A stretch of DNA of 47,370 nucleotides from a virus. Under the pieces are notes generated by a model, which made no database searches, was not told the origin of the DNA, and saw only the letters and a list, made by a program, of their open reading frames with translations. This document shows positions 1 to 47,370 of the stretch, piece by piece. The stretch spans positions 1 to 47,370 of the IMG/VR virus record IMGVR_UViG_3300036819_000339, one strand, 5' to 3'. Positions within the stretch are counted from its first letter, which is position 1. Every line of letters starts with the position of its first letter. The position numbers were made by a program, and so were the translations under genes.

Positions 1-1128
1 ATGAAATTTACTGACAGAAGCATCGCCGCCCTACCGTCACCGGACCGTCACCAAAAGCTGTACAGCGACGATGCGCTCGCGAGCTTCGGCGTGCGGGTAT
101 CGAAGGGCGGCGCAAAATCTTTTGTGCTTACGCTCGACAAGGACCGGCACCGCATCGTGATCGGCCGCTATCCGACCGTCTCGCTGTCGCAGGCGCGGAC
201 CAAAGCCAAAGAGATCCTTGCAAAGCGGCAGCTCGGCATAGAGGAACAGCGTTCCCCGTATTTTGCGCAGGTGCAGGACGAATTTTTGGCCGGGCGTGAA
301 GGCAAGCTGCGCGCCACAAGCTACCGCAAAGACGTGGCGCGGCTGAAAGCATTCAAGTCATTCGAGAGAACCCGAATAGCGGATATCAAACCGCAAGACG
401 TGCAGGACATTCTCGACAGCTTGACTGCCACCTCAACAAAGCATGAGGCGTTGGCCCGCTTCATACTCCTGATACGGTTTGCCATAAAACGACAGTATAT
501 ATCGACCTGGCCTTTAGACTATCTCGAAGGCCGCCGAAAGTGCGCTGCGCGCGAACGCGTGCTCACCGATGACGAGATCAAAACCGTCCTTCAAGTCGCG
601 AGGATATGGCGCGTTGGGGGGCATAGTTACGGAAGCATCGTTGAGCTGTTGGTCTACACAGGCCAGCGGCGGCAACAGATTGGCAGCCTTGATCGCTCTC
701 ACGTCGATTTTGAGAACGACACGATCACCTGGCCGCCGGAATTGATGAAGTCCGGGCGTCGGCATATGATACCGCTCGGCGCTCACGTGCGATCGCTGTT
801 GGAGCCCGGCCGGAGCCTCTATTTTCCGAACAAGTACGATGCTCCATTTTCATTTGCGAGCGCGCACGATCGCGCCTTCCGCAAAGATTGCGGATTCGCC
901 GATTGGGTCTTGCACGACATCCGAAGAACAGTCGCCACCCGCTGGCAAGAAATGGGTATCGAGATCGCGACCACTGAAAAAATGCTAAGCCATTCAATGG
1001 TTACGGGTGGATTGGTAGGCGTCTACCAAAGAAGTACATATTTGACGCAGATGCGCGAGGCTGTTCATCGCTGGGAAAATTATATAGAAGCCCTCCTATC
1101 AAAAACGGAGGGCACCGATGTCCGATAG
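1..1128 (+). CDS. int: Tyrosine-family site-specific integrase
   Basis: Catalyses phage integration and excision by strand exchange at att sites. The N-terminal ~80 residues look like the DUF4102 arm-binding domain of P4-type integrases (FGVRVS, IGRYP). A SAM-like core-binding region follows, and the catalytic domain covers about 185-375. Candidate catalytic residues are R223 (TGQRR), K250, H305 and R308 (LHDIRRT), H331 (LSHSM) and Tyr342 (VYQRS), a complete set. The start matches the usual family N-terminus, so the gene is probably whole although it begins at the first base of the window. Its 3' end overlaps the next gene by 11 nt. I could not locate attP. Confidence 0.95.
   Translation: MKFTDRSIAALPSPDRHQKLYSDDALASFGVRVSKGGAKSFVLTLDKDRHRIVIGRYPTVSLSQARTKAKEILAKRQLGIEEQRSPYFAQVQDEFLAGREGKLRATSYRKDVARLKAFKSFERTRIADIKPQDVQDILDSLTATSTKHEALARFILLIRFAIKRQYISTWPLDYLEGRRKCAARERVLTDDEIKTVLQVARIWRVGGHSYGSIVELLVYTGQRRQQIGSLDRSHVDFENDTITWPPELMKSGRRHMIPLGAHVRSLLEPGRSLYFPNKYDAPFSFASAHDRAFRKDCGFADWVLHDIRRTVATRWQEMGIEIATTEKMLSHSMVTGGLVGVYQRSTYLTQMREAVHRWENYIEALLSKTEGTDVR
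1090..1113 (+). promoter_or_regulatory. Hairpin burying the ribosome-binding site of the 1118 gene
   Basis: GCCCTCC (1090-1096) pairs perfectly with GGAGGGC (1107-1113), loop of 10 nt. The right arm contains the GGAGG Shine-Dalgarno of the gene starting at 1118. The hairpin lies inside the integrase coding region, so ribosomes finishing integrase would open it: translational coupling is the simplest reading. Confidence 0.6.
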
Positions 1129-1516
1129 TAATTTTGCTGATTTCATTACTCGGGAACGGGATCGGCTGAGCGCGGAACGCGCCGAGATTTTCACTCAGCA
1201 GCAGGAATTGGAGGGGAAACTTACTGCGCTGAATAATGAGATGCGCGCGATCGACGCCTACGAAACAGCGAAGAGCGGCAAGGCAGCGGCCCCTACTCGT
1301 AGGGCGAGTACCGGCCGGCAAACCCGCCGTGGCAGCAAGCGCGAGGAGCTGATAAAAATCATCGCTGAAGGCGGCGGCCTCTCTCGCGGCCAAATCTTGG
1401 AGCGCATGAATCTTAAAGGCGACAAGGCCGGCGAGATGTCCGTCTCCAACGCTCTGACCGCGCTTACCAAAGGCAACCAGGTCCGCAGAGAAAACGGGAA
1501 ATATCTCGCAGCGTGA
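1118..1516 (+). CDS. Small coiled-coil / winged-helix-like protein
   Basis: 132 residues. Residues 10-50 are predicted coiled coil (E/Q/L-rich heptads). A basic linker follows at 55-75 (TRRASTGRQTRRGS). Residues 73-132 resemble a winged helix (REELIKIIAEGGGLSRGQIL, then a wing-like KGNQVRRENGKY). Role unknown; DNA binding next to an integrase, for example as an accessory or directionality factor, is inference. The start is supported by GGAGG 7 nt upstream. It overlaps integrase by 11 nt, so the two are translated together. Confidence 0.75.
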   Translation: MSDSNFADFITRERDRLSAERAEIFTQQQELEGKLTALNNEMRAIDAYETAKSGKAAAPTRRASTGRQTRRGSKREELIKIIAEGGGLSRGQILERMNLKGDKAGEMSVSNALTALTKGNQVRRENGKYLAA

Positions 1517-1590
1517 GCCACGTTGCCTATACGCAGCGAAGCTCAACATCGCTTATAGTCGCTCCCGCCTGATGGCATCCGCCGGAAGGA

Positions 1591-1625
1591 CTTAGGCCGC
1601 AAGCCTAAGGTGCGTTGCGCAACGC
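1591..1625 (+). repeat. Two adjacent perfect inverted repeats
   Basis: CTTAGGC (1591-1597) pairs with GCCTAAG (1603-1609). It is followed at once by the 14-bp perfect palindrome GCGTTGCGCAACGC (1612-1625). They sit in the short gap before the AlpA-like gene, so they could be protein-binding sites (excisionase or regulator) or RNA hairpins. The first has no U-tract and is not a typical terminator. Confidence 0.5.
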
Positions 1626-1648
1626 CCACTCAAACTGGGATTAGCGCA

Positions 1649-1834
1649 ATGGACGATGAGTTGTTACTCACTGGCGAGGTGTGCAAGCTAGCCAAGATCT
1701 CACGAGCAGGGCTCGGAAGATGGCGCAGAAAGCTGGGGTTCCCGATGCCGATCCACATCGGAGGGCATAATCGAACCCCGGCGCGGTATTGGAAGAGCCA
1801 GGTGCTCGCTTGGCTGGCAACACACCGGCCCTAG
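1649..1834 (+). CDS. AlpA/excisionase-like small HTH protein
   Basis: 61 residues from the ATG at 1649. The pattern LLTGEVCKLAKISRAGLGRW followed by a GGHNRTPARYW wing is like MerR-type winged helices of AlpA/Xis proteins, which choose an attachment-site partner or activate integrase. I place the start here because GGGA lies about 10 nt upstream and the family motif begins at once; an upstream in-frame start at 1610 would add residues unlike the family. Position two genes after int fits an excisionase. Function is inferred from fold and context. Confidence 0.7.
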   Translation: MDDELLLTGEVCKLAKISRAGLGRWRRKLGFPMPIHIGGHNRTPARYWKSQVLAWLATHRP

Positions 1835-1866
1835 AACAAAAAGTCCGTACCCTCAGAGGGTCGGCA

Positions 1867-1920
1867 ACCCGCCTGATCAGCGGGTCAACGAGAGCCCCGG
1901 TTTTTCCGGGGCTTTTTTTT
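1867..1920 (+). terminator. Strong intrinsic terminator after the integration module
   Basis: AGCCCCGG (1893-1900), loop TTTTT, CCGGGGCT (1906-1913), then a run of eight T. A second hairpin, ACCCGC/GCGGGT (1867-1872/1880-1885), lies just upstream. This closes the int-AlpA unit. Confidence 0.9.
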
Positions 1921-1940
1921 CAACTAAACCACGTTGATTC

Positions 1941-1990
1941 TTGACAAGATACTCAACTAGCGCGTGGAATCTCCCAAAATATAGGGAGAT
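1941..1990 (+). promoter_or_regulatory. Promoter plus RBS-covering inverted repeat
   Basis: TTGACA at 1941-1946 with a weak -10 (TGGAAT, 1965-1970, spacer 18). Downstream ATCTCCC (1969-1975) and GGGAGAT (1984-1990) form a 7-bp inverted repeat. The right arm contains the GGAG that would serve the GTG start at 1996. It could be an operator, a translational switch, or both. Confidence 0.55.
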
Positions 1991-1995
1991 ACGCT

Positions 1996-2403
1996 GTGCT
2001 GAAATGGATGTTTAGCGCAGGCTGCGCGCTGATTGTGTTCCTCACAATCGTCATCCTTGGCGAACGGCATGATTGGTGGGGATCGCCTGTACCGAGGCAA
2101 CCCGCTGCCGCTGTGGTGCCGTCGGCTGTTACGCCATCTATTCCATCCATAGTGGCTCCAAGCGCGAACGCGGCCCCAAGCGTCCAATCAGCTTCAGGGC
2201 CATGTAAGCCCGGATTCAAATTCCAAGACGGCATGTGCGTCTCGCCATCCAACACAGTAGATGCGAACGGACCCGACCCATATCGGCAGGTTCAGCCATG
2301 TACGCCGGGCGAAACCCGGCAGATCAAAGTGCCTCTGCCCGACGGGGACGGTTTCCGACTCGTTGATCAAACGTGCCGCACACACTCCGCAAATGGCGGC
2401 TGA
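1996..2403 (+). CDS. Small exported or membrane-anchored Cys-containing protein
   Basis: 135 residues, GTG start preceded by GGAG at 7 nt. Residues 1-22 (MLKWMFSAGCALIVFLTIVI) form a signal anchor. Residues 35-70 are an Ala/Pro/Ser/Val linker. The C-terminal part has four Cys (CKPGFKF, GMCV, PCTPGE, QTC), which suggests two disulfides outside the cytoplasm. I do not recognise the family. It is first gene of the operon leading to the ATPase at 3507, so a periplasmic partner of that module is possible; that is context only. Confidence 0.7.
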   Translation: MLKWMFSAGCALIVFLTIVILGERHDWWGSPVPRQPAAAVVPSAVTPSIPSIVAPSANAAPSVQSASGPCKPGFKFQDGMCVSPSNTVDANGPDPYRQVQPCTPGETRQIKVPLPDGDGFRLVDQTCRTHSANGG

Positions 2404-2424
2404 CTAGACTCGGAGATGAATAAA

Positions 2425-2853
2425 ATGGACTTCCAAGTCACCCGCACAGTCATTAGCCCCCGCAGCATCAATCTCGTAGTTCAGGCTATCTATACAACTG
2501 ACGAGGCCGAGGCATTGAGTGAAGCAGGCGCATGGCACTCGCCATGTGTCAAAGACATTTATGCGATCATAGGCGTGCTGCGATTGTCAAAACCCGAGGA
2601 AACCATTCGTGCTCCGACATTTCAACAACTCTCACGTCCGGGAATTCTAATACAGAATTTCTCTCCGTATTATGCTGATAGATTCGAAGCAAATTTCTTG
2701 CGCGAATATGGCAAAAAAATTCAACAAGCAATGGAGCCTTATCTGGGCGCGTTCATGCAATCCGATCACCAAAGATTGGAAGGCGACCGCGACGATCATA
2801 TGGGCAGGTCTAGCGGCTCACATAACACCACCTCGCGAATTCTGAAGTGGTGA
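2425..2853 (+). CDS. Unknown soluble protein, 142 aa
   Basis: Starts at the ATG at 2425, 9 nt after GGAG (2412-2415); the ATG at 2416 is too close to that site. No motif, signal peptide or membrane segment is visible. The segment with ILIQNFSPYYADRFEANF looks like an ordinary globular fold. Second gene of the 1996-6405 accessory operon, 4 nt before the next start. Function unknown. Confidence 0.6.
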   Translation: MDFQVTRTVISPRSINLVVQAIYTTDEAEALSEAGAWHSPCVKDIYAIIGVLRLSKPEETIRAPTFQQLSRPGILIQNFSPYYADRFEANFLREYGKKIQQAMEPYLGAFMQSDHQRLEGDRDDHMGRSSGSHNTTSRILKW

Positions 2854-2856
2854 GCG

Positions 2857-3510
2857 ATGCCTCCAAACGAACCCTATCAACGCCGTCGCTACGTACCGCC
2901 GGAATATCTGCGGCCATCCGTAACCTCGAGCCCAAATCCTGCGCAGTCCGGAGCATCGCCGTTATCCGAGCAGCCGCTTACCCCGAATACGCCATCCTAC
3001 GATCATGTGCCTATCCAGCGACACTCTAGGATCGTCCTCCTCGATTTTTTGCGAGACCGCATTGCTCCGCCTACCCCACCCACTTTTCCCGATATTGAAG
3101 GCATAGACTGGCGCTTCGATGATTTCGAGCGCTCAGACGATAATGAAGTCAGGCTGTATCTCTACCTTTCACCGGAGTACGTCGGGAAGACGCAATATTT
3201 TGGCATCGAGCACGAGGTTTTTGAGAAAGAACCCGTGGCCGACGAGGTGACGCTTCAACGGATCGAAGAGACGATGCAGCACGAAATCGCCGCTGCACCA
3301 AGCCCACACTACCGAGCAGCGCTGGAGCTTGAGCACGAAGAAATGCGGCGCTGGCTTAGTGGCCAGACAATGGGCCTTACAATCGCCAATTATAGAGCGT
3401 TTCCGTTCCGCAGAAATTTTCCTGATCGGCTTCGAGCGATGCTAGGGCGGCAGAAGCTCAACAAGATCATGAGTGATCTGAAGAAAAAATTGGATGACGT
3501 GAAGCGATGA
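2857..3510 (+). CDS. Unknown protein upstream of the coupling-type ATPase, 217 aa
   Basis: Residues 1-55 are Pro/Ser/Thr-rich and probably disordered. The rest is charged and mostly helical, with an acidic stretch (RFDDFERSDDNEVRLYLYL) and a basic C-terminal end (MSDLKKKLDDVKR). The stop overlaps the ATPase start by 4 nt (ATGA), so the two proteins are made together and may interact. I do not recognise the family. Confidence 0.65.
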   Translation: MPPNEPYQRRRYVPPEYLRPSVTSSPNPAQSGASPLSEQPLTPNTPSYDHVPIQRHSRIVLLDFLRDRIAPPTPPTFPDIEGIDWRFDDFERSDDNEVRLYLYLSPEYVGKTQYFGIEHEVFEKEPVADEVTLQRIEETMQHEIAAAPSPHYRAALELEHEEMRRWLSGQTMGLTIANYRAFPFRRNFPDRLRAMLGRQKLNKIMSDLKKKLDDVKR

Positions 3511-5315
3511 GCAAATTTGACGAGCTGAGACAAATTCACGAGCAATGGAAGAAAGACACACTTTACGGCAAACATACGCCCGAAGAAATAGATTATCTAA
3601 AGCTTGACCGGGAAAGAGAAAAACAGAGAGAACGTGACCGCGAGCGCGGGCCGACTGGACCACGGATCTCACTCGACGCGCGCTACGAAGGAATATACGT
3701 CTGCGGACGCCCCGGATCGGGTAAGACGCAGCTTCTTCAGGAGCGATTGCTTCCCGATCTCGATATAGTGGCGGCGGGCAAAGCCGCAGTGGTCGCAATC
3801 GATCCAACCGGCGATGTTGGCGGCGATAGACCATCCCTCATCCATGTTCTGACGCGGCTAAAGCGATTTGCACATGGCGGCGATCTTTACAATAGGCTGA
3901 TCTACATAGATCCCCTAGACGAAGATTACTATTTACCCGTCAACCTCTTCAATTTGCGCCCTACCGACGATAATGCGCGCGCCATCAGTGCTGTTATTAC
4001 GAACTATGTGCAGATCATGGACGGGCTGTTAGGCCAGCCACTCACGGGTTTCCAAGACCCAATCTTTAGATGGGCGGTGCAGGTCGCGCTCGCGTTTCCA
4101 CATCCAAATTTGCAGACCCTTGTAGACGTACTCGCCCCTACCCCCGCAGGGCAACAGCCAATATACGAGGAGGTGTTCGACCGGCTCGAACCCGCAGTGC
4201 AAAACTACTTGCGCCGCTTATACGAAACACAAGGCCGCATCGCCTCGCGCGAGCAAATTCTGTCGCGCCTCGAATCTTTGAATGCCGATCCGCTTTTTCG
4301 GCAAATGTTCAACGGCAGACGAACATCGATAAACTTCCACAGGCTCATCAATGAACCCAATGTCATCGTTCTCAACTTGAGCCGCGATCTCGGTTCTATG
4401 CGTCGTCTCTATACTCGGTACTTCATGGCGCAGTTGTATAACGCAGGCGAGCGGCGCCCGGCCAATCCGCTCCCATGTTTCGTATACATCGACGAGTGCG
4501 ATGAAATCGTTGACCACACCGTCGGTGATATGCTCCGAAAACTTCGCCGCAATAAAGTGGCGCTTACGCTCGCTAATCAGGAAACCGCCCGGATACCGGA
4601 AGATGCACGGGAAGCGGTCACCGGGGTCGCAGTCAAATTCATCAACGCTCGAATCGACAGCGCTCGTGAGCTGGGGGCTAATATGGGACTCTCGGATGGT
4701 GCTGGGCGCGTTGACACGTCGCTGTTGGTTAATAGGCCTGCTTTTAGTTTCGCATTCCATGCGACCGGGATGAGAGAGCCCATATCCTATAGTTTCCAGC
4801 CATTCAAGATGAACAAATTGCCGACGATGACCGAGGATGAATGGAAAGATACTCTTCGGGATATACGAGAAAGATATTACGAGCCAATCAACCAGAAGCC
4901 CGCCCCGCCTTCAGTCATTGAAGAAATCGCGGAACGCTCTCCGAGTGCGGCTATCGTAGAAATGCGCCGGACGCTTGAAAACGCCATCCGTTCGAAACTA
5001 ATGTCGCTCAATCTGCCTGGTATTCCACGCAGTACAAAGATGGTCGATATGATACGCATACTTGGCGAACACCAGTGTGTCGACGATCGAACGCGAGACG
5101 TGCTGCATCGTTTGCGGCTCTTCGGCAACAAAACGGCGCACAATGATCAACCGAATCTGACGATAGAAGCCGCCATCGAATATGGCGAATCCGTTGAACG
5201 TGTGGTGAAAACGCTCAATCGTTCATCTTCGGCGCGACTAGAAGAAAAACAAGAAGACCCTAAACAGAGCAAACCCACGACAAACTGGACGAAACCAGGT
5301 AAAATTGTAGAGTAG
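3507..5315 (+). CDS. VirD4/HerA-like P-loop ATPase with C-terminal DUF4145/HEPN-like domain
   Basis: 602 residues. A charged coiled N-terminus (30-50) precedes Walker A GRPGSGKT (67-74). A strand-type IDPTGD (98-103) and IDPLDEDYYLPVNLFN (134-149) are typical of TraG/VirD4/HerA motors. Walker B is FVYIDECDEIV (325-335), followed by a sensor-like LTLANQE. No transmembrane segment is seen, unlike classical coupling proteins. Residues ~480-575 resemble DUF4145/HEPN-like domains (LRLFGNKTAHN). In family terms this is a DNA- or protein-pumping hexameric ATPase. With the replication-relaxation gene behind it, a plasmid-type mobilisation or replication role is likely; a defence role is also possible. 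Confidence 0.8.
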   Translation: MSKFDELRQIHEQWKKDTLYGKHTPEEIDYLKLDREREKQRERDRERGPTGPRISLDARYEGIYVCGRPGSGKTQLLQERLLPDLDIVAAGKAAVVAIDPTGDVGGDRPSLIHVLTRLKRFAHGGDLYNRLIYIDPLDEDYYLPVNLFNLRPTDDNARAISAVITNYVQIMDGLLGQPLTGFQDPIFRWAVQVALAFPHPNLQTLVDVLAPTPAGQQPIYEEVFDRLEPAVQNYLRRLYETQGRIASREQILSRLESLNADPLFRQMFNGRRTSINFHRLINEPNVIVLNLSRDLGSMRRLYTRYFMAQLYNAGERRPANPLPCFVYIDECDEIVDHTVGDMLRKLRRNKVALTLANQETARIPEDAREAVTGVAVKFINARIDSARELGANMGLSDGAGRVDTSLLVNRPAFSFAFHATGMREPISYSFQPFKMNKLPTMTEDEWKDTLRDIRERYYEPINQKPAPPSVIEEIAERSPSAAIVEMRRTLENAIRSKLMSLNLPGIPRSTKMVDMIRILGEHQCVDDRTRDVLHRLRLFGNKTAHNDQPNLTIEAAIEYGESVERVVKTLNRSSSARLEEKQEDPKQSKPTTNWTKPGKIVE

Positions 5316-5376
5316 CATCCACCCCGAGCCACGTTAGCAAATGTAAGAAATCGCGGCGGCCTGCTATGCCTACCTC

Positions 5377-6405
5377 ATGTCAACCGGCACACTCAGAAAA
5401 CCCAATTCTCGGCTCACGCGCAAACCGAAACTCACGAAGACCAACAAGGAAAAATTAGCGCGCCCTACCGCTCTCGACATCGAGACGTGGAGCAAACTCC
5501 TTATCCCCTACCCCGCCATTCGCCTAAATATGATCCAGGCGTTCATGGGCGGGCACATCAAAGCCCTTCAGCGCCACTACGACGCGCTTTCCCGCGAGCC
5601 CAACTGCTTCGTTTACCGTCATCCCCAGCAATGGGGCCACACCGATGCCCTAGCGCGCTCGACCGTGTATGGCCTCGATAAGAACGGCTACGATGCGCTC
5701 ATCAAAGCCGGCCACAAGGTAGAGCACCATCCGGCACCGCACAGCCTCAAGCACGAGCTGCTGTGGTGCGAGCCGGTGCAGTCAATCCAACTCGGCGCCG
5801 AGCGTACGCCGGGCATCGAGTTTGCCAGCGGTGTCGGTATTCTCCCCGAAACCACCCGCAATCTCCCCGAGCCTTTTGCCGTGCCGGTCGTGCGGACCGT
5901 GCGCCGCGTTCAGGGCAATCGCATCATCCCTGAACGAGTGCCAGGAACCAGCGAGGCTGACGGCTTCCCGTTCGGCGTCGGGCTCGACTACCAGGGCGCG
6001 CAGCACTGGCGCTTCTTTCTCGTGCAGGCCGACGCGGACAGCGAAGGCATCGAGAGCGAAGACCAGACCAAAGCGACGGTCGGCCGCCACATGACCGACG
6101 CCATCTACATCATCGAAAACGGCATATACGAGAGCCACTTCGGCTTCCCAAACCTCTATTTCATTTTCTTCACGCCGAGCGCCGTACATTTGGAGAACTT
6201 CAAAAAGCACCTGCGCAAGCTGACGGCGGCGGAAGATAAGAAATGGCTGCGCAAGTATTTCCTCTTCCATACCTTTCCAGCAACAACCACCACATACGAG
6301 CGTCCGCCCGTACCTACCGGCCATATGCTGACCGAGAAATATGACCGCGTGGATTATCCGCAATTCAGCTTTCTCACCTTGGACCCGGATGACTTGGAGG
6401 ATTGA
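5377..6405 (+). CDS. Replication-relaxation (Replic_Relax-type) protein
   Basis: 342 residues. An N-terminal winged-helix region (about 30-120: IRLNMIQAFMGGHIKALQRH, then a YGLDKNGYDALIKAG wing) is followed by HPAPHSLKHELLWCEP (117-132), the conserved His-containing motif of this family. The C-terminal part is nuclease-like or unassigned. Such proteins occur on plasmids and some phages and are thought to act in replication initiation or as relaxase-like proteins. It follows the ATPase by 61 nt on the same strand. No Shine-Dalgarno is visible. Family call by motif and context; catalytic activity not established. Confidence 0.6.
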   Translation: MSTGTLRKPNSRLTRKPKLTKTNKEKLARPTALDIETWSKLLIPYPAIRLNMIQAFMGGHIKALQRHYDALSREPNCFVYRHPQQWGHTDALARSTVYGLDKNGYDALIKAGHKVEHHPAPHSLKHELLWCEPVQSIQLGAERTPGIEFASGVGILPETTRNLPEPFAVPVVRTVRRVQGNRIIPERVPGTSEADGFPFGVGLDYQGAQHWRFFLVQADADSEGIESEDQTKATVGRHMTDAIYIIENGIYESHFGFPNLYFIFFTPSAVHLENFKKHLRKLTAAEDKKWLRKYFLFHTFPATTTTYERPPVPTGHMLTEKYDRVDYPQFSFLTLDPDDLED

Positions 6406-6432
6406 TTGGCGGAACAACTTTACTTTGATTTT

Positions 6433-6441
6433 TGGTATAAT
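6433..6441 (+). promoter_or_regulatory. Extended -10 promoter (TGG-TATAAT)
   Basis: TGG directly before a perfect TATAAT (6436-6441); no -35 hexamer at the right distance. It lies 29 nt before the GTG at 6471, which has a full AGGAGG. Confidence 0.7.
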
Positions 6442-6470
6442 TTAGAAGGACTAGCACATAGGAGGAACCA

Positions 6471-6677
6471 GTGGCCGATAAACCCGACTACATTGTCAAT
6501 GCCAAGTTTGACGCCGACGCTTCCGAGAATAAAATCCGATACGTCACTATCGGAGCCGCCTGGAACAGCTCGACCCGAGACGACCGCCCCTGTATCAACA
6601 TCCAGATCAACTCGCTCCCGATCGGGAAATGGGACGGCAAATTGACTCTGTATGAGATCCGGGACTCTAATGGGTAA
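6471..6677 (+). CDS. Small unknown phage protein, 68 aa
   Basis: GTG start with AGGAGG 5 nt upstream, so the start is firm. Pattern: beta-rich, with KIRYVTIGAAWNS and INIQINSLPIGKWDGKLTLY. This resembles small conserved phage proteins of unknown function that often start with an acidic stretch and describe a single beta-sheet. First gene of a new unit behind the extended -10 promoter. Overlaps the next gene by 8 nt. Confidence 0.7.
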   Translation: MADKPDYIVNAKFDADASENKIRYVTIGAAWNSSTRDDRPCINIQINSLPIGKWDGKLTLYEIRDSNG

Positions 6678-6954
6678 TCGTACAGCTCTCGACATCGTGG
6701 CGGCTCGCGAGCATACGATAACGACACGCCGCACGAGAGCGCATGTCATCGTCTGCCATGACCTCAATTTTCGCGCCCGACCGCTTCTTGATCTTTTTAG
6801 CCTCGGAAACCGCGTCTCGCAGGAGGTACGAGACGCTGCGGCACGAGAACTCGCGGAGGACATCATTTCCGATGCCGATGTTCTTATTAAAGAATTGGAA
6901 GAAATAAAAGCGTTTGCTGAACGCCAACTCACCAAACTTGAGGCCGCTGAATAA
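6670..6954 (+). CDS. Small unknown protein with helical C-terminus
   Basis: 94 residues from the ATG at 6670 (GGGA about 9 nt upstream); an in-frame ATG at 6652 is an alternative. The middle has a beta pattern (HVIVCHDLNFRARPLLDLF); residues 60-94 are a charged helix. The stop lies inside the terminator hairpin. Function unknown. Confidence 0.55.
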   Translation: MGNRTALDIVAAREHTITTRRTRAHVIVCHDLNFRARPLLDLFSLGNRVSQEVRDAAARELAEDIISDADVLIKELEEIKAFAERQLTKLEAAE

Positions 6955-6966
6955 AGCGGCCTTTTT
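6941..6966 (+). terminator. Intrinsic terminator overlapping the 6954 stop
   Basis: AGGCCGCT (6941-6948) and AGCGGCCT (6955-6962), 6-nt loop, then TTTTT. Confidence 0.9.
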
Positions 6967-7013
6967 CTTTTCAATGCTAGGATTCTTGGTAGTCACAGCT
7001 CATTGAAAGGAAA

Positions 7014-7712
7014 ATGGTGATGCCTGGCGATCGGAAAATCAATTATCGCTTTATCTGCGAAAGCGTCGATGTCGAGCATATTTTTGAGTGGCTCGATATT
7101 GAAATGAGCGAAAACGAAGAGGGCACGCAATACCGCGGCCGCTGCCCACTATGCAACTGCCGTGATGATCGCACTCTTATCTATACGAAAGAAGAGCTAT
7201 CGTGGTGTTGTGTAGGACGCTGTAAACCACGCCCTAACAAAAAGAAGCTCGGCGGCGACATTATCGATCTCGTAGCGCGCATCAAAGAAATCTCGAACCC
7301 AGAAGCCGCGCTTCTTATAGAAGAGGAATTCCTGGGGAACAGTAAGAGCAGTACTGCAATGCCCCGAAGGGAGCGGCATAATGTTCCAGCGTCCCGCAGA
7401 GCTACTGTTCCGGCTAAGAGGGCGCAAGAGATCCATCAAGAGCGGCAGATTGATTCACCCGCCGGGATGGATCCGTTGGACTATTTGGACCCTGCTCACG
7501 AGGACGTAGAGGCACTCGGCATGTCTGCAGAAGATGCGGAAATGATCGGCGCCGGGTACGCCAACAAAGGCGTGCTCCGGGGCTTAGTCGCCGTGCCAAT
7601 CCGCGACGACCAGGGCGTGCTTTGTGGCTACGTCGGCGTCAGCGAAGGCCGCGTTGGCAAGCTGCATATTCCAAAGAAAAATGTAGTCCCATTCAACAAG
7701 AGGCGCGCATGA
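7014..7712 (+). CDS. DnaG-type primase fragment: zinc-binding domain protein
   Basis: 232 residues (or 230 from the ATG at 7020, which is better spaced from AAGGA). Residues ~40-75 hold a CHC2-like Zn site (CPLC, then WCC and CKP). A linker follows at 105-150. Residues 150-232 resemble the N-terminal part of a DnaG catalytic core (RGLVAVPIRDDQGVLCGYVG, then an N/KLHIPKKN segment). The metal-binding TOPRIM half is missing. It probably recognises single-stranded DNA for replication priming, perhaps with a host partner; alone it should not be a full primase. Confidence 0.65.
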   Translation: MVMPGDRKINYRFICESVDVEHIFEWLDIEMSENEEGTQYRGRCPLCNCRDDRTLIYTKEELSWCCVGRCKPRPNKKKLGGDIIDLVARIKEISNPEAALLIEEEFLGNSKSSTAMPRRERHNVPASRRATVPAKRAQEIHQERQIDSPAGMDPLDYLDPAHEDVEALGMSAEDAEMIGAGYANKGVLRGLVAVPIRDDQGVLCGYVGVSEGRVGKLHIPKKNVVPFNKRRA

Positions 7713-7858
7713 GCGACGACGAAGAGCCGCGCTTCCGCAATCACTACCACTGCGACGATTGCGATGAGGAGTGGGACGACGAGTGGTCGTGCATGTGCAA
7801 CGATAAATGCCCCAGTTGTAACAAAGAAATTGAACCTTACAAATCAGATGATCTTTAG
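7709..7858 (+). CDS. Small acidic Zn-ribbon protein
   Basis: 49 residues. The start at 7709 overlaps the previous stop (ATGA). Two Cys pairs, CDDC and CPSC, with a further C-M-C pair between, make a compact zinc ribbon; the rest is very acidic (DEEWDDEWS). Such ribbons are common in proteobacterial phages and prophages. The exact role is unknown. Confidence 0.75.
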   Translation: MSDDEEPRFRNHYHCDDCDEEWDDEWSCMCNDKCPSCNKEIEPYKSDDL

Positions 7859-7870
7859 CGCTTCAGCGCG

Positions 7871-7897
7871 GCCCGTGGTTAATTCTACGGGCTTTTT
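7871..7897 (+). terminator. Intrinsic terminator
   Basis: GCCCGTGG (7871-7878), loop TTAATT, CTACGGGC (7885-7892), TTTTT. Ends the primase-like/Zn-ribbon unit. Confidence 0.88.
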
Positions 7898-7898
7898 C

Positions 7899-7980
7899 TA
7901 TAATTAACCGACTTTCTATCTACAAAAAAGGGGCACTTACATCGCTACGGCGCGGCCCTGGCTTTCAGTCAGGGTTTTTT
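7899..7980 (+). ncRNA. Possible short RNA between two terminators
   Basis: A perfect TATAAT (7899-7904) begins right after the first terminator. About 55-70 nt on is a second terminator, CCCTG (7956-7960)/CAGGG (7970-7974) followed by six T. No reading frame is seen, so a ~65-nt small RNA could be made. There is no -35 and no TGN, so the promoter is weakly supported; the second terminator itself is clear. Confidence 0.35.
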
Positions 7981-7988
7981 CTTGTGTA

Positions 7989-7997
7989 TGGTATACT
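7989..7997 (+). promoter_or_regulatory. Extended -10 promoter (TGG-TATACT), leaderless
   Basis: TGG then TATACT (7992-7997), ending 9 nt before the ATG at 8007. The transcript would start at or within a few nt of the start codon. The 15-nt stretch here matches the promoter at 6433 at all but one base. Confidence 0.7.
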
Positions 7998-8006
7998 TTA
8001 GAATAT

Positions 8007-8624
8007 ATGCGACAATGCACAGAGTGTGGGTTTAAGAAGGGGAGGATTATCCGATATAAATACAAGATAGATTTCTGCTGGACTCATTATTTGCAAATGA
8101 ACCGGCACGGCCGAATTTTATACCGCACAAAATACACCCCAAATCGTTTTATCGACCATGGGACCCATATCGGGATCGAACTTTATAGAGAAAAGACGGG
8201 CGAGGTAATCGGTGAAGCGCTTGTCGATTTAGACCAGTTGTCGCGTGTTCGTAAATATAAATGGCATGTCGCGTCTCGTCATTGTAGCTATGCCGAGACG
8301 TTCCTGAGAAAAGGCAGGTCAATTCTGCTACATCAATTCGTTATTGGCCGGAAGCCCGGATTAGACATCGACCATATCAATGGTGACGGGCTCGACTGTC
8401 GTCGTAGGAATTTACGCCACGTTTCACACTACGCAAATGTTTTGAACAGACACCGCCGCTTGAATAAAAGCGGTCACATGGGCATATCATGGCGCGCTGA
8501 TCGTAATTGTTGGGTGGCTAGCATTATCAGAAACGGCAAAGATACTCATAGACATTTCAAGCGCAAAGAAGAAGCTATAGCACAACGCGAGAAATGGGAG
8601 CAGGAGGTGTTGGCGGCAGCTTAG
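8007..8624 (+). CDS. HNH homing-type endonuclease with AP2-like DNA-binding domain
   Basis: 205 residues. An N-terminal Cys pair (CTEC) precedes the HNH core around 118-150 (IDHINGDGLDCRRRNLRHVS: His, Asn and His of the motif). The C-terminal 155-200 is an AP2-like three-strand-plus-helix unit (GHMGISWRADRNCWVASI, then an RHFKRKEEAIAQR helix). Free-standing enzymes of this kind nick or cut a specific site and spread by homing. It is alone between two terminators with its own leaderless promoter, as expected for an inserted selfish gene. Confidence 0.85.
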   Translation: MRQCTECGFKKGRIIRYKYKIDFCWTHYLQMNRHGRILYRTKYTPNRFIDHGTHIGIELYREKTGEVIGEALVDLDQLSRVRKYKWHVASRHCSYAETFLRKGRSILLHQFVIGRKPGLDIDHINGDGLDCRRRNLRHVSHYANVLNRHRRLNKSGHMGISWRADRNCWVASIIRNGKDTHRHFKRKEEAIAQREKWEQEVLAAA

Positions 8625-8625
8625 A

Positions 8626-8634
8626 TGGTACTAT
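8626..8634 (+). promoter_or_regulatory. Extended -10 promoter (TGG-TACTAT)
   Basis: TGG then TACTAT (8629-8634), 33 nt before the ATG at 8668, which also has AAGGAG at 8653-8658. Confidence 0.55.
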
Positions 8635-8667
8635 TCGTCATGGTAGAAATCCAAGGAGTTCTTTGCC

Positions 8668-9390
8668 ATGTTGATATTACACGCGGGAGCAAATGAAATC
8701 GATTACGATGGACTGCGCCAACTCGAAACACCCGACCCGACCGCAACACACGTCCCTGTGCCCCATTTTAGGGTTGTCGATATGCTTCGGCACACCCTTG
8801 GTTTTTATGGACACACTGTCGTCAGCGAGAAGCACGGCGTGACGCCCGATGGAATGAGATATTTCGGACTTTTACAGCTCCGCAGTCCCCACACCGGCCA
8901 CGTCGATTCCGTAGGTTTGCGCAATAGTCACGATCGGAGTTTTCCAATTGGCATCGGCCTCGGCGCTGTCACGCTAGTCTGTGATAATCTTTCTTTCCTC
9001 GCCTCGACGGTTATTAAGCGGAAGCACACCGTCAACGCGCGGCGCGATTTGCCTGGTTTGGTAGCCGAAGTCGTGGAACCGCTGACCGAGCAACGGGAGG
9101 CGCAGGCTCGAAAATTTGAGCATTACCGCACTACCGAGCTGAGCGACATGCAATCTGATCATTGCATCGTTCAGCTCTATAAGCAGGGGGTGATCGGGGT
9201 ACAGCGGATCGCTGACGTGCTGAAAGAATACGACGAGCCCAGCTTCGACGAGTTCCGAACGGGGCCACGTAATGCGTGGAGATTATTCAATTCCACTACC
9301 TTCGCCCTTAACGGTCGGATCGCAGAAAACCCCGCCAGCACCGCACGCCTGCACCAGGTGATCGACGGCGTTTGCGAGCACATCAATTAG
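8668..9390 (+). CDS. DUF932 phage/plasmid protein
   Basis: 240 residues with the family signature: HFRVVDMLRHTL (32-43), DGMRYFGLLQL, VGLRNSHDRSFPIGIGLG (around 93-110), then VCDNLSF. DUF932 proteins are widespread on phages and plasmids; their biochemical role is unknown. AAGGAG about 10 nt upstream fixes the start. Single-gene unit ending at the terminator at 9448. Confidence 0.85.
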   Translation: MLILHAGANEIDYDGLRQLETPDPTATHVPVPHFRVVDMLRHTLGFYGHTVVSEKHGVTPDGMRYFGLLQLRSPHTGHVDSVGLRNSHDRSFPIGIGLGAVTLVCDNLSFLASTVIKRKHTVNARRDLPGLVAEVVEPLTEQREAQARKFEHYRTTELSDMQSDHCIVQLYKQGVIGVQRIADVLKEYDEPSFDEFRTGPRNAWRLFNSTTFALNGRIAENPASTARLHQVIDGVCEHIN

Positions 9391-9447
9391 TGCAGATCGA
9401 CCGACAACAGCACCGAAAACTCGCAAAATTGTGCACGTTCTTTCCAC

Positions 9448-9478
9448 AGCGGTTTCCTAGTGAGGCCGCTCTTTTTTT
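9448..9478 (+). terminator. Intrinsic terminator
   Basis: AGCGG (9448-9452) and CCGCT (9466-9470) with a long loop, then seven T. Followed at once by the promoter of the 9495 gene. Confidence 0.75.
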
Positions 9479-9486
9479 GTTAAAAT
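9478..9486 (+). promoter_or_regulatory. Extended -10 promoter (TGT-TAAAAT), leaderless
   Basis: TGT then TAAAAT (9481-9486), 8 nt before the ATG at 9495. It overlaps the U-tract of the upstream terminator. Confidence 0.65.
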
Positions 9487-9494
9487 CTACTGAT

Positions 9495-9629
9495 ATGCAA
9501 CTGGAGAAAGCGACCCTCGAAAGCCATATCCGCACCGAAATCGCCAAGCTCGACCCCGGCATCGGCTTCTCCGAGCCGCAGACCCTCGCGGTCATTGAGA
9601 TTGTAAAAAAGATACTCGATACACGCTGA
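9495..9629 (+). CDS. Small helical protein, 44 aa
   Basis: Starts at the ATG at 9495 (MQLEKATLESHIRTEIAKLD...), 8 nt after the -10 box, with no Shine-Dalgarno: a leaderless start. Two amphipathic helices joined by a Gly/Phe turn (PGIGFSEPQT). Family and function unknown. The longer in-frame frame back to 9372 overlaps DUF932 and the terminator and is not supported. Confidence 0.55.
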   Translation: MQLEKATLESHIRTEIAKLDPGIGFSEPQTLAVIEIVKKILDTR

Positions 9630-9662
9630 GCCACCTCGATACAAACGCGGCGTTGGTGGAAC

Positions 9663-9692
9663 TGCCACTATGCTTCCGTTTCCAACGGAGGC
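9663..9692 (+). promoter_or_regulatory. Weak extended -10 and RBS-sequestering hairpin
   Basis: TGC-CACTAT (9663-9671) resembles the local promoter class. GCTTCCGTT (9672-9680) then pairs over 9 bp (one G-U) with AACGGAGGC (9684-9692) around a TCC triloop. The whole GGAGG of the 9699 gene is inside the stem, so translation should need the hairpin to open. Confidence 0.55.
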
Positions 9693-9698
9693 AATTAG

Positions 9699-9917
9699 AT
9701 GGCGTTCGATCCTAACGTAGCAATGAAAAAATGTCTCTACCGTTGCACCAACCCAGAATGCAACGCTGAGTGGCATAAGTGGGTGCCGGTGGAGGAGCGC
9801 AAGCTTAGGCGTTGGTGCCCCAATAAATGCGGCATCCTCGTTACACCCTACCGAACCGAAAAAAAGCAAACCACGGAACACAATGTGCGCACGTCGCGTC
9901 CGAAACCTTTGTGGTAG
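9699..9917 (+). CDS. Small Zn-ribbon protein, 72 aa
   Basis: Cys ligands CTNPEC (16-21) and CPNKC (41-45) spaced by ~20 residues form a zinc ribbon; the tail is basic. The start is fixed by GGAGG 7 nt upstream. Likely nucleic-acid or protein binding. No enzyme motif. Followed 9 nt later by another Zn-ribbon gene, so the two may act together. Confidence 0.7.
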   Translation: MAFDPNVAMKKCLYRCTNPECNAEWHKWVPVEERKLRRWCPNKCGILVTPYRTEKKQTTEHNVRTSRPKPLW

Positions 9918-9926
9918 GAGGCCAAC

Positions 9927-10109
9927 ATGCCCGACTTCATTACCAAATGGTGGTACTTCTACTGCAATAACTGCCGCGCCGATTGGGGAACAGAAGCGAC
10001 CTACAATTGGCTCGGCTTTGAACACAGCCCGCATTCCAAGTGCCGTCGCTGTGGAGACTCGGGCAAGTATGTTCGTTCGCAAAAGAGTATGAGCTACCGC
10101 TCATCGTAG
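9927..10109 (+). CDS. Small Zn-ribbon protein, 60 aa
   Basis: CNNC (13-16) and CRRC (39-42) are the metal sites; WYFYCNNCRADWGTE resembles ribbon modules of phage regulators. AGGAGG lies 7 nt upstream. The Ser/Arg tail is basic. Function unknown; partner of the preceding ribbon protein by position. Confidence 0.72.
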   Translation: MPDFITKWWYFYCNNCRADWGTEATYNWLGFEHSPHSKCRRCGDSGKYVRSQKSMSYRSS

Positions 10110-10112
10110 TGG

Positions 10113-10162
10113 TGTTACACTAAAAGCGGCGCAGTTCTTTCACACTGCGTCGTTTTCTTTTT
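10113..10162 (+). terminator. Terminator, with a possible promoter just upstream
   Basis: GGCGCAGT (10128-10135) pairs with ACTGCGTC (10144-10151), one G-U, then TTTTCTTTTT. A TGT-TACACT extended -10 (10113-10121) precedes it. Either the terminator ends the Zn-ribbon unit, or transcripts from that -10 begin with it as an attenuator ahead of 10174. Confidence 0.7.
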
Positions 10163-10173
10163 GGAGATCCCAA

Positions 10174-10410
10174 ATGGCAAACCGTAAATGTCTCTGCGGC
10201 ATCTACACGCTTGATCCACAAGACGCCTCACTTGTATTAAACTCAATACCGGCGTGCAACATGGCCTGCTTGCGCCGCGCCGAGGCCCGCGACCCTCGTG
10301 CTTCTCGTGATGTTCCTGTCGGCGAGCGCTGGTATTTCTATGAGCATAGGAATATGGAAGAGGTAATCCGCATCGAGGAAACAGACGACGGCTTCCGTAT
10401 TGCCTCTTGA
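10174..10410 (+). CDS. Small Cys-containing unknown protein, 78 aa
   Basis: GGAG 7 nt upstream fixes the start. CLCG near the N-terminus and a later CNMAC suggest a metal site; the C-terminal half is beta-like (RWYFYEHRNMEEVIRIEET). Family not recognised. One of a run of small, cysteine-bearing early genes. Confidence 0.6.
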   Translation: MANRKCLCGIYTLDPQDASLVLNSIPACNMACLRRAEARDPRASRDVPVGERWYFYEHRNMEEVIRIEETDDGFRIAS

Positions 10411-10510
10411 TCTTCAATTCAGTCTCGCGTCGAAAGGGAAAACCCAGACGTGTAAAAGGGCGGCGCTACCGCTTAAAGAAGAGGAGACGTTAGAGTTTCC
10501 ACAACCTAGG

Positions 10511-10547
10511 CGGCTCGTATTATGCGGGCCGTTTTTTATGGTAATAT
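10511..10547 (+). terminator. Terminator immediately followed by extended -10 promoter
   Basis: CGGCTCG (10511-10517), loop TATTATG, CGGGCCG (10525-10531; one G-U), six T. Then TGG-TAATAT (10539-10547). The leader from ~10554 to 10687 has a CCGT/ACGG hairpin followed by a GTTTTT run near 10580-10597, possibly a leader attenuator. Confidence 0.75.
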
Positions 10548-10687
10548 ATACGAGGCTACTTCATCCGTCCGTGCAAACGGGCGCAGTTTTTCCCGCCTGA
10601 GCAATCGTGTGCTCAAATCGTCACTCCGGTGGCGCTGGGAAGCAAACACATGATTGTCTCGGTCGGATGGTGTGGCCAACAAGTTTT

Positions 10688-11026
10688 ATGTCTATCGTTG
10701 AACAACGAGCGAAGAAGAGAGCATGGGAAGCGGCGAACCGAGAACGCATACGTGAGCTGCATCGTCGTAATTATCAGCGCCACGCCGCAGAATATCGCGC
10801 AGAAAATAAGTTTTATGTTGAGAAATTCCCTGAAAAGCACCGCGCGCGCAGCTTAGTATATTTGCATGTAAAGAAGGGAAAGCTCACTCGCAAACCATGC
10901 GAGGAATGTGCACTCCCGTTCGTCGAAGCGCACCACGATGACTATTCAAAGCCGCTTGATGTTCGGTGGCTGTGTGCGTCCCATCATATGCTTCTTCATG
11001 CGGCGCGACGAATTGCGGCTATATGA
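10688..11026 (+). CDS. Phage Zn-finger / HNH-like protein, 112 aa
   Basis: N-terminal basic helix (EQRAKKRAWEAANRERIREL), then a zinc site CEEC (74-77), followed by VEAHHDDYSKPLDVRWLC and an SHHMLLH end. The C-x2-C plus AHH plus C-x2-HH layout is that of small phage HNH-like or Zn-finger proteins. Nuclease activity is possible but the Asn position is unclear. Start at 10688 chosen because the conserved part begins there; the frame is open back to 10607. It overlaps the NinG-like gene by 4 nt. Confidence 0.65.
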   Translation: MSIVEQRAKKRAWEAANRERIRELHRRNYQRHAAEYRAENKFYVEKFPEKHRARSLVYLHVKKGKLTRKPCEECALPFVEAHHDDYSKPLDVRWLCASHHMLLHAARRIAAI

Positions 11027-11424
11027 CCGGACGGATGGAGCGGCATACAACACCAAAAACAGCCAAGCGTAGAGCATGGCAGGCAATGAGTAAATATATT
11101 CGCGCCCGCGATCCCTATTGCGTTACGTGCCCGAACCCCACCACCGACGCGGGCCATTTTCAGTACAACACAGAACGCAATCAGCAGTTGGGCGGCAATC
11201 TTCTATGGTTCGACGAAAGAAACATCAACGGCCAGTGCGCGAAATGCAACCGTTTCGCCGCAGGTATGTTGGTGCCCTATAACCTCTATCTCCAAAAGAA
11301 ATACGGCCCGACTGTCACACAAGAGCTATACGATTTATGGCGGACGCCAAAAAAATGGACGCTCGAAGAAATTCTTGAACGAGAACAACACTTCAAAGAT
11401 AAGCTCGCGGCGCTCTATGCCTGA
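11023..11424 (+). CDS. NinG/Rap-like recombination protein
   Basis: 133 residues. AWQAMSKYIRARDPYCVTCPNP, then AGHFQ and NINGQCAKCNRF, match the Cys-rich core of lambda NinG family proteins. Those act in recombination, probably as structure-specific endonucleases in the HNH superfamily. The start at 11023 overlaps the preceding stop (ATGA). Cys pairs C-x2-C and C-x2-C are intact. It sits among early genes as in lambda's nin region. Confidence 0.75.
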   Translation: MTGRMERHTTPKTAKRRAWQAMSKYIRARDPYCVTCPNPTTDAGHFQYNTERNQQLGGNLLWFDERNINGQCAKCNRFAAGMLVPYNLYLQKKYGPTVTQELYDLWRTPKKWTLEEILEREQHFKDKLAALYA

Positions 11425-11566
11425 CCACTACCCCGCCACATGGCACCCCAACTGCGACGGATGCACTCTCATCCAAACCCTACTCCGCTACCACGGGCAC
11501 ATACCAAAAGAGATCGACACAGAAACCTTAAAGGCGGTGCTCCGCGATCCGGTGTATGATGACTGA
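11417..11566 (+). CDS. Small unknown protein, 49 aa
   Basis: The ATG at 11417 overlaps the NinG-like stop by 8 nt. Short sequence with WHPNCDGCTL (a Cys pair) and a helical C-terminal half (TETLKAVLRDPV). Coupled translation with NinG is likely. Function unknown. Confidence 0.5.
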   Translation: MPDHYPATWHPNCDGCTLIQTLLRYHGHIPKEIDTETLKAVLRDPVYDD

Positions 11567-11568
11567 AT

Positions 11569-11721
11569 ATGGACGGCGACGACCGCTATTTCCCCGAGCT
11601 CGACCCGCGCAATCTTCTGCCTTTCACGTGCCAGCTTGAGCCCGAGGATTCGGAGGTAGAGCGGCTCCCCAAGGTATTCATCGGCACGGATCAGCAAACC
11701 TATGGCGGCAGCTTTATCTGA
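11569..11721 (+). CDS. Small acidic unknown protein, 50 aa
   Basis: ATG at 11569, 2 nt after the preceding stop, reading DGDDRYFPELDPRNLLPFTC and ending in a Gly/Ser-rich tail. No motif recognised. Its position in an otherwise gap-free operon and normal codon use support it. Confidence 0.5.
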   Translation: MDGDDRYFPELDPRNLLPFTCQLEPEDSEVERLPKVFIGTDQQTYGGSFI

Positions 11722-11755
11722 TATCCCCAGCATGCTCTCGATCGTCGCGCACCAA

Positions 11756-11764
11756 TGATACAAT
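11756..11764 (+). promoter_or_regulatory. Extended -10 promoter (TGA-TACAAT), leaderless
   Basis: TGA then TACAAT (11759-11764), 7 nt before the ATG at 11772. Confidence 0.65.
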
Positions 11765-11771
11765 CGCCAAT

Positions 11772-12191
11772 ATGACCTTCACCCCCATCCAGCAGGATAA
11801 GCACCGCAAAACTTTCATCGAGGACTGTTATCAGAAAGCCTGGGGCGCCGCCTGCCATGCAGAGTGGATCGGCAAGCAGCTCGACGACCTGACCGCGCAG
11901 TATCAGAAACTCAAGATTGACGAGACAGCGCTCGACGCTGAAATCGCTACCCTCGCCGCCGTACTGGATTCTCACACCAAAGACAACCGCGAGAAGCGTA
12001 AAGAGCTACAGCAGCGCGGCACCGCCCTCCTGAAAGCGGGCCAGGCGCTCGCCCAGAACATGCAGCAGGGCCAGAACGCCATGCAGCAGCTCTATGCCAG
12101 CGTGGAGAGCGCAATGGCGCTGGCGGCTCATGCTGAGGGGTGGAGTTGGAAGAAGGCGGAGAGTGCGCCGGCAGAGACGAACGCTGCCTGA
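11772..12191 (+). CDS. Coiled-coil protein, 139 aa
   Basis: Residues 25-110 are almost continuous helix with heptads (AEWIGKQLDDLTAQYQKLKI, then TLAAVLDSHTKDNREKRKEL and a Gln/Met/Ala-rich stretch). Ala-rich C-terminus. Starts 7 nt after a -10 box with no Shine-Dalgarno, so probably leaderless. Could be a scaffold, single-strand annealing accessory or regulator; nothing in the sequence decides this. Confidence 0.7.
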   Translation: MTFTPIQQDKHRKTFIEDCYQKAWGAACHAEWIGKQLDDLTAQYQKLKIDETALDAEIATLAAVLDSHTKDNREKRKELQQRGTALLKAGQALAQNMQQGQNAMQQLYASVESAMALAAHAEGWSWKKAESAPAETNAA

Positions 12192-12269
12192 CCGCCGGCG
12201 GGTCGAGATGGGAACCACAGACGCAACGTCCGCGTTTGCAACGCAGCATAGACCTAACGGGAGATCATC

Positions 12270-12356
12270 ATGGGTTTCGGTAGAGGCATTCTTTTTTGGA
12301 TGCTTGGCATTCCGCTGCCGATTATCATTCTGTTGGCGTTGTTTTGGCATCATTGA
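12270..12356 (+). CDS. Tiny one-helix membrane protein, 28 aa
   Basis: The ATG at 12270 has GGGAGA 7 nt upstream. MGFGRGILFWMLGIPLPIII continues into a Leu-rich helix ending WHH: one full transmembrane segment. Similar short proteins occur in proteobacteria, including outside phages, so it may be a cargo gene. Followed by a strong terminator. Confidence 0.65.
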   Translation: MGFGRGILFWMLGIPLPIIILLALFWHH

Positions 12357-12379
12357 TAGCCGGACATAACCACAATTTG

Positions 12380-12415
12380 AAAAGCCCCGCGCACTCGTTC
12401 GGGGCTTTTCTTTTT
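12380..12415 (+). terminator. Strong, nearly symmetric terminator
   Basis: AAAAGCCCCG (12380-12389) and CGGGGCTTTT (12400-12409), then CTTTTT. The A-tract on the left makes it usable on both strands. Confidence 0.92.
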
Positions 12416-12437
12416 GTGATGTCACCTTGGAATAGGT

Positions 12438-12443
12438 TAGAAT
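12438..12443 (+). promoter_or_regulatory. -10 box of a probable leaderless terminase promoter
   Basis: TAGAAT (12438-12443) ends 6 nt before the ATG at 12450; the preceding bases are GGT, not TGN. It sits 22 nt behind the terminator, like the other promoters of this genome. Confidence 0.5.
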
Positions 12444-12449
12444 TGACGC

Positions 12450-12989
12450 ATGCGCATTGTGCCGGCGATTGAAGCTGAAATCAGGCGGGAAATTCGCGAC
12501 GCTCGCGCGGTTGATCCACTCATTAGCCTTATGGCATTGGAGCAGCGCCTCGAAAAGAAATTCAACCGCGGCTTCTCATACAAGTACGTCGCCAAGCTTG
12601 CCGACAAAGTCGCGCGCCAGGCGCTCATCGAGGCCGACCGCACCAAGATCGAAGAGCGCCTCGCCTTTACTCGCGAGAACTACCGCGTCGTCCGCGACCG
12701 GCTCATGAAAATCATCGCATGGCAGCCCAGTGACAAGGGCAGACGGCCATATGACGAGGACGTAATCAACGCCGGTAAGACGATCGTTGGCATGGACCTC
12801 GCCATCCTCAAGGCGGAGATCGACAATGGTCTCTATCGCCGGCCGATGGACGCTATCGTGAAGGACTTTCAGTACGAGCCGCTTGAGCCGGAAACGCGCA
12901 TGGTGATCATCGCAGCGTGGCAACGGGGAGGGCTGTTGCCGGCGGCGGTTATTGAGGGGATGGTGCCTGTGCAGTCGATTGCGGAATAA
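12450..12989 (+). CDS. terS: Probable small terminase subunit
   Basis: 179 residues, helical throughout. Residues 1-60 hold a likely DNA-binding HTH (DPLISLMALEQRLEKKF, then FSYKYVAKLADKV). A coiled central part (RTKIEERLAFTRENYRVVRD) could oligomerise. Position directly before the packaging motor gene is the main reason for the call; the family is not recognised by motif. Two further genes separate it from the large subunit, which is unusual. Confidence 0.55.
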   Translation: MRIVPAIEAEIRREIRDARAVDPLISLMALEQRLEKKFNRGFSYKYVAKLADKVARQALIEADRTKIEERLAFTRENYRVVRDRLMKIIAWQPSDKGRRPYDEDVINAGKTIVGMDLAILKAEIDNGLYRRPMDAIVKDFQYEPLEPETRMVIIAAWQRGGLLPAAVIEGMVPVQSIAE

Positions 12990-13007
12990 GAGTGGGAGTC
13001 TGGTTCG

Positions 13008-13667
13008 ATGGTTCAGCTCCACGGTGCAGCCGTATGGCCCGACATGTCGCCCTATGTGGTCCATTTCACGCGAGAGTATGGAGGGAAGAGCGCCTACGAC
13101 AATCTGCTAGGCATTTTGTCAAACCGCCGGATCGAGGCCCGGAACTCGTTCGGAATGGTAAGGCATAAAGTCCCATCCGAAGCGGTGCAGAGGTCGGTGT
13201 GTTTCAGTGAAATTCCTTTGGGATTGCTGAAACGATTGGCAGATCATCGCAATACACAATACGGAGTCGTGTTCGAAAAGCACTTCGTGATTGGTTGTGG
13301 CGGCAACCCAATCCTGTATGCCTATAAAGACGGCCCTGTTCATAGCTCGGTCCAAGCACTCGCAAACGAGATGTCTGCTAGTCCAAGTAGCCCGTTCTGG
13401 CAATTGGCTCCATTTATAGATGCGCCCGGTACGTATGGGAAAAGTAAGTATTTCTTTGAATGGGAACGCGAGTGGCGCAAGACAGGTGATTTAGGTTTTT
13501 CTGAGGGGAGTGTGTTTGCAATAATCTCCCCCGAAAATTTACACAAGCAGGCGCGTCTCTTCTTTAAAGAGGCTCGCGAGCAGAACACGGGACCTTCCTA
13601 TGAGCATCATGCGTTCATTGACGCAAATTGGGATGCGGAGCGCCTGTTGAAGGAATATGGTATATAA
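13008..13667 (+). CDS. AbiGi-like abortive-infection family protein
   Basis: 219 residues; GGGAG about 11 nt upstream. The order of motifs fits the AbiGi family: YVVHFTREYGG (17-27), AYDNLLGILSNRRIEARNSFG, CFSEIPLGLLKRLADHR, YGVVFEKHFVI with NPILYAY, and EWEREWRKTGDL (~153-164). In lactococci AbiGi works with AbiGii in phage exclusion. Here there is no obvious toxin partner beside it. Placed between the terminase genes it looks like a cargo gene that blocks competing phages; that role is inferred. The next promoter begins inside its stop. Confidence 0.7.
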   Translation: MVQLHGAAVWPDMSPYVVHFTREYGGKSAYDNLLGILSNRRIEARNSFGMVRHKVPSEAVQRSVCFSEIPLGLLKRLADHRNTQYGVVFEKHFVIGCGGNPILYAYKDGPVHSSVQALANEMSASPSSPFWQLAPFIDAPGTYGKSKYFFEWEREWRKTGDLGFSEGSVFAIISPENLHKQARLFFKEAREQNTGPSYEHHAFIDANWDAERLLKEYGI

Positions 13668-13722
13668 TAATTCTATATCAGCTTAGCCGTTCGAGTGTGC
13701 GCCTTCTGCTAAGCGGGCGCAC
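13658..13722 (+). promoter_or_regulatory. Extended -10 promoter and pseudoknot-like leader
   Basis: TGG-TATATA/TATAAT (13658-13668) overlaps the AbiGi-like stop codon. The predicted RNA then holds interleaved complements: GCTTAGC (13681-13687) with GCTAAGC (13708-13714), and GTGCGCC (13697-13703) with GGCGCAC (13716-13722). The A-B-A'-B' order allows an H-type pseudoknot or two exclusive hairpins. CGTTCGAG is directly repeated (13688-13695, 13722-13729). The leader ends 17 nt before the ATG at 13740. Confidence 0.5.
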
Positions 13723-13739
13723 GTTCGAGCGAAAGATTT

Positions 13740-14063
13740 ATGGATCATGAACTGGCGAGGACATTGAAAAAAGCAGGATTTCCGCAGCACAATCATAGGG
13801 GTGAAGCATATGATGCCTCTTGCTGGTCAGGCCGGTGCATCCCAGCTCTCTGCTTTCCCGCCCTCTCCGAACTCATAGAGGCGTGCGGTTCTGCATTCGA
13901 TCAATTAGAGCGTTCAGCGGCCAAAAAACACCCAGTCGGGCAATGGTGCGCATGGACACGTAAAATCGACGGCCCTATGCCAAAAGGATTCTGGGGATCG
14001 ACGCCAGAAGAAGCTGTAGCTCGGTTGTGGCTGGCGCTTTATGCCAACGGGGCTTCAGCTTGA
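13740..14063 (+). CDS. Conserved small phage protein, 107 aa
   Basis: Pattern KKAGFPQH ... PALSELIEACG ... WGSTPEEAVARLWLAL belongs to a small phage protein type that often lies near packaging or replication genes; function unknown. Trp/Cys-rich centre. It overlaps the large terminase start by 23 nt and is probably co-translated with it. Start preceded by the pseudoknot-like leader. Confidence 0.7.
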   Translation: MDHELARTLKKAGFPQHNHRGEAYDASCWSGRCIPALCFPALSELIEACGSAFDQLERSAAKKHPVGQWCAWTRKIDGPMPKGFWGSTPEEAVARLWLALYANGASA

Positions 14064-15489
14064 GCGTCTCGTAGACGACCCGGAAATCCGCCGCGCAGCA
14101 GCCAAGACCCTGAAGGGCTTCTGTCTCACATACCTGCCGCACCATTTTCCCGCCGATCTGTCCGAATTCTTCGACGAGATGGCGGCCAGTCTTCAAGACC
14201 ACGACGAGCGGCGCCTTGAGATCATCGGCTTCCGCGGCTGCGCCAAGAGCACCATGGCGTCCCTGGCATTGGTCCTCTGGTCCGCGCTCGAGCACCCCGA
14301 CAAATACCACTTCATCATCATGCTCGCCGACACCACGGCGCAGGCCGGCATCAATATGGCCGCTGTGCAGCACGAGTTGCGCGAGAACGACCTCATCCTG
14401 CGTGATTACGGTCATCTAAAATATCGGCGCATCGACGATCCGCGCCCCGAGCCGACGCTTGAGAGCGATGAGGACTGGCAGAAGACCAACAGCGTCTTGG
14501 ACAACGGTGTGCGCATTCTCGCTCGCTCTCGCGGTCAGAAAGTGCGCGGCCTTAAGCATCGTCAGCATCGCCCATCCCTCATCATCGCCGACGACGTGGA
14601 AGACATCGACTGGGTGCGCACCCAAGAGAACCGCGACAAGAGCAATCGGTGGTTCCGCGGCACGGTATTGGGCGGCGTTGAGGAAGCGCACGGCCGCGTC
14701 GTCATCATCGGCAATTGGCTGCACACCGATGGACTCATGGCGCGCCTCAAGAACACCGGCATCTTCAAGGTGCTGGAATTCCCCTTGCTACGGGAGGGTG
14801 ACGGCACCGACATCGAGCGCTGCACCTGGAAAGCCAAATACCCGACGCAGAAGGCGATCGACGACAAGCGCGCCGAGTTGGGAGACATCGGCTTCCGCCG
14901 CGAGATGCTGTTGCAGGTTGTGCCGGAAGAAGGGCAAGACGTGCTGCCGGAAGACATCACCTATTATGATGAGCCGCCCTTCGACGATGGCAACTATCTG
15001 GCCCACGGCGTGGACCTCGCCATCAGCACCAAGGAGAGCGCCGATTACACCGCGATCATCACTGGCGAGATCACCTGGACGAATAAGGTGCTGGAAATCT
15101 ATATCCTGCCTAATCCTATAATGCGGCGCATGGGCTTTCACGAGACAATGGATACAATGGATAACATTCGTCATAGCTCACAGATGAGTAGCGAATGGTT
15201 CGTTGAATCGGTAGCGTATCAAGCCGCAGCTATCGAAGAGATGGAACGCCGAGCATTCGCGGTGACAGCCGTACACCCCATCAAAGATAAGCGCGCACGC
15301 CTCCGTGTGGCGGCACGTTATATCAAGAATGGAGCGGTGAAATTCCCGCGTACTGGCTGCGAACGCCTGTTGGGGCAAATCCTCGGCTTCGGATCGGAGA
15401 AATTTGATGATGGTGTCGACGGAATCGTAAATCTGATACTCGGTGTGGCGCAGGATGGTATTGAGCAGAAGGTTGTCCACTATGTTTGA
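14041..15489 (+). CDS. terL: Large terminase subunit
   Basis: 482 residues. ATPase: Walker A GFRGCAKST (63-71), an adenine-side motif around 90-101, Walker B SLIIADDVED (179-188), coupling motif VIIGNW (221-226). RuvC/RNase-H nuclease: D325 (HGVDLAIS), E389 (FVES) and the acidic KFDDGVDG (454-461). All key residues are present, so it should cut and translocate DNA into the prohead. Length is normal. The overlap with the gene before couples translation. Confidence 0.93.
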   Translation: MPTGLQLERLVDDPEIRRAAAKTLKGFCLTYLPHHFPADLSEFFDEMAASLQDHDERRLEIIGFRGCAKSTMASLALVLWSALEHPDKYHFIIMLADTTAQAGINMAAVQHELRENDLILRDYGHLKYRRIDDPRPEPTLESDEDWQKTNSVLDNGVRILARSRGQKVRGLKHRQHRPSLIIADDVEDIDWVRTQENRDKSNRWFRGTVLGGVEEAHGRVVIIGNWLHTDGLMARLKNTGIFKVLEFPLLREGDGTDIERCTWKAKYPTQKAIDDKRAELGDIGFRREMLLQVVPEEGQDVLPEDITYYDEPPFDDGNYLAHGVDLAISTKESADYTAIITGEITWTNKVLEIYILPNPIMRRMGFHETMDTMDNIRHSSQMSSEWFVESVAYQAAAIEEMERRAFAVTAVHPIKDKRARLRVAARYIKNGAVKFPRTGCERLLGQILGFGSEKFDDGVDGIVNLILGVAQDGIEQKVVHYV

Positions 15490-15546
15490 ACTATTTTTGA
15501 CGCTCAACGTTAATTACACACCTAGATCTTTTTAGAGAGTTTGATT

Positions 15547-15681
15547 ATGGACAAGAAAGACGAAAAGAATACGACAAACGAGTCGAAGGAATTGGTGAAA
15601 GAGGCTGTCAGCTCTGCGTCGGGCGATGAACACACGAAGGGAAAATCGGATAAGGCCAAGGAAACTTCTCAGAAGAAGTAG
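15547..15681 (+). CDS. Lys/Glu-rich hydrophilic peptide, 44 aa
   Basis: ATG at 15547, after an AGAG at about 8 nt. Composition is Lys, Glu, Ser, Thr with no hydrophobic core (DKKDEKNTTNESKELVKEAV, ending KAKETSQKK). It resembles CsbD-like or hydrophilin-type disordered proteins but is too short for a family call. Lies between terminase and portal. Confidence 0.5.
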   Translation: MDKKDEKNTTNESKELVKEAVSSASGDEHTKGKSDKAKETSQKK

Positions 15682-15702
15682 CCATTGCTATTTTAGTTTC
15701 AG

Positions 15703-15731
15703 ATGAAGGGCTAGCATCAGCTGCCCTTCAT
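15703..15731 (+). terminator. Perfect hairpin, possible terminator
   Basis: ATGAAGGGC (15703-15711) and GCCCTTCAT (15723-15731), 11-nt loop. Only a broken T-tract (TCTCTTT) follows, so termination may be partial. Confidence 0.5.
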
Positions 15732-15784
15732 TCTCTTTCCAGCAGCAATATCCCCACACCATCCACATATCATCGAAGGCGAAG

Positions 15785-15793
15785 TGCTAAACT
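15785..15793 (+). promoter_or_regulatory. Extended -10 promoter (TGC-TAAACT) for the structural genes
   Basis: TGC then TAAACT (15788-15793), 12 nt before the portal ATG; a transcript would have a leader of about five nt and no Shine-Dalgarno. Confidence 0.6.
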
Positions 15794-15805
15794 AACAGCA
15801 CCACT

Positions 15806-18100
15806 ATGCCTCGCTTCACGAATTTTGTACGCGAGTTCTTCGGAGCAGAACAAAAAAACGCCGATCGCGTCAATCGCTATGAGGGTTTTCAGAGCGACGG
15901 CGCGATAGTCCTCCAAGACAGCCGCGGCACCCGCAAGGCCGAGATCCCAGCGGCAGAGACCAAGAGCGCGGTCGTCGGTGACAATCCACTCGCGATTTAT
16001 AAGCCGACTGGCGCCAAGAGCGTCGATGCGGCCAAAGCGATGGCCAACTTCACCGGCTGGACGTACGCCGCGGTCAACGCTATCTCCTCAGAAGTCGCTA
16101 ACATCGAATTCAGGCTGTTCCGGGTAACGGGCAACGAGCACGAGGAGCTCGACGATCACCCGCTCCTGACGCTCCTCGACGGCGTGAACGAGCAAATGAC
16201 CGGCATCGAGCTGAAATACATCTCGCTTGCTCACCTGGAGCTGACCGGAAACGCCTACTGGTTCCTCGACGGCGTGAAGAGCGAAACGGGCGAGCCAACC
16301 GCCATTCACCCGCTCAATCCCGGCCGCATGCGTGTGAAGCTCGATAAGAGCGCCTTTCCATACAAGATTTCCCACTATGAATACACCTTCGACGGCAACG
16401 TATACACCTTCCAGCCGTACCAGATCGTACATATCAAGTATCCCGATCCGAACGACCCATTCGTCGGCATCGGCGTGCCACAAACTATTCCTTCATGGAT
16501 CGACAGCGACAATTACGCGATGGAGTACAATCGCAAATTCTTCATCAATGGCGCTAATATCGGATTATTCCTTCAGACTGAAACGAACGTCGAAGGCAAC
16601 ATCGATCGCATCCGCAAAGGCTTTGCAAACCGGCATGAGGGCGTCGAGAACGCGCACAAAGTGCCGGTACTACCCAAGGGCGTGGAGCTGAAGCACACCG
16701 GCCTATCTCAGCGCGATATGGACTTCGCCAATCTCACCGATCGAACGCGCGACCGTATTCTTGCCGGCTTCCGCGTCTCAAAGACAATTCTCGGCACCGC
16801 GGAGAGTGAGACCAACCGCGCGACGGCGGAGACTGCGGACTACGTGTTCAGCAAGCGCACCATCAAACCGAAGATGCTGCTCGTGGTTTCCTACCTCAAC
16901 GAATTCCTCGTGCCACGCTACGGCGACGACCTCTATCTGACCTTCATCGACCCGACACCGGACGATAAGACGGCGCGCACTGCGGAAATGCAAGCAGCAG
17001 TCGGAAGCATGCCGGTCATGACACAGAACGAAGCCCGCAAGCAGTACATGGGCCTAGGACCCATCGAAGGCGGCGATCGGCTCATGATGCCGAGCACCAT
17101 GGAGCCAGCGGGTACGACCGACCAGGTGGAGGGCGAGGACGCCACGCCCCAGCTCGCCAAGACCGCCGAGGGATGGAAAACCAAAGCGACGCGCGTCCGC
17201 ACCGGCGGCAAAACCGCCCACAGCGCCAGCAGCCAGATGCGCCGCGCGCTCATGTCCGCCTTCAAGAAGCAGATCGACGGCGTGCCGCAGTTTCAGGTGA
17301 AACACGTCACCGAATTGAGCCATGACGAGTATATGGAGCATTACAAGCGCTTCGATCGGCGCACGCAGGATGCGGTAGCGGAGCTGCACAAGACGTTCGA
17401 AAGCATCAACGCCAAGCAGAAGAAGGACGTACTGGAAAACTTGCCCGACGCGACCGGTGTCGAGAAGGCGATTGGCGATCTCTTTGACCTCAAGGAATGG
17501 ATCGGCATCACGATCGATCTCGCCACGCCTATCCTTACGACCCTTGCGAAAGATGAAGCCGCCGCCGCGCTCGCGATGATCGGCGCGCAGCACCAGGACA
17601 TCCTCGCCAACGACAGCACCCGCGAGGCCCTTGATCGCGGCATTTCCAAGATGGCCCGCAGCTACAACGAGACGACCCTTCAGCAACTCAAGGACAAGCT
17701 CGGCGAAAAGCTCACCCAGGAAGGCGGCACCAATCTCACCGAACTCACCGAAGCGGTGGACGGTGTGTACAGCTTCGCAGACGAACGTCGCGCAGGCATG
17801 ATCGCGCAGACCGAAAGCTATCGCGCCTCAAATTTTGCCAACAAGGAAGCATGGCGGCAGAGCGGCGTGGTGAAGACAGTAAAATGGTACACAGCGGAAG
17901 ATCAGCGCGTCTGTGAGTTTTGCGGCACTATGGAGGCTCAAGGCCCAATCCCGGTGGACGATAGTTTTGCCGATGCCGGTGACAAGATCATAGGCACGGA
18001 TGGCGGCACCTACACCGCTGATTATGGCGTCGTGGACGCCCCTCCACTGCATCCTCTGTGTCGCTGTTACCTCAGGCCTGAAGAAATCTCAATCGGTTGA
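15806..18100 (+). CDS. Portal protein fused to a MuF-like head morphogenesis domain
   Basis: 764 residues. Residues ~60-440 are an HK97-type portal (FTGWTYAAVNAISSEVA, HPLLTLLDGVN, MEYNRKFFINGANIGLFLQT), the dodecameric gateway for DNA. Residues ~440-640 are helical linker. Residues ~645-760 match Mu gpF-like minor capsid domains (RAGMIAQTESYRASN, a Zn-type CEFC, then LHPLCRC). The portal-MuF fusion joins gateway and internal head protein that are usually separate genes. The stop lies in a 9-bp hairpin. Confidence 0.9.
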   Translation: MPRFTNFVREFFGAEQKNADRVNRYEGFQSDGAIVLQDSRGTRKAEIPAAETKSAVVGDNPLAIYKPTGAKSVDAAKAMANFTGWTYAAVNAISSEVANIEFRLFRVTGNEHEELDDHPLLTLLDGVNEQMTGIELKYISLAHLELTGNAYWFLDGVKSETGEPTAIHPLNPGRMRVKLDKSAFPYKISHYEYTFDGNVYTFQPYQIVHIKYPDPNDPFVGIGVPQTIPSWIDSDNYAMEYNRKFFINGANIGLFLQTETNVEGNIDRIRKGFANRHEGVENAHKVPVLPKGVELKHTGLSQRDMDFANLTDRTRDRILAGFRVSKTILGTAESETNRATAETADYVFSKRTIKPKMLLVVSYLNEFLVPRYGDDLYLTFIDPTPDDKTARTAEMQAAVGSMPVMTQNEARKQYMGLGPIEGGDRLMMPSTMEPAGTTDQVEGEDATPQLAKTAEGWKTKATRVRTGGKTAHSASSQMRRALMSAFKKQIDGVPQFQVKHVTELSHDEYMEHYKRFDRRTQDAVAELHKTFESINAKQKKDVLENLPDATGVEKAIGDLFDLKEWIGITIDLATPILTTLAKDEAAAALAMIGAQHQDILANDSTREALDRGISKMARSYNETTLQQLKDKLGEKLTQEGGTNLTELTEAVDGVYSFADERRAGMIAQTESYRASNFANKEAWRQSGVVKTVKWYTAEDQRVCEFCGTMEAQGPIPVDDSFADAGDKIIGTDGGTYTADYGVVDAPPLHPLCRCYLRPEEISIG

Positions 18101-18115
18101 GATTTGAGGTATACT
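18084..18115 (+). promoter_or_regulatory. Hairpin over the portal stop, then -10 box of the RelA/SpoT operon
   Basis: AAATCTCAA (18084-18092), TCGG loop, TTGAGATTT (18097-18105): a perfect 9-bp hairpin covering the stop codon. TATACT follows at 18110-18115 (preceded by AGG, so not a full extended -10). Together they could limit read-through and start a separate transcript for the next two genes. Confidence 0.5.
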
Positions 18116-18169
18116 CACATCGAATTCGTGGACGCGTAGACTAAGAATAGAGAACATTCGGGGGAACGA

Positions 18170-19186
18170 GTGCCTGTTCAGGAAATTCACACCTTCCTGG
18201 TCCATCCAGGGAAAAGTTCGCGCGACCAAATCGAGATCAACGGCGCGCCGGTAGACTTGACCGGAAATATGTTCGATCTCCTGAATGCGATTTACTCGAA
18301 ATCAGAAGAAGAATGCAACATCGGCATCTCATTCAGGCCCAACAATGATGGCGAGCAACAGAACGATTGTCGCGATTTATTAATCGGCTATCTCAAGAGC
18401 CCGAGCCTCGATTCGGGCCGACTGATCGCAGAGCGCTTGCGGGAAAATACGGACGGTCGCTCAGGGATGGGGCTATTGTTCTTGATCCGAGGGAAAGAAG
18501 GCGATCAGCACAAGGTCGTCTTGTCTCGTTTCCCTACCGACAGCGCGATCTATGTCGATGAGGACAAGAAGCAGCTCACCGTCGCGTTTTTAGAGCGCGT
18601 ATTCATGAAAAATAAGACCTCGTATAAGGCCGTCTCGTACAGAGATCGATCGCTCGGTAGCGGCGGCTTCTGGACTGGTAAGGCGGTCGATCGGCAGAGA
18701 AGCGACCCTGCGACGCAATTATCCGACTATTGGATAGCGAATTTCCTCTTGTCCCACTTTGCGCTCAGCGGTGCCGCCGGCACCCATCGATTTGCCGTGG
18801 CACTGCGTGATGCCGTGAATAAGGCCTCAGGCGAGGTGAAGCACGAGTTGGTGGCCGCGGCGACGCTCGCCCCAAATATGGCCGGTAAACCAACGAGCAT
18901 CGACGACTTCGCCGACCAATATAACCTTTCCGCCGCAGCGCGTGAAATCATTGTCGGTAGTCTAAAGAACCCAAGAACTTCCAGAGAGACTTTTACATTC
19001 GATGTCTCAGAGTTCAGAAATTTTATTGCTTATAAATCTGTCGAACTAGACAATGGCGCGATCTTAACCGCGGGCACTGAAAAATTTGATGACGTATTCA
19101 CCAAAAAGGCATTAGCAAAGGCGGGAGAGATAGAATATTCGACGCACGGGAAGATCGTTGATGAAAAATTCAAAAAGCGACTTTAG
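18170..19186 (+). CDS. Partner of the RelA/SpoT protein; weakly NdpA/YejK-like
   Basis: 338 residues, GTG start with GGGGGA about 5 nt upstream. Motifs of note: IGISFRPNNDGEQQNDCRD (~52-70), GMGLLFLIRG, VVLSRFPTDSAIYVDED, YKAVSYRD and SDYWIANFL. The order resembles nucleoid-associated NdpA/YejK proteins, but weakly. It overlaps the RelA/SpoT gene by 26 nt, so the two are translationally coupled, as expected of a toxin-antitoxin or sensor-effector pair. Which gene neutralises which is not visible. Codon use is a little less GC-rich than the flanking structural genes, in line with a cargo insertion. Confidence 0.6.
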   Translation: MPVQEIHTFLVHPGKSSRDQIEINGAPVDLTGNMFDLLNAIYSKSEEECNIGISFRPNNDGEQQNDCRDLLIGYLKSPSLDSGRLIAERLRENTDGRSGMGLLFLIRGKEGDQHKVVLSRFPTDSAIYVDEDKKQLTVAFLERVFMKNKTSYKAVSYRDRSLGSGGFWTGKAVDRQRSDPATQLSDYWIANFLLSHFALSGAAGTHRFAVALRDAVNKASGEVKHELVAAATLAPNMAGKPTSIDDFADQYNLSAAAREIIVGSLKNPRTSRETFTFDVSEFRNFIAYKSVELDNGAILTAGTEKFDDVFTKKALAKAGEIEYSTHGKIVDEKFKKRL

Positions 19187-19829
19187 CGCGCTAGAGATCG
19201 CTTACCGACAGCGATACTTAACAGTCCTGAAACACCTTGAGCTGCCGCTCCAAGAGCATGTAGCACAGTATTTAGTGGAGCAGCCTCGCATCGACCGGAT
19301 CACCGCGCGAGCTAAGGGGATCGATAGCTTCCTCGCAAAATCGAAGAACAAATCCAAAAGCAAATTGAAGTACTCGCATCCCCTTGATCAGATCCAAGAT
19401 CAGCTCGGCGTTCGTATCATCACGTTCTATCTCAGTGACGTCGAGCGGTTAGACGCAATCGTCCGTAGGTATTTCACGCCTATCGAATACAAGAGCCGAG
19501 TGCCTGATTCCCAGTGGGAGTTCGGTTACTTCGGTCGCCATTATGTCCTCGTCCTGCCAACAGATATCATCGACGAAGACATGAGTCCCGATATGCTGCC
19601 GGGCTTTTTTGAGTTGCAAATCAAGACCCTCTTCCAACATGCATGGTCTGAATCTGAGCATGATCTTGGGTACAAGCCCCGGGAGGCGCCGCTCACAGAC
19701 GACCAGAAGCGTCGGCTCGCTTTCACATCAGCACAGGCATGGGGTGCAGACCGTATCTTTAACGAGTTATTCGACGAGCGACATTCAGAACAATCCACTT
19801 CAAACGATAATACCATGCCTGCCGAGTGA
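19161..19829 (+). CDS. RelA/SpoT-domain nucleotide pyrophosphokinase (toxSAS-like)
   Basis: 222 residues from the ATG (TTG at 19158 is an alternative). Synthetase motifs are intact: RAKGIDSF, HPLDQIQDQLGVRI, FGYFGRHY, FELQIKTLFQHAW, ESEHDLGYK. There is no hydrolase (HD), TGS or ACT domain, so this is a small single-domain alarmone-synthetase type. Relatives make (p)ppGpp, (pp)pApp or pyrophosphorylate tRNA, and many are toxins in phage defence (toxSAS, CapRel). The true substrate cannot be read from sequence. It sits between portal and capsid genes. Confidence 0.85.
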   Translation: MKNSKSDFSALEIAYRQRYLTVLKHLELPLQEHVAQYLVEQPRIDRITARAKGIDSFLAKSKNKSKSKLKYSHPLDQIQDQLGVRIITFYLSDVERLDAIVRRYFTPIEYKSRVPDSQWEFGYFGRHYVLVLPTDIIDEDMSPDMLPGFFELQIKTLFQHAWSESEHDLGYKPREAPLTDDQKRRLAFTSAQAWGADRIFNELFDERHSEQSTSNDNTMPAE

Positions 19830-19835
19830 TATACT
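19827..19835 (+). promoter_or_regulatory. Extended -10 promoter using the upstream TGA stop (TGA-TATACT)
   Basis: The TGA stop of the RelA/SpoT gene (19827-19829) supplies the TGN of the promoter; TATACT is 19830-19835, 8 nt before the ATG at 19844. Confidence 0.65.
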
Positions 19836-19843
19836 TACAGGAT

Positions 19844-20002
19844 ATGAAACGCCACGTCTTTGGCATTATATTATTCGCGTCTCTATTTTTCTTTCTTCTC
19901 TTTACAGTAGCCCGCGCTGCGCCGACTGTCTGCGGCATCTCTACTGGCTGCACCGCAATGATATCCACAGCGAGCGCTACATCGTGTAACAAAGAGATAT
20001 AA
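19844..20002 (+). CDS. Small exported protein, 52 aa
   Basis: Signal peptide: MKRH, a hydrophobic core of Phe/Leu/Ile, and a signal-peptidase site after VARA (about residue 25). The mature ~27 residues carry three Cys (TVCGISTGCT, SCNKEI) and Ser/Thr. Leaderless start predicted. Could be a host-surface altering peptide. Function unknown. Confidence 0.55.
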   Translation: MKRHVFGIILFASLFFFLLFTVARAAPTVCGISTGCTAMISTASATSCNKEI

Positions 20003-20003
20003 T
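19998..20003 (+). promoter_or_regulatory. TATAAT box, leaderless promoter for 20012
   Basis: Perfect TATAAT, 8 nt before the ATG at 20012 and overlapping the stop of the exported peptide; no TGN. Confidence 0.55.
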
Positions 20004-20011
20004 ATACCTAT

Positions 20012-20485
20012 ATGTCAAAATATATTCCCATTAATGGGCCGGTAACAGCAGATCAGATCGGGCGCCACATATCAGTAGGACAGTACAAAGATACTCCCGA
20101 CACGCTTGACGATGCCAATTACGGCGAAATACAGGTGGATGCAACTGGAAATCTTAAAAGCACGCTTGCCACCGCCCTCAGCAAATCAATCGACAGCATT
20201 GCCAGCTATCCCGGCGGGACCAGCTACACCTATCTCACCGCAAGTGGGGCCGCCGCTGCGGGCGCGGGGATTTTACAGGGCATTTTCGTCTCGTCCGCCT
20301 CTTCTACGCCGACTATTACGGTGTACGACAATACAGCGGGCTCAGGGACGACCCTCATCGGCGTCTTCACTCCCGTGGCAGGCACTATGTACCGCTTTGC
20401 AGACCCGCGATTCTCTACGGGCTGCTATATCGTGATCTCGGGAACATTAGCGTGCACCATCTTTACAGGACCAACGACCGTTTAA
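20012..20485 (+). CDS. Probable capsid decoration or head-fibre protein, 157 aa
   Basis: Beta-rich, Gly/Ser/Thr-rich. The second half has the repeated-turn pattern of small phage decoration proteins (GIFVSSASSTPTITVYDN, TAGSGTTLIGVFTPV, TGCYIVISGTLACTIF). The first half may bind the head. Position between portal and protease genes fits. The 26129 gene is similar in style. Confidence 0.6.
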   Translation: MSKYIPINGPVTADQIGRHISVGQYKDTPDTLDDANYGEIQVDATGNLKSTLATALSKSIDSIASYPGGTSYTYLTASGAAAAGAGILQGIFVSSASSTPTITVYDNTAGSGTTLIGVFTPVAGTMYRFADPRFSTGCYIVISGTLACTIFTGPTTV

Positions 20486-20486
20486 T

Positions 20487-20753
20487 ATGGATACCTTCAC
20501 CATCACTGCCTACGACGCCGCAAAACAGGTGGTCACGGCTGACATCACGCTTGCAGCCCGCGCGAATTTCGCCGGAATTACAGTCTCAGGCTACAAGCTA
20601 TCTAATCCCCCGACCGACACGGTAGCGAACGTCCAGGCCTTCTTCCGTTCATACGCCGACGCCTACATCGCAGGTGTGCAGAGCGACACAGTACGCAAGG
20701 CAGCAGTCTCTTCGGAGGTGGCGGCATTACTGAATGTAGCGACTTCCTTCTAG
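20487..20753 (+). CDS. Small structural-operon protein, 88 aa
   Basis: Starts one nt after the previous stop without a Shine-Dalgarno, so likely by reinitiation. N-terminal half beta (MDTFTITAYDAAKQVVTADI), C-terminal half helical (VANVQAFFRSYADAYIAGVQ). Function unknown. Confidence 0.6.
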   Translation: MDTFTITAYDAAKQVVTADITLAARANFAGITVSGYKLSNPPTDTVANVQAFFRSYADAYIAGVQSDTVRKAAVSSEVAALLNVATSF

Positions 20754-20754
20754 T

Positions 20755-22068
20755 ATGAGCCAGCGGCTCTCAGTACGGGATTTTGGGACAGCGCTCCGTT
20801 TCGGTTCAGCCACGTCGGGTAAAGTAGGGATAACCAATAACACCGGTCAAGTGCTGGGAGCCGGTAGTGCCTCTGTTTCCCTATGGGCGAAGATTGCAAA
20901 GTTTGGGGATTTCTACTTTTTTGCTATGCCAACCACAGCGACGAACAATAGACGTTATATACGAGTTACCTTTCCTAAGACCATAGAAGTGCAAGGCGGT
21001 CTATCGGATCTAATCAGTGTCAACGCACAATCGTATTTGAATCAGTGGTGTCATATTGTTGCGGTTTTTGACACAACGAACAATATGCTATCTCTCTATA
21101 TAAATGGCGAACTTGAGGCCGGCCCTACCGCATGGACACCGGGAACTGGGACCAGTGATATTAGTATCGCTAATTCGGGTTTTGGAGATAAGGCGTTTAA
21201 CGGCTTGATCGATGAAGTGAAGATCTTCAACGGTATTGTCCTCTCCGCTGCCGATGTACAAAAACTCTATTACTACAATCAAGTCAGCGCTACTCCAAGC
21301 GCAGTATATCTACTGAACGAAGGCTCCGGCACCACAGCCCTGGACAGTTCCGGCAACGGCAATGACGGAGCAATTACAGGAGCTACCTATACAAGCGATG
21401 TGCCAATGAAGCCTCGCCTGTCGCTCGGCGCATCTCGCAAAGTAATCGGCGACAATATTTTGAATGTCAACCCGAATATGGAAGGCACCGGCTCCACAAC
21501 GAGTGATAGCGCGTGGATCGGCGCTAATACACAGGGTTGGCATACCGCGGTTTCGGGCGGATTCGTTGATGAAGCCGAATATACGATGTTTGACGGCTAC
21601 GACGTTATCCGCCTCTCCGCTACTGGTCTCGACAAGAACGGTAGCTCTGTAGACCAGGCCCTCATTGTCAATATTGACCAATACACAGGCGGCAGTTTAG
21701 CTGCAAGTGCCCTTCCCTATTTGATACCCGTGCAAGCTGGAAAGCAGTATACGCTTGCCGGTGCCCTCTATGGCGTCTCGCTTACCGATGTGAGAATGCA
21801 GATTTCCCTTGTTTACTACACTGCGGCACTACAACGCGTAACGGCAGGGCAGGATTCGATCTGTTCATCCTCAACCGCCGGTTCTTGGGTTGAAGAAAGC
21901 AAAACTGTTACCGCGCCTTCTGGGGCAGCGTATGTCATCCTATCGGCTCGAATTCTGGCTGTCACCGATCCGCTTATAAACGGAGCAGGTGAAATCTACA
22001 TCCGCAAAATTTCCTTCACTGAAACCATCCCCGCCCGCGAGATGGTTAGTGGGCGCACTGCCGCCTAA
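20755..22068 (+). CDS. LamG-domain fibre or head decoration protein
   Basis: 437 residues. Residues ~25-175 are a LamG/concanavalin-like jelly roll (WAKIAKFGDFYFFAM, WCHIVAVFDTTNNMLSLYIN, GLIDEVKIFNGIVLSAADVQ), a fold that binds sugars. Residues ~225-430 form another beta sandwich like carbohydrate-binding modules. Probably surface-exposed on the head (by position before the capsid gene) and used for adhesion. One nt after the preceding stop, no Shine-Dalgarno. Confidence 0.75.
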   Translation: MSQRLSVRDFGTALRFGSATSGKVGITNNTGQVLGAGSASVSLWAKIAKFGDFYFFAMPTTATNNRRYIRVTFPKTIEVQGGLSDLISVNAQSYLNQWCHIVAVFDTTNNMLSLYINGELEAGPTAWTPGTGTSDISIANSGFGDKAFNGLIDEVKIFNGIVLSAADVQKLYYYNQVSATPSAVYLLNEGSGTTALDSSGNGNDGAITGATYTSDVPMKPRLSLGASRKVIGDNILNVNPNMEGTGSTTSDSAWIGANTQGWHTAVSGGFVDEAEYTMFDGYDVIRLSATGLDKNGSSVDQALIVNIDQYTGGSLAASALPYLIPVQAGKQYTLAGALYGVSLTDVRMQISLVYYTAALQRVTAGQDSICSSSTAGSWVEESKTVTAPSGAAYVILSARILAVTDPLINGAGEIYIRKISFTETIPAREMVSGRTAA

Positions 22069-22075
22069 ATCATCT

Positions 22076-22201
22076 ATGTACGACTGGTACTCAGAACGAG
22101 GTATGACCGAGAAGGAGTGGCGCGGCGAGCGGCGGATGATCTACCTGTGCGCCGCGCTCGTATTCGGCCTATTTGCCGCCGCTCCGTTCAGTGGCCTATG
22201 A
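22076..22201 (+). CDS. Small membrane protein, 41 aa
   Basis: MYDWYSERGMTEKEWRGERR then one transmembrane helix (MIYLCAALVFGLFAAAPFSG). Seven nt after the preceding gene. Charged soluble N-terminus followed by a C-terminal anchor. Function unknown. Confidence 0.5.
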   Translation: MYDWYSERGMTEKEWRGERRMIYLCAALVFGLFAAAPFSGL

Positions 22202-22278
22202 ACTGGACGCGCATACTGAGCGATTTCGATCTTCAAATCTACGCCTGTTTTCCGCTCGGCGGCGCAGTGCATCTTTAG
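22198..22278 (+). CDS. Candidate 26-aa peptide
   Basis: ATGA overlap with the previous stop; reads MNWTRILSDFDLQIYACFPL and ends two nt before the next ATG. Supported only by its perfect fit between neighbours. Confidence 0.25.
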   Translation: MNWTRILSDFDLQIYACFPLGGAVHL

Positions 22279-22280
22279 CT

Positions 22281-22574
22281 ATGGCCGATCCTATCGTAGA
22301 AGCAAAAATAGCCGAGGCCGCAAACGCAGCCGCGGTAGCACACGAAGCCAATGCCAGCGCGCGTGAGGCGCAGATGCACGAAACACTGGTACGGGCCTTG
22401 CGAGAGGTATTGGTGGATGGAGAGACCGAAGAACGGCCGATGCTTATCAAACGCATCCCGTTTATTTGCAACGACATTCTTTGGATAAAGAAACTCATGT
22501 GGCTGATCTTGAGTGCGAATGGCGCGGTACTCTTAGCCCTTATCGTGCTAGCCATCCAGCGATCATTTTCTTGA
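22281..22574 (+). CDS. Helical protein with C-terminal membrane anchor
   Basis: 97 residues from the ATG at 22281. Residues 1-45 are an Ala/Glu-rich helix (EAKIAEAANAAAVAHEANAS). Residues ~70-95 are a transmembrane helix (MWLILSANGAVLLALIVLAI). The layout, amphipathic helix plus anchor, resembles XhlA-type phage membrane proteins, but it lies in the head region, so the role is unclear. Confidence 0.55.
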   Translation: MADPIVEAKIAEAANAAAVAHEANASAREAQMHETLVRALREVLVDGETEERPMLIKRIPFICNDILWIKKLMWLILSANGAVLLALIVLAIQRSFS

Positions 22575-22611
22575 TATCCACAGCTCGCTTGACGGGCTTT
22601 TGTGAATATCC

Positions 22612-22620
22612 TGTTAAACT
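22612..22620 (+). promoter_or_regulatory. Extended -10 promoter (TGT-TAAACT) for the capsid genes
   Basis: TGT then TAAACT (22615-22620), 30 nt before the protease ATG at 22651; a TTGACG lies 20 nt upstream, too far to be a good -35. Confidence 0.55.
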
Positions 22621-22650
22621 AATCGGGAGAATAATATTTCATAAATTCAT

Positions 22651-24270
22651 ATGCCCCCACTCAAACTAAATGAAGAGATCGCAGCCGAGATCAAGGCGCG
22701 CATCAAGCAGCTTGACTTCAAAGCTGTGGAAAAGATTGGCAAAGCGGCCGACAAGAACGGCACCTTTGACGTAATCATCTCGACCGAAGTCACCGATCGT
22801 GCGGGCGAGATCGTCCGCCAAAACGGTTGGGAGCTGACCAACTACAAAAACAACCCTATCGTGCTATGGGGTCACGACTACTACTCGCTCCCGATCGGCG
22901 TCTGCACCGAGACCTATTTGACCGAATACAACGGCGTCCCGGCGCTTGGCGCAAAGGGCGTCTTTTACCCTTCCGATATCAATCCGCTCGCGCAGCAGGT
23001 GCGCAAGATGTACGAATTCGGCCTCAAGAGCGGCTTTCATGTGGGCTGCACCACATCCGTGGGCTTTATCCCTCGTGAATTTGAGCCGGACAATCGCTCG
23101 ATCATCACCCGCGCCGAATTGCTCGAATTCTCCTTCGTGCCAGTGCCTGCCAACCAGGGCGTCGGTCCCGCGGAAGGCCGCGCGCTCACCTTCGAAGAAG
23201 CCAAGGAATTGGGCCTCGATATGGCCGAGCTGCGCGTCAAAGGGCTGGAATTCGTTGAGCCAGAGATCACGGCCGAAACCAAGGCAGTCGGTGACGAATG
23301 CACCACAGAGGACGGCAAGCCAGGCGTTCTCGACGCCGCGCTCGTCTGCCAGCCCACAGTGGAAAAGAGCGTCGAAGAGACCAAGCCGCTCAAAAAGAAG
23401 CTGCTTCAGTCGATTGACGAGGAGCAGACGCGCCATGTAGGTGAGATCGAAAAAGCAATCGATGTTTTCGCAGATGCTACCCCAAGCGATACCGAAGGCA
23501 CCGACGAAGAGAAAGCCAAGAAAACCGCGGATGCCACGCGCGAGGCCATGAAAGACCTGCGCGACGCGGTGCGCGACGAGCACGACATGCACCGTGCCAA
23601 ATCGATCGCGAGTTTGCGTGATTTCGGCGACGCCGAGAATACGACATTTGATAAGAAGCCGCACCTCAAGGCGGTACGCGATGCGCATGATGAATACGAA
23701 GCGCGCAATACAAAGCTGCTCGACGAATTTGAAGAGAAATCTATCAAAACACCGGCCGAGCGCGAGGAACACATCGACTGGCTTGCCGAGAAGATGGAAG
23801 AGAGCCAGCGCGCGCACAAGAAGGCCGTCATCAAGAGCGCAAAAGTGATGTGCAAGGCCGCCTTCGGTGAAGAAGAACAGGCCGACGAAAAAGTACTCGA
23901 AATCCTCAAGACATTCCTTGCCCCGTATGTTCCCGAACAGATGCAGACCGCCGTCTTTATGAAAGTCGGCGCCCGCATCTCTGCCGCATCGAAAGAAAAG
24001 CTGGGCGAGGCCCATCAACACATGAAAGCTGCTACCGCCATTGTCGAGGCGCTCCACGGAGCACTCGAGAATGACGATGGGGAAGAAAGCCGCAGCGTCG
24101 GCGACGCCGTGTCGCCTGCACCGGCTCCCAGAAAGCAAAGGTCGAGGTCTTCGGAGGATATCCACCAGAATGACGAGCTTAACGCTCATCTTCTCGCCAA
24201 GGATATTCTGCGGGGGATAACTACCGCAGCACAGGAAGGCCTCAAAACACTTAAACAGGCCAACCGGTAA
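22651..24270 (+). CDS. Prohead protease with long scaffold-like tail
   Basis: 539 residues. Residues ~38-175 are an HK97-type prohead protease, with His75 in VLWGHDYYSL, Ser136 in CTTSVGF and the conserved FSFVPVPANQG strand. The rest (~230-539) is highly charged and helical (EEKAKKTADATREAMKDLRD and similar), typical of a delta/scaffold domain that is digested after assembly. Most HK97 proteases are about 200-250 residues, so this is a protease-scaffold fusion. Followed 31 nt later by the capsid gene. Confidence 0.88.
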   Translation: MPPLKLNEEIAAEIKARIKQLDFKAVEKIGKAADKNGTFDVIISTEVTDRAGEIVRQNGWELTNYKNNPIVLWGHDYYSLPIGVCTETYLTEYNGVPALGAKGVFYPSDINPLAQQVRKMYEFGLKSGFHVGCTTSVGFIPREFEPDNRSIITRAELLEFSFVPVPANQGVGPAEGRALTFEEAKELGLDMAELRVKGLEFVEPEITAETKAVGDECTTEDGKPGVLDAALVCQPTVEKSVEETKPLKKKLLQSIDEEQTRHVGEIEKAIDVFADATPSDTEGTDEEKAKKTADATREAMKDLRDAVRDEHDMHRAKSIASLRDFGDAENTTFDKKPHLKAVRDAHDEYEARNTKLLDEFEEKSIKTPAEREEHIDWLAEKMEESQRAHKKAVIKSAKVMCKAAFGEEEQADEKVLEILKTFLAPYVPEQMQTAVFMKVGARISAASKEKLGEAHQHMKAATAIVEALHGALENDDGEESRSVGDAVSPAPAPRKQRSRSSEDIHQNDELNAHLLAKDILRGITTAAQEGLKTLKQANR

Positions 24271-24279
24271 CGGCTACGG

Positions 24280-24302
24280 TAGATAGATTTCAAAACTATC
24301 TA
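24280..24302 (+). promoter_or_regulatory. Hairpin reaching into the capsid start codon
   Basis: TAGATAG (24280-24286) pairs with CTATCTA (24296-24302); the last A is the first base of the capsid ATG. Loop ATTTCAAAA. No Shine-Dalgarno precedes this gene, so the hairpin may present or gate the start codon. Confidence 0.5.
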
Positions 24303-25552
24303 TGGATAAAGATAAGGTAAAAGAATTGCATGTCACCGCGTTTGACGAGGTGATGAAAGAAAAGCTCGTGCCGATGATCGGCGCGGAAGTCGCAACCCAG
24401 GTTCAGAAGACCGTTGAGACGCTTCGTATTCAACGCGAAGTGTACGGCAAGGACATGACTGGCCTTTCAGAAAAGGCCAAGAAAGACTTTGCAGAGGTCG
24501 CCAAAATGGCGGCTCGCGGAATGTTCAACGCCGAGACCAAGGCCAATGAGGCTTTGATCGAAGAGCAGGACAACCGCGGCGGTTATCTCGTATCGCGCGA
24601 AATCGCCGATGCCATCATGCGCATCGCGGCTTCAGTCGGTACGATCATGAGCCAGGCCACGAAGTGGGAAATGACCAGCGACGAACTGGCCGTCCCCAAC
24701 TACACCGGATCGTTCCTCACGGGAGCGTATCTCGGTGTCGATGCCGCAGGTAGCGTGACCGGCCTCAACTTCGGTCAAGCACAGCTCATTGCAAAGAAGT
24801 GGCAGCTCGCGTTCGTAGTCGGCAACGACTTACTCGCGGATGCCTCGGTCAATGTCGCAGATTGGCTCCTCGCCCTCGGCGGTGAAGCTCTGGCGAACAT
24901 GATCGACAAGCAAGGCTTCATTGGCGGTTCCAACACCGGCGATCCGTTCCTTGGCGTCCTCAACTACCCGTCTACCACGACGGTAGACGAGACTGGCACG
25001 AAAGTGACGAGCTACGTGCTTCCGAGCACGATGACGACCTTCGCCAAATTCGCAGTCATGGACGATGCTTCGGCCATGATCGGCGATATGGAAGAATCTT
25101 TGCTCGACGGCGCGGGCTTCTACATGCACCGCAGCGTTTGGGCGAAGCTTCGCACACAGAAGGACGGCAACGGCAACTACATCCTGCCTTTCGCAGGATT
25201 GGCAAAGCCGAACCCTGTCGTCGAGAATTATTCCGGAGGCGGACCTATCAAGCCTGCGGGAAGTCTCTTCGACTACCCGGTGTACACCAACCGTCACCTT
25301 CCGGCTGTCGGCGCTTCAAGCGTCAACGGCTTCTCGGATACGGCAAGCAACCCGTTCCTCGTCTTCGGCAACATGAAGGCGTTCGCCTTCGGCGACAAGG
25401 GAGAGATGCGCGTCGGTCAATTCGAATCCGGCAGCTTCGGCGGCAAGGAGATTGCATTGGCAGACCAGCGCGGCATTGTCTACAAACATCGCCACGCTTT
25501 GACGCTCACGCTTCCGCGCGCAATGGTTGTCGCAACGACTGCGGCTTCCTAG
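24302..25552 (+). CDS. Major capsid protein (HK97 fold)
   Basis: 416 residues. N-terminal ~90 residues are helical and probably a delta region or N-arm removed by the protease. The fold signature is seen in GGYLVSREIADAIMRIAASV, WQLAFVVGNDLLADASVNV (with GGEALANMIDKQGFIGGSNT) and the C-terminal MRVGQFESGSFGGKEIALAD. It forms the icosahedral shell. Flanked by hairpins on both sides and preceded by no Shine-Dalgarno, although it should be the most highly expressed gene. Confidence 0.92.
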   Translation: MDKDKVKELHVTAFDEVMKEKLVPMIGAEVATQVQKTVETLRIQREVYGKDMTGLSEKAKKDFAEVAKMAARGMFNAETKANEALIEEQDNRGGYLVSREIADAIMRIAASVGTIMSQATKWEMTSDELAVPNYTGSFLTGAYLGVDAAGSVTGLNFGQAQLIAKKWQLAFVVGNDLLADASVNVADWLLALGGEALANMIDKQGFIGGSNTGDPFLGVLNYPSTTTVDETGTKVTSYVLPSTMTTFAKFAVMDDASAMIGDMEESLLDGAGFYMHRSVWAKLRTQKDGNGNYILPFAGLAKPNPVVENYSGGGPIKPAGSLFDYPVYTNRHLPAVGASSVNGFSDTASNPFLVFGNMKAFAFGDKGEMRVGQFESGSFGGKEIALADQRGIVYKHRHALTLTLPRAMVVATTAAS

Positions 25553-25560
25553 TTTGATTT

Positions 25561-25607
25561 CTCGATATTTAGTTGATATTCAATCTTCGGATATCAACTA
25601 AATCGAG
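25561..25607 (+). promoter_or_regulatory. Long AT-rich hairpin after the capsid gene
   Basis: CTCGA (25561-25565) and TTTAGTTGATAT (25568-25579) pair with ATATCAACTAAA (25591-25602) and TCGAG (25603-25607): 17 bp with a 2-nt bulge. No U-tract, so it is more likely to stabilise or process the capsid mRNA than to terminate it. Confidence 0.6.
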
Positions 25608-25637
25608 GATTAGTTTACTCGGTAACACCTTATCGCT

Positions 25638-26054
25638 ATGAGCGACGAATTGACCGCATTGCAGGAGACAGCTACACAGGCTCGGGCGAACGCTGACAAG
25701 CTCAAAAGCGCACTCACCGATCAAAGCTCCGCGAAGGAGCGAACTGCCGCTGAAAAATCAGAAGCAGCAGCGGTGGAGGCTGAGGCCGCATGTGCAGATG
25801 CCAAAGCGAAAGCCGATGCAGAGGCAAAAGCACAGGCCGACGCCGATGCGCAAGCTGCGGCGGATGCCAAAGCGAAAGCCGATGCAGAGGCAGCCGCTCA
25901 AACGGGCGCAGCACCCAATGCCGATGGAAGCCGAACAGGTTTCGTCAGCGGCGTGCGAGCCGGTGAGGAGTGCGTGTGCCCCGATGGGCGCAAAGGCACC
26001 GTTCACAAGTTCGACGAAGGTCTGGTTTGTATTCCAAACCACGATCAGGGCTAA
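25638..26054 (+). CDS. Ala/Lys-rich coiled-coil protein with Cys tail domain
   Basis: 138 residues. Residues 1-95 are coiled coil and become a low-complexity Ala-Asp-Ala-Lys/Glu helix with two identical 10-residue copies. Residues ~100-138 form a small domain with three Cys (GEECVCPDGRKGTV, then EGLVCIPN). Directly downstream of the capsid gene, so a head-associated fibre or scaffold with a small globular tip is possible. Function unknown. Confidence 0.6.
   Translation: MSDELTALQETATQARANADKLKSALTDQSSAKERTAAEKSEAAAVEAEAACADAKAKADAEAKAQADADAQAAADAKAKADAEAAAQTGAAPNADGSRTGFVSGVRAGEECVCPDGRKGTVHKFDEGLVCIPNHDQG
25797..25892 (+). repeat. 30-bp perfect direct repeat inside the coiled-coil gene
   Basis: The copies at 25797-25826 and 25863-25892 are identical and in frame, 66 bp apart; loss or gain of one unit keeps the frame. 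Confidence 0.8.
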
Positions 26055-26128
26055 TTTACATACGCCACGCAGCTAGCCCCTGCGCTCGCCCGGATCGACG
26101 GCGCGATGTGGCACAAACACCAAATCCT

Positions 26129-26599
26129 ATGCGTTTAAATCCTTACGACAACGTGTTGATCCAGCCATCAACAGTGAGCTCGGTCGCGATTGAATCGTTG
26201 ACCGGCAGCTCAGCCGTAAACGGCGATTCGATCGACACCGCAAAGGTGTTCGACGCTGACTCGATCATGGTGCACGTTCGCACCGAGATTGCGTCGGGTT
26301 CTCCGACCGCAGCGACGGTTGCGTGGAAATTGCAGGAATCTGCCGACAATTCCACCTTCGCTGACGCGCTGGATAATACCGGCACGGTGATCGGCGCGTC
26401 GTTGACTACCAAGACGGTCGCCAATGATAGCTACGCTCGCGTGGAGGGCATCATGCTCAACCGCAAGCGCTACCTTCGCATCGTGCTCACGCCGGCCTAC
26501 ACGTCCGGCACGAGCCCTGCGACGCTCACCTACGCCGAGTACATCGGCGTTGCCGGAAACGGCCAGGTCAGCGCCGGTCGTGCCGCCAGCAATACATAG
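26129..26599 (+). CDS. Probable head decoration protein, 156 aa
   Basis: Start at 26129 (MRLNPYDNVLIQPSTVSS), where the beta pattern begins; the frame is open upstream but gives Arg-rich non-coding-like sequence. Ser/Thr/Ala-rich strands (ATVAWKLQESADNSTFADAL, RYLRIVLTPAYTSGTSPATL) match a common decoration-type protein coded behind capsid genes, which adds to the shell surface. No Shine-Dalgarno. Confidence 0.7.
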   Translation: MRLNPYDNVLIQPSTVSSVAIESLTGSSAVNGDSIDTAKVFDADSIMVHVRTEIASGSPTAATVAWKLQESADNSTFADALDNTGTVIGASLTTKTVANDSYARVEGIMLNRKRYLRIVLTPAYTSGTSPATLTYAEYIGVAGNGQVSAGRAASNT

Positions 26600-26615
26600 T
26601 TGCGCACTCGCTTTT

Positions 26616-26641
26616 CAGTTGTCCGATTGTTCGGATGACTG
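26616..26641 (+). promoter_or_regulatory. 11-bp hairpin before the connector gene
   Basis: CAGTTGTCCGA (26616-26626), loop TTGT, TCGGATGACTG (26631-26641) with two G-U pairs. It lies between the end of the decoration gene and the 26669 ATG and has no U-tract. Confidence 0.5.
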
Positions 26642-26668
26642 GAGCGACGAGGGCACAACCTCGATACG

Positions 26669-27781
26669 ATGAGAATCACCAACGAAATATTATCGGGAGA
26701 CGCGAATAATTGGACGCTCGCCCGCACGCCAGTACCGAACAGCGTGACCATCTATGGCGGCGGCATTCGTCTCACACCCGGCATAGGCCAGGATTATTCT
26801 ATTGCCGGGATTTCCGTCACTACCGTAAACCCGTATTCGGCGGGCCAGGTGCTTGCCGATTACGACGTGCTGGACGGCACAAATATCGTCTCCGGCATTA
26901 GCGATCAGCTATCGCCCTTTGCCCTCACGACGCTGCAACGGGTGAAAGACCTCCTCTTCGACCCGAACCTCACCATTTCGCTTACCGGCGCGTCCCTATC
27001 CGCCAGTTCCACCAACGTCACGGGATTGAGCGTCCCGGCCGGCAAAAGCATCAAAGTCGGGCAGATCATCATGGGCACCGGCATTCCGAACGGCACGACG
27101 ATCGCTGCCATCGTCAGCCCGACACAGATCACGCTCTCCCAGGCCTCGACGCAGGACAACACCGGCCAGACGCTCATCGTGATCGATCAGACGACCGCCT
27201 ATGACGCCGTGCTTGTGCGTTTGATCAATTGGGCGACGAATTACATCGGCAACGAGTGCGGCCGACCCAGTGGCTTCGTGCAGCAATCCTACGTCAATGA
27301 CATCTACTCGATTGACAGCGCGGGGCAGAATTTCCTCTTGCTGCGCAACACGCCGGTGTTTTCGCTCTCGAGCTTTCAGTGGAGAGCGGGAACGCCGAGC
27401 AACCCGAGCTGGACCGACTTCCTTGCCGATGAATACGAGCTGGTGGACCCGCGCACCGATCCGATCAGCGGCACCGTTTGGTATCCCTCCGGCGAAATCC
27501 GCGTCTATGGCGCGCTGCCGCGCATCAACAGCAACATGATCCGCGTCAGCTATGTCGCCGGATATCCGGTGGATTGGAGCAATCCCGAGAACCATACGAC
27601 GCACTGGCTGCCGGGCGATCTCACCAATGTCTGCGAAAATCTTGTGGTGCGCCGCTACCTGCGTCGAACCAACGGCGGCAAGAGCAGCATTTCGGTGGAA
27701 GGATCGACGACCTCATTCCGCAATGAACTCGACGCCGAAGATCTCGACGTGATCGGCCAGTACCGGCAGGTCACCTTTTAA
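26669..27781 (+). CDS. Head-tail connector protein with inserted beta domain
   Basis: 370 residues. Helical parts (FALTTLQRVKDLLFDPN and VLVRLINWATNYIGNECGRP), with the late segment AYLRRTNGGKSS-type pattern (VVRRYLRRTNGGKSSISVEG), match gp6-like connectors that dock on the portal ring. Residues ~103-174 are an added beta domain, SASSTNVTGLSVPAGKSIKV then GTGIPNGTTIAAIVSPTQIT, of a kind also inserted in the tail tube protein. Position between capsid and gp10 genes fits. Confidence 0.7.
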   Translation: MRITNEILSGDANNWTLARTPVPNSVTIYGGGIRLTPGIGQDYSIAGISVTTVNPYSAGQVLADYDVLDGTNIVSGISDQLSPFALTTLQRVKDLLFDPNLTISLTGASLSASSTNVTGLSVPAGKSIKVGQIIMGTGIPNGTTIAAIVSPTQITLSQASTQDNTGQTLIVIDQTTAYDAVLVRLINWATNYIGNECGRPSGFVQQSYVNDIYSIDSAGQNFLLLRNTPVFSLSSFQWRAGTPSNPSWTDFLADEYELVDPRTDPISGTVWYPSGEIRVYGALPRINSNMIRVSYVAGYPVDWSNPENHTTHWLPGDLTNVCENLVVRRYLRRTNGGKSSISVEGSTTSFRNELDAEDLDVIGQYRQVTF

Positions 27782-27784
27782 CGT

Positions 27785-28231
27785 ATGGATTTTCAGGTTC
27801 AGATCGTCGGCCTCAACCAGCTCACCGCCAAGCTCGCCCAGGCACCCCAGATTGCCGCGCCGATTTTGCAGCGCGCGCTTACCGCCTCGCAGGCGATCCT
27901 CGCCAAATACACTACCAAAGGCATCGTGCCGTGGCGTACCGGATTTCTCGTGCAGAGCTTCCGCGCCGAGGTGACGACCGGCATGCTGCGATGGTTTCCA
28001 ACCGCCAGTTATGCGCCGTATGTGGAATTTGGCACCAAGCCGCACGTCATTCTGCCGAAGGATAAGAAGGCGCTCTACTGGCCTGGCGCTTCGCATCCGG
28101 TAGCGCGCGTCAATCATCCGGGCACGAAACCCAACCCATTTCTCGAAAGAATTATCAGCACCGCGCAGCCGGACATCGACGCCATGTTCGTCGGCGCGCT
28201 CGAACAGATCACCCAGGCAATCGCCCAATAA
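27785..28231 (+). CDS. HK97 gp10-like tail completion protein
   Basis: 148 residues with the family pattern: GLNQLTAKLAQ, VPWRTGFLVQSFRAEV, ASYAPYVEFGTKPHVI and KPNPFLERI. It sits at the head-tail joint. Starts 4 nt after the preceding stop, no Shine-Dalgarno. Confidence 0.85.
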   Translation: MDFQVQIVGLNQLTAKLAQAPQIAAPILQRALTASQAILAKYTTKGIVPWRTGFLVQSFRAEVTTGMLRWFPTASYAPYVEFGTKPHVILPKDKKALYWPGASHPVARVNHPGTKPNPFLERIISTAQPDIDAMFVGALEQITQAIAQ

Positions 28232-28234
28232 TCT

Positions 28235-28687
28235 ATGGCCACCAGTGACCAATTAGCCAAGCCGATCAAAACGCAGATATTAGTGAACCTACAGGCGCTC
28301 AAAGACGCCGGCCGCATCAATTCATTCTATTCAATCGATCTTAAATCCAATCCCTTGGAAATGGGGCCGACCGACGGCTACCCGTTTGCCATCGTCGGCA
28401 TGCCACGCATCGCTGCCGACTTCGAAGATTCAGCGACGAACATCCGCACCTATCGCTTTGACGTGCTCTTCGTGCTCGATCCTGCGACACTTACCCATCC
28501 CGATACCGACGTGGAGGATTTGATCGACGCGGTGCTCAACCAGTTCGACACCAATTTCACGCTCGCGGGGGCAGCACAGGCAGCGGTACTCCCCGCTACG
28601 ATAGAGGGAAGTCCGGTATCCACAGGGGACCATACCCTTCTCGTTTTCGTGCTATCCTTATCAGCAAGAACAATATATTCAATATGA
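28235..28687 (+). CDS. Tail terminator-like protein, 150 aa
   Basis: Pattern of tail completion proteins: N-terminal helix (AKPIKTQILVNLQALKDAG), PFAIVGMPRIAADFEDSATN, RTYRFDVLFVLDP, then a helix VEDLIDAVLNQFDTN. Order of genes (gp10-like, then this, then tail tube) is the normal one. Overlaps the next start by 4 nt. Confidence 0.72.
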   Translation: MATSDQLAKPIKTQILVNLQALKDAGRINSFYSIDLKSNPLEMGPTDGYPFAIVGMPRIAADFEDSATNIRTYRFDVLFVLDPATLTHPDTDVEDLIDAVLNQFDTNFTLAGAAQAAVLPATIEGSPVSTGDHTLLVFVLSLSARTIYSI

Positions 28688-28920
28688 GCTTCAAAGCCCC
28701 ACAAGACAAAATGATGAAAGCGCCGCCAAGTCAAAAAGGCTTTCACTTTGCGAGCGATGGGTTGCATGAGGCGATGTTTATAGAAGCCGCCTCGATTGAA
28801 GAGGCAGAAACGCTCTATCACAAGACCAAGAAACTGCTTGGCGTTGGTGGAACTGACGAAACCGTCCCCGAGCAATCCACAGCGCCCGCCGCGGAGGCGC
28901 CTCAAGAAAAGCCGCTATAA
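28684..28920 (+). CDS. Small protein before the tail tube gene, 78 aa
   Basis: N-terminal Lys/Met-rich segment, a short beta-helix core (KGFHFASDGLHEAMFIEAAS, EEAETLYHKTKKLL) and a Pro/Ala tail. ATGA overlap with the previous gene. Function unknown. Confidence 0.6.
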   Translation: MSFKAPQDKMMKAPPSQKGFHFASDGLHEAMFIEAASIEEAETLYHKTKKLLGVGGTDETVPEQSTAPAAEAPQEKPL

Positions 28921-28935
28921 TAATCACAATCATTT

Positions 28936-30102
28936 ATGTCACAAAAAGGTATTGGACGTTTGGTGCAAATCGGGATGAAGAAAGAAGCATCTCGCGGCGT
29001 TGCTGAGACCAGCGCGACATATTGGACGCCGTGGATGGATTTGACGCTCGACGAAAAGAAAGAATTTGCGGTAGACGATCAAACCTACGGCATCGTGGAA
29101 GACAGTACTAACCTTACACAGGTGAAGAAGTGGTCCGAGGGTAGTCTGTCGGGCAACATAGCTGACACGACCTTCGGCCTCGTCCTCTATGGCATGTTCG
29201 GCGGTTATGCCGTCTCAGGATCTAACCCGTACACGCACTCATTCACAGTCGGGCAGAACGCGCAGCACAAAAGCTTGACCTTCTTCCTGCACGATCCGCT
29301 TGCGGCCGTCGATTACAGCTACGCCAATGGCGTCATTGGCAAGCTGGATATCACGGCGGAGCTGAAGAAATTTGTTTCGTTCAACGCCTCGCTAATGGCG
29401 CAAAGCGGCGCGTCGCAGAGCACCTTCACCCCATCCACGACTACGGAAAACCGCTTCGTCCCGCAACACCTCGCGGCGAAGTTCGCACTCGATTATGGCG
29501 GCTTGCAAGGCACCAAGACAGCGACCGGCACGTGCTCGACAAGCGCCCACGTCACCAGCCTCTCGATCAGCACGAGCACCTTGCGCGTCGGTATGACGGT
29601 GACCGGGAGCAATATCCCGGTTGGGGCGACCATAGCCGCAATCGTGTCAGCCAGCGCTTTCGATCTCTCAGTCGCTTCGAGCGGCTCGGCAACCTCCTAC
29701 ACGTTTGGACCCGCCGTTATCGCGCTCAAGAGCGCCAAGGTGTCGATCAACAGCAACATCGAGGCCCAGGAAGTGCTCGGCAACCTCGCACCCGCCGATT
29801 TCCTCAACAAAGAATTCAGCGTCGAAGGAACCCTCGAAGCTATCTGGCAGAATGAAAGCGATTTTAAGACCCAATTCATGGGGCCGACGCCACTCGCGAT
29901 CCGTTTGGATTTTCTTAACTCTGACGTTTCGAGCAACCCCGAGCTCTATATCGACATGCCAAAATGCACCATCCAGGAGCTTGGTCGTCCTTTCAAAGTA
30001 AAAGATTTGATCTATCAAAGTATCAAGTTTAAGGCCGTATATAGTATTACAGACACATTGCTTGCAAAAATGGTACTCATCAACGCGATCACGACGTACT
30101 AG
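28936..30102 (+). CDS. Major tail tube protein with Ig-like insert
   Basis: 388 residues. Residues 1-190 and 260-388 form the tail-tube barrel (LVQIGMKKEASRGVAETSAT, LSGNIADTTFGLVLYGMFGG, FSVEGTLEAIWQNESDFK, then LIYQSIKFKAVYSI). Residues ~193-258 are a beta insert (SLSISTSTLRVGMTVTG, SNIPVGATIAAIVSAS) like that in the connector at 26669 and likely to stick out from the tube. No Shine-Dalgarno. Confidence 0.85.
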   Translation: MSQKGIGRLVQIGMKKEASRGVAETSATYWTPWMDLTLDEKKEFAVDDQTYGIVEDSTNLTQVKKWSEGSLSGNIADTTFGLVLYGMFGGYAVSGSNPYTHSFTVGQNAQHKSLTFFLHDPLAAVDYSYANGVIGKLDITAELKKFVSFNASLMAQSGASQSTFTPSTTTENRFVPQHLAAKFALDYGGLQGTKTATGTCSTSAHVTSLSISTSTLRVGMTVTGSNIPVGATIAAIVSASAFDLSVASSGSATSYTFGPAVIALKSAKVSINSNIEAQEVLGNLAPADFLNKEFSVEGTLEAIWQNESDFKTQFMGPTPLAIRLDFLNSDVSSNPELYIDMPKCTIQELGRPFKVKDLIYQSIKFKAVYSITDTLLAKMVLINAITTY

Positions 30103-30158
30103 CTATCCCCGACCGTTTCCTTGACAACCACAGACGGCAGCGCTTTACTACCACTCAT

Positions 30159-30308
30159 ATGATACTTTTCAAGATAATTATCGCGTTTGCAGGGTTTCTC
30201 GTATTCGGCCCATTTTGGTTGCCGTTCTTTGTATACATACTCTATTTGGCGTTCAAGCCTAAAACAATGCCTTCGACGCCTATCAAATCTTTCCGATTTC
30301 ACCGATAG
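30159..30308 (+). CDS. Small membrane protein, 49 aa
   Basis: MILFKIIIAFAGFLVFGPFW and FFVYILYLAF form two short or one long hydrophobic stretch; the tail is basic (KPKTMPSTPIKSFRFHR). It ends 2 nt before the tail chaperone gene. Function unknown. Confidence 0.5.
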   Translation: MILFKIIIAFAGFLVFGPFWLPFFVYILYLAFKPKTMPSTPIKSFRFHR

Positions 30309-30310
30309 AT

Positions 30311-30667
30311 ATGATCGACCGCGAAACTCGAGAAATTCTCACGCCGCGCGGGCACACGCTTAAGGTCTATACCTACATCACCGGCAAAGAAGCGCGTGCT
30401 CTTCGCGCACCGTATCTCCGACAGGCTGACGAGCTGCCAAAAAGTGTCATCGACGAAAAAGGCCTCCGCGCGTCGATTTACGAAACAGTTGAAAATCTCG
30501 CGTTAAAAACCATCGTCGTGACGTTCGATGGAAAACACGATGGTCTAGACGATTTCGATCTTCTTGAGACCTTGCTTACCCTCCCTGCCAGCGAATTCAA
30601 ATTCATCACGACGGCTATCAATGAGATAATCGGCGACGGCGAAAACGAGGAAAAAAAAACGAATTAG
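30311..30667 (+). CDS. Tail assembly chaperone (short, G-type product)
   Basis: 118 residues (EILTPRGHTLKVYTYITGKE, then a helix and PASEFKFITTAINEIIGDGE). In lambda-like phages the G protein binds the tape measure protein during tail assembly. Its 3' end holds the slippery A-run, so part of the ribosomes make the longer G-T product. Confidence 0.8.
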   Translation: MIDRETREILTPRGHTLKVYTYITGKEARALRAPYLRQADELPKSVIDEKGLRASIYETVENLALKTIVVTFDGKHDGLDDFDLLETLLTLPASEFKFITTAINEIIGDGENEEKKTN

Positions 30668-30840
30668 AGCGAGCCGTTCACAACGCCCACCGCGGCCTTC
30701 CTGCCGATCTCTCGGAAGAGAATATGGCCGTCATTATATGCGACCGGATGCGATGGACGTATCAGCAGTATCTCGAACAACCCACGCACTTTATTCAGGC
30801 GCTCGTCTGGTTATGGGATGCGCGTGGTAAAATCAAATAA
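30311..30840 (+). CDS. Tail assembly chaperone G-T, made by -1 frameshift
   Basis: Shifting -1 at the A-run continues the frame past the 30667 stop through NELERAVHNAHRGLPADLSE and MRWTYQQYLEQPTHFIQALV to a stop at 30838-30840, about 177 residues in all. The T extension is ordinary protein with correct codon use and links G to the tail tube. The tape measure ATG overlaps this stop by one base, as in many siphophages. The frameshift is programmed by inference from family knowledge. Confidence 0.85.
30651..30659 (+). other. Slippery site for -1 frameshifting (nine A)
   Basis: Zero-frame reading A-AAA-AAA at 30652-30658 allows both tRNAs to re-pair one base back. It is 7 nt before the zero-frame stop. 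Confidence 0.85.
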
Positions 30841-33110
30841 TGGCCTCGAATGACACCGTGCTTTCAATAGTCGTCAAACTCATCGACGATGCGAGCGCGG
30901 CCATGCAGAGCATGAGCACCCGCATGTCCTCCGCGGTGTCTGGCACCTCAACCTCTCTTGAGCAGCTCACCAAGACCGGCGGCACTGCGAAACAATGGCA
31001 GGATGCCTACACCGCCTCAGCGACGGATTTTATCAACCAGCAGGAAAAGGTGACCAGTGCCACGGAAGAAGTCACCGACACTACAGAAAAGTCCGGCAAG
31101 TCCTTTTCGGGAATGGTCAGTACGATGCTCGAATATACGGTCGCATGGCAGGGTGTTGCGGCCCTGGAGAACATCGTCGAAGGTTTTTTTGACAGCGCAA
31201 TCAAGAACGCATTGGACGACGAGGACGCGATGGCGCAGCTCAAAGTCAGCGTCGATAACGCCGGGTTATCTTTTAATGTTCTAGGGCCTCAAATTGAGGC
31301 GGTTGCACAGCAGCACGTGGTGCTTGGCTTCCAGGTTTCCGAGACTGAGCAAAGCATGGGAAAACTCATCTTGTCTACCGGCAACTATAACGACGCTCTC
31401 AAACTAAATCAGCTCGCGATGGACTTGGCGCGCAGCAAGCAGATTGATTTAAACAGCGCCACGCAACTCGTTGAGCAGGTGATGGCCGGAAACACCCGCG
31501 CCTTGAAAGAATATGGTATCTCTCTCGATAGCGCCGCGACCTCTGCGCAGGCACTCGATATGCTACAGCAGCAGGTACAAGGTTCAGCCGAAGCTGCCGC
31601 CGATACGAGTTCGGGCAAATGGCGAGCAGTTCAAACGGAATGGCAAGAGCTGGAAGGAGAAATCGGCGCCAAATTGATGCCGATTTTAGACAACCTCTTT
31701 AACACCTTTGAGCAAGATATGCCGCAAATTAAAGCGGTGGCCGAAGTTGTAATTGGGGGCATCACCGTGGCTGTCGAAGCTCTGGCCGGAGATATCGAAT
31801 TGGTCGTGAAATATATCGATACTGTGGTTTCCGCCGCTCGCGACCTGGGAGCATTCCTCGGAAATGGCACCCAGGGAGTGATTGACATGGCAAAGGCCGA
31901 TAATGAGGCCGCGCTCCAGGCATCGGGGCTTACAGACCAAAATCAGAAACTCGTGGATGCCTATAACAAGCTGCACACGAGTTCGCAAATAAGCATCGAT
32001 GATATTCGCGCCGGAACCGTCAGTAGCACGGTATTAAAAGAGGCAGCGAAAGACCTGACGGCGCAGACAGCGGCGACCGGCTCGGGCTTTTCCGATATCG
32101 CCAACAGGATCGAGGGTGCCAATACCGCTATGGTATCCCATGCCGATGCCGTGGCGAAGCTTGGCGATACCTACGATCAAATGCGGCAGACCGCGATCAT
32201 GGATCTCGCAGATTTGGCCGACTCATTCCAATCAAAAATGGCGACGATCGAGCAGAGCATTTCTCAGACCGAACAGAAGATCACCGACCTCACCAACAGC
32301 TACAACCAATCCCAGGCGGACGACACGGCGAAAGTCGCAGATGCAATCGTCGCGTCGGAGAATAAAATTAGCGATCTCAAGAAACAGCTTGCCGCCGCCA
32401 CCACCACATCGCAAAAGCAAAGCCTTCAGGACCAGTTGACCGCAGAGCAAAAGAATTACGATAGTTCCGCCTCATTCCGCCAAGCGCATACTTCCGAAAT
32501 GAACACTGCCGAAGCGCGCGCGTCGGAAACTGACTTGCAACGAACAATCGACGACTACAATCAGCGAGAGCAGCTCGCGCAGACCGAATACGACGCCAAA
32601 CTCGAAATGCTCGACCAAGAAGAGAGAGATCAAGAGAAAGCGGCGAAGGACGAAATCAAATTAACGCAAGAGAAAGTGAAATCGATCGGGCAAGCTATGC
32701 AGCTCGGGCAACAACAATTTATTGCACTCTCGAACGAGCGTGTTAGCCTGACCACGAAAGAAGTAGATGCCGAGATAGATCAGTTCCAGCGCCTTGGCGC
32801 AGCGATCGGGCAGATCAAATCGGCAAACCCTACCTCTATTTCGAAAGTCGCACTCCCGAAATTCGCGTCCGGCGGTATCGTAACCAGTCCCACCATCGGC
32901 CTCATCGGCGAAGCGGGACCGGAAGCCATTATCCCGCTGTCTGGAATGTCGAGCGGAAGCGATTTGGCGTCGCTGGGTCCTCGCGATGCTGCGGGCGGCA
33001 TCACCGTCAACATCATGGGCGGCTACTATCTCGATCAGCAGGCCTCCCGCGACTTCGCCGATATGATCGCCAAGACGCTCAACCAGCAGCTCCGCCTCCG
33101 CAGCGTCTAA
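30840..33110 (+). CDS. Tape measure protein
   Basis: 756 residues; a ruler of this length would give a tail of roughly 110 nm at ~0.15 nm per residue. Mostly alpha-helix, with coiled coils (FQSKMATIEQSISQTEQKIT and DAKLEMLDQEERDQEKAAKD regions). Hydrophobic helices lie near 80-130 and 300-350. The C-terminal GGIVTSPTIGLIGEAGPEAI motif is typical of tape measure ends. Starts on the last base of the chaperone stop, without Shine-Dalgarno. Confidence 0.92.
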   Translation: MASNDTVLSIVVKLIDDASAAMQSMSTRMSSAVSGTSTSLEQLTKTGGTAKQWQDAYTASATDFINQQEKVTSATEEVTDTTEKSGKSFSGMVSTMLEYTVAWQGVAALENIVEGFFDSAIKNALDDEDAMAQLKVSVDNAGLSFNVLGPQIEAVAQQHVVLGFQVSETEQSMGKLILSTGNYNDALKLNQLAMDLARSKQIDLNSATQLVEQVMAGNTRALKEYGISLDSAATSAQALDMLQQQVQGSAEAAADTSSGKWRAVQTEWQELEGEIGAKLMPILDNLFNTFEQDMPQIKAVAEVVIGGITVAVEALAGDIELVVKYIDTVVSAARDLGAFLGNGTQGVIDMAKADNEAALQASGLTDQNQKLVDAYNKLHTSSQISIDDIRAGTVSSTVLKEAAKDLTAQTAATGSGFSDIANRIEGANTAMVSHADAVAKLGDTYDQMRQTAIMDLADLADSFQSKMATIEQSISQTEQKITDLTNSYNQSQADDTAKVADAIVASENKISDLKKQLAAATTTSQKQSLQDQLTAEQKNYDSSASFRQAHTSEMNTAEARASETDLQRTIDDYNQREQLAQTEYDAKLEMLDQEERDQEKAAKDEIKLTQEKVKSIGQAMQLGQQQFIALSNERVSLTTKEVDAEIDQFQRLGAAIGQIKSANPTSISKVALPKFASGGIVTSPTIGLIGEAGPEAIIPLSGMSSGSDLASLGPRDAAGGITVNIMGGYYLDQQASRDFADMIAKTLNQQLRLRSV

Positions 33111-33113
33111 GGT

Positions 33114-34553
33114 ATGTCGGTACAGCTCAAGGTAAATTCCGTAGACGCATCGAGTTCGGTCGATTGGCTCAGCATCAATCTCAATCTCGTGCTCACCAAG
33201 GAAGTCTCGACGCTCAACTTTGATGTTTTGAAGACGCCGAGCGCTACCATTCCGGCGGTCGGCGATCAGATCGATGCCTACGACGATAGCGGGCACATCT
33301 TCGGCGGCACGGTCACAGAAACCGAGCTGAAGATCGACGGCGGCATTCTGGCGCGCTACAGCATTACGGCGGTCGATTGGAGCTACCAATTTGACTCCAA
33401 GAACGTCGTACAGACCTACACCGACATGGATCCTGGCGCGATCGTGCAGGACATAATCGAAAATTTCACCACAGGCTTTACCGATACCAACGTGCAGCTC
33501 GCCGGTTTCAATATTCCTTCGGTTAAATTCAACTACCAGCCCCCAACAAAGTGCATCCAAAAGATCGCGGCGCTTATCGGCTGGGATTGGTACATTGACG
33601 CCGACAAGGATGTGCATTTCTTCCTCGGCGACATCGCCGATGGAGGCGGCGATGGCACGACGGCGCCTTTTAATCTCGACGACACCTCAGGCAACCTCGA
33701 TTGGCCCTCGATCGATTACTTGGTCAACGCGCAGAACCTCAAAAACAGCGTTTTTGTCATCGGCGCCACATACAAGAAAACCTACGATGCGACGAGCGCT
33801 ATCGACGTGTACAAATCCGTCGCCGGCCAGACAACCTACTCGCTCGTCTATCCCTACGACCCCGACACGATGACCGTCACGCTTGACGACGTTTCGCAGA
33901 CGGTCGGCACCTACGGCAAGGACGATCCCGTGGGCTTCGACGTGCTGTATTCGAATACCAGCGGCACGCGGCCCTTCATCGCTTTCACCACCGATCCTGG
34001 CGACGGACACACCCTTAAAATCTTCGGCGACGCAGAAGTGCCGATCCTCGGCTACGCCAACGATACAGCCTCGATTGCCGCCTATGGCGAGTTCCAGGAC
34101 ACGATCGTAGACAAGCAGATCACCACGGTGACTGAGGCGCAGCAGCGCGCGCTCGCCGAAATCCTTCAGTACGGCAACCCGATCAACGACCTGAAGTTCA
34201 ACACCCTCAAAACCGGCCTCATGATCGGGCAGGCGATCACGCTCAACTCGACCATCCTCGGCCTCAATGTGACGCTCACCATCCAGCGCATGCGCGCAAT
34301 CGGCTACTCACCGACGCAGCTCAAATACCAGGTAGAAGCGATCGGCGGCGATAAAGTCGGCTTTGTTGATCTCATGGCCGTGCTCTTGGAGCAGGAGCTC
34401 AATCAGAACTCCGTAGATGATACGACCATTTTGCAAGTGCTCTTGCGTATCGCAGAAACAGTACCGATTTCGGATGACACACCAGCGATTTCAACTTCGA
34501 CCGGGCCATATACGTGGGATAACTTCGATTGGAATTTCGGAACATGGTCGTGA
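33114..34553 (+). CDS. Baseplate hub-like tail protein
   Basis: 479 residues. Beta-rich pattern with YSITAVDWSYQFDSKNV, IVQDIIENFTTGFTDT, then IAALIGWDWYIDADKDVHFF (~155-175), which resembles the hub fold of P2 gpD/T4 gp27-type tail proteins. Follows the tape measure gene by 3 nt as expected. Its TGA stop also begins the next promoter. Confidence 0.7.
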   Translation: MSVQLKVNSVDASSSVDWLSINLNLVLTKEVSTLNFDVLKTPSATIPAVGDQIDAYDDSGHIFGGTVTETELKIDGGILARYSITAVDWSYQFDSKNVVQTYTDMDPGAIVQDIIENFTTGFTDTNVQLAGFNIPSVKFNYQPPTKCIQKIAALIGWDWYIDADKDVHFFLGDIADGGGDGTTAPFNLDDTSGNLDWPSIDYLVNAQNLKNSVFVIGATYKKTYDATSAIDVYKSVAGQTTYSLVYPYDPDTMTVTLDDVSQTVGTYGKDDPVGFDVLYSNTSGTRPFIAFTTDPGDGHTLKIFGDAEVPILGYANDTASIAAYGEFQDTIVDKQITTVTEAQQRALAEILQYGNPINDLKFNTLKTGLMIGQAITLNSTILGLNVTLTIQRMRAIGYSPTQLKYQVEAIGGDKVGFVDLMAVLLEQELNQNSVDDTTILQVLLRIAETVPISDDTPAISTSTGPYTWDNFDWNFGTWS

Positions 34554-34559
34554 TATTAT
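34551..34559 (+). promoter_or_regulatory. Extended -10 promoter on a stop codon (TGA-TATTAT)
   Basis: The hub gene stop TGA (34551-34553) forms the TGN; TATTAT is 34554-34559, 6 nt before the ATG at 34566. Confidence 0.6.
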
Positions 34560-34565
34560 ATTTGT

Positions 34566-35192
34566 ATGAACATTGAGGTTCGGGAAGGACTTGCACCAAA
34601 AGGGCGCGTAACAATTCGAGGATACCGTGCCGGAGCGATCGATAAAGTTCGGCCGCTCGCCGCGGAATTTATGCGGTGGCAGCGAAAACTTCCTTTCGTT
34701 TCTGGACAAAGCCTCAAACAAGCGCAAGCGTCTCTCGTTACCTTGAAACGACGCATCGACCTGATCTTCGACGAGTATAGTCTCGGCATAGAGAGCACGA
34801 ACCACAACCTCATCATGACCGGCTCACTCACCGGGCGCGATCTTTTGGTGCAGTACCTCATTGGTGGCACAATCTACACCGGAGGCCTGAACTACGTGGC
34901 GCTGGGCACCGGCAACACAGCACCAGCCGCGAGCGACACGCAGCTCACCGCGGAAGTCGCGCGCGTACCGCCCGCACTCATTACCCCCGTCAATCATAAT
35001 CAGATCGAGCTTCAGTGCTTCTTTCCGGACGCCAATCTCGCAAACGGCACATACCATGAGACAGGCTCTTTTATAAATGCCAGCGCGACAGCAAACAGCG
35101 GGCAAATTTTTAATCATGCGTTGCTCGGCGCTGCGTACACGAAATCAAATGGCGTCGATACTACTCTTCAGTTTGATATAATGCTCATATAA
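34566..35192 (+). CDS. Minor tail / fibre-base protein, 208 aa
   Basis: The C-terminal half has the common tail pattern GLNYVALGTGNTAPAASDTQ then LTAEVARVPPALI and NGTYHETGSFI, as found in fibre-attachment or upper baseplate proteins. The N-terminal ~90 residues are basic and helical. Leaderless start predicted. Confidence 0.65.
   Translation: MNIEVREGLAPKGRVTIRGYRAGAIDKVRPLAAEFMRWQRKLPFVSGQSLKQAQASLVTLKRRIDLIFDEYSLGIESTNHNLIMTGSLTGRDLLVQYLIGGTIYTGGLNYVALGTGNTAPAASDTQLTAEVARVPPALITPVNHNQIELQCFFPDANLANGTYHETGSFINASATANSGQIFNHALLGAAYTKSNGVDTTLQFDIMLI
35174..35182 (+). promoter_or_regulatory. Extended -10 promoter (TGA-TATAAT)
   Basis: TGA then TATAAT (35177-35182), 13 nt before the ATG at 35196; a second TATAAT at 35188-35193 overlaps the start region. 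Confidence 0.65.
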
Positions 35193-35195
35193 TTT

Positions 35196-36353
35196 ATGGC
35201 GATAACGAGCGGACAGACAGCGGATGCGAGCGATTTTATAAATTCATCATCGGGCGCTAGTGATAGCGGCAAGGTGCCGAAGCTCGATACCGATGGAGTG
35301 TTGGACAAAACATTCTTCAACCTGACGATGGCGTTCGGGGACGGTTCGGATGGCACAGTGACCATCTCATCGCCCACGACGCTCACCAGAGACATGTTCT
35401 ACGACACGCTTACCGTAAACAGCACGCTGACGACCAACGGCTTCAGAATATTCGTAAAAAATACAATAAGCGGCACCGGGACGATTACCTATCCCACTCC
35501 CAACGCTGGAGGCGATGCGAACCCAAGCACAAACGCTGGGGGCGTCGGTGCCGATGGCTTTTCAGGCGCGACACTTGGCACCCTTCTAAATACACCCGGT
35601 AGTGGCGGGGGACCGGGAGGATCGCAAAATAATGGTAGTGGTGCTGCGGGCGGATCAGGGGGCAATGGCCTCGCCGGGAACACTGGAAGCGGTGGAACCG
35701 GTGCTGGTGGTTCAGGCGGCCATGGGGGCGGAGGCGGCGGCGGAGGCGCAAGCGGCGGGATTGTACTCATTGTTGCCCGCATATGGGCTGGCACATTTAC
35801 TATTCAGGCAATTGGCGGTAATGGCGGCGTGGGTGGTGCCGGCTCAAGTTCGACGAGCGGTAGCGGCGACGGCGCATCGGGTGGTGCGGCGGCTAATTAT
35901 CGTATCGGTACAGCCAGCAACACCGGCACAGCTGGTGGAAATGGCTCAGCAACATTTCCTGACGTCGCCGGTGTCGGCGGTGCGGGAGCCACTGGCGTCG
36001 GATCGTCGGCAACGCTCGGCCAGGCATTCGGGACCGACTATTTCACGACCGTCAATTTGATCGAAATCAATCAAGGGCTCGTTTTCAAATTCAAAAATAT
36101 CTGTGGCGCTTGTGGCGGCTCAGGCGGCGGTCGTGGGCATACTGGAAGTGGCGGAGGTTCCGGAGGTAATGGCGGCCATGGCGGTATCGCCATTGTCGTC
36201 TATTTGAGCAAAACATGGACGGGCTCATATGTATTGACGGGAGGCACGGGAGGAACCGGCGGCACAGCGTCGGGATCAGCGAGCAACGGCGCGAATGGTG
36301 CAGACGGCATAACCGGAAGCCACTATGAGCTGCCCGTCAGCACCTTCCTCTAA
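35196..36353 (+). CDS. Glycine-rich tail fibre / adhesin
   Basis: 385 residues. N-terminal ~105 residues are a beta module common in fibres (DGSDGTVTISSPTTLTRDMF, TLTTNGFRIFVKNTISGTG). Residues ~110-380 are very Gly-rich with repeats such as GGTGAGGSGGHGGGGGGGGA and GSGGGSGGNGGHGG separated by short hydrophobic strands. This is the layout of polyglycine-II-type adhesins used for host binding. Likely receptor-binding tip. Confidence 0.75.
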   Translation: MAITSGQTADASDFINSSSGASDSGKVPKLDTDGVLDKTFFNLTMAFGDGSDGTVTISSPTTLTRDMFYDTLTVNSTLTTNGFRIFVKNTISGTGTITYPTPNAGGDANPSTNAGGVGADGFSGATLGTLLNTPGSGGGPGGSQNNGSGAAGGSGGNGLAGNTGSGGTGAGGSGGHGGGGGGGGASGGIVLIVARIWAGTFTIQAIGGNGGVGGAGSSSTSGSGDGASGGAAANYRIGTASNTGTAGGNGSATFPDVAGVGGAGATGVGSSATLGQAFGTDYFTTVNLIEINQGLVFKFKNICGACGGSGGGRGHTGSGGGSGGNGGHGGIAIVVYLSKTWTGSYVLTGGTGGTGGTASGSASNGANGADGITGSHYELPVSTFL

Positions 36354-36389
36354 TACAAAGTGGAAAACACCCCAAGTGCATTTTGAGCC

Positions 36390-36398
36390 TGCTACAAT
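36390..36398 (+). promoter_or_regulatory. Extended -10 promoter (TGC-TACAAT), leaderless, lysis genes
   Basis: TGC then TACAAT (36393-36398), 8 nt before the ATG at 36407. Confidence 0.65.
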
Positions 36399-36406
36399 AG
36401 TGGTAT

Positions 36407-37459
36407 ATGCCTGTTGAGCAAAAACTAGGTACAGGTGCGCTTCCCTCACCAGCCGATTATCGAGATACAATTGCTATTGCTTCCATAGCTCCCGCCGCGA
36501 CTATTTCACTGCCGTCCACTTTTAACACGCCGCTTGGGTCCGTACTCATGCAGAGCCAGCAACCGGCCTGCGTCAGCCACAGCATCGTCTATCTCATCCG
36601 GCTCTACTGGTATCGGAAGACTGGCAAATGGATCGATTTCTCGCCGCGCTTTCTCGATATCCTCTCTGCCGAGCCCGATATCCCGCTTGATGGCGGCCGA
36701 CGACCGCGCACCGTGCTCAAGATTGCCGCGTCGATAGGCTGCGCCACGACCGCGACACTCCCGAACGACGTAAACCTATCGATTGCGCAATACCGCGATC
36801 CTGCCGCCATTACCGATGCAGCTCGAGCCGAAGCCGCGCAATACAAAATTCCTGGTTATATCCGCGTGCAGATCGATCAGACATCGACGCGCATCGGCAT
36901 CTTCATTCACGGCGCGATCTCGACGCTCTTCACCATCGGTGACGAACTATGGATGCCCGATTGGGCTGATAAAGATATCGACCCTTTGCGCACACCGACG
37001 CAGATCGTGAGCGGTCACCAGATGACACCGCACGGCTGGGATAACTCGACGCTCAATCGGCTCCGGAACTCTTGGAGCACCGGATGGGCCAACGGCGGCG
37101 ACGCGGACTATGCGCCTGCCTCCTGGCTGCCGTACACGATCGAGCAGTGGGCAGTTGCCGATATTCCGACCGACGTTGCCGATTTCCTGAAGCAGCTCCC
37201 GAAATCAGCAGACTTTCATTACCAGTGGACAAAAAACCTTCATCAAGGCGACGAAAACGATGATGTGCGTATGGCACAAATCGCGCTCTTGATCCTCGGC
37301 TATATGCCGCCCTTCACGCCCGACGAATGGGGCGTCTACGGTCCCAAAACCGCCGCTGCTGTACTCGCTTTTCAATCCGCGAGCGGCATCAGCCCTGTAT
37401 CGCCAGCCGATATCGGCCCTCTTACCCGCGCCAAACTAAATGCGGCGTTCACGCTATAA
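36407..37459 (+). CDS. Papain-like cysteine peptidase with peptidoglycan-binding domain
   Basis: 350 residues. Papain-fold (C1) residues: Gln around 49-52, Cys55 (QQPACVSHS), His204 (VSGHQMTPHGW) and Asn221 (LRNSWSTGWANGG). No propeptide or signal sequence is seen. Residues ~278-350 are a PG_binding_1 domain (NLHQGDENDDVRMAQIALLI, WGVYGPKTAAAVLAFQ). Located beside the transglycosylase and holin-like genes, so it may act as a cell-wall or wall-protein-degrading enzyme at entry or lysis. C1 peptidases are rare in phage lysis cassettes. Confidence 0.8.
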   Translation: MPVEQKLGTGALPSPADYRDTIAIASIAPAATISLPSTFNTPLGSVLMQSQQPACVSHSIVYLIRLYWYRKTGKWIDFSPRFLDILSAEPDIPLDGGRRPRTVLKIAASIGCATTATLPNDVNLSIAQYRDPAAITDAARAEAAQYKIPGYIRVQIDQTSTRIGIFIHGAISTLFTIGDELWMPDWADKDIDPLRTPTQIVSGHQMTPHGWDNSTLNRLRNSWSTGWANGGDADYAPASWLPYTIEQWAVADIPTDVADFLKQLPKSADFHYQWTKNLHQGDENDDVRMAQIALLILGYMPPFTPDEWGVYGPKTAAAVLAFQSASGISPVSPADIGPLTRAKLNAAFTL

Positions 37460-37463
37460 GAAT

Positions 37464-38039
37464 ATGAAACTCCCTACTCAGATTCTCACCGGCCTACAAA
37501 ATGTGGTTTCGGGCATCCAAACGTATATTTCACAAATCCAGACAGCCTCTCAGTCGCAATACGCGCTCGCACAAACAGCGTCACAGCCGCAAGCGACCAT
37601 ATCAGCGCCTCAGCCCGCTCAAGTCGCTCCTAGCCCTAATCCTGACGATCTGGAGCGACCTTGGGTGAGCGGACCCGTTGCCCGGCATAACGTGCGCGCG
37701 ATATGCGACCTAGAGGGCCTTACTCTTGCTCAAAAAGAAGATGTTACCGCCTGCGTTTACGTCGAGAGCCAATTCACCCTCAACGCCACGCATCTCAACT
37801 ATGCTGTAGACGAGGTTACAGGACACCGTTATTTAGCATCCACAGACTACGGTATCGTGCAGGTGAATGACTACTGGCACATCGGCCCCGGCAAAGACTT
37901 CCCTTCCGCCGAATACGTGCTAAACAATCCCGAAGCTTGCGTCCGCTGGATGTGCCGATATTACAAAATCCACGGCAATCTCAACGCATGGGTTTCGTGG
38001 ACATCAGGCGCTTACAAAGCATATCTCGGAAAAGTCTAG
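37464..38039 (+). CDS. Lytic transglycosylase-type endolysin
   Basis: 191 residues from the ATG at 37464. Residues 1-65 are a Gln/Ala/Pro-rich tether. The catalytic domain (75-191) has Glu101 (CVYVESQF), then TDYGIVQVND and the helix-turn CRYYKIHGNLNAWVSWTSGA: the SLT/goose-lysozyme-like layout. It would cleave the glycan backbone. No signal peptide is evident, so release needs a holin. Five nt separate it from the papain-like gene. Confidence 0.8.
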   Translation: MKLPTQILTGLQNVVSGIQTYISQIQTASQSQYALAQTASQPQATISAPQPAQVAPSPNPDDLERPWVSGPVARHNVRAICDLEGLTLAQKEDVTACVYVESQFTLNATHLNYAVDEVTGHRYLASTDYGIVQVNDYWHIGPGKDFPSAEYVLNNPEACVRWMCRYYKIHGNLNAWVSWTSGAYKAYLGKV

Positions 38040-38091
38040 GTCGAATACTTATCACTTATCAAATAGGCTAAAAATCACTTACGTTTAAGTT

Positions 38092-38301
38092 ATGAACCAA
38101 ACAATTTACCGCCACATAATTTCATTCGCCACGACGTTCTTGGCAACTTTCGTCACCGTCTTCGGCGCCCTCTTGCTCGCCGGGTTGCCGGATCATCCGA
38201 CGACGGCAATTGTCGCCGGCTTGGCGCTCTCCGCGGTGCGCGCGGCGTTTAAGGCAGCGTTTGAAGGCGCGGGGCTTTCGGGAGACACTATAAACAGTTA
38301 A
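38092..38301 (+). CDS. Holin-like membrane protein, 69 aa
   Basis: Two hydrophobic helices, IISFATTFLATFVTVFGALL and a second Ala/Val-rich one (ATAIVAGLALSAVRAAF, residues ~40-58), with a charged C-terminus. Size, topology and position after the endolysin fit a holin. No family signature seen. Confidence 0.65.
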   Translation: MNQTIYRHIISFATTFLATFVTVFGALLLAGLPDHPTTAIVAGLALSAVRAAFKAAFEGAGLSGDTINS

Positions 38302-38340
38302 TGCCCTCTGCCTGCTAAGCGTTCAGCTGCAACCTTCTAA

Positions 38341-38511
38341 TCAGTTAAACGGTATAGTCGCCGCCGCCAGTCGCTTTTGCAAGTCCTCAACGACACCTTT
38401 TAGTTCATTTATTTCGATCAGTGCCGAAGCATATTTAATTCTTAGTTCCAATCTCTCTTCCATAGCGGCCCGAATATTTTCTTGCATACGTCGAAACGAT
38501 TCCACGCTCAT
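38341..38511 (-). CDS. Small minus-strand coiled-coil protein, 56 aa
   Basis: Start at 38511 with AAGGA 8 nt upstream on the minus strand. Reads MSVESFRRMQENIRAAMEER, then a heptad-rich helix (LELRIKYASALIEINELKGV) and a Lys/Arg/Ala end. It lies downstream of the lysis genes and opposes their transcription. Function unknown; a small regulator is one guess. Confidence 0.6.
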   Translation of the reverse strand: MSVESFRRMQENIRAAMEERLELRIKYASALIEINELKGVVEDLQKRLAAATIPFN

Positions 38512-38651
38512 GCGGGTTATCCTTGTTTGAACCTCCCTGTTCGCTACGAACGTTACTCACAATCTATCGCGCCGGCAATCTTAATTTTTTTGCCGCCAGT
38601 TTTCCCCAACCGCACTTTTACATTCGGCTTCACTCATGCTTCACTTACTGT

Positions 38652-38735
38652 ATGGTAAAGATTAAGGTACAGTTAGAGTGCCAGAGCTACGGAGACATCC
38701 GTAATTCCGGCGCCTTAATCGGCACCATCACTTAA
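38652..38735 (+). CDS. Candidate 27-aa peptide before a terminator
   Basis: MVKIKVQLECQSYGDIRNSG continuing to a stop directly at the terminator. Beta-like, normal composition. No Shine-Dalgarno or clear promoter. Confidence 0.35.
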   Translation: MVKIKVQLECQSYGDIRNSGALIGTIT

Positions 38736-38736
38736 A

Positions 38737-38757
38737 CCGCTCGCAAGAGCGGTTTTT
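38737..38757 (+). terminator. Intrinsic terminator
   Basis: CCGCTC (38737-38742), GCAA loop, GAGCGG (38747-38752), five T; the A-tract on the left may allow two-way use. Confidence 0.9.
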
Positions 38758-38812
38758 GTGTTGTTCGATTGCTCATCGACAGAGGAAACCGTGTGTTTAA
38801 GGGGCGACACGT

Positions 38813-39330
38813 TATAATTAAAACGCCTCTTTTGAAACGAGATGATTGGAAATATGCGGGCGTGGCGGAATAAGGTAGACGCACGACCTCGTCGAAAGAT
38901 GAAAGAGTGAGCCTTGAACAAGCTCATGCGAGGTGACTATACGAGTAAGTGCTTTAGGAGCTTGGTGTTCCCTTGATCCGAAAAGTGACTCGTCAAATCC
39001 TCGCCGCCCGCATATTTCCAATCATCAAAAGCCCACAGGGGTACAGATGCGAAAGGGCGGGAAATGAGACAACCGGCTCACCGCCCCATCTGATCTGTAT
39101 CTCTGTGAAAATGTGGTTTGAGGAGTTGGGTACATGCGGGCTGCTTTGCTCGCAAAGGAGTTCCAATCCTCGCGACGAACAATGCAACGTCGCGTGCCTG
39201 CCCCTTCAAATCAACGGCTCAGACGCACTCACGGCCCTTAAAAGAGAAAGGCTCGGCGTTCCCGACCCTCTGTCTGTATAGTTTCCTTGCCACCTCTTCC
39301 TCAGTTTCTGGGGATCAGAGGTAGCCGGTT
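38813..39330 (+). ncRNA. Large structured non-coding RNA candidate with tRNA-like 5' part
   Basis: TATAAT at 38813-38818 predicts a start near 38826. A perfect 22-bp helix pairs 38841-38862 with 39005-39026. Inside lie a D-arm-like GCG/CGC stem with a GAATAAGGTAGA loop (38865-38882), triloop hairpin CGAC/GTCG (38884-38894), TGAGC/GCTCA (38908-38926), GCGAGG/CCTCGC (38928-38933/38999-39004) and ACGAGT/ACTCGT (38941-38946/38988-38993). The next domain stacks CAGATG, GGGCGG and TGAG against CTCA, CCGCCC and CATCTG (39044-39092). Others are GAGGA/TCCTC (39120-39124/39167-39171), GCGGGC/GCTCGC (39136-39153), CGCGACG/CGTCGCG (39171-39194) and a final two-part hairpin (39293-39323). No open frame explains it. 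Confidence 0.7.
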
Positions 39331-39342
39331 ATGAGTGCGCGC

Positions 39343-39543
39343 TCAACGCTCGTAAAATACAGTTGGATCCCCGTTTCCGACCGGTGCATGCACGATCGCA
39401 CGAACTTGCTCGGCCGGCCCTTGCTTGAATAGGATCTGTCCATAGAGTTTTTCAGCAGCTTCCTTTTCCGTTCGCGCTTGGACGTTTTGATCATCATCGT
39501 CCCATTTACCATCGCGGAACAGCTTCACTTTATAGTTCGTCAT
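39343..39543 (-). CDS. Small minus-strand protein, 66 aa
   Basis: Start at 39543 with AAGG 7 nt upstream. MTNYKVKLFRDGKWDDDDQN opens a beta-strand/acidic segment; KEAAEKLYGQILFK is a helix; the end is beta-like (AIVHAPVGNGDPTVFY). Looks like a compact alpha/beta fold with normal composition. Candidate promoter at 39882-39890 would read it through a folded leader. Function unknown. Confidence 0.65.
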   Translation of the reverse strand: MTNYKVKLFRDGKWDDDDQNVQARTEKEAAEKLYGQILFKQGPAEQVRAIVHAPVGNGDPTVFYER

Positions 39544-39569
39544 TTTAAACCTTAAATCTGCGGAATATA

Positions 39570-39875
39570 CATATGGCTATGCCGCCGGGTAACCGCAATG
39601 CGGCATAGCAGAAGCCGCCCGATCCCGAGCGGCTCCGCGCGCACCTGCGCTTGGTACGCCTTCCGGCGTGGGCTCGCGCCCCACAGATACGCCCTCATCG
39701 TAGCACAGCCTCCGACTGCTATATGCCCTCACGGTGTTTCCTCGGGGTATTTCCTACGTATCGTCTCTAGTCGCTACATTACGTCCCTACAGAACCGCGC
39801 CGACAAACGGCGCGGAAACACTTGCATTTCCGTCCTTCGCGTACCCGGCTTCCAGCCGTGATCGCATTAGTTTGG
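39570..39875 (-). ncRNA. Highly folded leader or RNA on the minus strand
   Basis: Nearly continuous inverted repeats with little coding potential: GCTATGCCGC/GCGGCATAGC (39576-39585/39600-39609), AGCCGC/GCGGCT (39613-39634), ACGCC/GGCGT with a TTCC loop (39656-39669), GTGGG/CCCAC (39668-39684), CCGCGCCG/CGGCGCGG (39795-39815), CGGAAA/TTTCCG (39813-39832) and CGGCT/AGCCG near 39846-39858. A minus-strand GATACG/CGTATC pair closes the middle part. Strand is chosen from the promoter below and the gene at 39543; the plus strand is not excluded. Confidence 0.5.
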
Positions 39876-39881
39876 TTGGTC

Positions 39882-39890
39882 AGTATATCA
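39882..39890 (-). promoter_or_regulatory. Minus-strand extended -10 promoter (TGA-TATACT)
   Basis: On the minus strand TGA (39890-39888) precedes TATACT (39887-39882), the same class as the plus-strand promoters. Confidence 0.5.
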
Positions 39891-39995
39891 GTATCATGGC
39901 AGTGGCCGTTCCCGTCGGGATCATGCAGGAGCACCAGTGCAGGGCAATCCTCCGGATGGGGGACGCCGTCTGGGTCGGCGAGGTGGTGGGTGTCT

Positions 39996-40076
39996 GCCGT
40001 CTTCAAGGAGCAAGCCAGCAGAAAAAGGACACTTGCTTCGCGCGTCCTTTTAGCCTGGCTCGTCCTTGAAGACGGC
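39996..40076. repeat. 81-nt long hairpin (28 paired bases per arm)
   Basis: GCCGTCTTCAAGGA (39996-40009) with TCCTTGAAGACGGC (40063-40076), AGCCAG (40013-40018) with CTGGCT (40055-40060), AAAAGGAC (40023-40030) with GTCCTTTT (40044-40051). Small bulges only. Not a terminator. Both strands stay open through it but neither frame is convincing. Confidence 0.8.
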
Positions 40077-40169
40077 CACGGCTGTCTCATAGATGTCCGT
40101 AAGCAGTTTGCAGTTCCAACACAAACTCCCGCGATCACGGCTGTCGCCGGATACACTCAGGACGGCCAG

Positions 40170-40238
40170 TTGACAATACATCAGTAGTGATGCATGTCGT
40201 GTTAAACATATTGACAATACATACAATAGGAATACAAT
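40170..40238 (+). promoter_or_regulatory. Promoter with a repeated TTGACAATACAT element
   Basis: TTGACA (40211-40216), 16-nt spacer, TACAAT (40233-40238), 27 nt before the 40266 ATG: the best classical promoter in the window. The 12-mer TTGACAATACAT occurs at 40170-40181 and again at 40211-40222, a possible second -35 or operator. Confidence 0.75.
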
Positions 40239-40265
40239 GTTCGTATTAGCATTAAGCAATAATGT

Positions 40266-40415
40266 ATGGGTAAATACAACGTAAGCATCACTGTTCTCAT
40301 CGGCGATAACGAAGAAGCGAAAGCATCTGTTGAGGTAGAAGCATCATCAGCAGAAGAAGCAGTAGCTTGGGTCAAGCAGTACATCAATATCAAATATGAG
40401 GGATTGTTGAAGTAG
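40266..40415 (+). CDS. Small acidic alpha/beta protein, 49 aa
   Basis: MGKYNVSITVLIGDNEEAKA, then VEVEASSAEEAVAWVKQYIN: strand-strand-helix with clear codon bias toward acidic residues. First gene of the right early region, behind a consensus promoter. Function unknown. Confidence 0.65.
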   Translation: MGKYNVSITVLIGDNEEAKASVEVEASSAEEAVAWVKQYINIKYEGLLK

Positions 40416-40427
40416 TTTGACAGAGCT

Positions 40428-40462
40428 TTGGGAAGATGGCGGAATATAGGCCGCCTCCCCAA
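40428..40462 (+). terminator. Hairpin downstream of the 40266 gene
   Basis: TTGGG (40428-40432) and GGCGG (40438-40442) pair with CCGCC (40451-40455) and CCCAA (40458-40462). No U-tract, so a partial terminator or mRNA end protector. Confidence 0.45.
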
Positions 40463-40554
40463 GGTTCGATTGTTGGTGAGCGTTGGATGATTGGTCTGGC
40501 TAGCGTTGGTAAGGGGTGCGGGGAGAGGGATTATCAAATCAATAAACCGAGTAT

Positions 40555-40983
40555 ATGAACAATGAAGTACATTTCAGTCACAACACGGACGAGTGGGCTA
40601 CACCGCATGATTTCTTCGACAAAACCGCAGCGGAGTTCGGGGGCTTCGACTTAGATGTATGCGCGACTGACGACAACCATAAATGTGAGCAGTATTACAC
40701 CATCGATAACAGCGGGCTCGACAATCCGTGGGCCGCGAAGAATTGGTGCAACCCGCCGTATTCAGCAATAAAAGCGTGGGTGCTGAAGGCTCGCCGCGAG
40801 CAGCTCAGGGGCAATATGACGGCGATGCTCATACCAGCCCGCACAGATACGGTTATCTTCCATGAAAGCATCTATAATCAGTCAAATGTCGAGGTGCGAT
40901 TTATAAAGGGGCGTCTGAAATTCGGTGAGGCCAAAAACTCCGCGCCATTCCCTTCGATGCTCGTCATCTTTAAGCCTTTATGA
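40555..40983 (+). CDS. dam: Phage DNA N6-adenine methyltransferase (Dam type)
   Basis: 142 residues. TDEWATPHDFF (residues 11-21), FGGFDLDVCATDDNHKC and the catalytic NPPYS (about 64-68) are the signature of small phage Dam-like enzymes, which methylate adenine, often in GATC, to protect phage DNA or affect expression. Length is typical for the family. The ATGA overlap couples it to the next gene. Confidence 0.85.
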   Translation: MNNEVHFSHNTDEWATPHDFFDKTAAEFGGFDLDVCATDDNHKCEQYYTIDNSGLDNPWAAKNWCNPPYSAIKAWVLKARREQLRGNMTAMLIPARTDTVIFHESIYNQSNVEVRFIKGRLKFGEAKNSAPFPSMLVIFKPL

Positions 40984-41114
40984 AAATACTATTTCCTATT
41001 GCCCTTTTTGTTCTCGACCTCGCAGCAGCGTGCGTGTACGGCGCTTACCATGACTGGCGGCACATGGTCTATTGGCTTGCCGCCGCGACGTTGACCGCGT
41101 GCGTCACATTCTGA
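40980..41114 (+). CDS. Small two-helix membrane protein, 44 aa
   Basis: MKILFPIALFVLDLAAACVY and a second helix ending YWLAAATLTACVTF, joined by HDWRHM. Similar short proteins recur in phages. Start overlaps the methyltransferase stop. Function unknown. Confidence 0.6.
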   Translation: MKILFPIALFVLDLAAACVYGAYHDWRHMVYWLAAATLTACVTF

Positions 41115-41137
41115 TTTACTAATTCACAATACGTACT

Positions 41138-41566
41138 ATGGAACAGAGGGAGATTAGATACAGGGCTTGGGACGGAAGCAAATACGATATTGGTTCGGAT
41201 GGATCAGTGTGGAGTAATGACTTTAACAACAGCGGGATGCGTAAATCACTTAAGCTCTACAAAGACCGCGATGGTTACCATGTAGTGTGGCTTACGATAG
41301 GTGGAGCGAGACGTATCCACGCCGTTCGGAAACTCGTTGCGCTGACCTTCTTGGGCGAACGACCACCTAAGATGCAAATCAACCACAAGAACGGTATCCG
41401 CAACGACGACCGCGAAGACAACCTGGAATACCTAACATCCCGCGAGAACACGCTTCATGGATGGGCACGGGGACGCAAACATTCCAAGAAGCAACTATTA
41501 GCAAGTTCTAAAGCAATGACTGCGGCCAATATGCGCCGCTGGCACCCAGAACAATATGCAGCTTAA
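41138..41566 (+). CDS. HNH endonuclease (NUMOD4-type)
   Basis: 142 residues. The N-terminal YDIGSDGSVWSNDF is a NUMOD4-like strand motif. The HNH core is QINHKNGIRNDDREDNLEYL, followed by SRENTLHGW. The C-terminal helix SKKQLLASSKAMTAANMRRW is a likely DNA-binding end. A free-standing homing-type nuclease. It overlaps the next gene by 11 nt. Confidence 0.85.
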   Translation: MEQREIRYRAWDGSKYDIGSDGSVWSNDFNNSGMRKSLKLYKDRDGYHVVWLTIGGARRIHAVRKLVALTFLGERPPKMQINHKNGIRNDDREDNLEYLTSRENTLHGWARGRKHSKKQLLASSKAMTAANMRRWHPEQYAA

Positions 41567-41903
41567 ATTCCGCGCTTATGATGCGCTCTATAGCAAGATG
41601 ATGTACTCGGAAAAGCTAAGTGAGTTCTTCCATGCCGTCGAGCAACGACCCGAAGAACAGCGTCCGCCCGTCATGGCTTGGACAGGCCTCAAGGATAAGA
41701 ACAGGCGGGAGATTTATTTCGGCGACATTTACGATGGGCTGGACAATTTCAGTAACCCCGTGAATGGCGAGATTGAGTTTTGCACCGAACACGGTGGCGC
41801 ATCACCTTTCTGCGACTATGACAGCGACTGCAATGACGGCATTAAGCCAGAAAGGATTGTAGTCATCGGCGACATTTACCAGAATAGCGATCTTCTTAAA
41901 TAA
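41556..41903 (+). CDS. YopX-family protein
   Basis: 115 residues with the family order KFRAYDALYSKMMYS, MAWTGLKDKNRREIYFGDIY and the C-terminal VIGDIYQNSDLL. YopX proteins are common in phages and prophages and of unknown function. Confidence 0.8.
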   Translation: MQLKFRAYDALYSKMMYSEKLSEFFHAVEQRPEEQRPPVMAWTGLKDKNRREIYFGDIYDGLDNFSNPVNGEIEFCTEHGGASPFCDYDSDCNDGIKPERIVVIGDIYQNSDLLK

Positions 41904-41904
41904 T

Positions 41905-42123
41905 ATGCGCTATATGATCCGATGCAGTGAAACAGGTAAAAACAGGGAGATCACAGAGCGAGAAGTGCGCGATCTCATTATCAATGACTTCCGGCACGAT
42001 ATAGCGGTGATATCGGAGTACACCGACGAAGAAATTGCGAAACAAGTGAACGAAACGGACATCGACTACTTCTTCCATAACGATGCCTATGAGAGCAATG
42101 ACTTTACGATAAAGCGGCACTAA
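41905..42123 (+). CDS. Small unknown protein, 72 aa
   Basis: Acidic alpha/beta protein (NREITEREVRDLIINDFRHD, YTDEEIAKQVNE, DIDYFFHNDAYESNDF). Two nt after YopX; overlaps the next start. Function unknown. Confidence 0.6.
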   Translation: MRYMIRCSETGKNREITEREVRDLIINDFRHDIAVISEYTDEEIAKQVNETDIDYFFHNDAYESNDFTIKRH

Positions 42124-42323
42124 TGCCTCTCTGTCGCTGTGGACATTCTGCGTCCGATCACGAATGGCACCGCGCTACCATGAAAGGCTGGTGCAGGAGG
42201 AGGAAAGAATGCGGGCGGGGCGTGGAGGTGGGGTGTAGAGGGTATAAACCGTTTACTAAGAGCAGGCGGCCGGTCAGTAGGGTGATCGGACGACTGATTT
42301 ATAAAAATAAGAAACGAGTATGA
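42123..42323 (+). CDS. Small Cys/His-rich basic protein, 66 aa
   Basis: CRCGHSASDHEWH near the N-terminus gives a possible Zn site with a second CRRRKECGRG cluster. Basic tail (KNKKRV). Starts on the last base of the previous stop. Perhaps nucleic-acid binding. Confidence 0.6.
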   Translation: MPLCRCGHSASDHEWHRATMKGWCRRRKECGRGVEVGCRGYKPFTKSRRPVSRVIGRLIYKNKKRV

Positions 42324-42547
42324 TCAAACGACAACTATTCCTTGAAACCAGCCAAGACACAATGCTGGATAAGATATCCAAACCGCGCACCCGCGTTACC
42401 AAGGGCGAGCATGTGCGGCGCGCGCTCGATGCATATTTGTCTCAGCCATTGATACAGGAGGCATTGCGGCAGTACGAAGCCTCAGAGGCGTTGGTGGAAT
42501 TGCCAGGGAAGCCGGAGACTTTAGGAGATTTACGGAAGAATGTATGA
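42320..42547 (+). CDS. Ribbon-helix-helix-like protein, 75 aa
   Basis: N-terminal strand (MIKRQLFLE), then RTRVTKGEHVRRALDAYLSQ, a typical RHH helix pair. C-terminal helix LIQEALRQYEASEALVELPG. Could be a small transcription regulator or antitoxin-like protein. ATGA overlap with the neighbours on both sides. Confidence 0.6.
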   Translation: MIKRQLFLETSQDTMLDKISKPRTRVTKGEHVRRALDAYLSQPLIQEALRQYEASEALVELPGKPETLGDLRKNV

Positions 42548-42909
42548 GCGACGAAATAAAAACAGCGGCGGATGTGCTGCATCGGATTAATGATATTGCG
42601 GCCACATACGCCGCATTAGAGATCGCCGGCCATATCCCGCTCGGCGCCATCACTGAGAATATGAACTGGGAAGAAATCAAATTGCTGTTCGTCTCCGCCA
42701 TGCATCAGGCTGTGGAGGCGGTGATTGTGGAGGAGCGATGCTGCCCGGAATGTGAGTGCCCGGAGAGTTGCTACTTTGAAGGCCCAAATCACGTTCTAAA
42801 TCAATGCCACTGGCCGGAGCATAAATGCCATGACGCCCGCCAAGAGCAACTTAAAAGGATGGAGCGGTTTTTCGGGGAGGCGTTAGGAGACTCAGAGACA
42901 CGCGTATGA
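42544..42909 (+). CDS. Unknown protein with Cys-rich centre, 121 aa
   Basis: Helical N-terminal half (DEIKTAADVLHRINDIAATY, INWEEIKLLF-like), then a dense Cys cluster: CCPECECPESC, and NQCHWPEHKCHD (residues ~64-100), likely one or two metal sites. Last part helical. Function unknown. Confidence 0.6.
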   Translation: MSDEIKTAADVLHRINDIAATYAALEIAGHIPLGAITENMNWEEIKLLFVSAMHQAVEAVIVEERCCPECECPESCYFEGPNHVLNQCHWPEHKCHDARQEQLKRMERFFGEALGDSETRV

Positions 42910-43040
42910 AATTTCAGATCTTCGGCTTTGAAATTGAGTTGCGACGCCAAGAGCGGCTGAGCGAATGCGAATGGTGTGGAAGAGCACCGCGTCGCGCTTG
43001 CTGCTTTATAAGCTATTGCGAGAACGGCTATCGCCTATGA
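42906..43040 (+). CDS. Tiny Cys-rich protein, 44 aa
   Basis: MKFQIFGFEIELRRQERLSE then CEWCGRAPRRACCF and a final Cys: Zn-ribbon-like. Overlaps the gene before it and the one after it by 4 nt each. Confidence 0.55.
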   Translation: MKFQIFGFEIELRRQERLSECEWCGRAPRRACCFISYCENGYRL

Positions 43041-43168
43041 CCTCCCCTCACTTCTGCCTGTACGCCAAGCTCGGCCAGTGCCGCCCCAGCCACAGCACCG
43101 CCATCCTTCTAGGACTTGGAGTCGCCGTCGTGATCGTGGTGGAGGTTGCGGCAGTATTATTGGTTTAA
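43037..43168 (+). CDS. Small membrane protein, 43 aa
   Basis: Short polar start (MTSPHFCLYAKLGQCRPSHS), then one long hydrophobic helix (AILLGLGVAVVIVVEVAAVL). ATGA overlap fixes the start. Function unknown. Confidence 0.55.
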   Translation: MTSPHFCLYAKLGQCRPSHSTAILLGLGVAVVIVVEVAAVLLV

Positions 43169-43180
43169 TTAGATGCGACT

Positions 43181-43417
43181 ATGAAAGCAAAAACAAAGAC
43201 AGTGAAAGCGTGGGCTGTTACGAATCTCGGCGGCACTAATCTTGTGTGGCACGCTTACGGCCCTTTAAGAAATATGGGGCTTCCTATTTTCTTGGACAAG
43301 AAAAACGCGGTGCGTGAGAAAATGCGACTAGATGCCGAAAAGCCGTCGCCTAATAGCGAGCTGTTTGAACGCCGTGTCATTCGATGCACAATCAACTACG
43401 AGATAAAGAAGCGCTGA
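43181..43417 (+). CDS. Unknown protein, 78 aa
   Basis: Lys-rich start (MKAKTKTVKAWAVTNLGGTN), a central Lys/Arg helix (KNAVREKMRLDAEKPSPNSE) and a beta end (RRVIRCTINYEIKKR). Twelve nt after the membrane protein. No recognised family. Confidence 0.6.
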   Translation: MKAKTKTVKAWAVTNLGGTNLVWHAYGPLRNMGLPIFLDKKNAVREKMRLDAEKPSPNSELFERRVIRCTINYEIKKR

Positions 43418-43427
43418 TCTTGTCCCT

Positions 43428-43859
43428 ATGACCCCCGAACAACACAGAGACAAAATCATTGCGGCGTTCCGAGAGAAATTCACAGAGAGCGCTGCCGGTG
43501 GCTTTTTGAAGAAAGAGAAAGATTGGTCCACTTACGGAAATATGTTGATGGCTGATGCCCTTGAGGACTTCCTCACCCGTGCTCTACAAGAGACATGGGA
43601 GGCGGGCGCGATGGATCATGATGCTAAATGGCATCCACTCAACGATAAGAACGAGATGATTAATTTGCACGGATACAAAGAGGGCTTCCTCGCAGGAATA
43701 CAGCGGGCGAAAGAGTTGGTGTCCCATACGAAACCGGCGGGTATTTTCAGTCGCACATGGATGGAGGGATTTACGACTTGCAGCACTGCGATCCTTATCG
43801 TCCTTGAGATCGAAGCCGAGCAGACCGGCATTTCCACCAACGAGACTGTTAAACTGTAG
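43428..43859 (+). CDS. Unknown protein, 143 aa
   Basis: Helical N-terminus (QHRDKIIAAFREKFTESAAG), a GFLKKEKDWSTYGN turn, then two helices with EMINLHGYKEGFLAGIQRAK and a final helix. Normal composition. No motif recognised. Ends 79 nt before the ATPase-like gene. Confidence 0.6.
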   Translation: MTPEQHRDKIIAAFREKFTESAAGGFLKKEKDWSTYGNMLMADALEDFLTRALQETWEAGAMDHDAKWHPLNDKNEMINLHGYKEGFLAGIQRAKELVSHTKPAGIFSRTWMEGFTTCSTAILIVLEIEAEQTGISTNETVKL

Positions 43860-43937
43860 CGTAGGCTCCTTTTTACGCGGCGGGTAATCTTTAGGCACCC
43901 TCCACCACAAGGCGATACCTATTCGTTTTACTCGCCC

Positions 43938-44846
43938 ATGAAGAACCAGTTATTTGTCGGCATCTCAAGAGAGGTCCCCATACAAAAAGGCGGCTTTCTT
44001 CTCATTGAAGACGAACCGCGCGCGGCCTCACAAGTCCGAATATTCGACCCGAACATTCACTCTTTCAACATCCTCGAAGGCTTGAACTACCGGAGAAAGT
44101 GCGACATCGTAGAGACCATCGACGCTCTCTTTACACGCGGCGAAAGCACCCTCACGAAAGATACCGGCCTCGACTTCATCGCCGACGCACTCGATGGCGC
44201 GACTTCGCTCGAAACGCTGATAGAGCCGCCGGATAAAAAATCAACGACCGGACATATTTGGGCATACGGGAAAATCAACCGGCTCATGCGCTCGCCCGTG
44301 CTCCGCAAGATGCTCTGCAACGAGACGAACTTTTCATTCAATCCACGCTCGAAGATCATCGCCCGCGTCAACCGCGCAGAACTCGGGTCATTTGATGCCT
44401 TGGCAGTTGGCCTCTTTCTCATCAATCAGTATCGCGGCCAAATCATCATCTCCGACTTTGGTTTTTATGCCCGCGAGATGCACGCTACCCTCTTGCACGA
44501 GCACCGTCTGATAGCAGGTGTTAACTTCCTCGACGAGCTGCCGCCGAAGCTCCGAAGTCTCGCCCTCCTCGCTGACATCATCCCGAGTGGCGCACGCTTC
44601 GACGACGCCGAGGAACTAGCGCACGCCAGAGGCCACCAGCGGGGCACAGTCGCTTTTAATGACTACAGGGACGCCGGTATGCGGGTACGTCCTCTTCCGC
44701 CGCCACAGCGCACTACAGCGCGTCTGGAGCGCACGCGGAAATTCGCCGCGAAGGAGCGGAAGCAGGTAGCGGCAGGAGCGCAGAAACCCCGCCGGAAATT
44801 TGAGGGTGGCACCACCTGGAGCGCGCCGGATGCGAGGGGATGGTAG
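43938..44846 (+). CDS. P-loop-less VirD4/HerA-like ATPase relative
   Basis: 302 residues. Segments after the nucleotide site match the ATPase at 3507: RIFDPNIHSFNILEGL (34-49) like NP/FN motifs of coupling ATPases, IIARVNRAELGSFDALAVGL, a Walker-B-like IIISDFGFYA (~178-187), and RLIAGVNFLDELPPKLRSLA. Walker A (GxxGxGK[ST]) is absent, so it should not hydrolyse ATP by the usual route. Basic tail (PPPQRTTARLERTRKFAAKE) suggests nucleic-acid contact. Could be a regulatory or dominant-negative subunit; function unknown. Confidence 0.55.
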   Translation: MKNQLFVGISREVPIQKGGFLLIEDEPRAASQVRIFDPNIHSFNILEGLNYRRKCDIVETIDALFTRGESTLTKDTGLDFIADALDGATSLETLIEPPDKKSTTGHIWAYGKINRLMRSPVLRKMLCNETNFSFNPRSKIIARVNRAELGSFDALAVGLFLINQYRGQIIISDFGFYAREMHATLLHEHRLIAGVNFLDELPPKLRSLALLADIIPSGARFDDAEELAHARGHQRGTVAFNDYRDAGMRVRPLPPPQRTTARLERTRKFAAKERKQVAAGAQKPRRKFEGGTTWSAPDARGW

Positions 44847-44882
44847 GCACCTCACAGCGTCTCGAAATTTGCCCACAATTTT

Positions 44883-44914
44883 CGTGGATAAGTGGGTGGA
44901 AAACCGTGGATAGA
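44883..44914 (+). other. Two imperfect DnaA-box-like sites
   Basis: CGTGGATAA (44883-44891) is the complement of TTATCCACG, one mismatch from the DnaA box. CGTGGATAG follows near 44905, with two. With the perfect box at 45908, the 44.85-45.95 kb gap could hold an origin, but no AT-rich unwinding repeats are obvious. The stretch 44847-45160 otherwise shows only a TGT-TACAAT extended -10 at 45035-45043 and no gene. Confidence 0.3.
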
Positions 44915-45160
44915 CGCGCTTCGAGCTCTGAAATACTTGGTTACCGAAGTGGCTGCCTAAATTTGAGGCACTTCATTAAGACATTGAAAACTAGTGTCAA
45001 GGACTATTTTGGGGGGCGTTTGATTGACACGATTTGTTACAATCCCGCCCCGCAAGCCTTCTATCCGGCGGCAAATAGAACTGTAGATAAAGATAAGACT
45101 TACACCGGATGCCATGCGCGCCAGACCAGCGCCAAATTACGAGCCCTTAGCGGAATCCCC

Positions 45161-45334
45161 CTACGCAAATTCCACTGAATATGACGCTCGTCTTGCGATC
45201 TCCGCCTCAAGACCAACGATCATCTGTGCGACCAAATCCCGCCGCGGATGGCTCTCGGGACGCCGAGCGGCGCGGTCGATAAGATCGGAGAGCGCCTCTT
45301 CTACCGATCGTATCGGCCCTTCAATAGCTCGCAT
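45161..45334 (-). CDS. Small minus-strand helical protein, 57 aa
   Basis: Reads MRAIEGPIRSVEEALSDLID, then RRPESHPRRDLVAQMIVGLE and a short end: two amphipathic helices and normal codon use. Overlaps the upstream gene by 14 nt. Function unknown. Confidence 0.55.
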   Translation of the reverse strand: MRAIEGPIRSVEEALSDLIDRAARRPESHPRRDLVAQMIVGLEAEIARRASYSVEFA

Positions 45335-45434
45335 AGAGAAACCCGCTGATAGTCGTTGGTGGAGTGGAATTGAAAAGAAAAGTGGCGCGGCGCCAGAGCA
45401 CCGCGCCGAAGTTGCGGAAGAAACGGAGAGACAT
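45321..45434 (-). CDS. Small minus-strand peptide, 37 aa
   Basis: GAGGGA 5 nt upstream of the ATG at 45434 is a very good Shine-Dalgarno. MSLRFFRNFGAVLWRRATFL, basic and hydrophobic, may be membrane-associated. Precedes the 57-aa gene. Confidence 0.45.
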   Translation of the reverse strand: MSLRFFRNFGAVLWRRATFLFNSTPPTTISGFLYASY

Positions 45435-45544
45435 GGAGTTCCCTCAGCGCATCAACGCTCGACAGCGGTAATCGTCTCCATCAAAGCAGCGGCTGGCCGA
45501 ATTTAAGCCGATGCCTTTTCCGACGTGATTAGCGCCGCACGAAA

Positions 45545-45712
45545 TTAAGCGTTCTGTAGGAATTCGCCACGCTCATACTCGCGGAAATTGCGGGCGCGGA
45601 TAGCTTTGTTGACCTCGACGAGTGATACACCACGATCTTCGGCAAAGTTCTTGCTCGATAAGTCGCCAATCTTCTGTAAATACTTCATGTCGTTAAAGTC
45701 GTCCTCGTTCAA
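45545..45712 (-). CDS. Small minus-strand protein, 55 aa
   Basis: TTG start at 45712, 3 nt after the upstream stop; ATG at 45688 is an alternative (47 aa). Reads NEDDFNDMKYLQKIGDLSS, then FAEDRGVSLVEVNKAIRARN: helices with an HTH-like spacing. Likely partner of the 45847 gene. Function unknown. Confidence 0.55.
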   Translation of the reverse strand: MNEDDFNDMKYLQKIGDLSSKNFAEDRGVSLVEVNKAIRARNFREYERGEFLQNA

Positions 45713-45715
45713 TAG

Positions 45716-45847
45716 TCATACGCCCGCAAATTCATCGAGTAAGTCAAGCAGCGTCTTGCCTTCCTTGGCAGCGCGTATCCGCAGCTTCTTATGTGCGCGC
45801 CGCCGTATGCGGGTGTTTATCGTTTTTTCGGCTTTCTTGTTGTCCAT
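45716..45847 (-). CDS. Arc/MetJ-type ribbon-helix-helix protein, 43 aa
   Basis: MDNKKAEKTINTRIRRRAHK is a basic strand-helix start; KKLRIRAAKEGKTLLDLLDE completes the pattern of RHH repressors and antitoxins. First gene of the minus-strand operon, directly behind a palindrome that overlaps its own promoter, so autoregulation is likely. It could be a lysogeny regulator or antitoxin; no other repressor is obvious in the window. Confidence 0.65.
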   Translation of the reverse strand: MDNKKAEKTINTRIRRRAHKKLRIRAAKEGKTLLDLLDEFAGV

Positions 45848-45857
45848 AGAAAGAGAT

Positions 45858-45882
45858 TAGTTCTAATATCGGAACTATACCA
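45858..45882 (-). promoter_or_regulatory. Minus-strand extended -10 promoter with operator-like palindrome
   Basis: On the minus strand TGG (45882-45880) precedes TATAGT (45879-45874). TAGTTC (45858-45863) and GAACTA (45872-45877) form a 6-bp inverted repeat with an 8-nt centre that overlaps the -10. Confidence 0.6.
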
Positions 45883-45907
45883 TGGGCGTTTGCGTGCTTG
45901 CCCGCAC

Positions 45908-45916
45908 TTATCCACA
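45908..45916 (+). other. Perfect DnaA box
   Basis: TTATCCACA, the consensus DnaA binding site. Confidence 0.5.
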
Positions 45917-45944
45917 CCACCCGTGTTGCGTGCTTGCACGCGCA

Positions 45945-45953
45945 TGTTATTCT
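45945..45953 (+). promoter_or_regulatory. Extended -10 promoter (TGT-TATTCT) upstream of the folded region
   Basis: TGT then TATTCT (45948-45953). Nine nt later an ATG opens an 8-codon frame (45963-45989, MKESGTAD). The transcript would run into the structured RNA from 46037. Confidence 0.45.
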
Positions 45954-46036
45954 TACTGGCAGATGAAGGAGAGCGGCACCGCTGACTAAGCCAGCGCTTC
46001 GACCCGCCGCCTCTTTCATTGCTCGTTGACATAAAG

Positions 46037-46417
46037 CATTCAGGTTCCTACGGGGGAAAGCAGAAACGGCAAAAATCCGATAGAGCCGTCACCGCGCACG
46101 GATTTCCCCGCAGGAACATGAATGATAGTTGTGAGCGTAAACCGTGGGCTTCCAAAGAGCCGATGTGCAGGAAGCATCTGGCCCGGCATAAATAAATCGC
46201 GGCTGATGAGGGTATAACGGACCCGAAACACGCAAGTGTACCGCGGAGTGGCCCCTGCCGGGGAATAACTGGCCACCAGTCGGCTCACGGTTTACGCTCA
46301 CAACATCATAGCGAACAAGCACGCCCCGGAGCAGCGGAGTGCGACTTGTTGCAATCGTGGTGCGTTTGGAGGGGGATGCAGCTTCGCGCCCAAACGCTGT
46401 GCCTAAAGCGCTTTAGG
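46037..46417 (+). ncRNA. Large structured non-coding RNA candidate with pseudoknot
   Basis: Domain 1: CATTCA, GTTCCT and GGGG (46037-46055) pair with CCCC, AGGAAC and TGAATG (46106-46124). Inside, ACGGC (46066-46070) pairs with GCCGT (46085-46089) and AAATCCG (46073-46079) with CGGATTT (46099-46105), an interleaved pseudoknot. Domain 2 is closed by a perfect 19-bp helix (46128-46146/46286-46304); inside are CCCGGCA/TGCCGGG (46182-46188/46256-46262), CGCGG/CCGCG (46198-46245), GGGT/ACCC and ACAC-GCAA-GTGT (46228-46239). Domain 3: AACAAG/CTTGTT (46314-46350), GCGTTTGG/CCAAACGC (46362-46397) and the palindrome CCTAAAGCGCTTTAGG (46402-46417). 46418-46571 has one more pair, TGCTGG/CCAGCA, and no gene. 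Confidence 0.7.
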
Positions 46418-46571
46418 AAATGAAAGGGAACAAGGTATGACCGCTCATTGATGTCTTACAACTGCGTTCACGGCTTCCCCTCCCAGCGCATCACACAAAT
46501 TAAAAGCCTTGCGCGTTTTCTGCTGGTCACTTACAAGGCGGCCAGCACAGAGCGATAAACAAATTATTCCT

Positions 46572-46655
46572 ATGAAAAACATCATCATTAACGCATCAAT
46601 TACCGGCGCCATCTTCATTATGTGGGTCGCAGTCTTTGCGGTCGCATTCAAATAA
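46572..46655 (+). CDS. Tiny one-helix membrane protein, 27 aa
   Basis: MKNIIINASITGAIFIMWVA then VFAVAFK: one transmembrane helix with a polar N-terminus. Ends one nt before the pentapeptide gene. Function unknown. Confidence 0.5.
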   Translation: MKNIIINASITGAIFIMWVAVFAVAFK

Positions 46656-46656
46656 T

Positions 46657-47370
46657 ATGCTCGGAACAAAAAACAAGATAGTTATCAATTCGATCTTCGG
46701 TTCAGTGATCTGGGAAAGCTCTAAGGAGACTGTCAAAGAGGCATTAGAAGACGCGAACCTCAAAGGCGCGTACCTCGAAGGCGCGTACCTCAAAGGCGCG
46801 AACCTCAAAGGCGCGAACCTCGAAGGCGCGTACCTCGAAGGCGCGAACCTCGAAGACGCGAACCTCGAAGGCGCGAACCTCAAAGGCGCGAACCTCAAAG
46901 GCGCGTACCTCAAAGGCGCGAACCTCAAAGGCGCGAACCTCAAAGGCGCGTACCTCAAAGGCGCGTACCTCAAAGGCGCGTACCTCGAAGGCGCGTACCT
47001 CGAAGGCGCGAACCTCAAAGGCGCGTACCTCGAAGGCGCGAACCTCAAAGGCGCGAACCTCGAAGACGCGTACCTCGAAGGCGCGAACCTCAAAGGCGCG
47101 AACCTGAGAGGAGCTAAGAACGCTCCACAGAGCTATGTCAATCTTTGCTCACGCGATATTCTCTTTATCTTGGAGAGCTTAAAATCAGAAGTGCCCTTTC
47201 TCCGCAAAGCTCTTGTCGAAGGCCACGTGAATGGCACGCAGTACGAGGGTGAATGCGCATGTTTGATCGGGACACTCGCGAAGGCTGATGGCGGTCTACG
47301 AAAGGTCTGCTCCGCAATACCGTTTTATGATCGCGGCCTCCACAATCCTGGCGAGCAGTGGTTCTGGAAT
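46657..47370 (+). CDS. Pentapeptide-repeat protein, 3' end missing
   Basis: 238 codons to the window edge with no stop. Residues 1-32 are a leader (LGTKNKIVINSIFGSVIW). Residues 33-152 are 24 perfect pentads of type A[N/Y]L[K/E][G/D], folding as a right-handed quadrilateral beta-helix. The next ~85 residues (RDILFILESLKSEVPFLRKA, YEGECACLIGTLAKADGG, NPGEQWFW) match a C-terminal domain seen in phage pentapeptide proteins. Some relatives mimic DNA and protect gyrase; that role is not shown here. Confidence 0.9.
   Translation, partial: MLGTKNKIVINSIFGSVIWESSKETVKEALEDANLKGAYLEGAYLKGANLKGANLEGAYLEGANLEDANLEGANLKGANLKGAYLKGANLKGANLKGAYLKGAYLKGAYLEGAYLEGANLKGAYLEGANLKGANLEDAYLEGANLKGANLRGAKNAPQSYVNLCSRDILFILESLKSEVPFLRKALVEGHVNGTQYEGECACLIGTLAKADGGLRKVCSAIPFYDRGLHNPGEQWFWN
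46753..47112 (+). repeat. 24 tandem 15-bp units coding the pentapeptide array
   Basis: All units read GCG-[A/T]AC-CTC-[A/G]AA-G[G/A]C except the last, so nearly all variation is at three fixed bases. Unusually uniform for such arrays. Confidence 0.9.

Follow-up and report, generated by a model that had tools for sequence, protein, structure and literature searches.

A phage RNA with a covarying double pseudoknot and an inserted predicted hammerhead ribozyme

Positions 46128-46304 (+ strand) of the window, the whole 47,370-nucleotide stretch of DNA analysed here, encode a member of a conserved family of phage RNAs, whose fold, shown by sequence comparison, is a double pseudoknot (helices P2, P3, P4 and PK2) closed by a long stem, P1, and carrying an inserted hammerhead module. 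The reading we favour, at a probability of around 70 per cent, is that of a separate phage non-coding RNA that would be released with tRNAs, or in the manner of tRNAs, and whose own predicted ribozyme would open the chain at one joint. The source record is a 47.4-kb tailed phage with integrase, terminase, portal, capsid and tail genes. The family is absent from Rfam 15, the inserted hammerhead module itself being of a known kind; the Rfam search, a check proposed in the earlier note on this DNA, was run with the window and a hammerhead-free member and returned no matching family even at E<=10. No description of the family was found in the open-licence papers searched. In the earlier note the region was drawn as an ornate RNA of three domains that no reading frame fits, its features including a nested helix, a pseudoknot and a closing stem of 19 bp. 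Such an RNA is present and its pairs are preserved in homologues; of the three domains only the second has relatives, and as judged from these the conserved RNA is that domain alone. Its two pseudoknots and the hammerhead had been overlooked. A protein-coding alternative was rejected, there being no open reading frame of >=80 aa on the + strand, and an overlapping 82-aa frame lies on the minus strand while the pairs and the ribozyme are on the +. No sigma-70-like promoter was found upstream of the RNA.

The core helices are best described through an alignment (A1) of 36 in-line members, tested against the named structure. P2 pairs GCUUCC (46148-46153) with GGAAGC (46170-46175), with 99.1% of cells paired and 5 of 6 pairs changed on both sides, and its loop holds GAGCCGA (46157-46163), the 5' strand of PK2, which reaches UCGGCUC at 46280-46286 (90.7% of cells paired; 7 of 7 pairs changed on both sides). 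P3 joins CCCGGC (46182-46187) to GCCGGG (46257-46262) in the P4 loop and is paired in 100% of cells, with GC, UA, AU and CG found at its variable positions, and P4 joins GUGGCC (46248-46253) to GGCCAC (46271-46276) at 99.5%, with 3 pairs changed on both sides. The conserved pseudoknots are P3 with P4 and P2 with PK2, and not the ACGGC/AAATCCG knot that had been placed in domain 1. Over the whole structure 91.8% of cells are paired as against 36-43% in slid controls, so the proposed check for covariation in relatives came out in favour of the RNA; double-changed cells number 304 versus 91 in shuffles, and the covariation score is 0.572 versus 0.155 shuffled and <=0.125 slid. Compensatory changes occur in A1 at all variable pairs of P2, P3 and PK2, and in 70 members, permuted ones included, P2, P3 and P4 are paired at 94-100% of positions. 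Around these helices lie three invariant boxes: CGUGGG directly before P2 (46143-46148; 36/36 and 13/13 aligned sequences), GGAGU before P4 (46245-46249, part of CGYGGAGU) and the unpaired GAAUAACU (46263-46270), the last two invariant in both alignments. The window RNA has all four covarying helices and the CGUGGG, CGYGGAGU and GAAUAACU boxes. The searches were anchored on CGYGGAGU and GGGGAATAACT, and so all counts are conditioned on that pattern and members lacking the anchors are missed; box invariance is partly by construction, since CGYGGAGU, GAAUAACU and GGGGAATAACT belonged to the pattern. A covariance model built from 34 homologues, with the window left out, has a single match in the window, at 46143-46279 (114 bits, E=1.4e-27).

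P1 is a perfect 19-bp stem in which 46128-46146 is the exact complement of 46286-46304, the strands lying 139 nt apart (140 by the earlier count); 20 Markov copies of the window reached no more than 10-13 for their longest perfect inverted repeat within 300 nt. In 43 of 98 in-line homologues the corresponding position holds a stem of 11-23 bp with another sequence, compared with 1 of 98 flank-shuffled controls. Folding energy tells less of the core than of its surroundings. The stretch 46030-46440 as a whole folds at z=-4.4, with none of 100 shuffles as good, and this signal is due to domain 1 and the 19-bp stem. The unusual folding energy that had been expected therefore holds for the whole stretch and for domain 1 (z=-5.0), and fails for domain 3 (z=-0.34) and for the core without the long stem, which is ordinary at z=-0.63. 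Support for the core comes from covariation, to which an energy test that leaves out pseudoknots is blind.

Domain 1 (about 46037-46125, + strand) is a stable hairpin ending 3 nt before P1; the stacked helices claimed for it are there, and ACGGC/GCCGT and ATCCG/CGGAT interleave in its sequence. No relatives of it were found in INPHARED, nor by pattern in IMG/VR, and as far as testable it seems not to be part of the conserved RNA. It holds a hammerhead-like GAAAGCAGAAAC...GUC. Its reading as a decayed or type II hammerhead was tried and set aside: GAAAGC-A-GAAAC...GUC is alike, but it lacks CUGANGA and no relatives turned up. Domain 3 has a folding energy like that of its shuffled copies and had no relative in the searches, and its supposed 16-bp palindrome, CCTAAAGCGCTTTAGG at 46402, is a palindrome of 16 nt that would give 6 pairs and a loop in RNA. 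Elsewhere in the window a 22-bp perfect inverted repeat surrounds 142 nt (38841-39026) and is probably what the earlier note had counted as its first ornate RNA; 38830-39240 folds at z=-7.4, and inside the repeat GCGGGCGUGGCGGAAUAAGGUAGACGC...CGCCCGC resembles the acceptor and D arm of an interrupted tRNA-Leu, uncalled by ARAGORN. From 46659 to the right end runs a reading frame with many pentapeptide-like repeats (NLKGAYLEGA), which continues off the record.

The inserted module is a predicted type I hammerhead at 46198-46245 (+ strand), with the sequence 5'-CGCGG CUGAUGA GGGU-AUAACGG-ACCC GAA ACAC-GCAA-GUGU A/CCGCG-3', the slash being the predicted cut between 46240 and 46241. In the descriptor match stem I is 46198-46202/46241-46245, CUGAUGA is 46203-46209, stem II is 46210-46213/46221-46224, GAA(A) is 46225-46228, stem III is 46228-46231/46236-46239 and A17 is 46240. 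The CUGANGA, GAAA and UH core and the three stems are thus found in the order C-G-S with stem I open, and the descriptor matches once in the window and in none of 40 Markov windows. The Rfam model Hammerhead_1 (RF00163) had no match in the window at E<=10, and no Rfam family matched above its gathering score; a match to that model is a test against a library and not a defining chemical feature. The module occurs in 94 of 122 distinct homologues, with a CUGAUGA, CUGACGA or CUGAAGA core in 93 of the 94 and, in the other (L096, the IMG/VR counterpart of phage Gaia), a compensated U3-A8 core. Residue H17 is C in 58, A in 33 and U in 3. The G10.1-C11.1 pair, beside the catalytic metal site, is usual for hammerheads and is kept in the window, and 24 of 54 hammerheads of the family are without it, carrying A.A (14), U.U (8) or C.A (2); A.A or U.U in over a third of them is unusual. 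In four members (L017, L064, L076 and L087) the stem III loop is enlarged to about 50 nt. Compensated U3-A8 cores have been reported active in other hammerheads (PMC3088659), and because such a core occurs here and the module is conserved, selection appears to act on hammerhead catalysis.

Searching INPHARED by blastn gave matches in domain 2 only, from the Arthrobacter phages Constance and Karkharias, Pectobacterium/Dickeya phages and Enterobacter phage SDFMU_EhYP, and set side by side these share the hammerhead and the boxes flanking it. Complete pattern scans of IMG/VR found 148 contigs with an exact match to the 3' half (78+70), and further members are seen in the Mycobacterium phages Gaia and phiGD24-3, in Microcystis phage Mwe-JY26 and in phage-plasmids of Acinetobacter and Aquitalea, making the RNA common to well over a hundred otherwise unrelated phages. 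Among 84,980 bacterial species the in-line pattern matched once, in a Rhizobiales MAG contig. Neighbouring genes vary among the annotated phages (scaffold, tail tube, HNH, tRNA), and the 302-aa protein beside the window RNA has no close relatives in IMG/VR.

Classification of the 122 distinct sequences places 74 in line with a hammerhead, the layout of the window, and 24 in line without a descriptor match, a few of these having variant cores; a further 19 are permuted with a hammerhead, 1 is permuted without and 4 are unclassified. The permuted gene opens with the hammerhead and the GGAGU half and finishes with the CGUGGG half, P1 forming a closed hairpin. The chain can be open at either of two joints, J2 at the end of P1 and J1 between P3 and CGYGGAGU, the latter being the hammerhead site in most members, the window RNA included. 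Pattern scanning for a hammerhead at the symmetry-related J2 found none, the module being seen at J1 only. Hammerhead-free members keep every core helix and box, and since some in-line members are among those without a hammerhead the cut at J1 cannot be essential everywhere. By pseudoknot order the two halves are topologically equivalent, each hairpin loop pairing with the tail of the other half, and their boxes correspond (CGUGG-GU...AC-AUCUGG and CGYGGAGU...AC-CUAGG); plain alignment of half against half gives a modest mean of 5.06 against a shuffled maximum of 4.43. We infer that the halves are related by duplication. A tentative extension, which could well be wrong, is a pseudo-two-fold-symmetric RNA of two swapped half-pseudoknots whose working form would be open at one of two equivalent joints, the opening being made by the hammerhead, by flanking tRNAs or by permutation of the gene, with the hammerhead-split form as an intermediate to natural permutation.

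A link to tRNAs is apparent within 1 kb of family members, where all 196 tRNAs share the strand of the RNA. In four members (L036, L116, L131 and L197) the gap is 1-2 nt, the RNA lies between tRNA-Ser and tRNA-Trp in phiGD24-3, among 16 tRNAs in Mwe-JY26 and beside tRNA-Ser in Gaia; such adjacency, common without being a defining feature of the family, is found in a minority, most members having no tRNA within 60 nt. ARAGORN called no tRNA in the window, where the tRNA-Leu-like stretch lies some 7 kb from the RNA. Neither the length of P1 nor the presence of the hammerhead is explained by tRNA adjacency, there being no correlation in either case (Fisher p=0.57 and p=0.40). The permuted copy without a hammerhead (L179) has a tRNA CCA end directly before it and a tRNA-like gene directly after it, and in two Acinetobacter phage-plasmids (L215 and L217) a tRNA stands directly upstream of a permuted copy in which the hammerhead GAAA has become AAAA; the latter two records bear a phage terminase and are typed as mobilizable plasmids, likely phage-plasmids. 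Judging from these cases, tRNA processing may be able to replace the hammerhead in forming the 5' end, and given the lack of correlation any such interchangeability rests on the two permuted cases.

Comparison of close relatives also bears on how the RNA is gained and lost. Constance and Judy share flanks, and the RNA with a tRNA-like unit is inserted in Constance only; the same site is empty in Judy and Peas and is taken by a tRNA-Gly in ChuckDuck and Eileen. Uncalled tRNA-like stretches with T arms flank the Constance RNA (L005; about 2905-2970 and 3110-3175), and the second travels with it. In Koutsourovirus a leader/trailer helix, GUAAGAGCAUUG/CAGUGCUCUU, encloses the permuted hammerhead RNA in SDFMU_EhYP and an unrelated stretch of about 41 nt in phiKDA1 and Entb_48 (L138 and L145), upstream of tail tubular protein A; both inserts are absent from Pec and KKP 3828. 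On the strength of these same-site swaps the RNA is read as behaving like an exchangeable cassette of tRNA-like loci.

Set against known systems, the module is like type I hammerheads (RF00163) in its complete CUGAUGA/GAAA/UH core, its stems I-III and its open stem I, and differs in being grafted on a conserved double-pseudoknot RNA, in lacking a match to the Rfam model and, among relatives of the window RNA, in often having A.A or U.U at 10.1/11.1. The hammerheads of Perreault et al. 2011, such as that of phage PaP3, lie in phage intergenic regions and have pseudoknots near stem I (PMC3088659), both of which are shared with the window RNA. PaP3 and Bcep176 were rejected as family members, no signature of the core being found in either, and the PaP3 candidate at 44106 (-) stands alone. 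The theta ribozymes of gut phages are self-cleaving, have an HDV-like fold and also abut phage tRNAs (PMC10879173), whereas the present RNA carries a hammerhead and has the helix order 2,PK2,2',3,4,3',4',PK2' in place of the HDV-like 1,2,3,3',1',(4,4'),2'. Two-piece (permuted) tmRNA is likewise a single fold that a circularly permuted gene can encode or two pieces can make up (PMC10085705); the window RNA differs in having no tRNA-like end or tag and in being opened by a built-in predicted ribozyme, and ARAGORN and Rfam found no tmRNA in the window. Natural permutation is also known from type II hammerheads and the non-circularly permuted HRIMA-1/SGC hammerheads (PMC10085705), in which the hammerhead itself is permuted, unlike the present family, where it is the host RNA that is permuted around an ordinary type I hammerhead. 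Compared with GOLLD and ROOL, ornate phage RNAs tied to tRNAs, the window RNA is far smaller (about 105 nt plus the ribozyme), and neither had an Rfam match in the window.

The favoured course of events would begin with the hammerhead cutting between 46240 and 46241 to leave a 5'-OH at CCGCGGAGU and a 2',3'-cyclic phosphate. The pieces would be held together via P1, P3 and PK2, and the mature RNA would for that reason be a two-piece complex. Outer ends may be made by tRNA-processing enzymes where tRNAs flank the RNA and, where they do not, as in the window, may be protected by the long P1 stem; in permuted relatives the 5' end at J1 would be made by the hammerhead or through the adjoining tRNA. 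The most likely role, offered with caution, is that of a stable RNA acting in trans during infection, one that is acquired and lost along with tRNA cassettes.

Quite another possibility is that the hammerhead processes mRNA in cis, cutting a polycistronic transcript while the core serves only to shield the new ends or to make the ribozyme faster, no separate RNA being made. A 5'-OH end and a knotted 3' end are plausibly resistant to decay, and the scarcity of tRNAs within 60 nt of most members fits such a role, as do isolated hammerheads that flank phage and prophage genes, for which a role in cutting long phage transcripts into mRNAs has been proposed (PMC3088659). It is nonetheless judged unlikely, for the whole core, all helices and boxes, is conserved in hammerhead-free members, neighbouring genes differ as noted, and in tRNA arrays 1-2 nt, and no mRNA, separate the RNA from tRNAs. 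Conservation of the core without any hammerhead tells equally against an allosteric ribozyme in which the core, as an aptamer for a small molecule, a tRNA or a protein, would gate cleavage at stem I; the grafting of the hammerhead exactly onto core helix P3 and the invariance of the unpaired CGUGGG, GAAUAACU and GGAGU boxes, as in ligand-binding RNAs, speak for it, yet the downstream gene is not consistent and there is nothing constant to regulate, leaving this reading very doubtful.

That the core is itself a theta-like ribozyme, cutting at its own 5' edge to free the 3' end of an upstream tRNA and with the hammerhead as an extra, is a shade more doubtful again: in several phages a tRNA 3' end does lie 1-2 nt before the start of the core, and the tRNA-associated theta ribozymes do cut at tRNA 3' ends (PMC10879173), but the helix order is unlike that of the HDV fold, no Rfam HDV-like model matched at E<=10 and many members have no upstream tRNA. 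Fortuitous complements in a GC-rich intergenic stretch, or a repeat artefact, would account for the ordinary folding energy of the core by itself; this explanation has a negligible chance of being right, refuted as it is by the covariation and the model search, with the 19-bp stem also against it.

The family adds a widespread and strongly conserved RNA class to the phages and phage-plasmids of actinobacteria, cyanobacteria and proteobacteria. It gives at least some phage hammerheads a testable purpose, namely the splitting of another structured RNA or the making of its ends. Since the same fold occurs naturally in one piece, in two pieces and in permuted form, evolution by circular permutation becomes directly testable. 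Among laboratory phages Gaia (M. smegmatis) and Constance (Arthrobacter) are carriers, and Judy, a close relative without the RNA, is a natural control.
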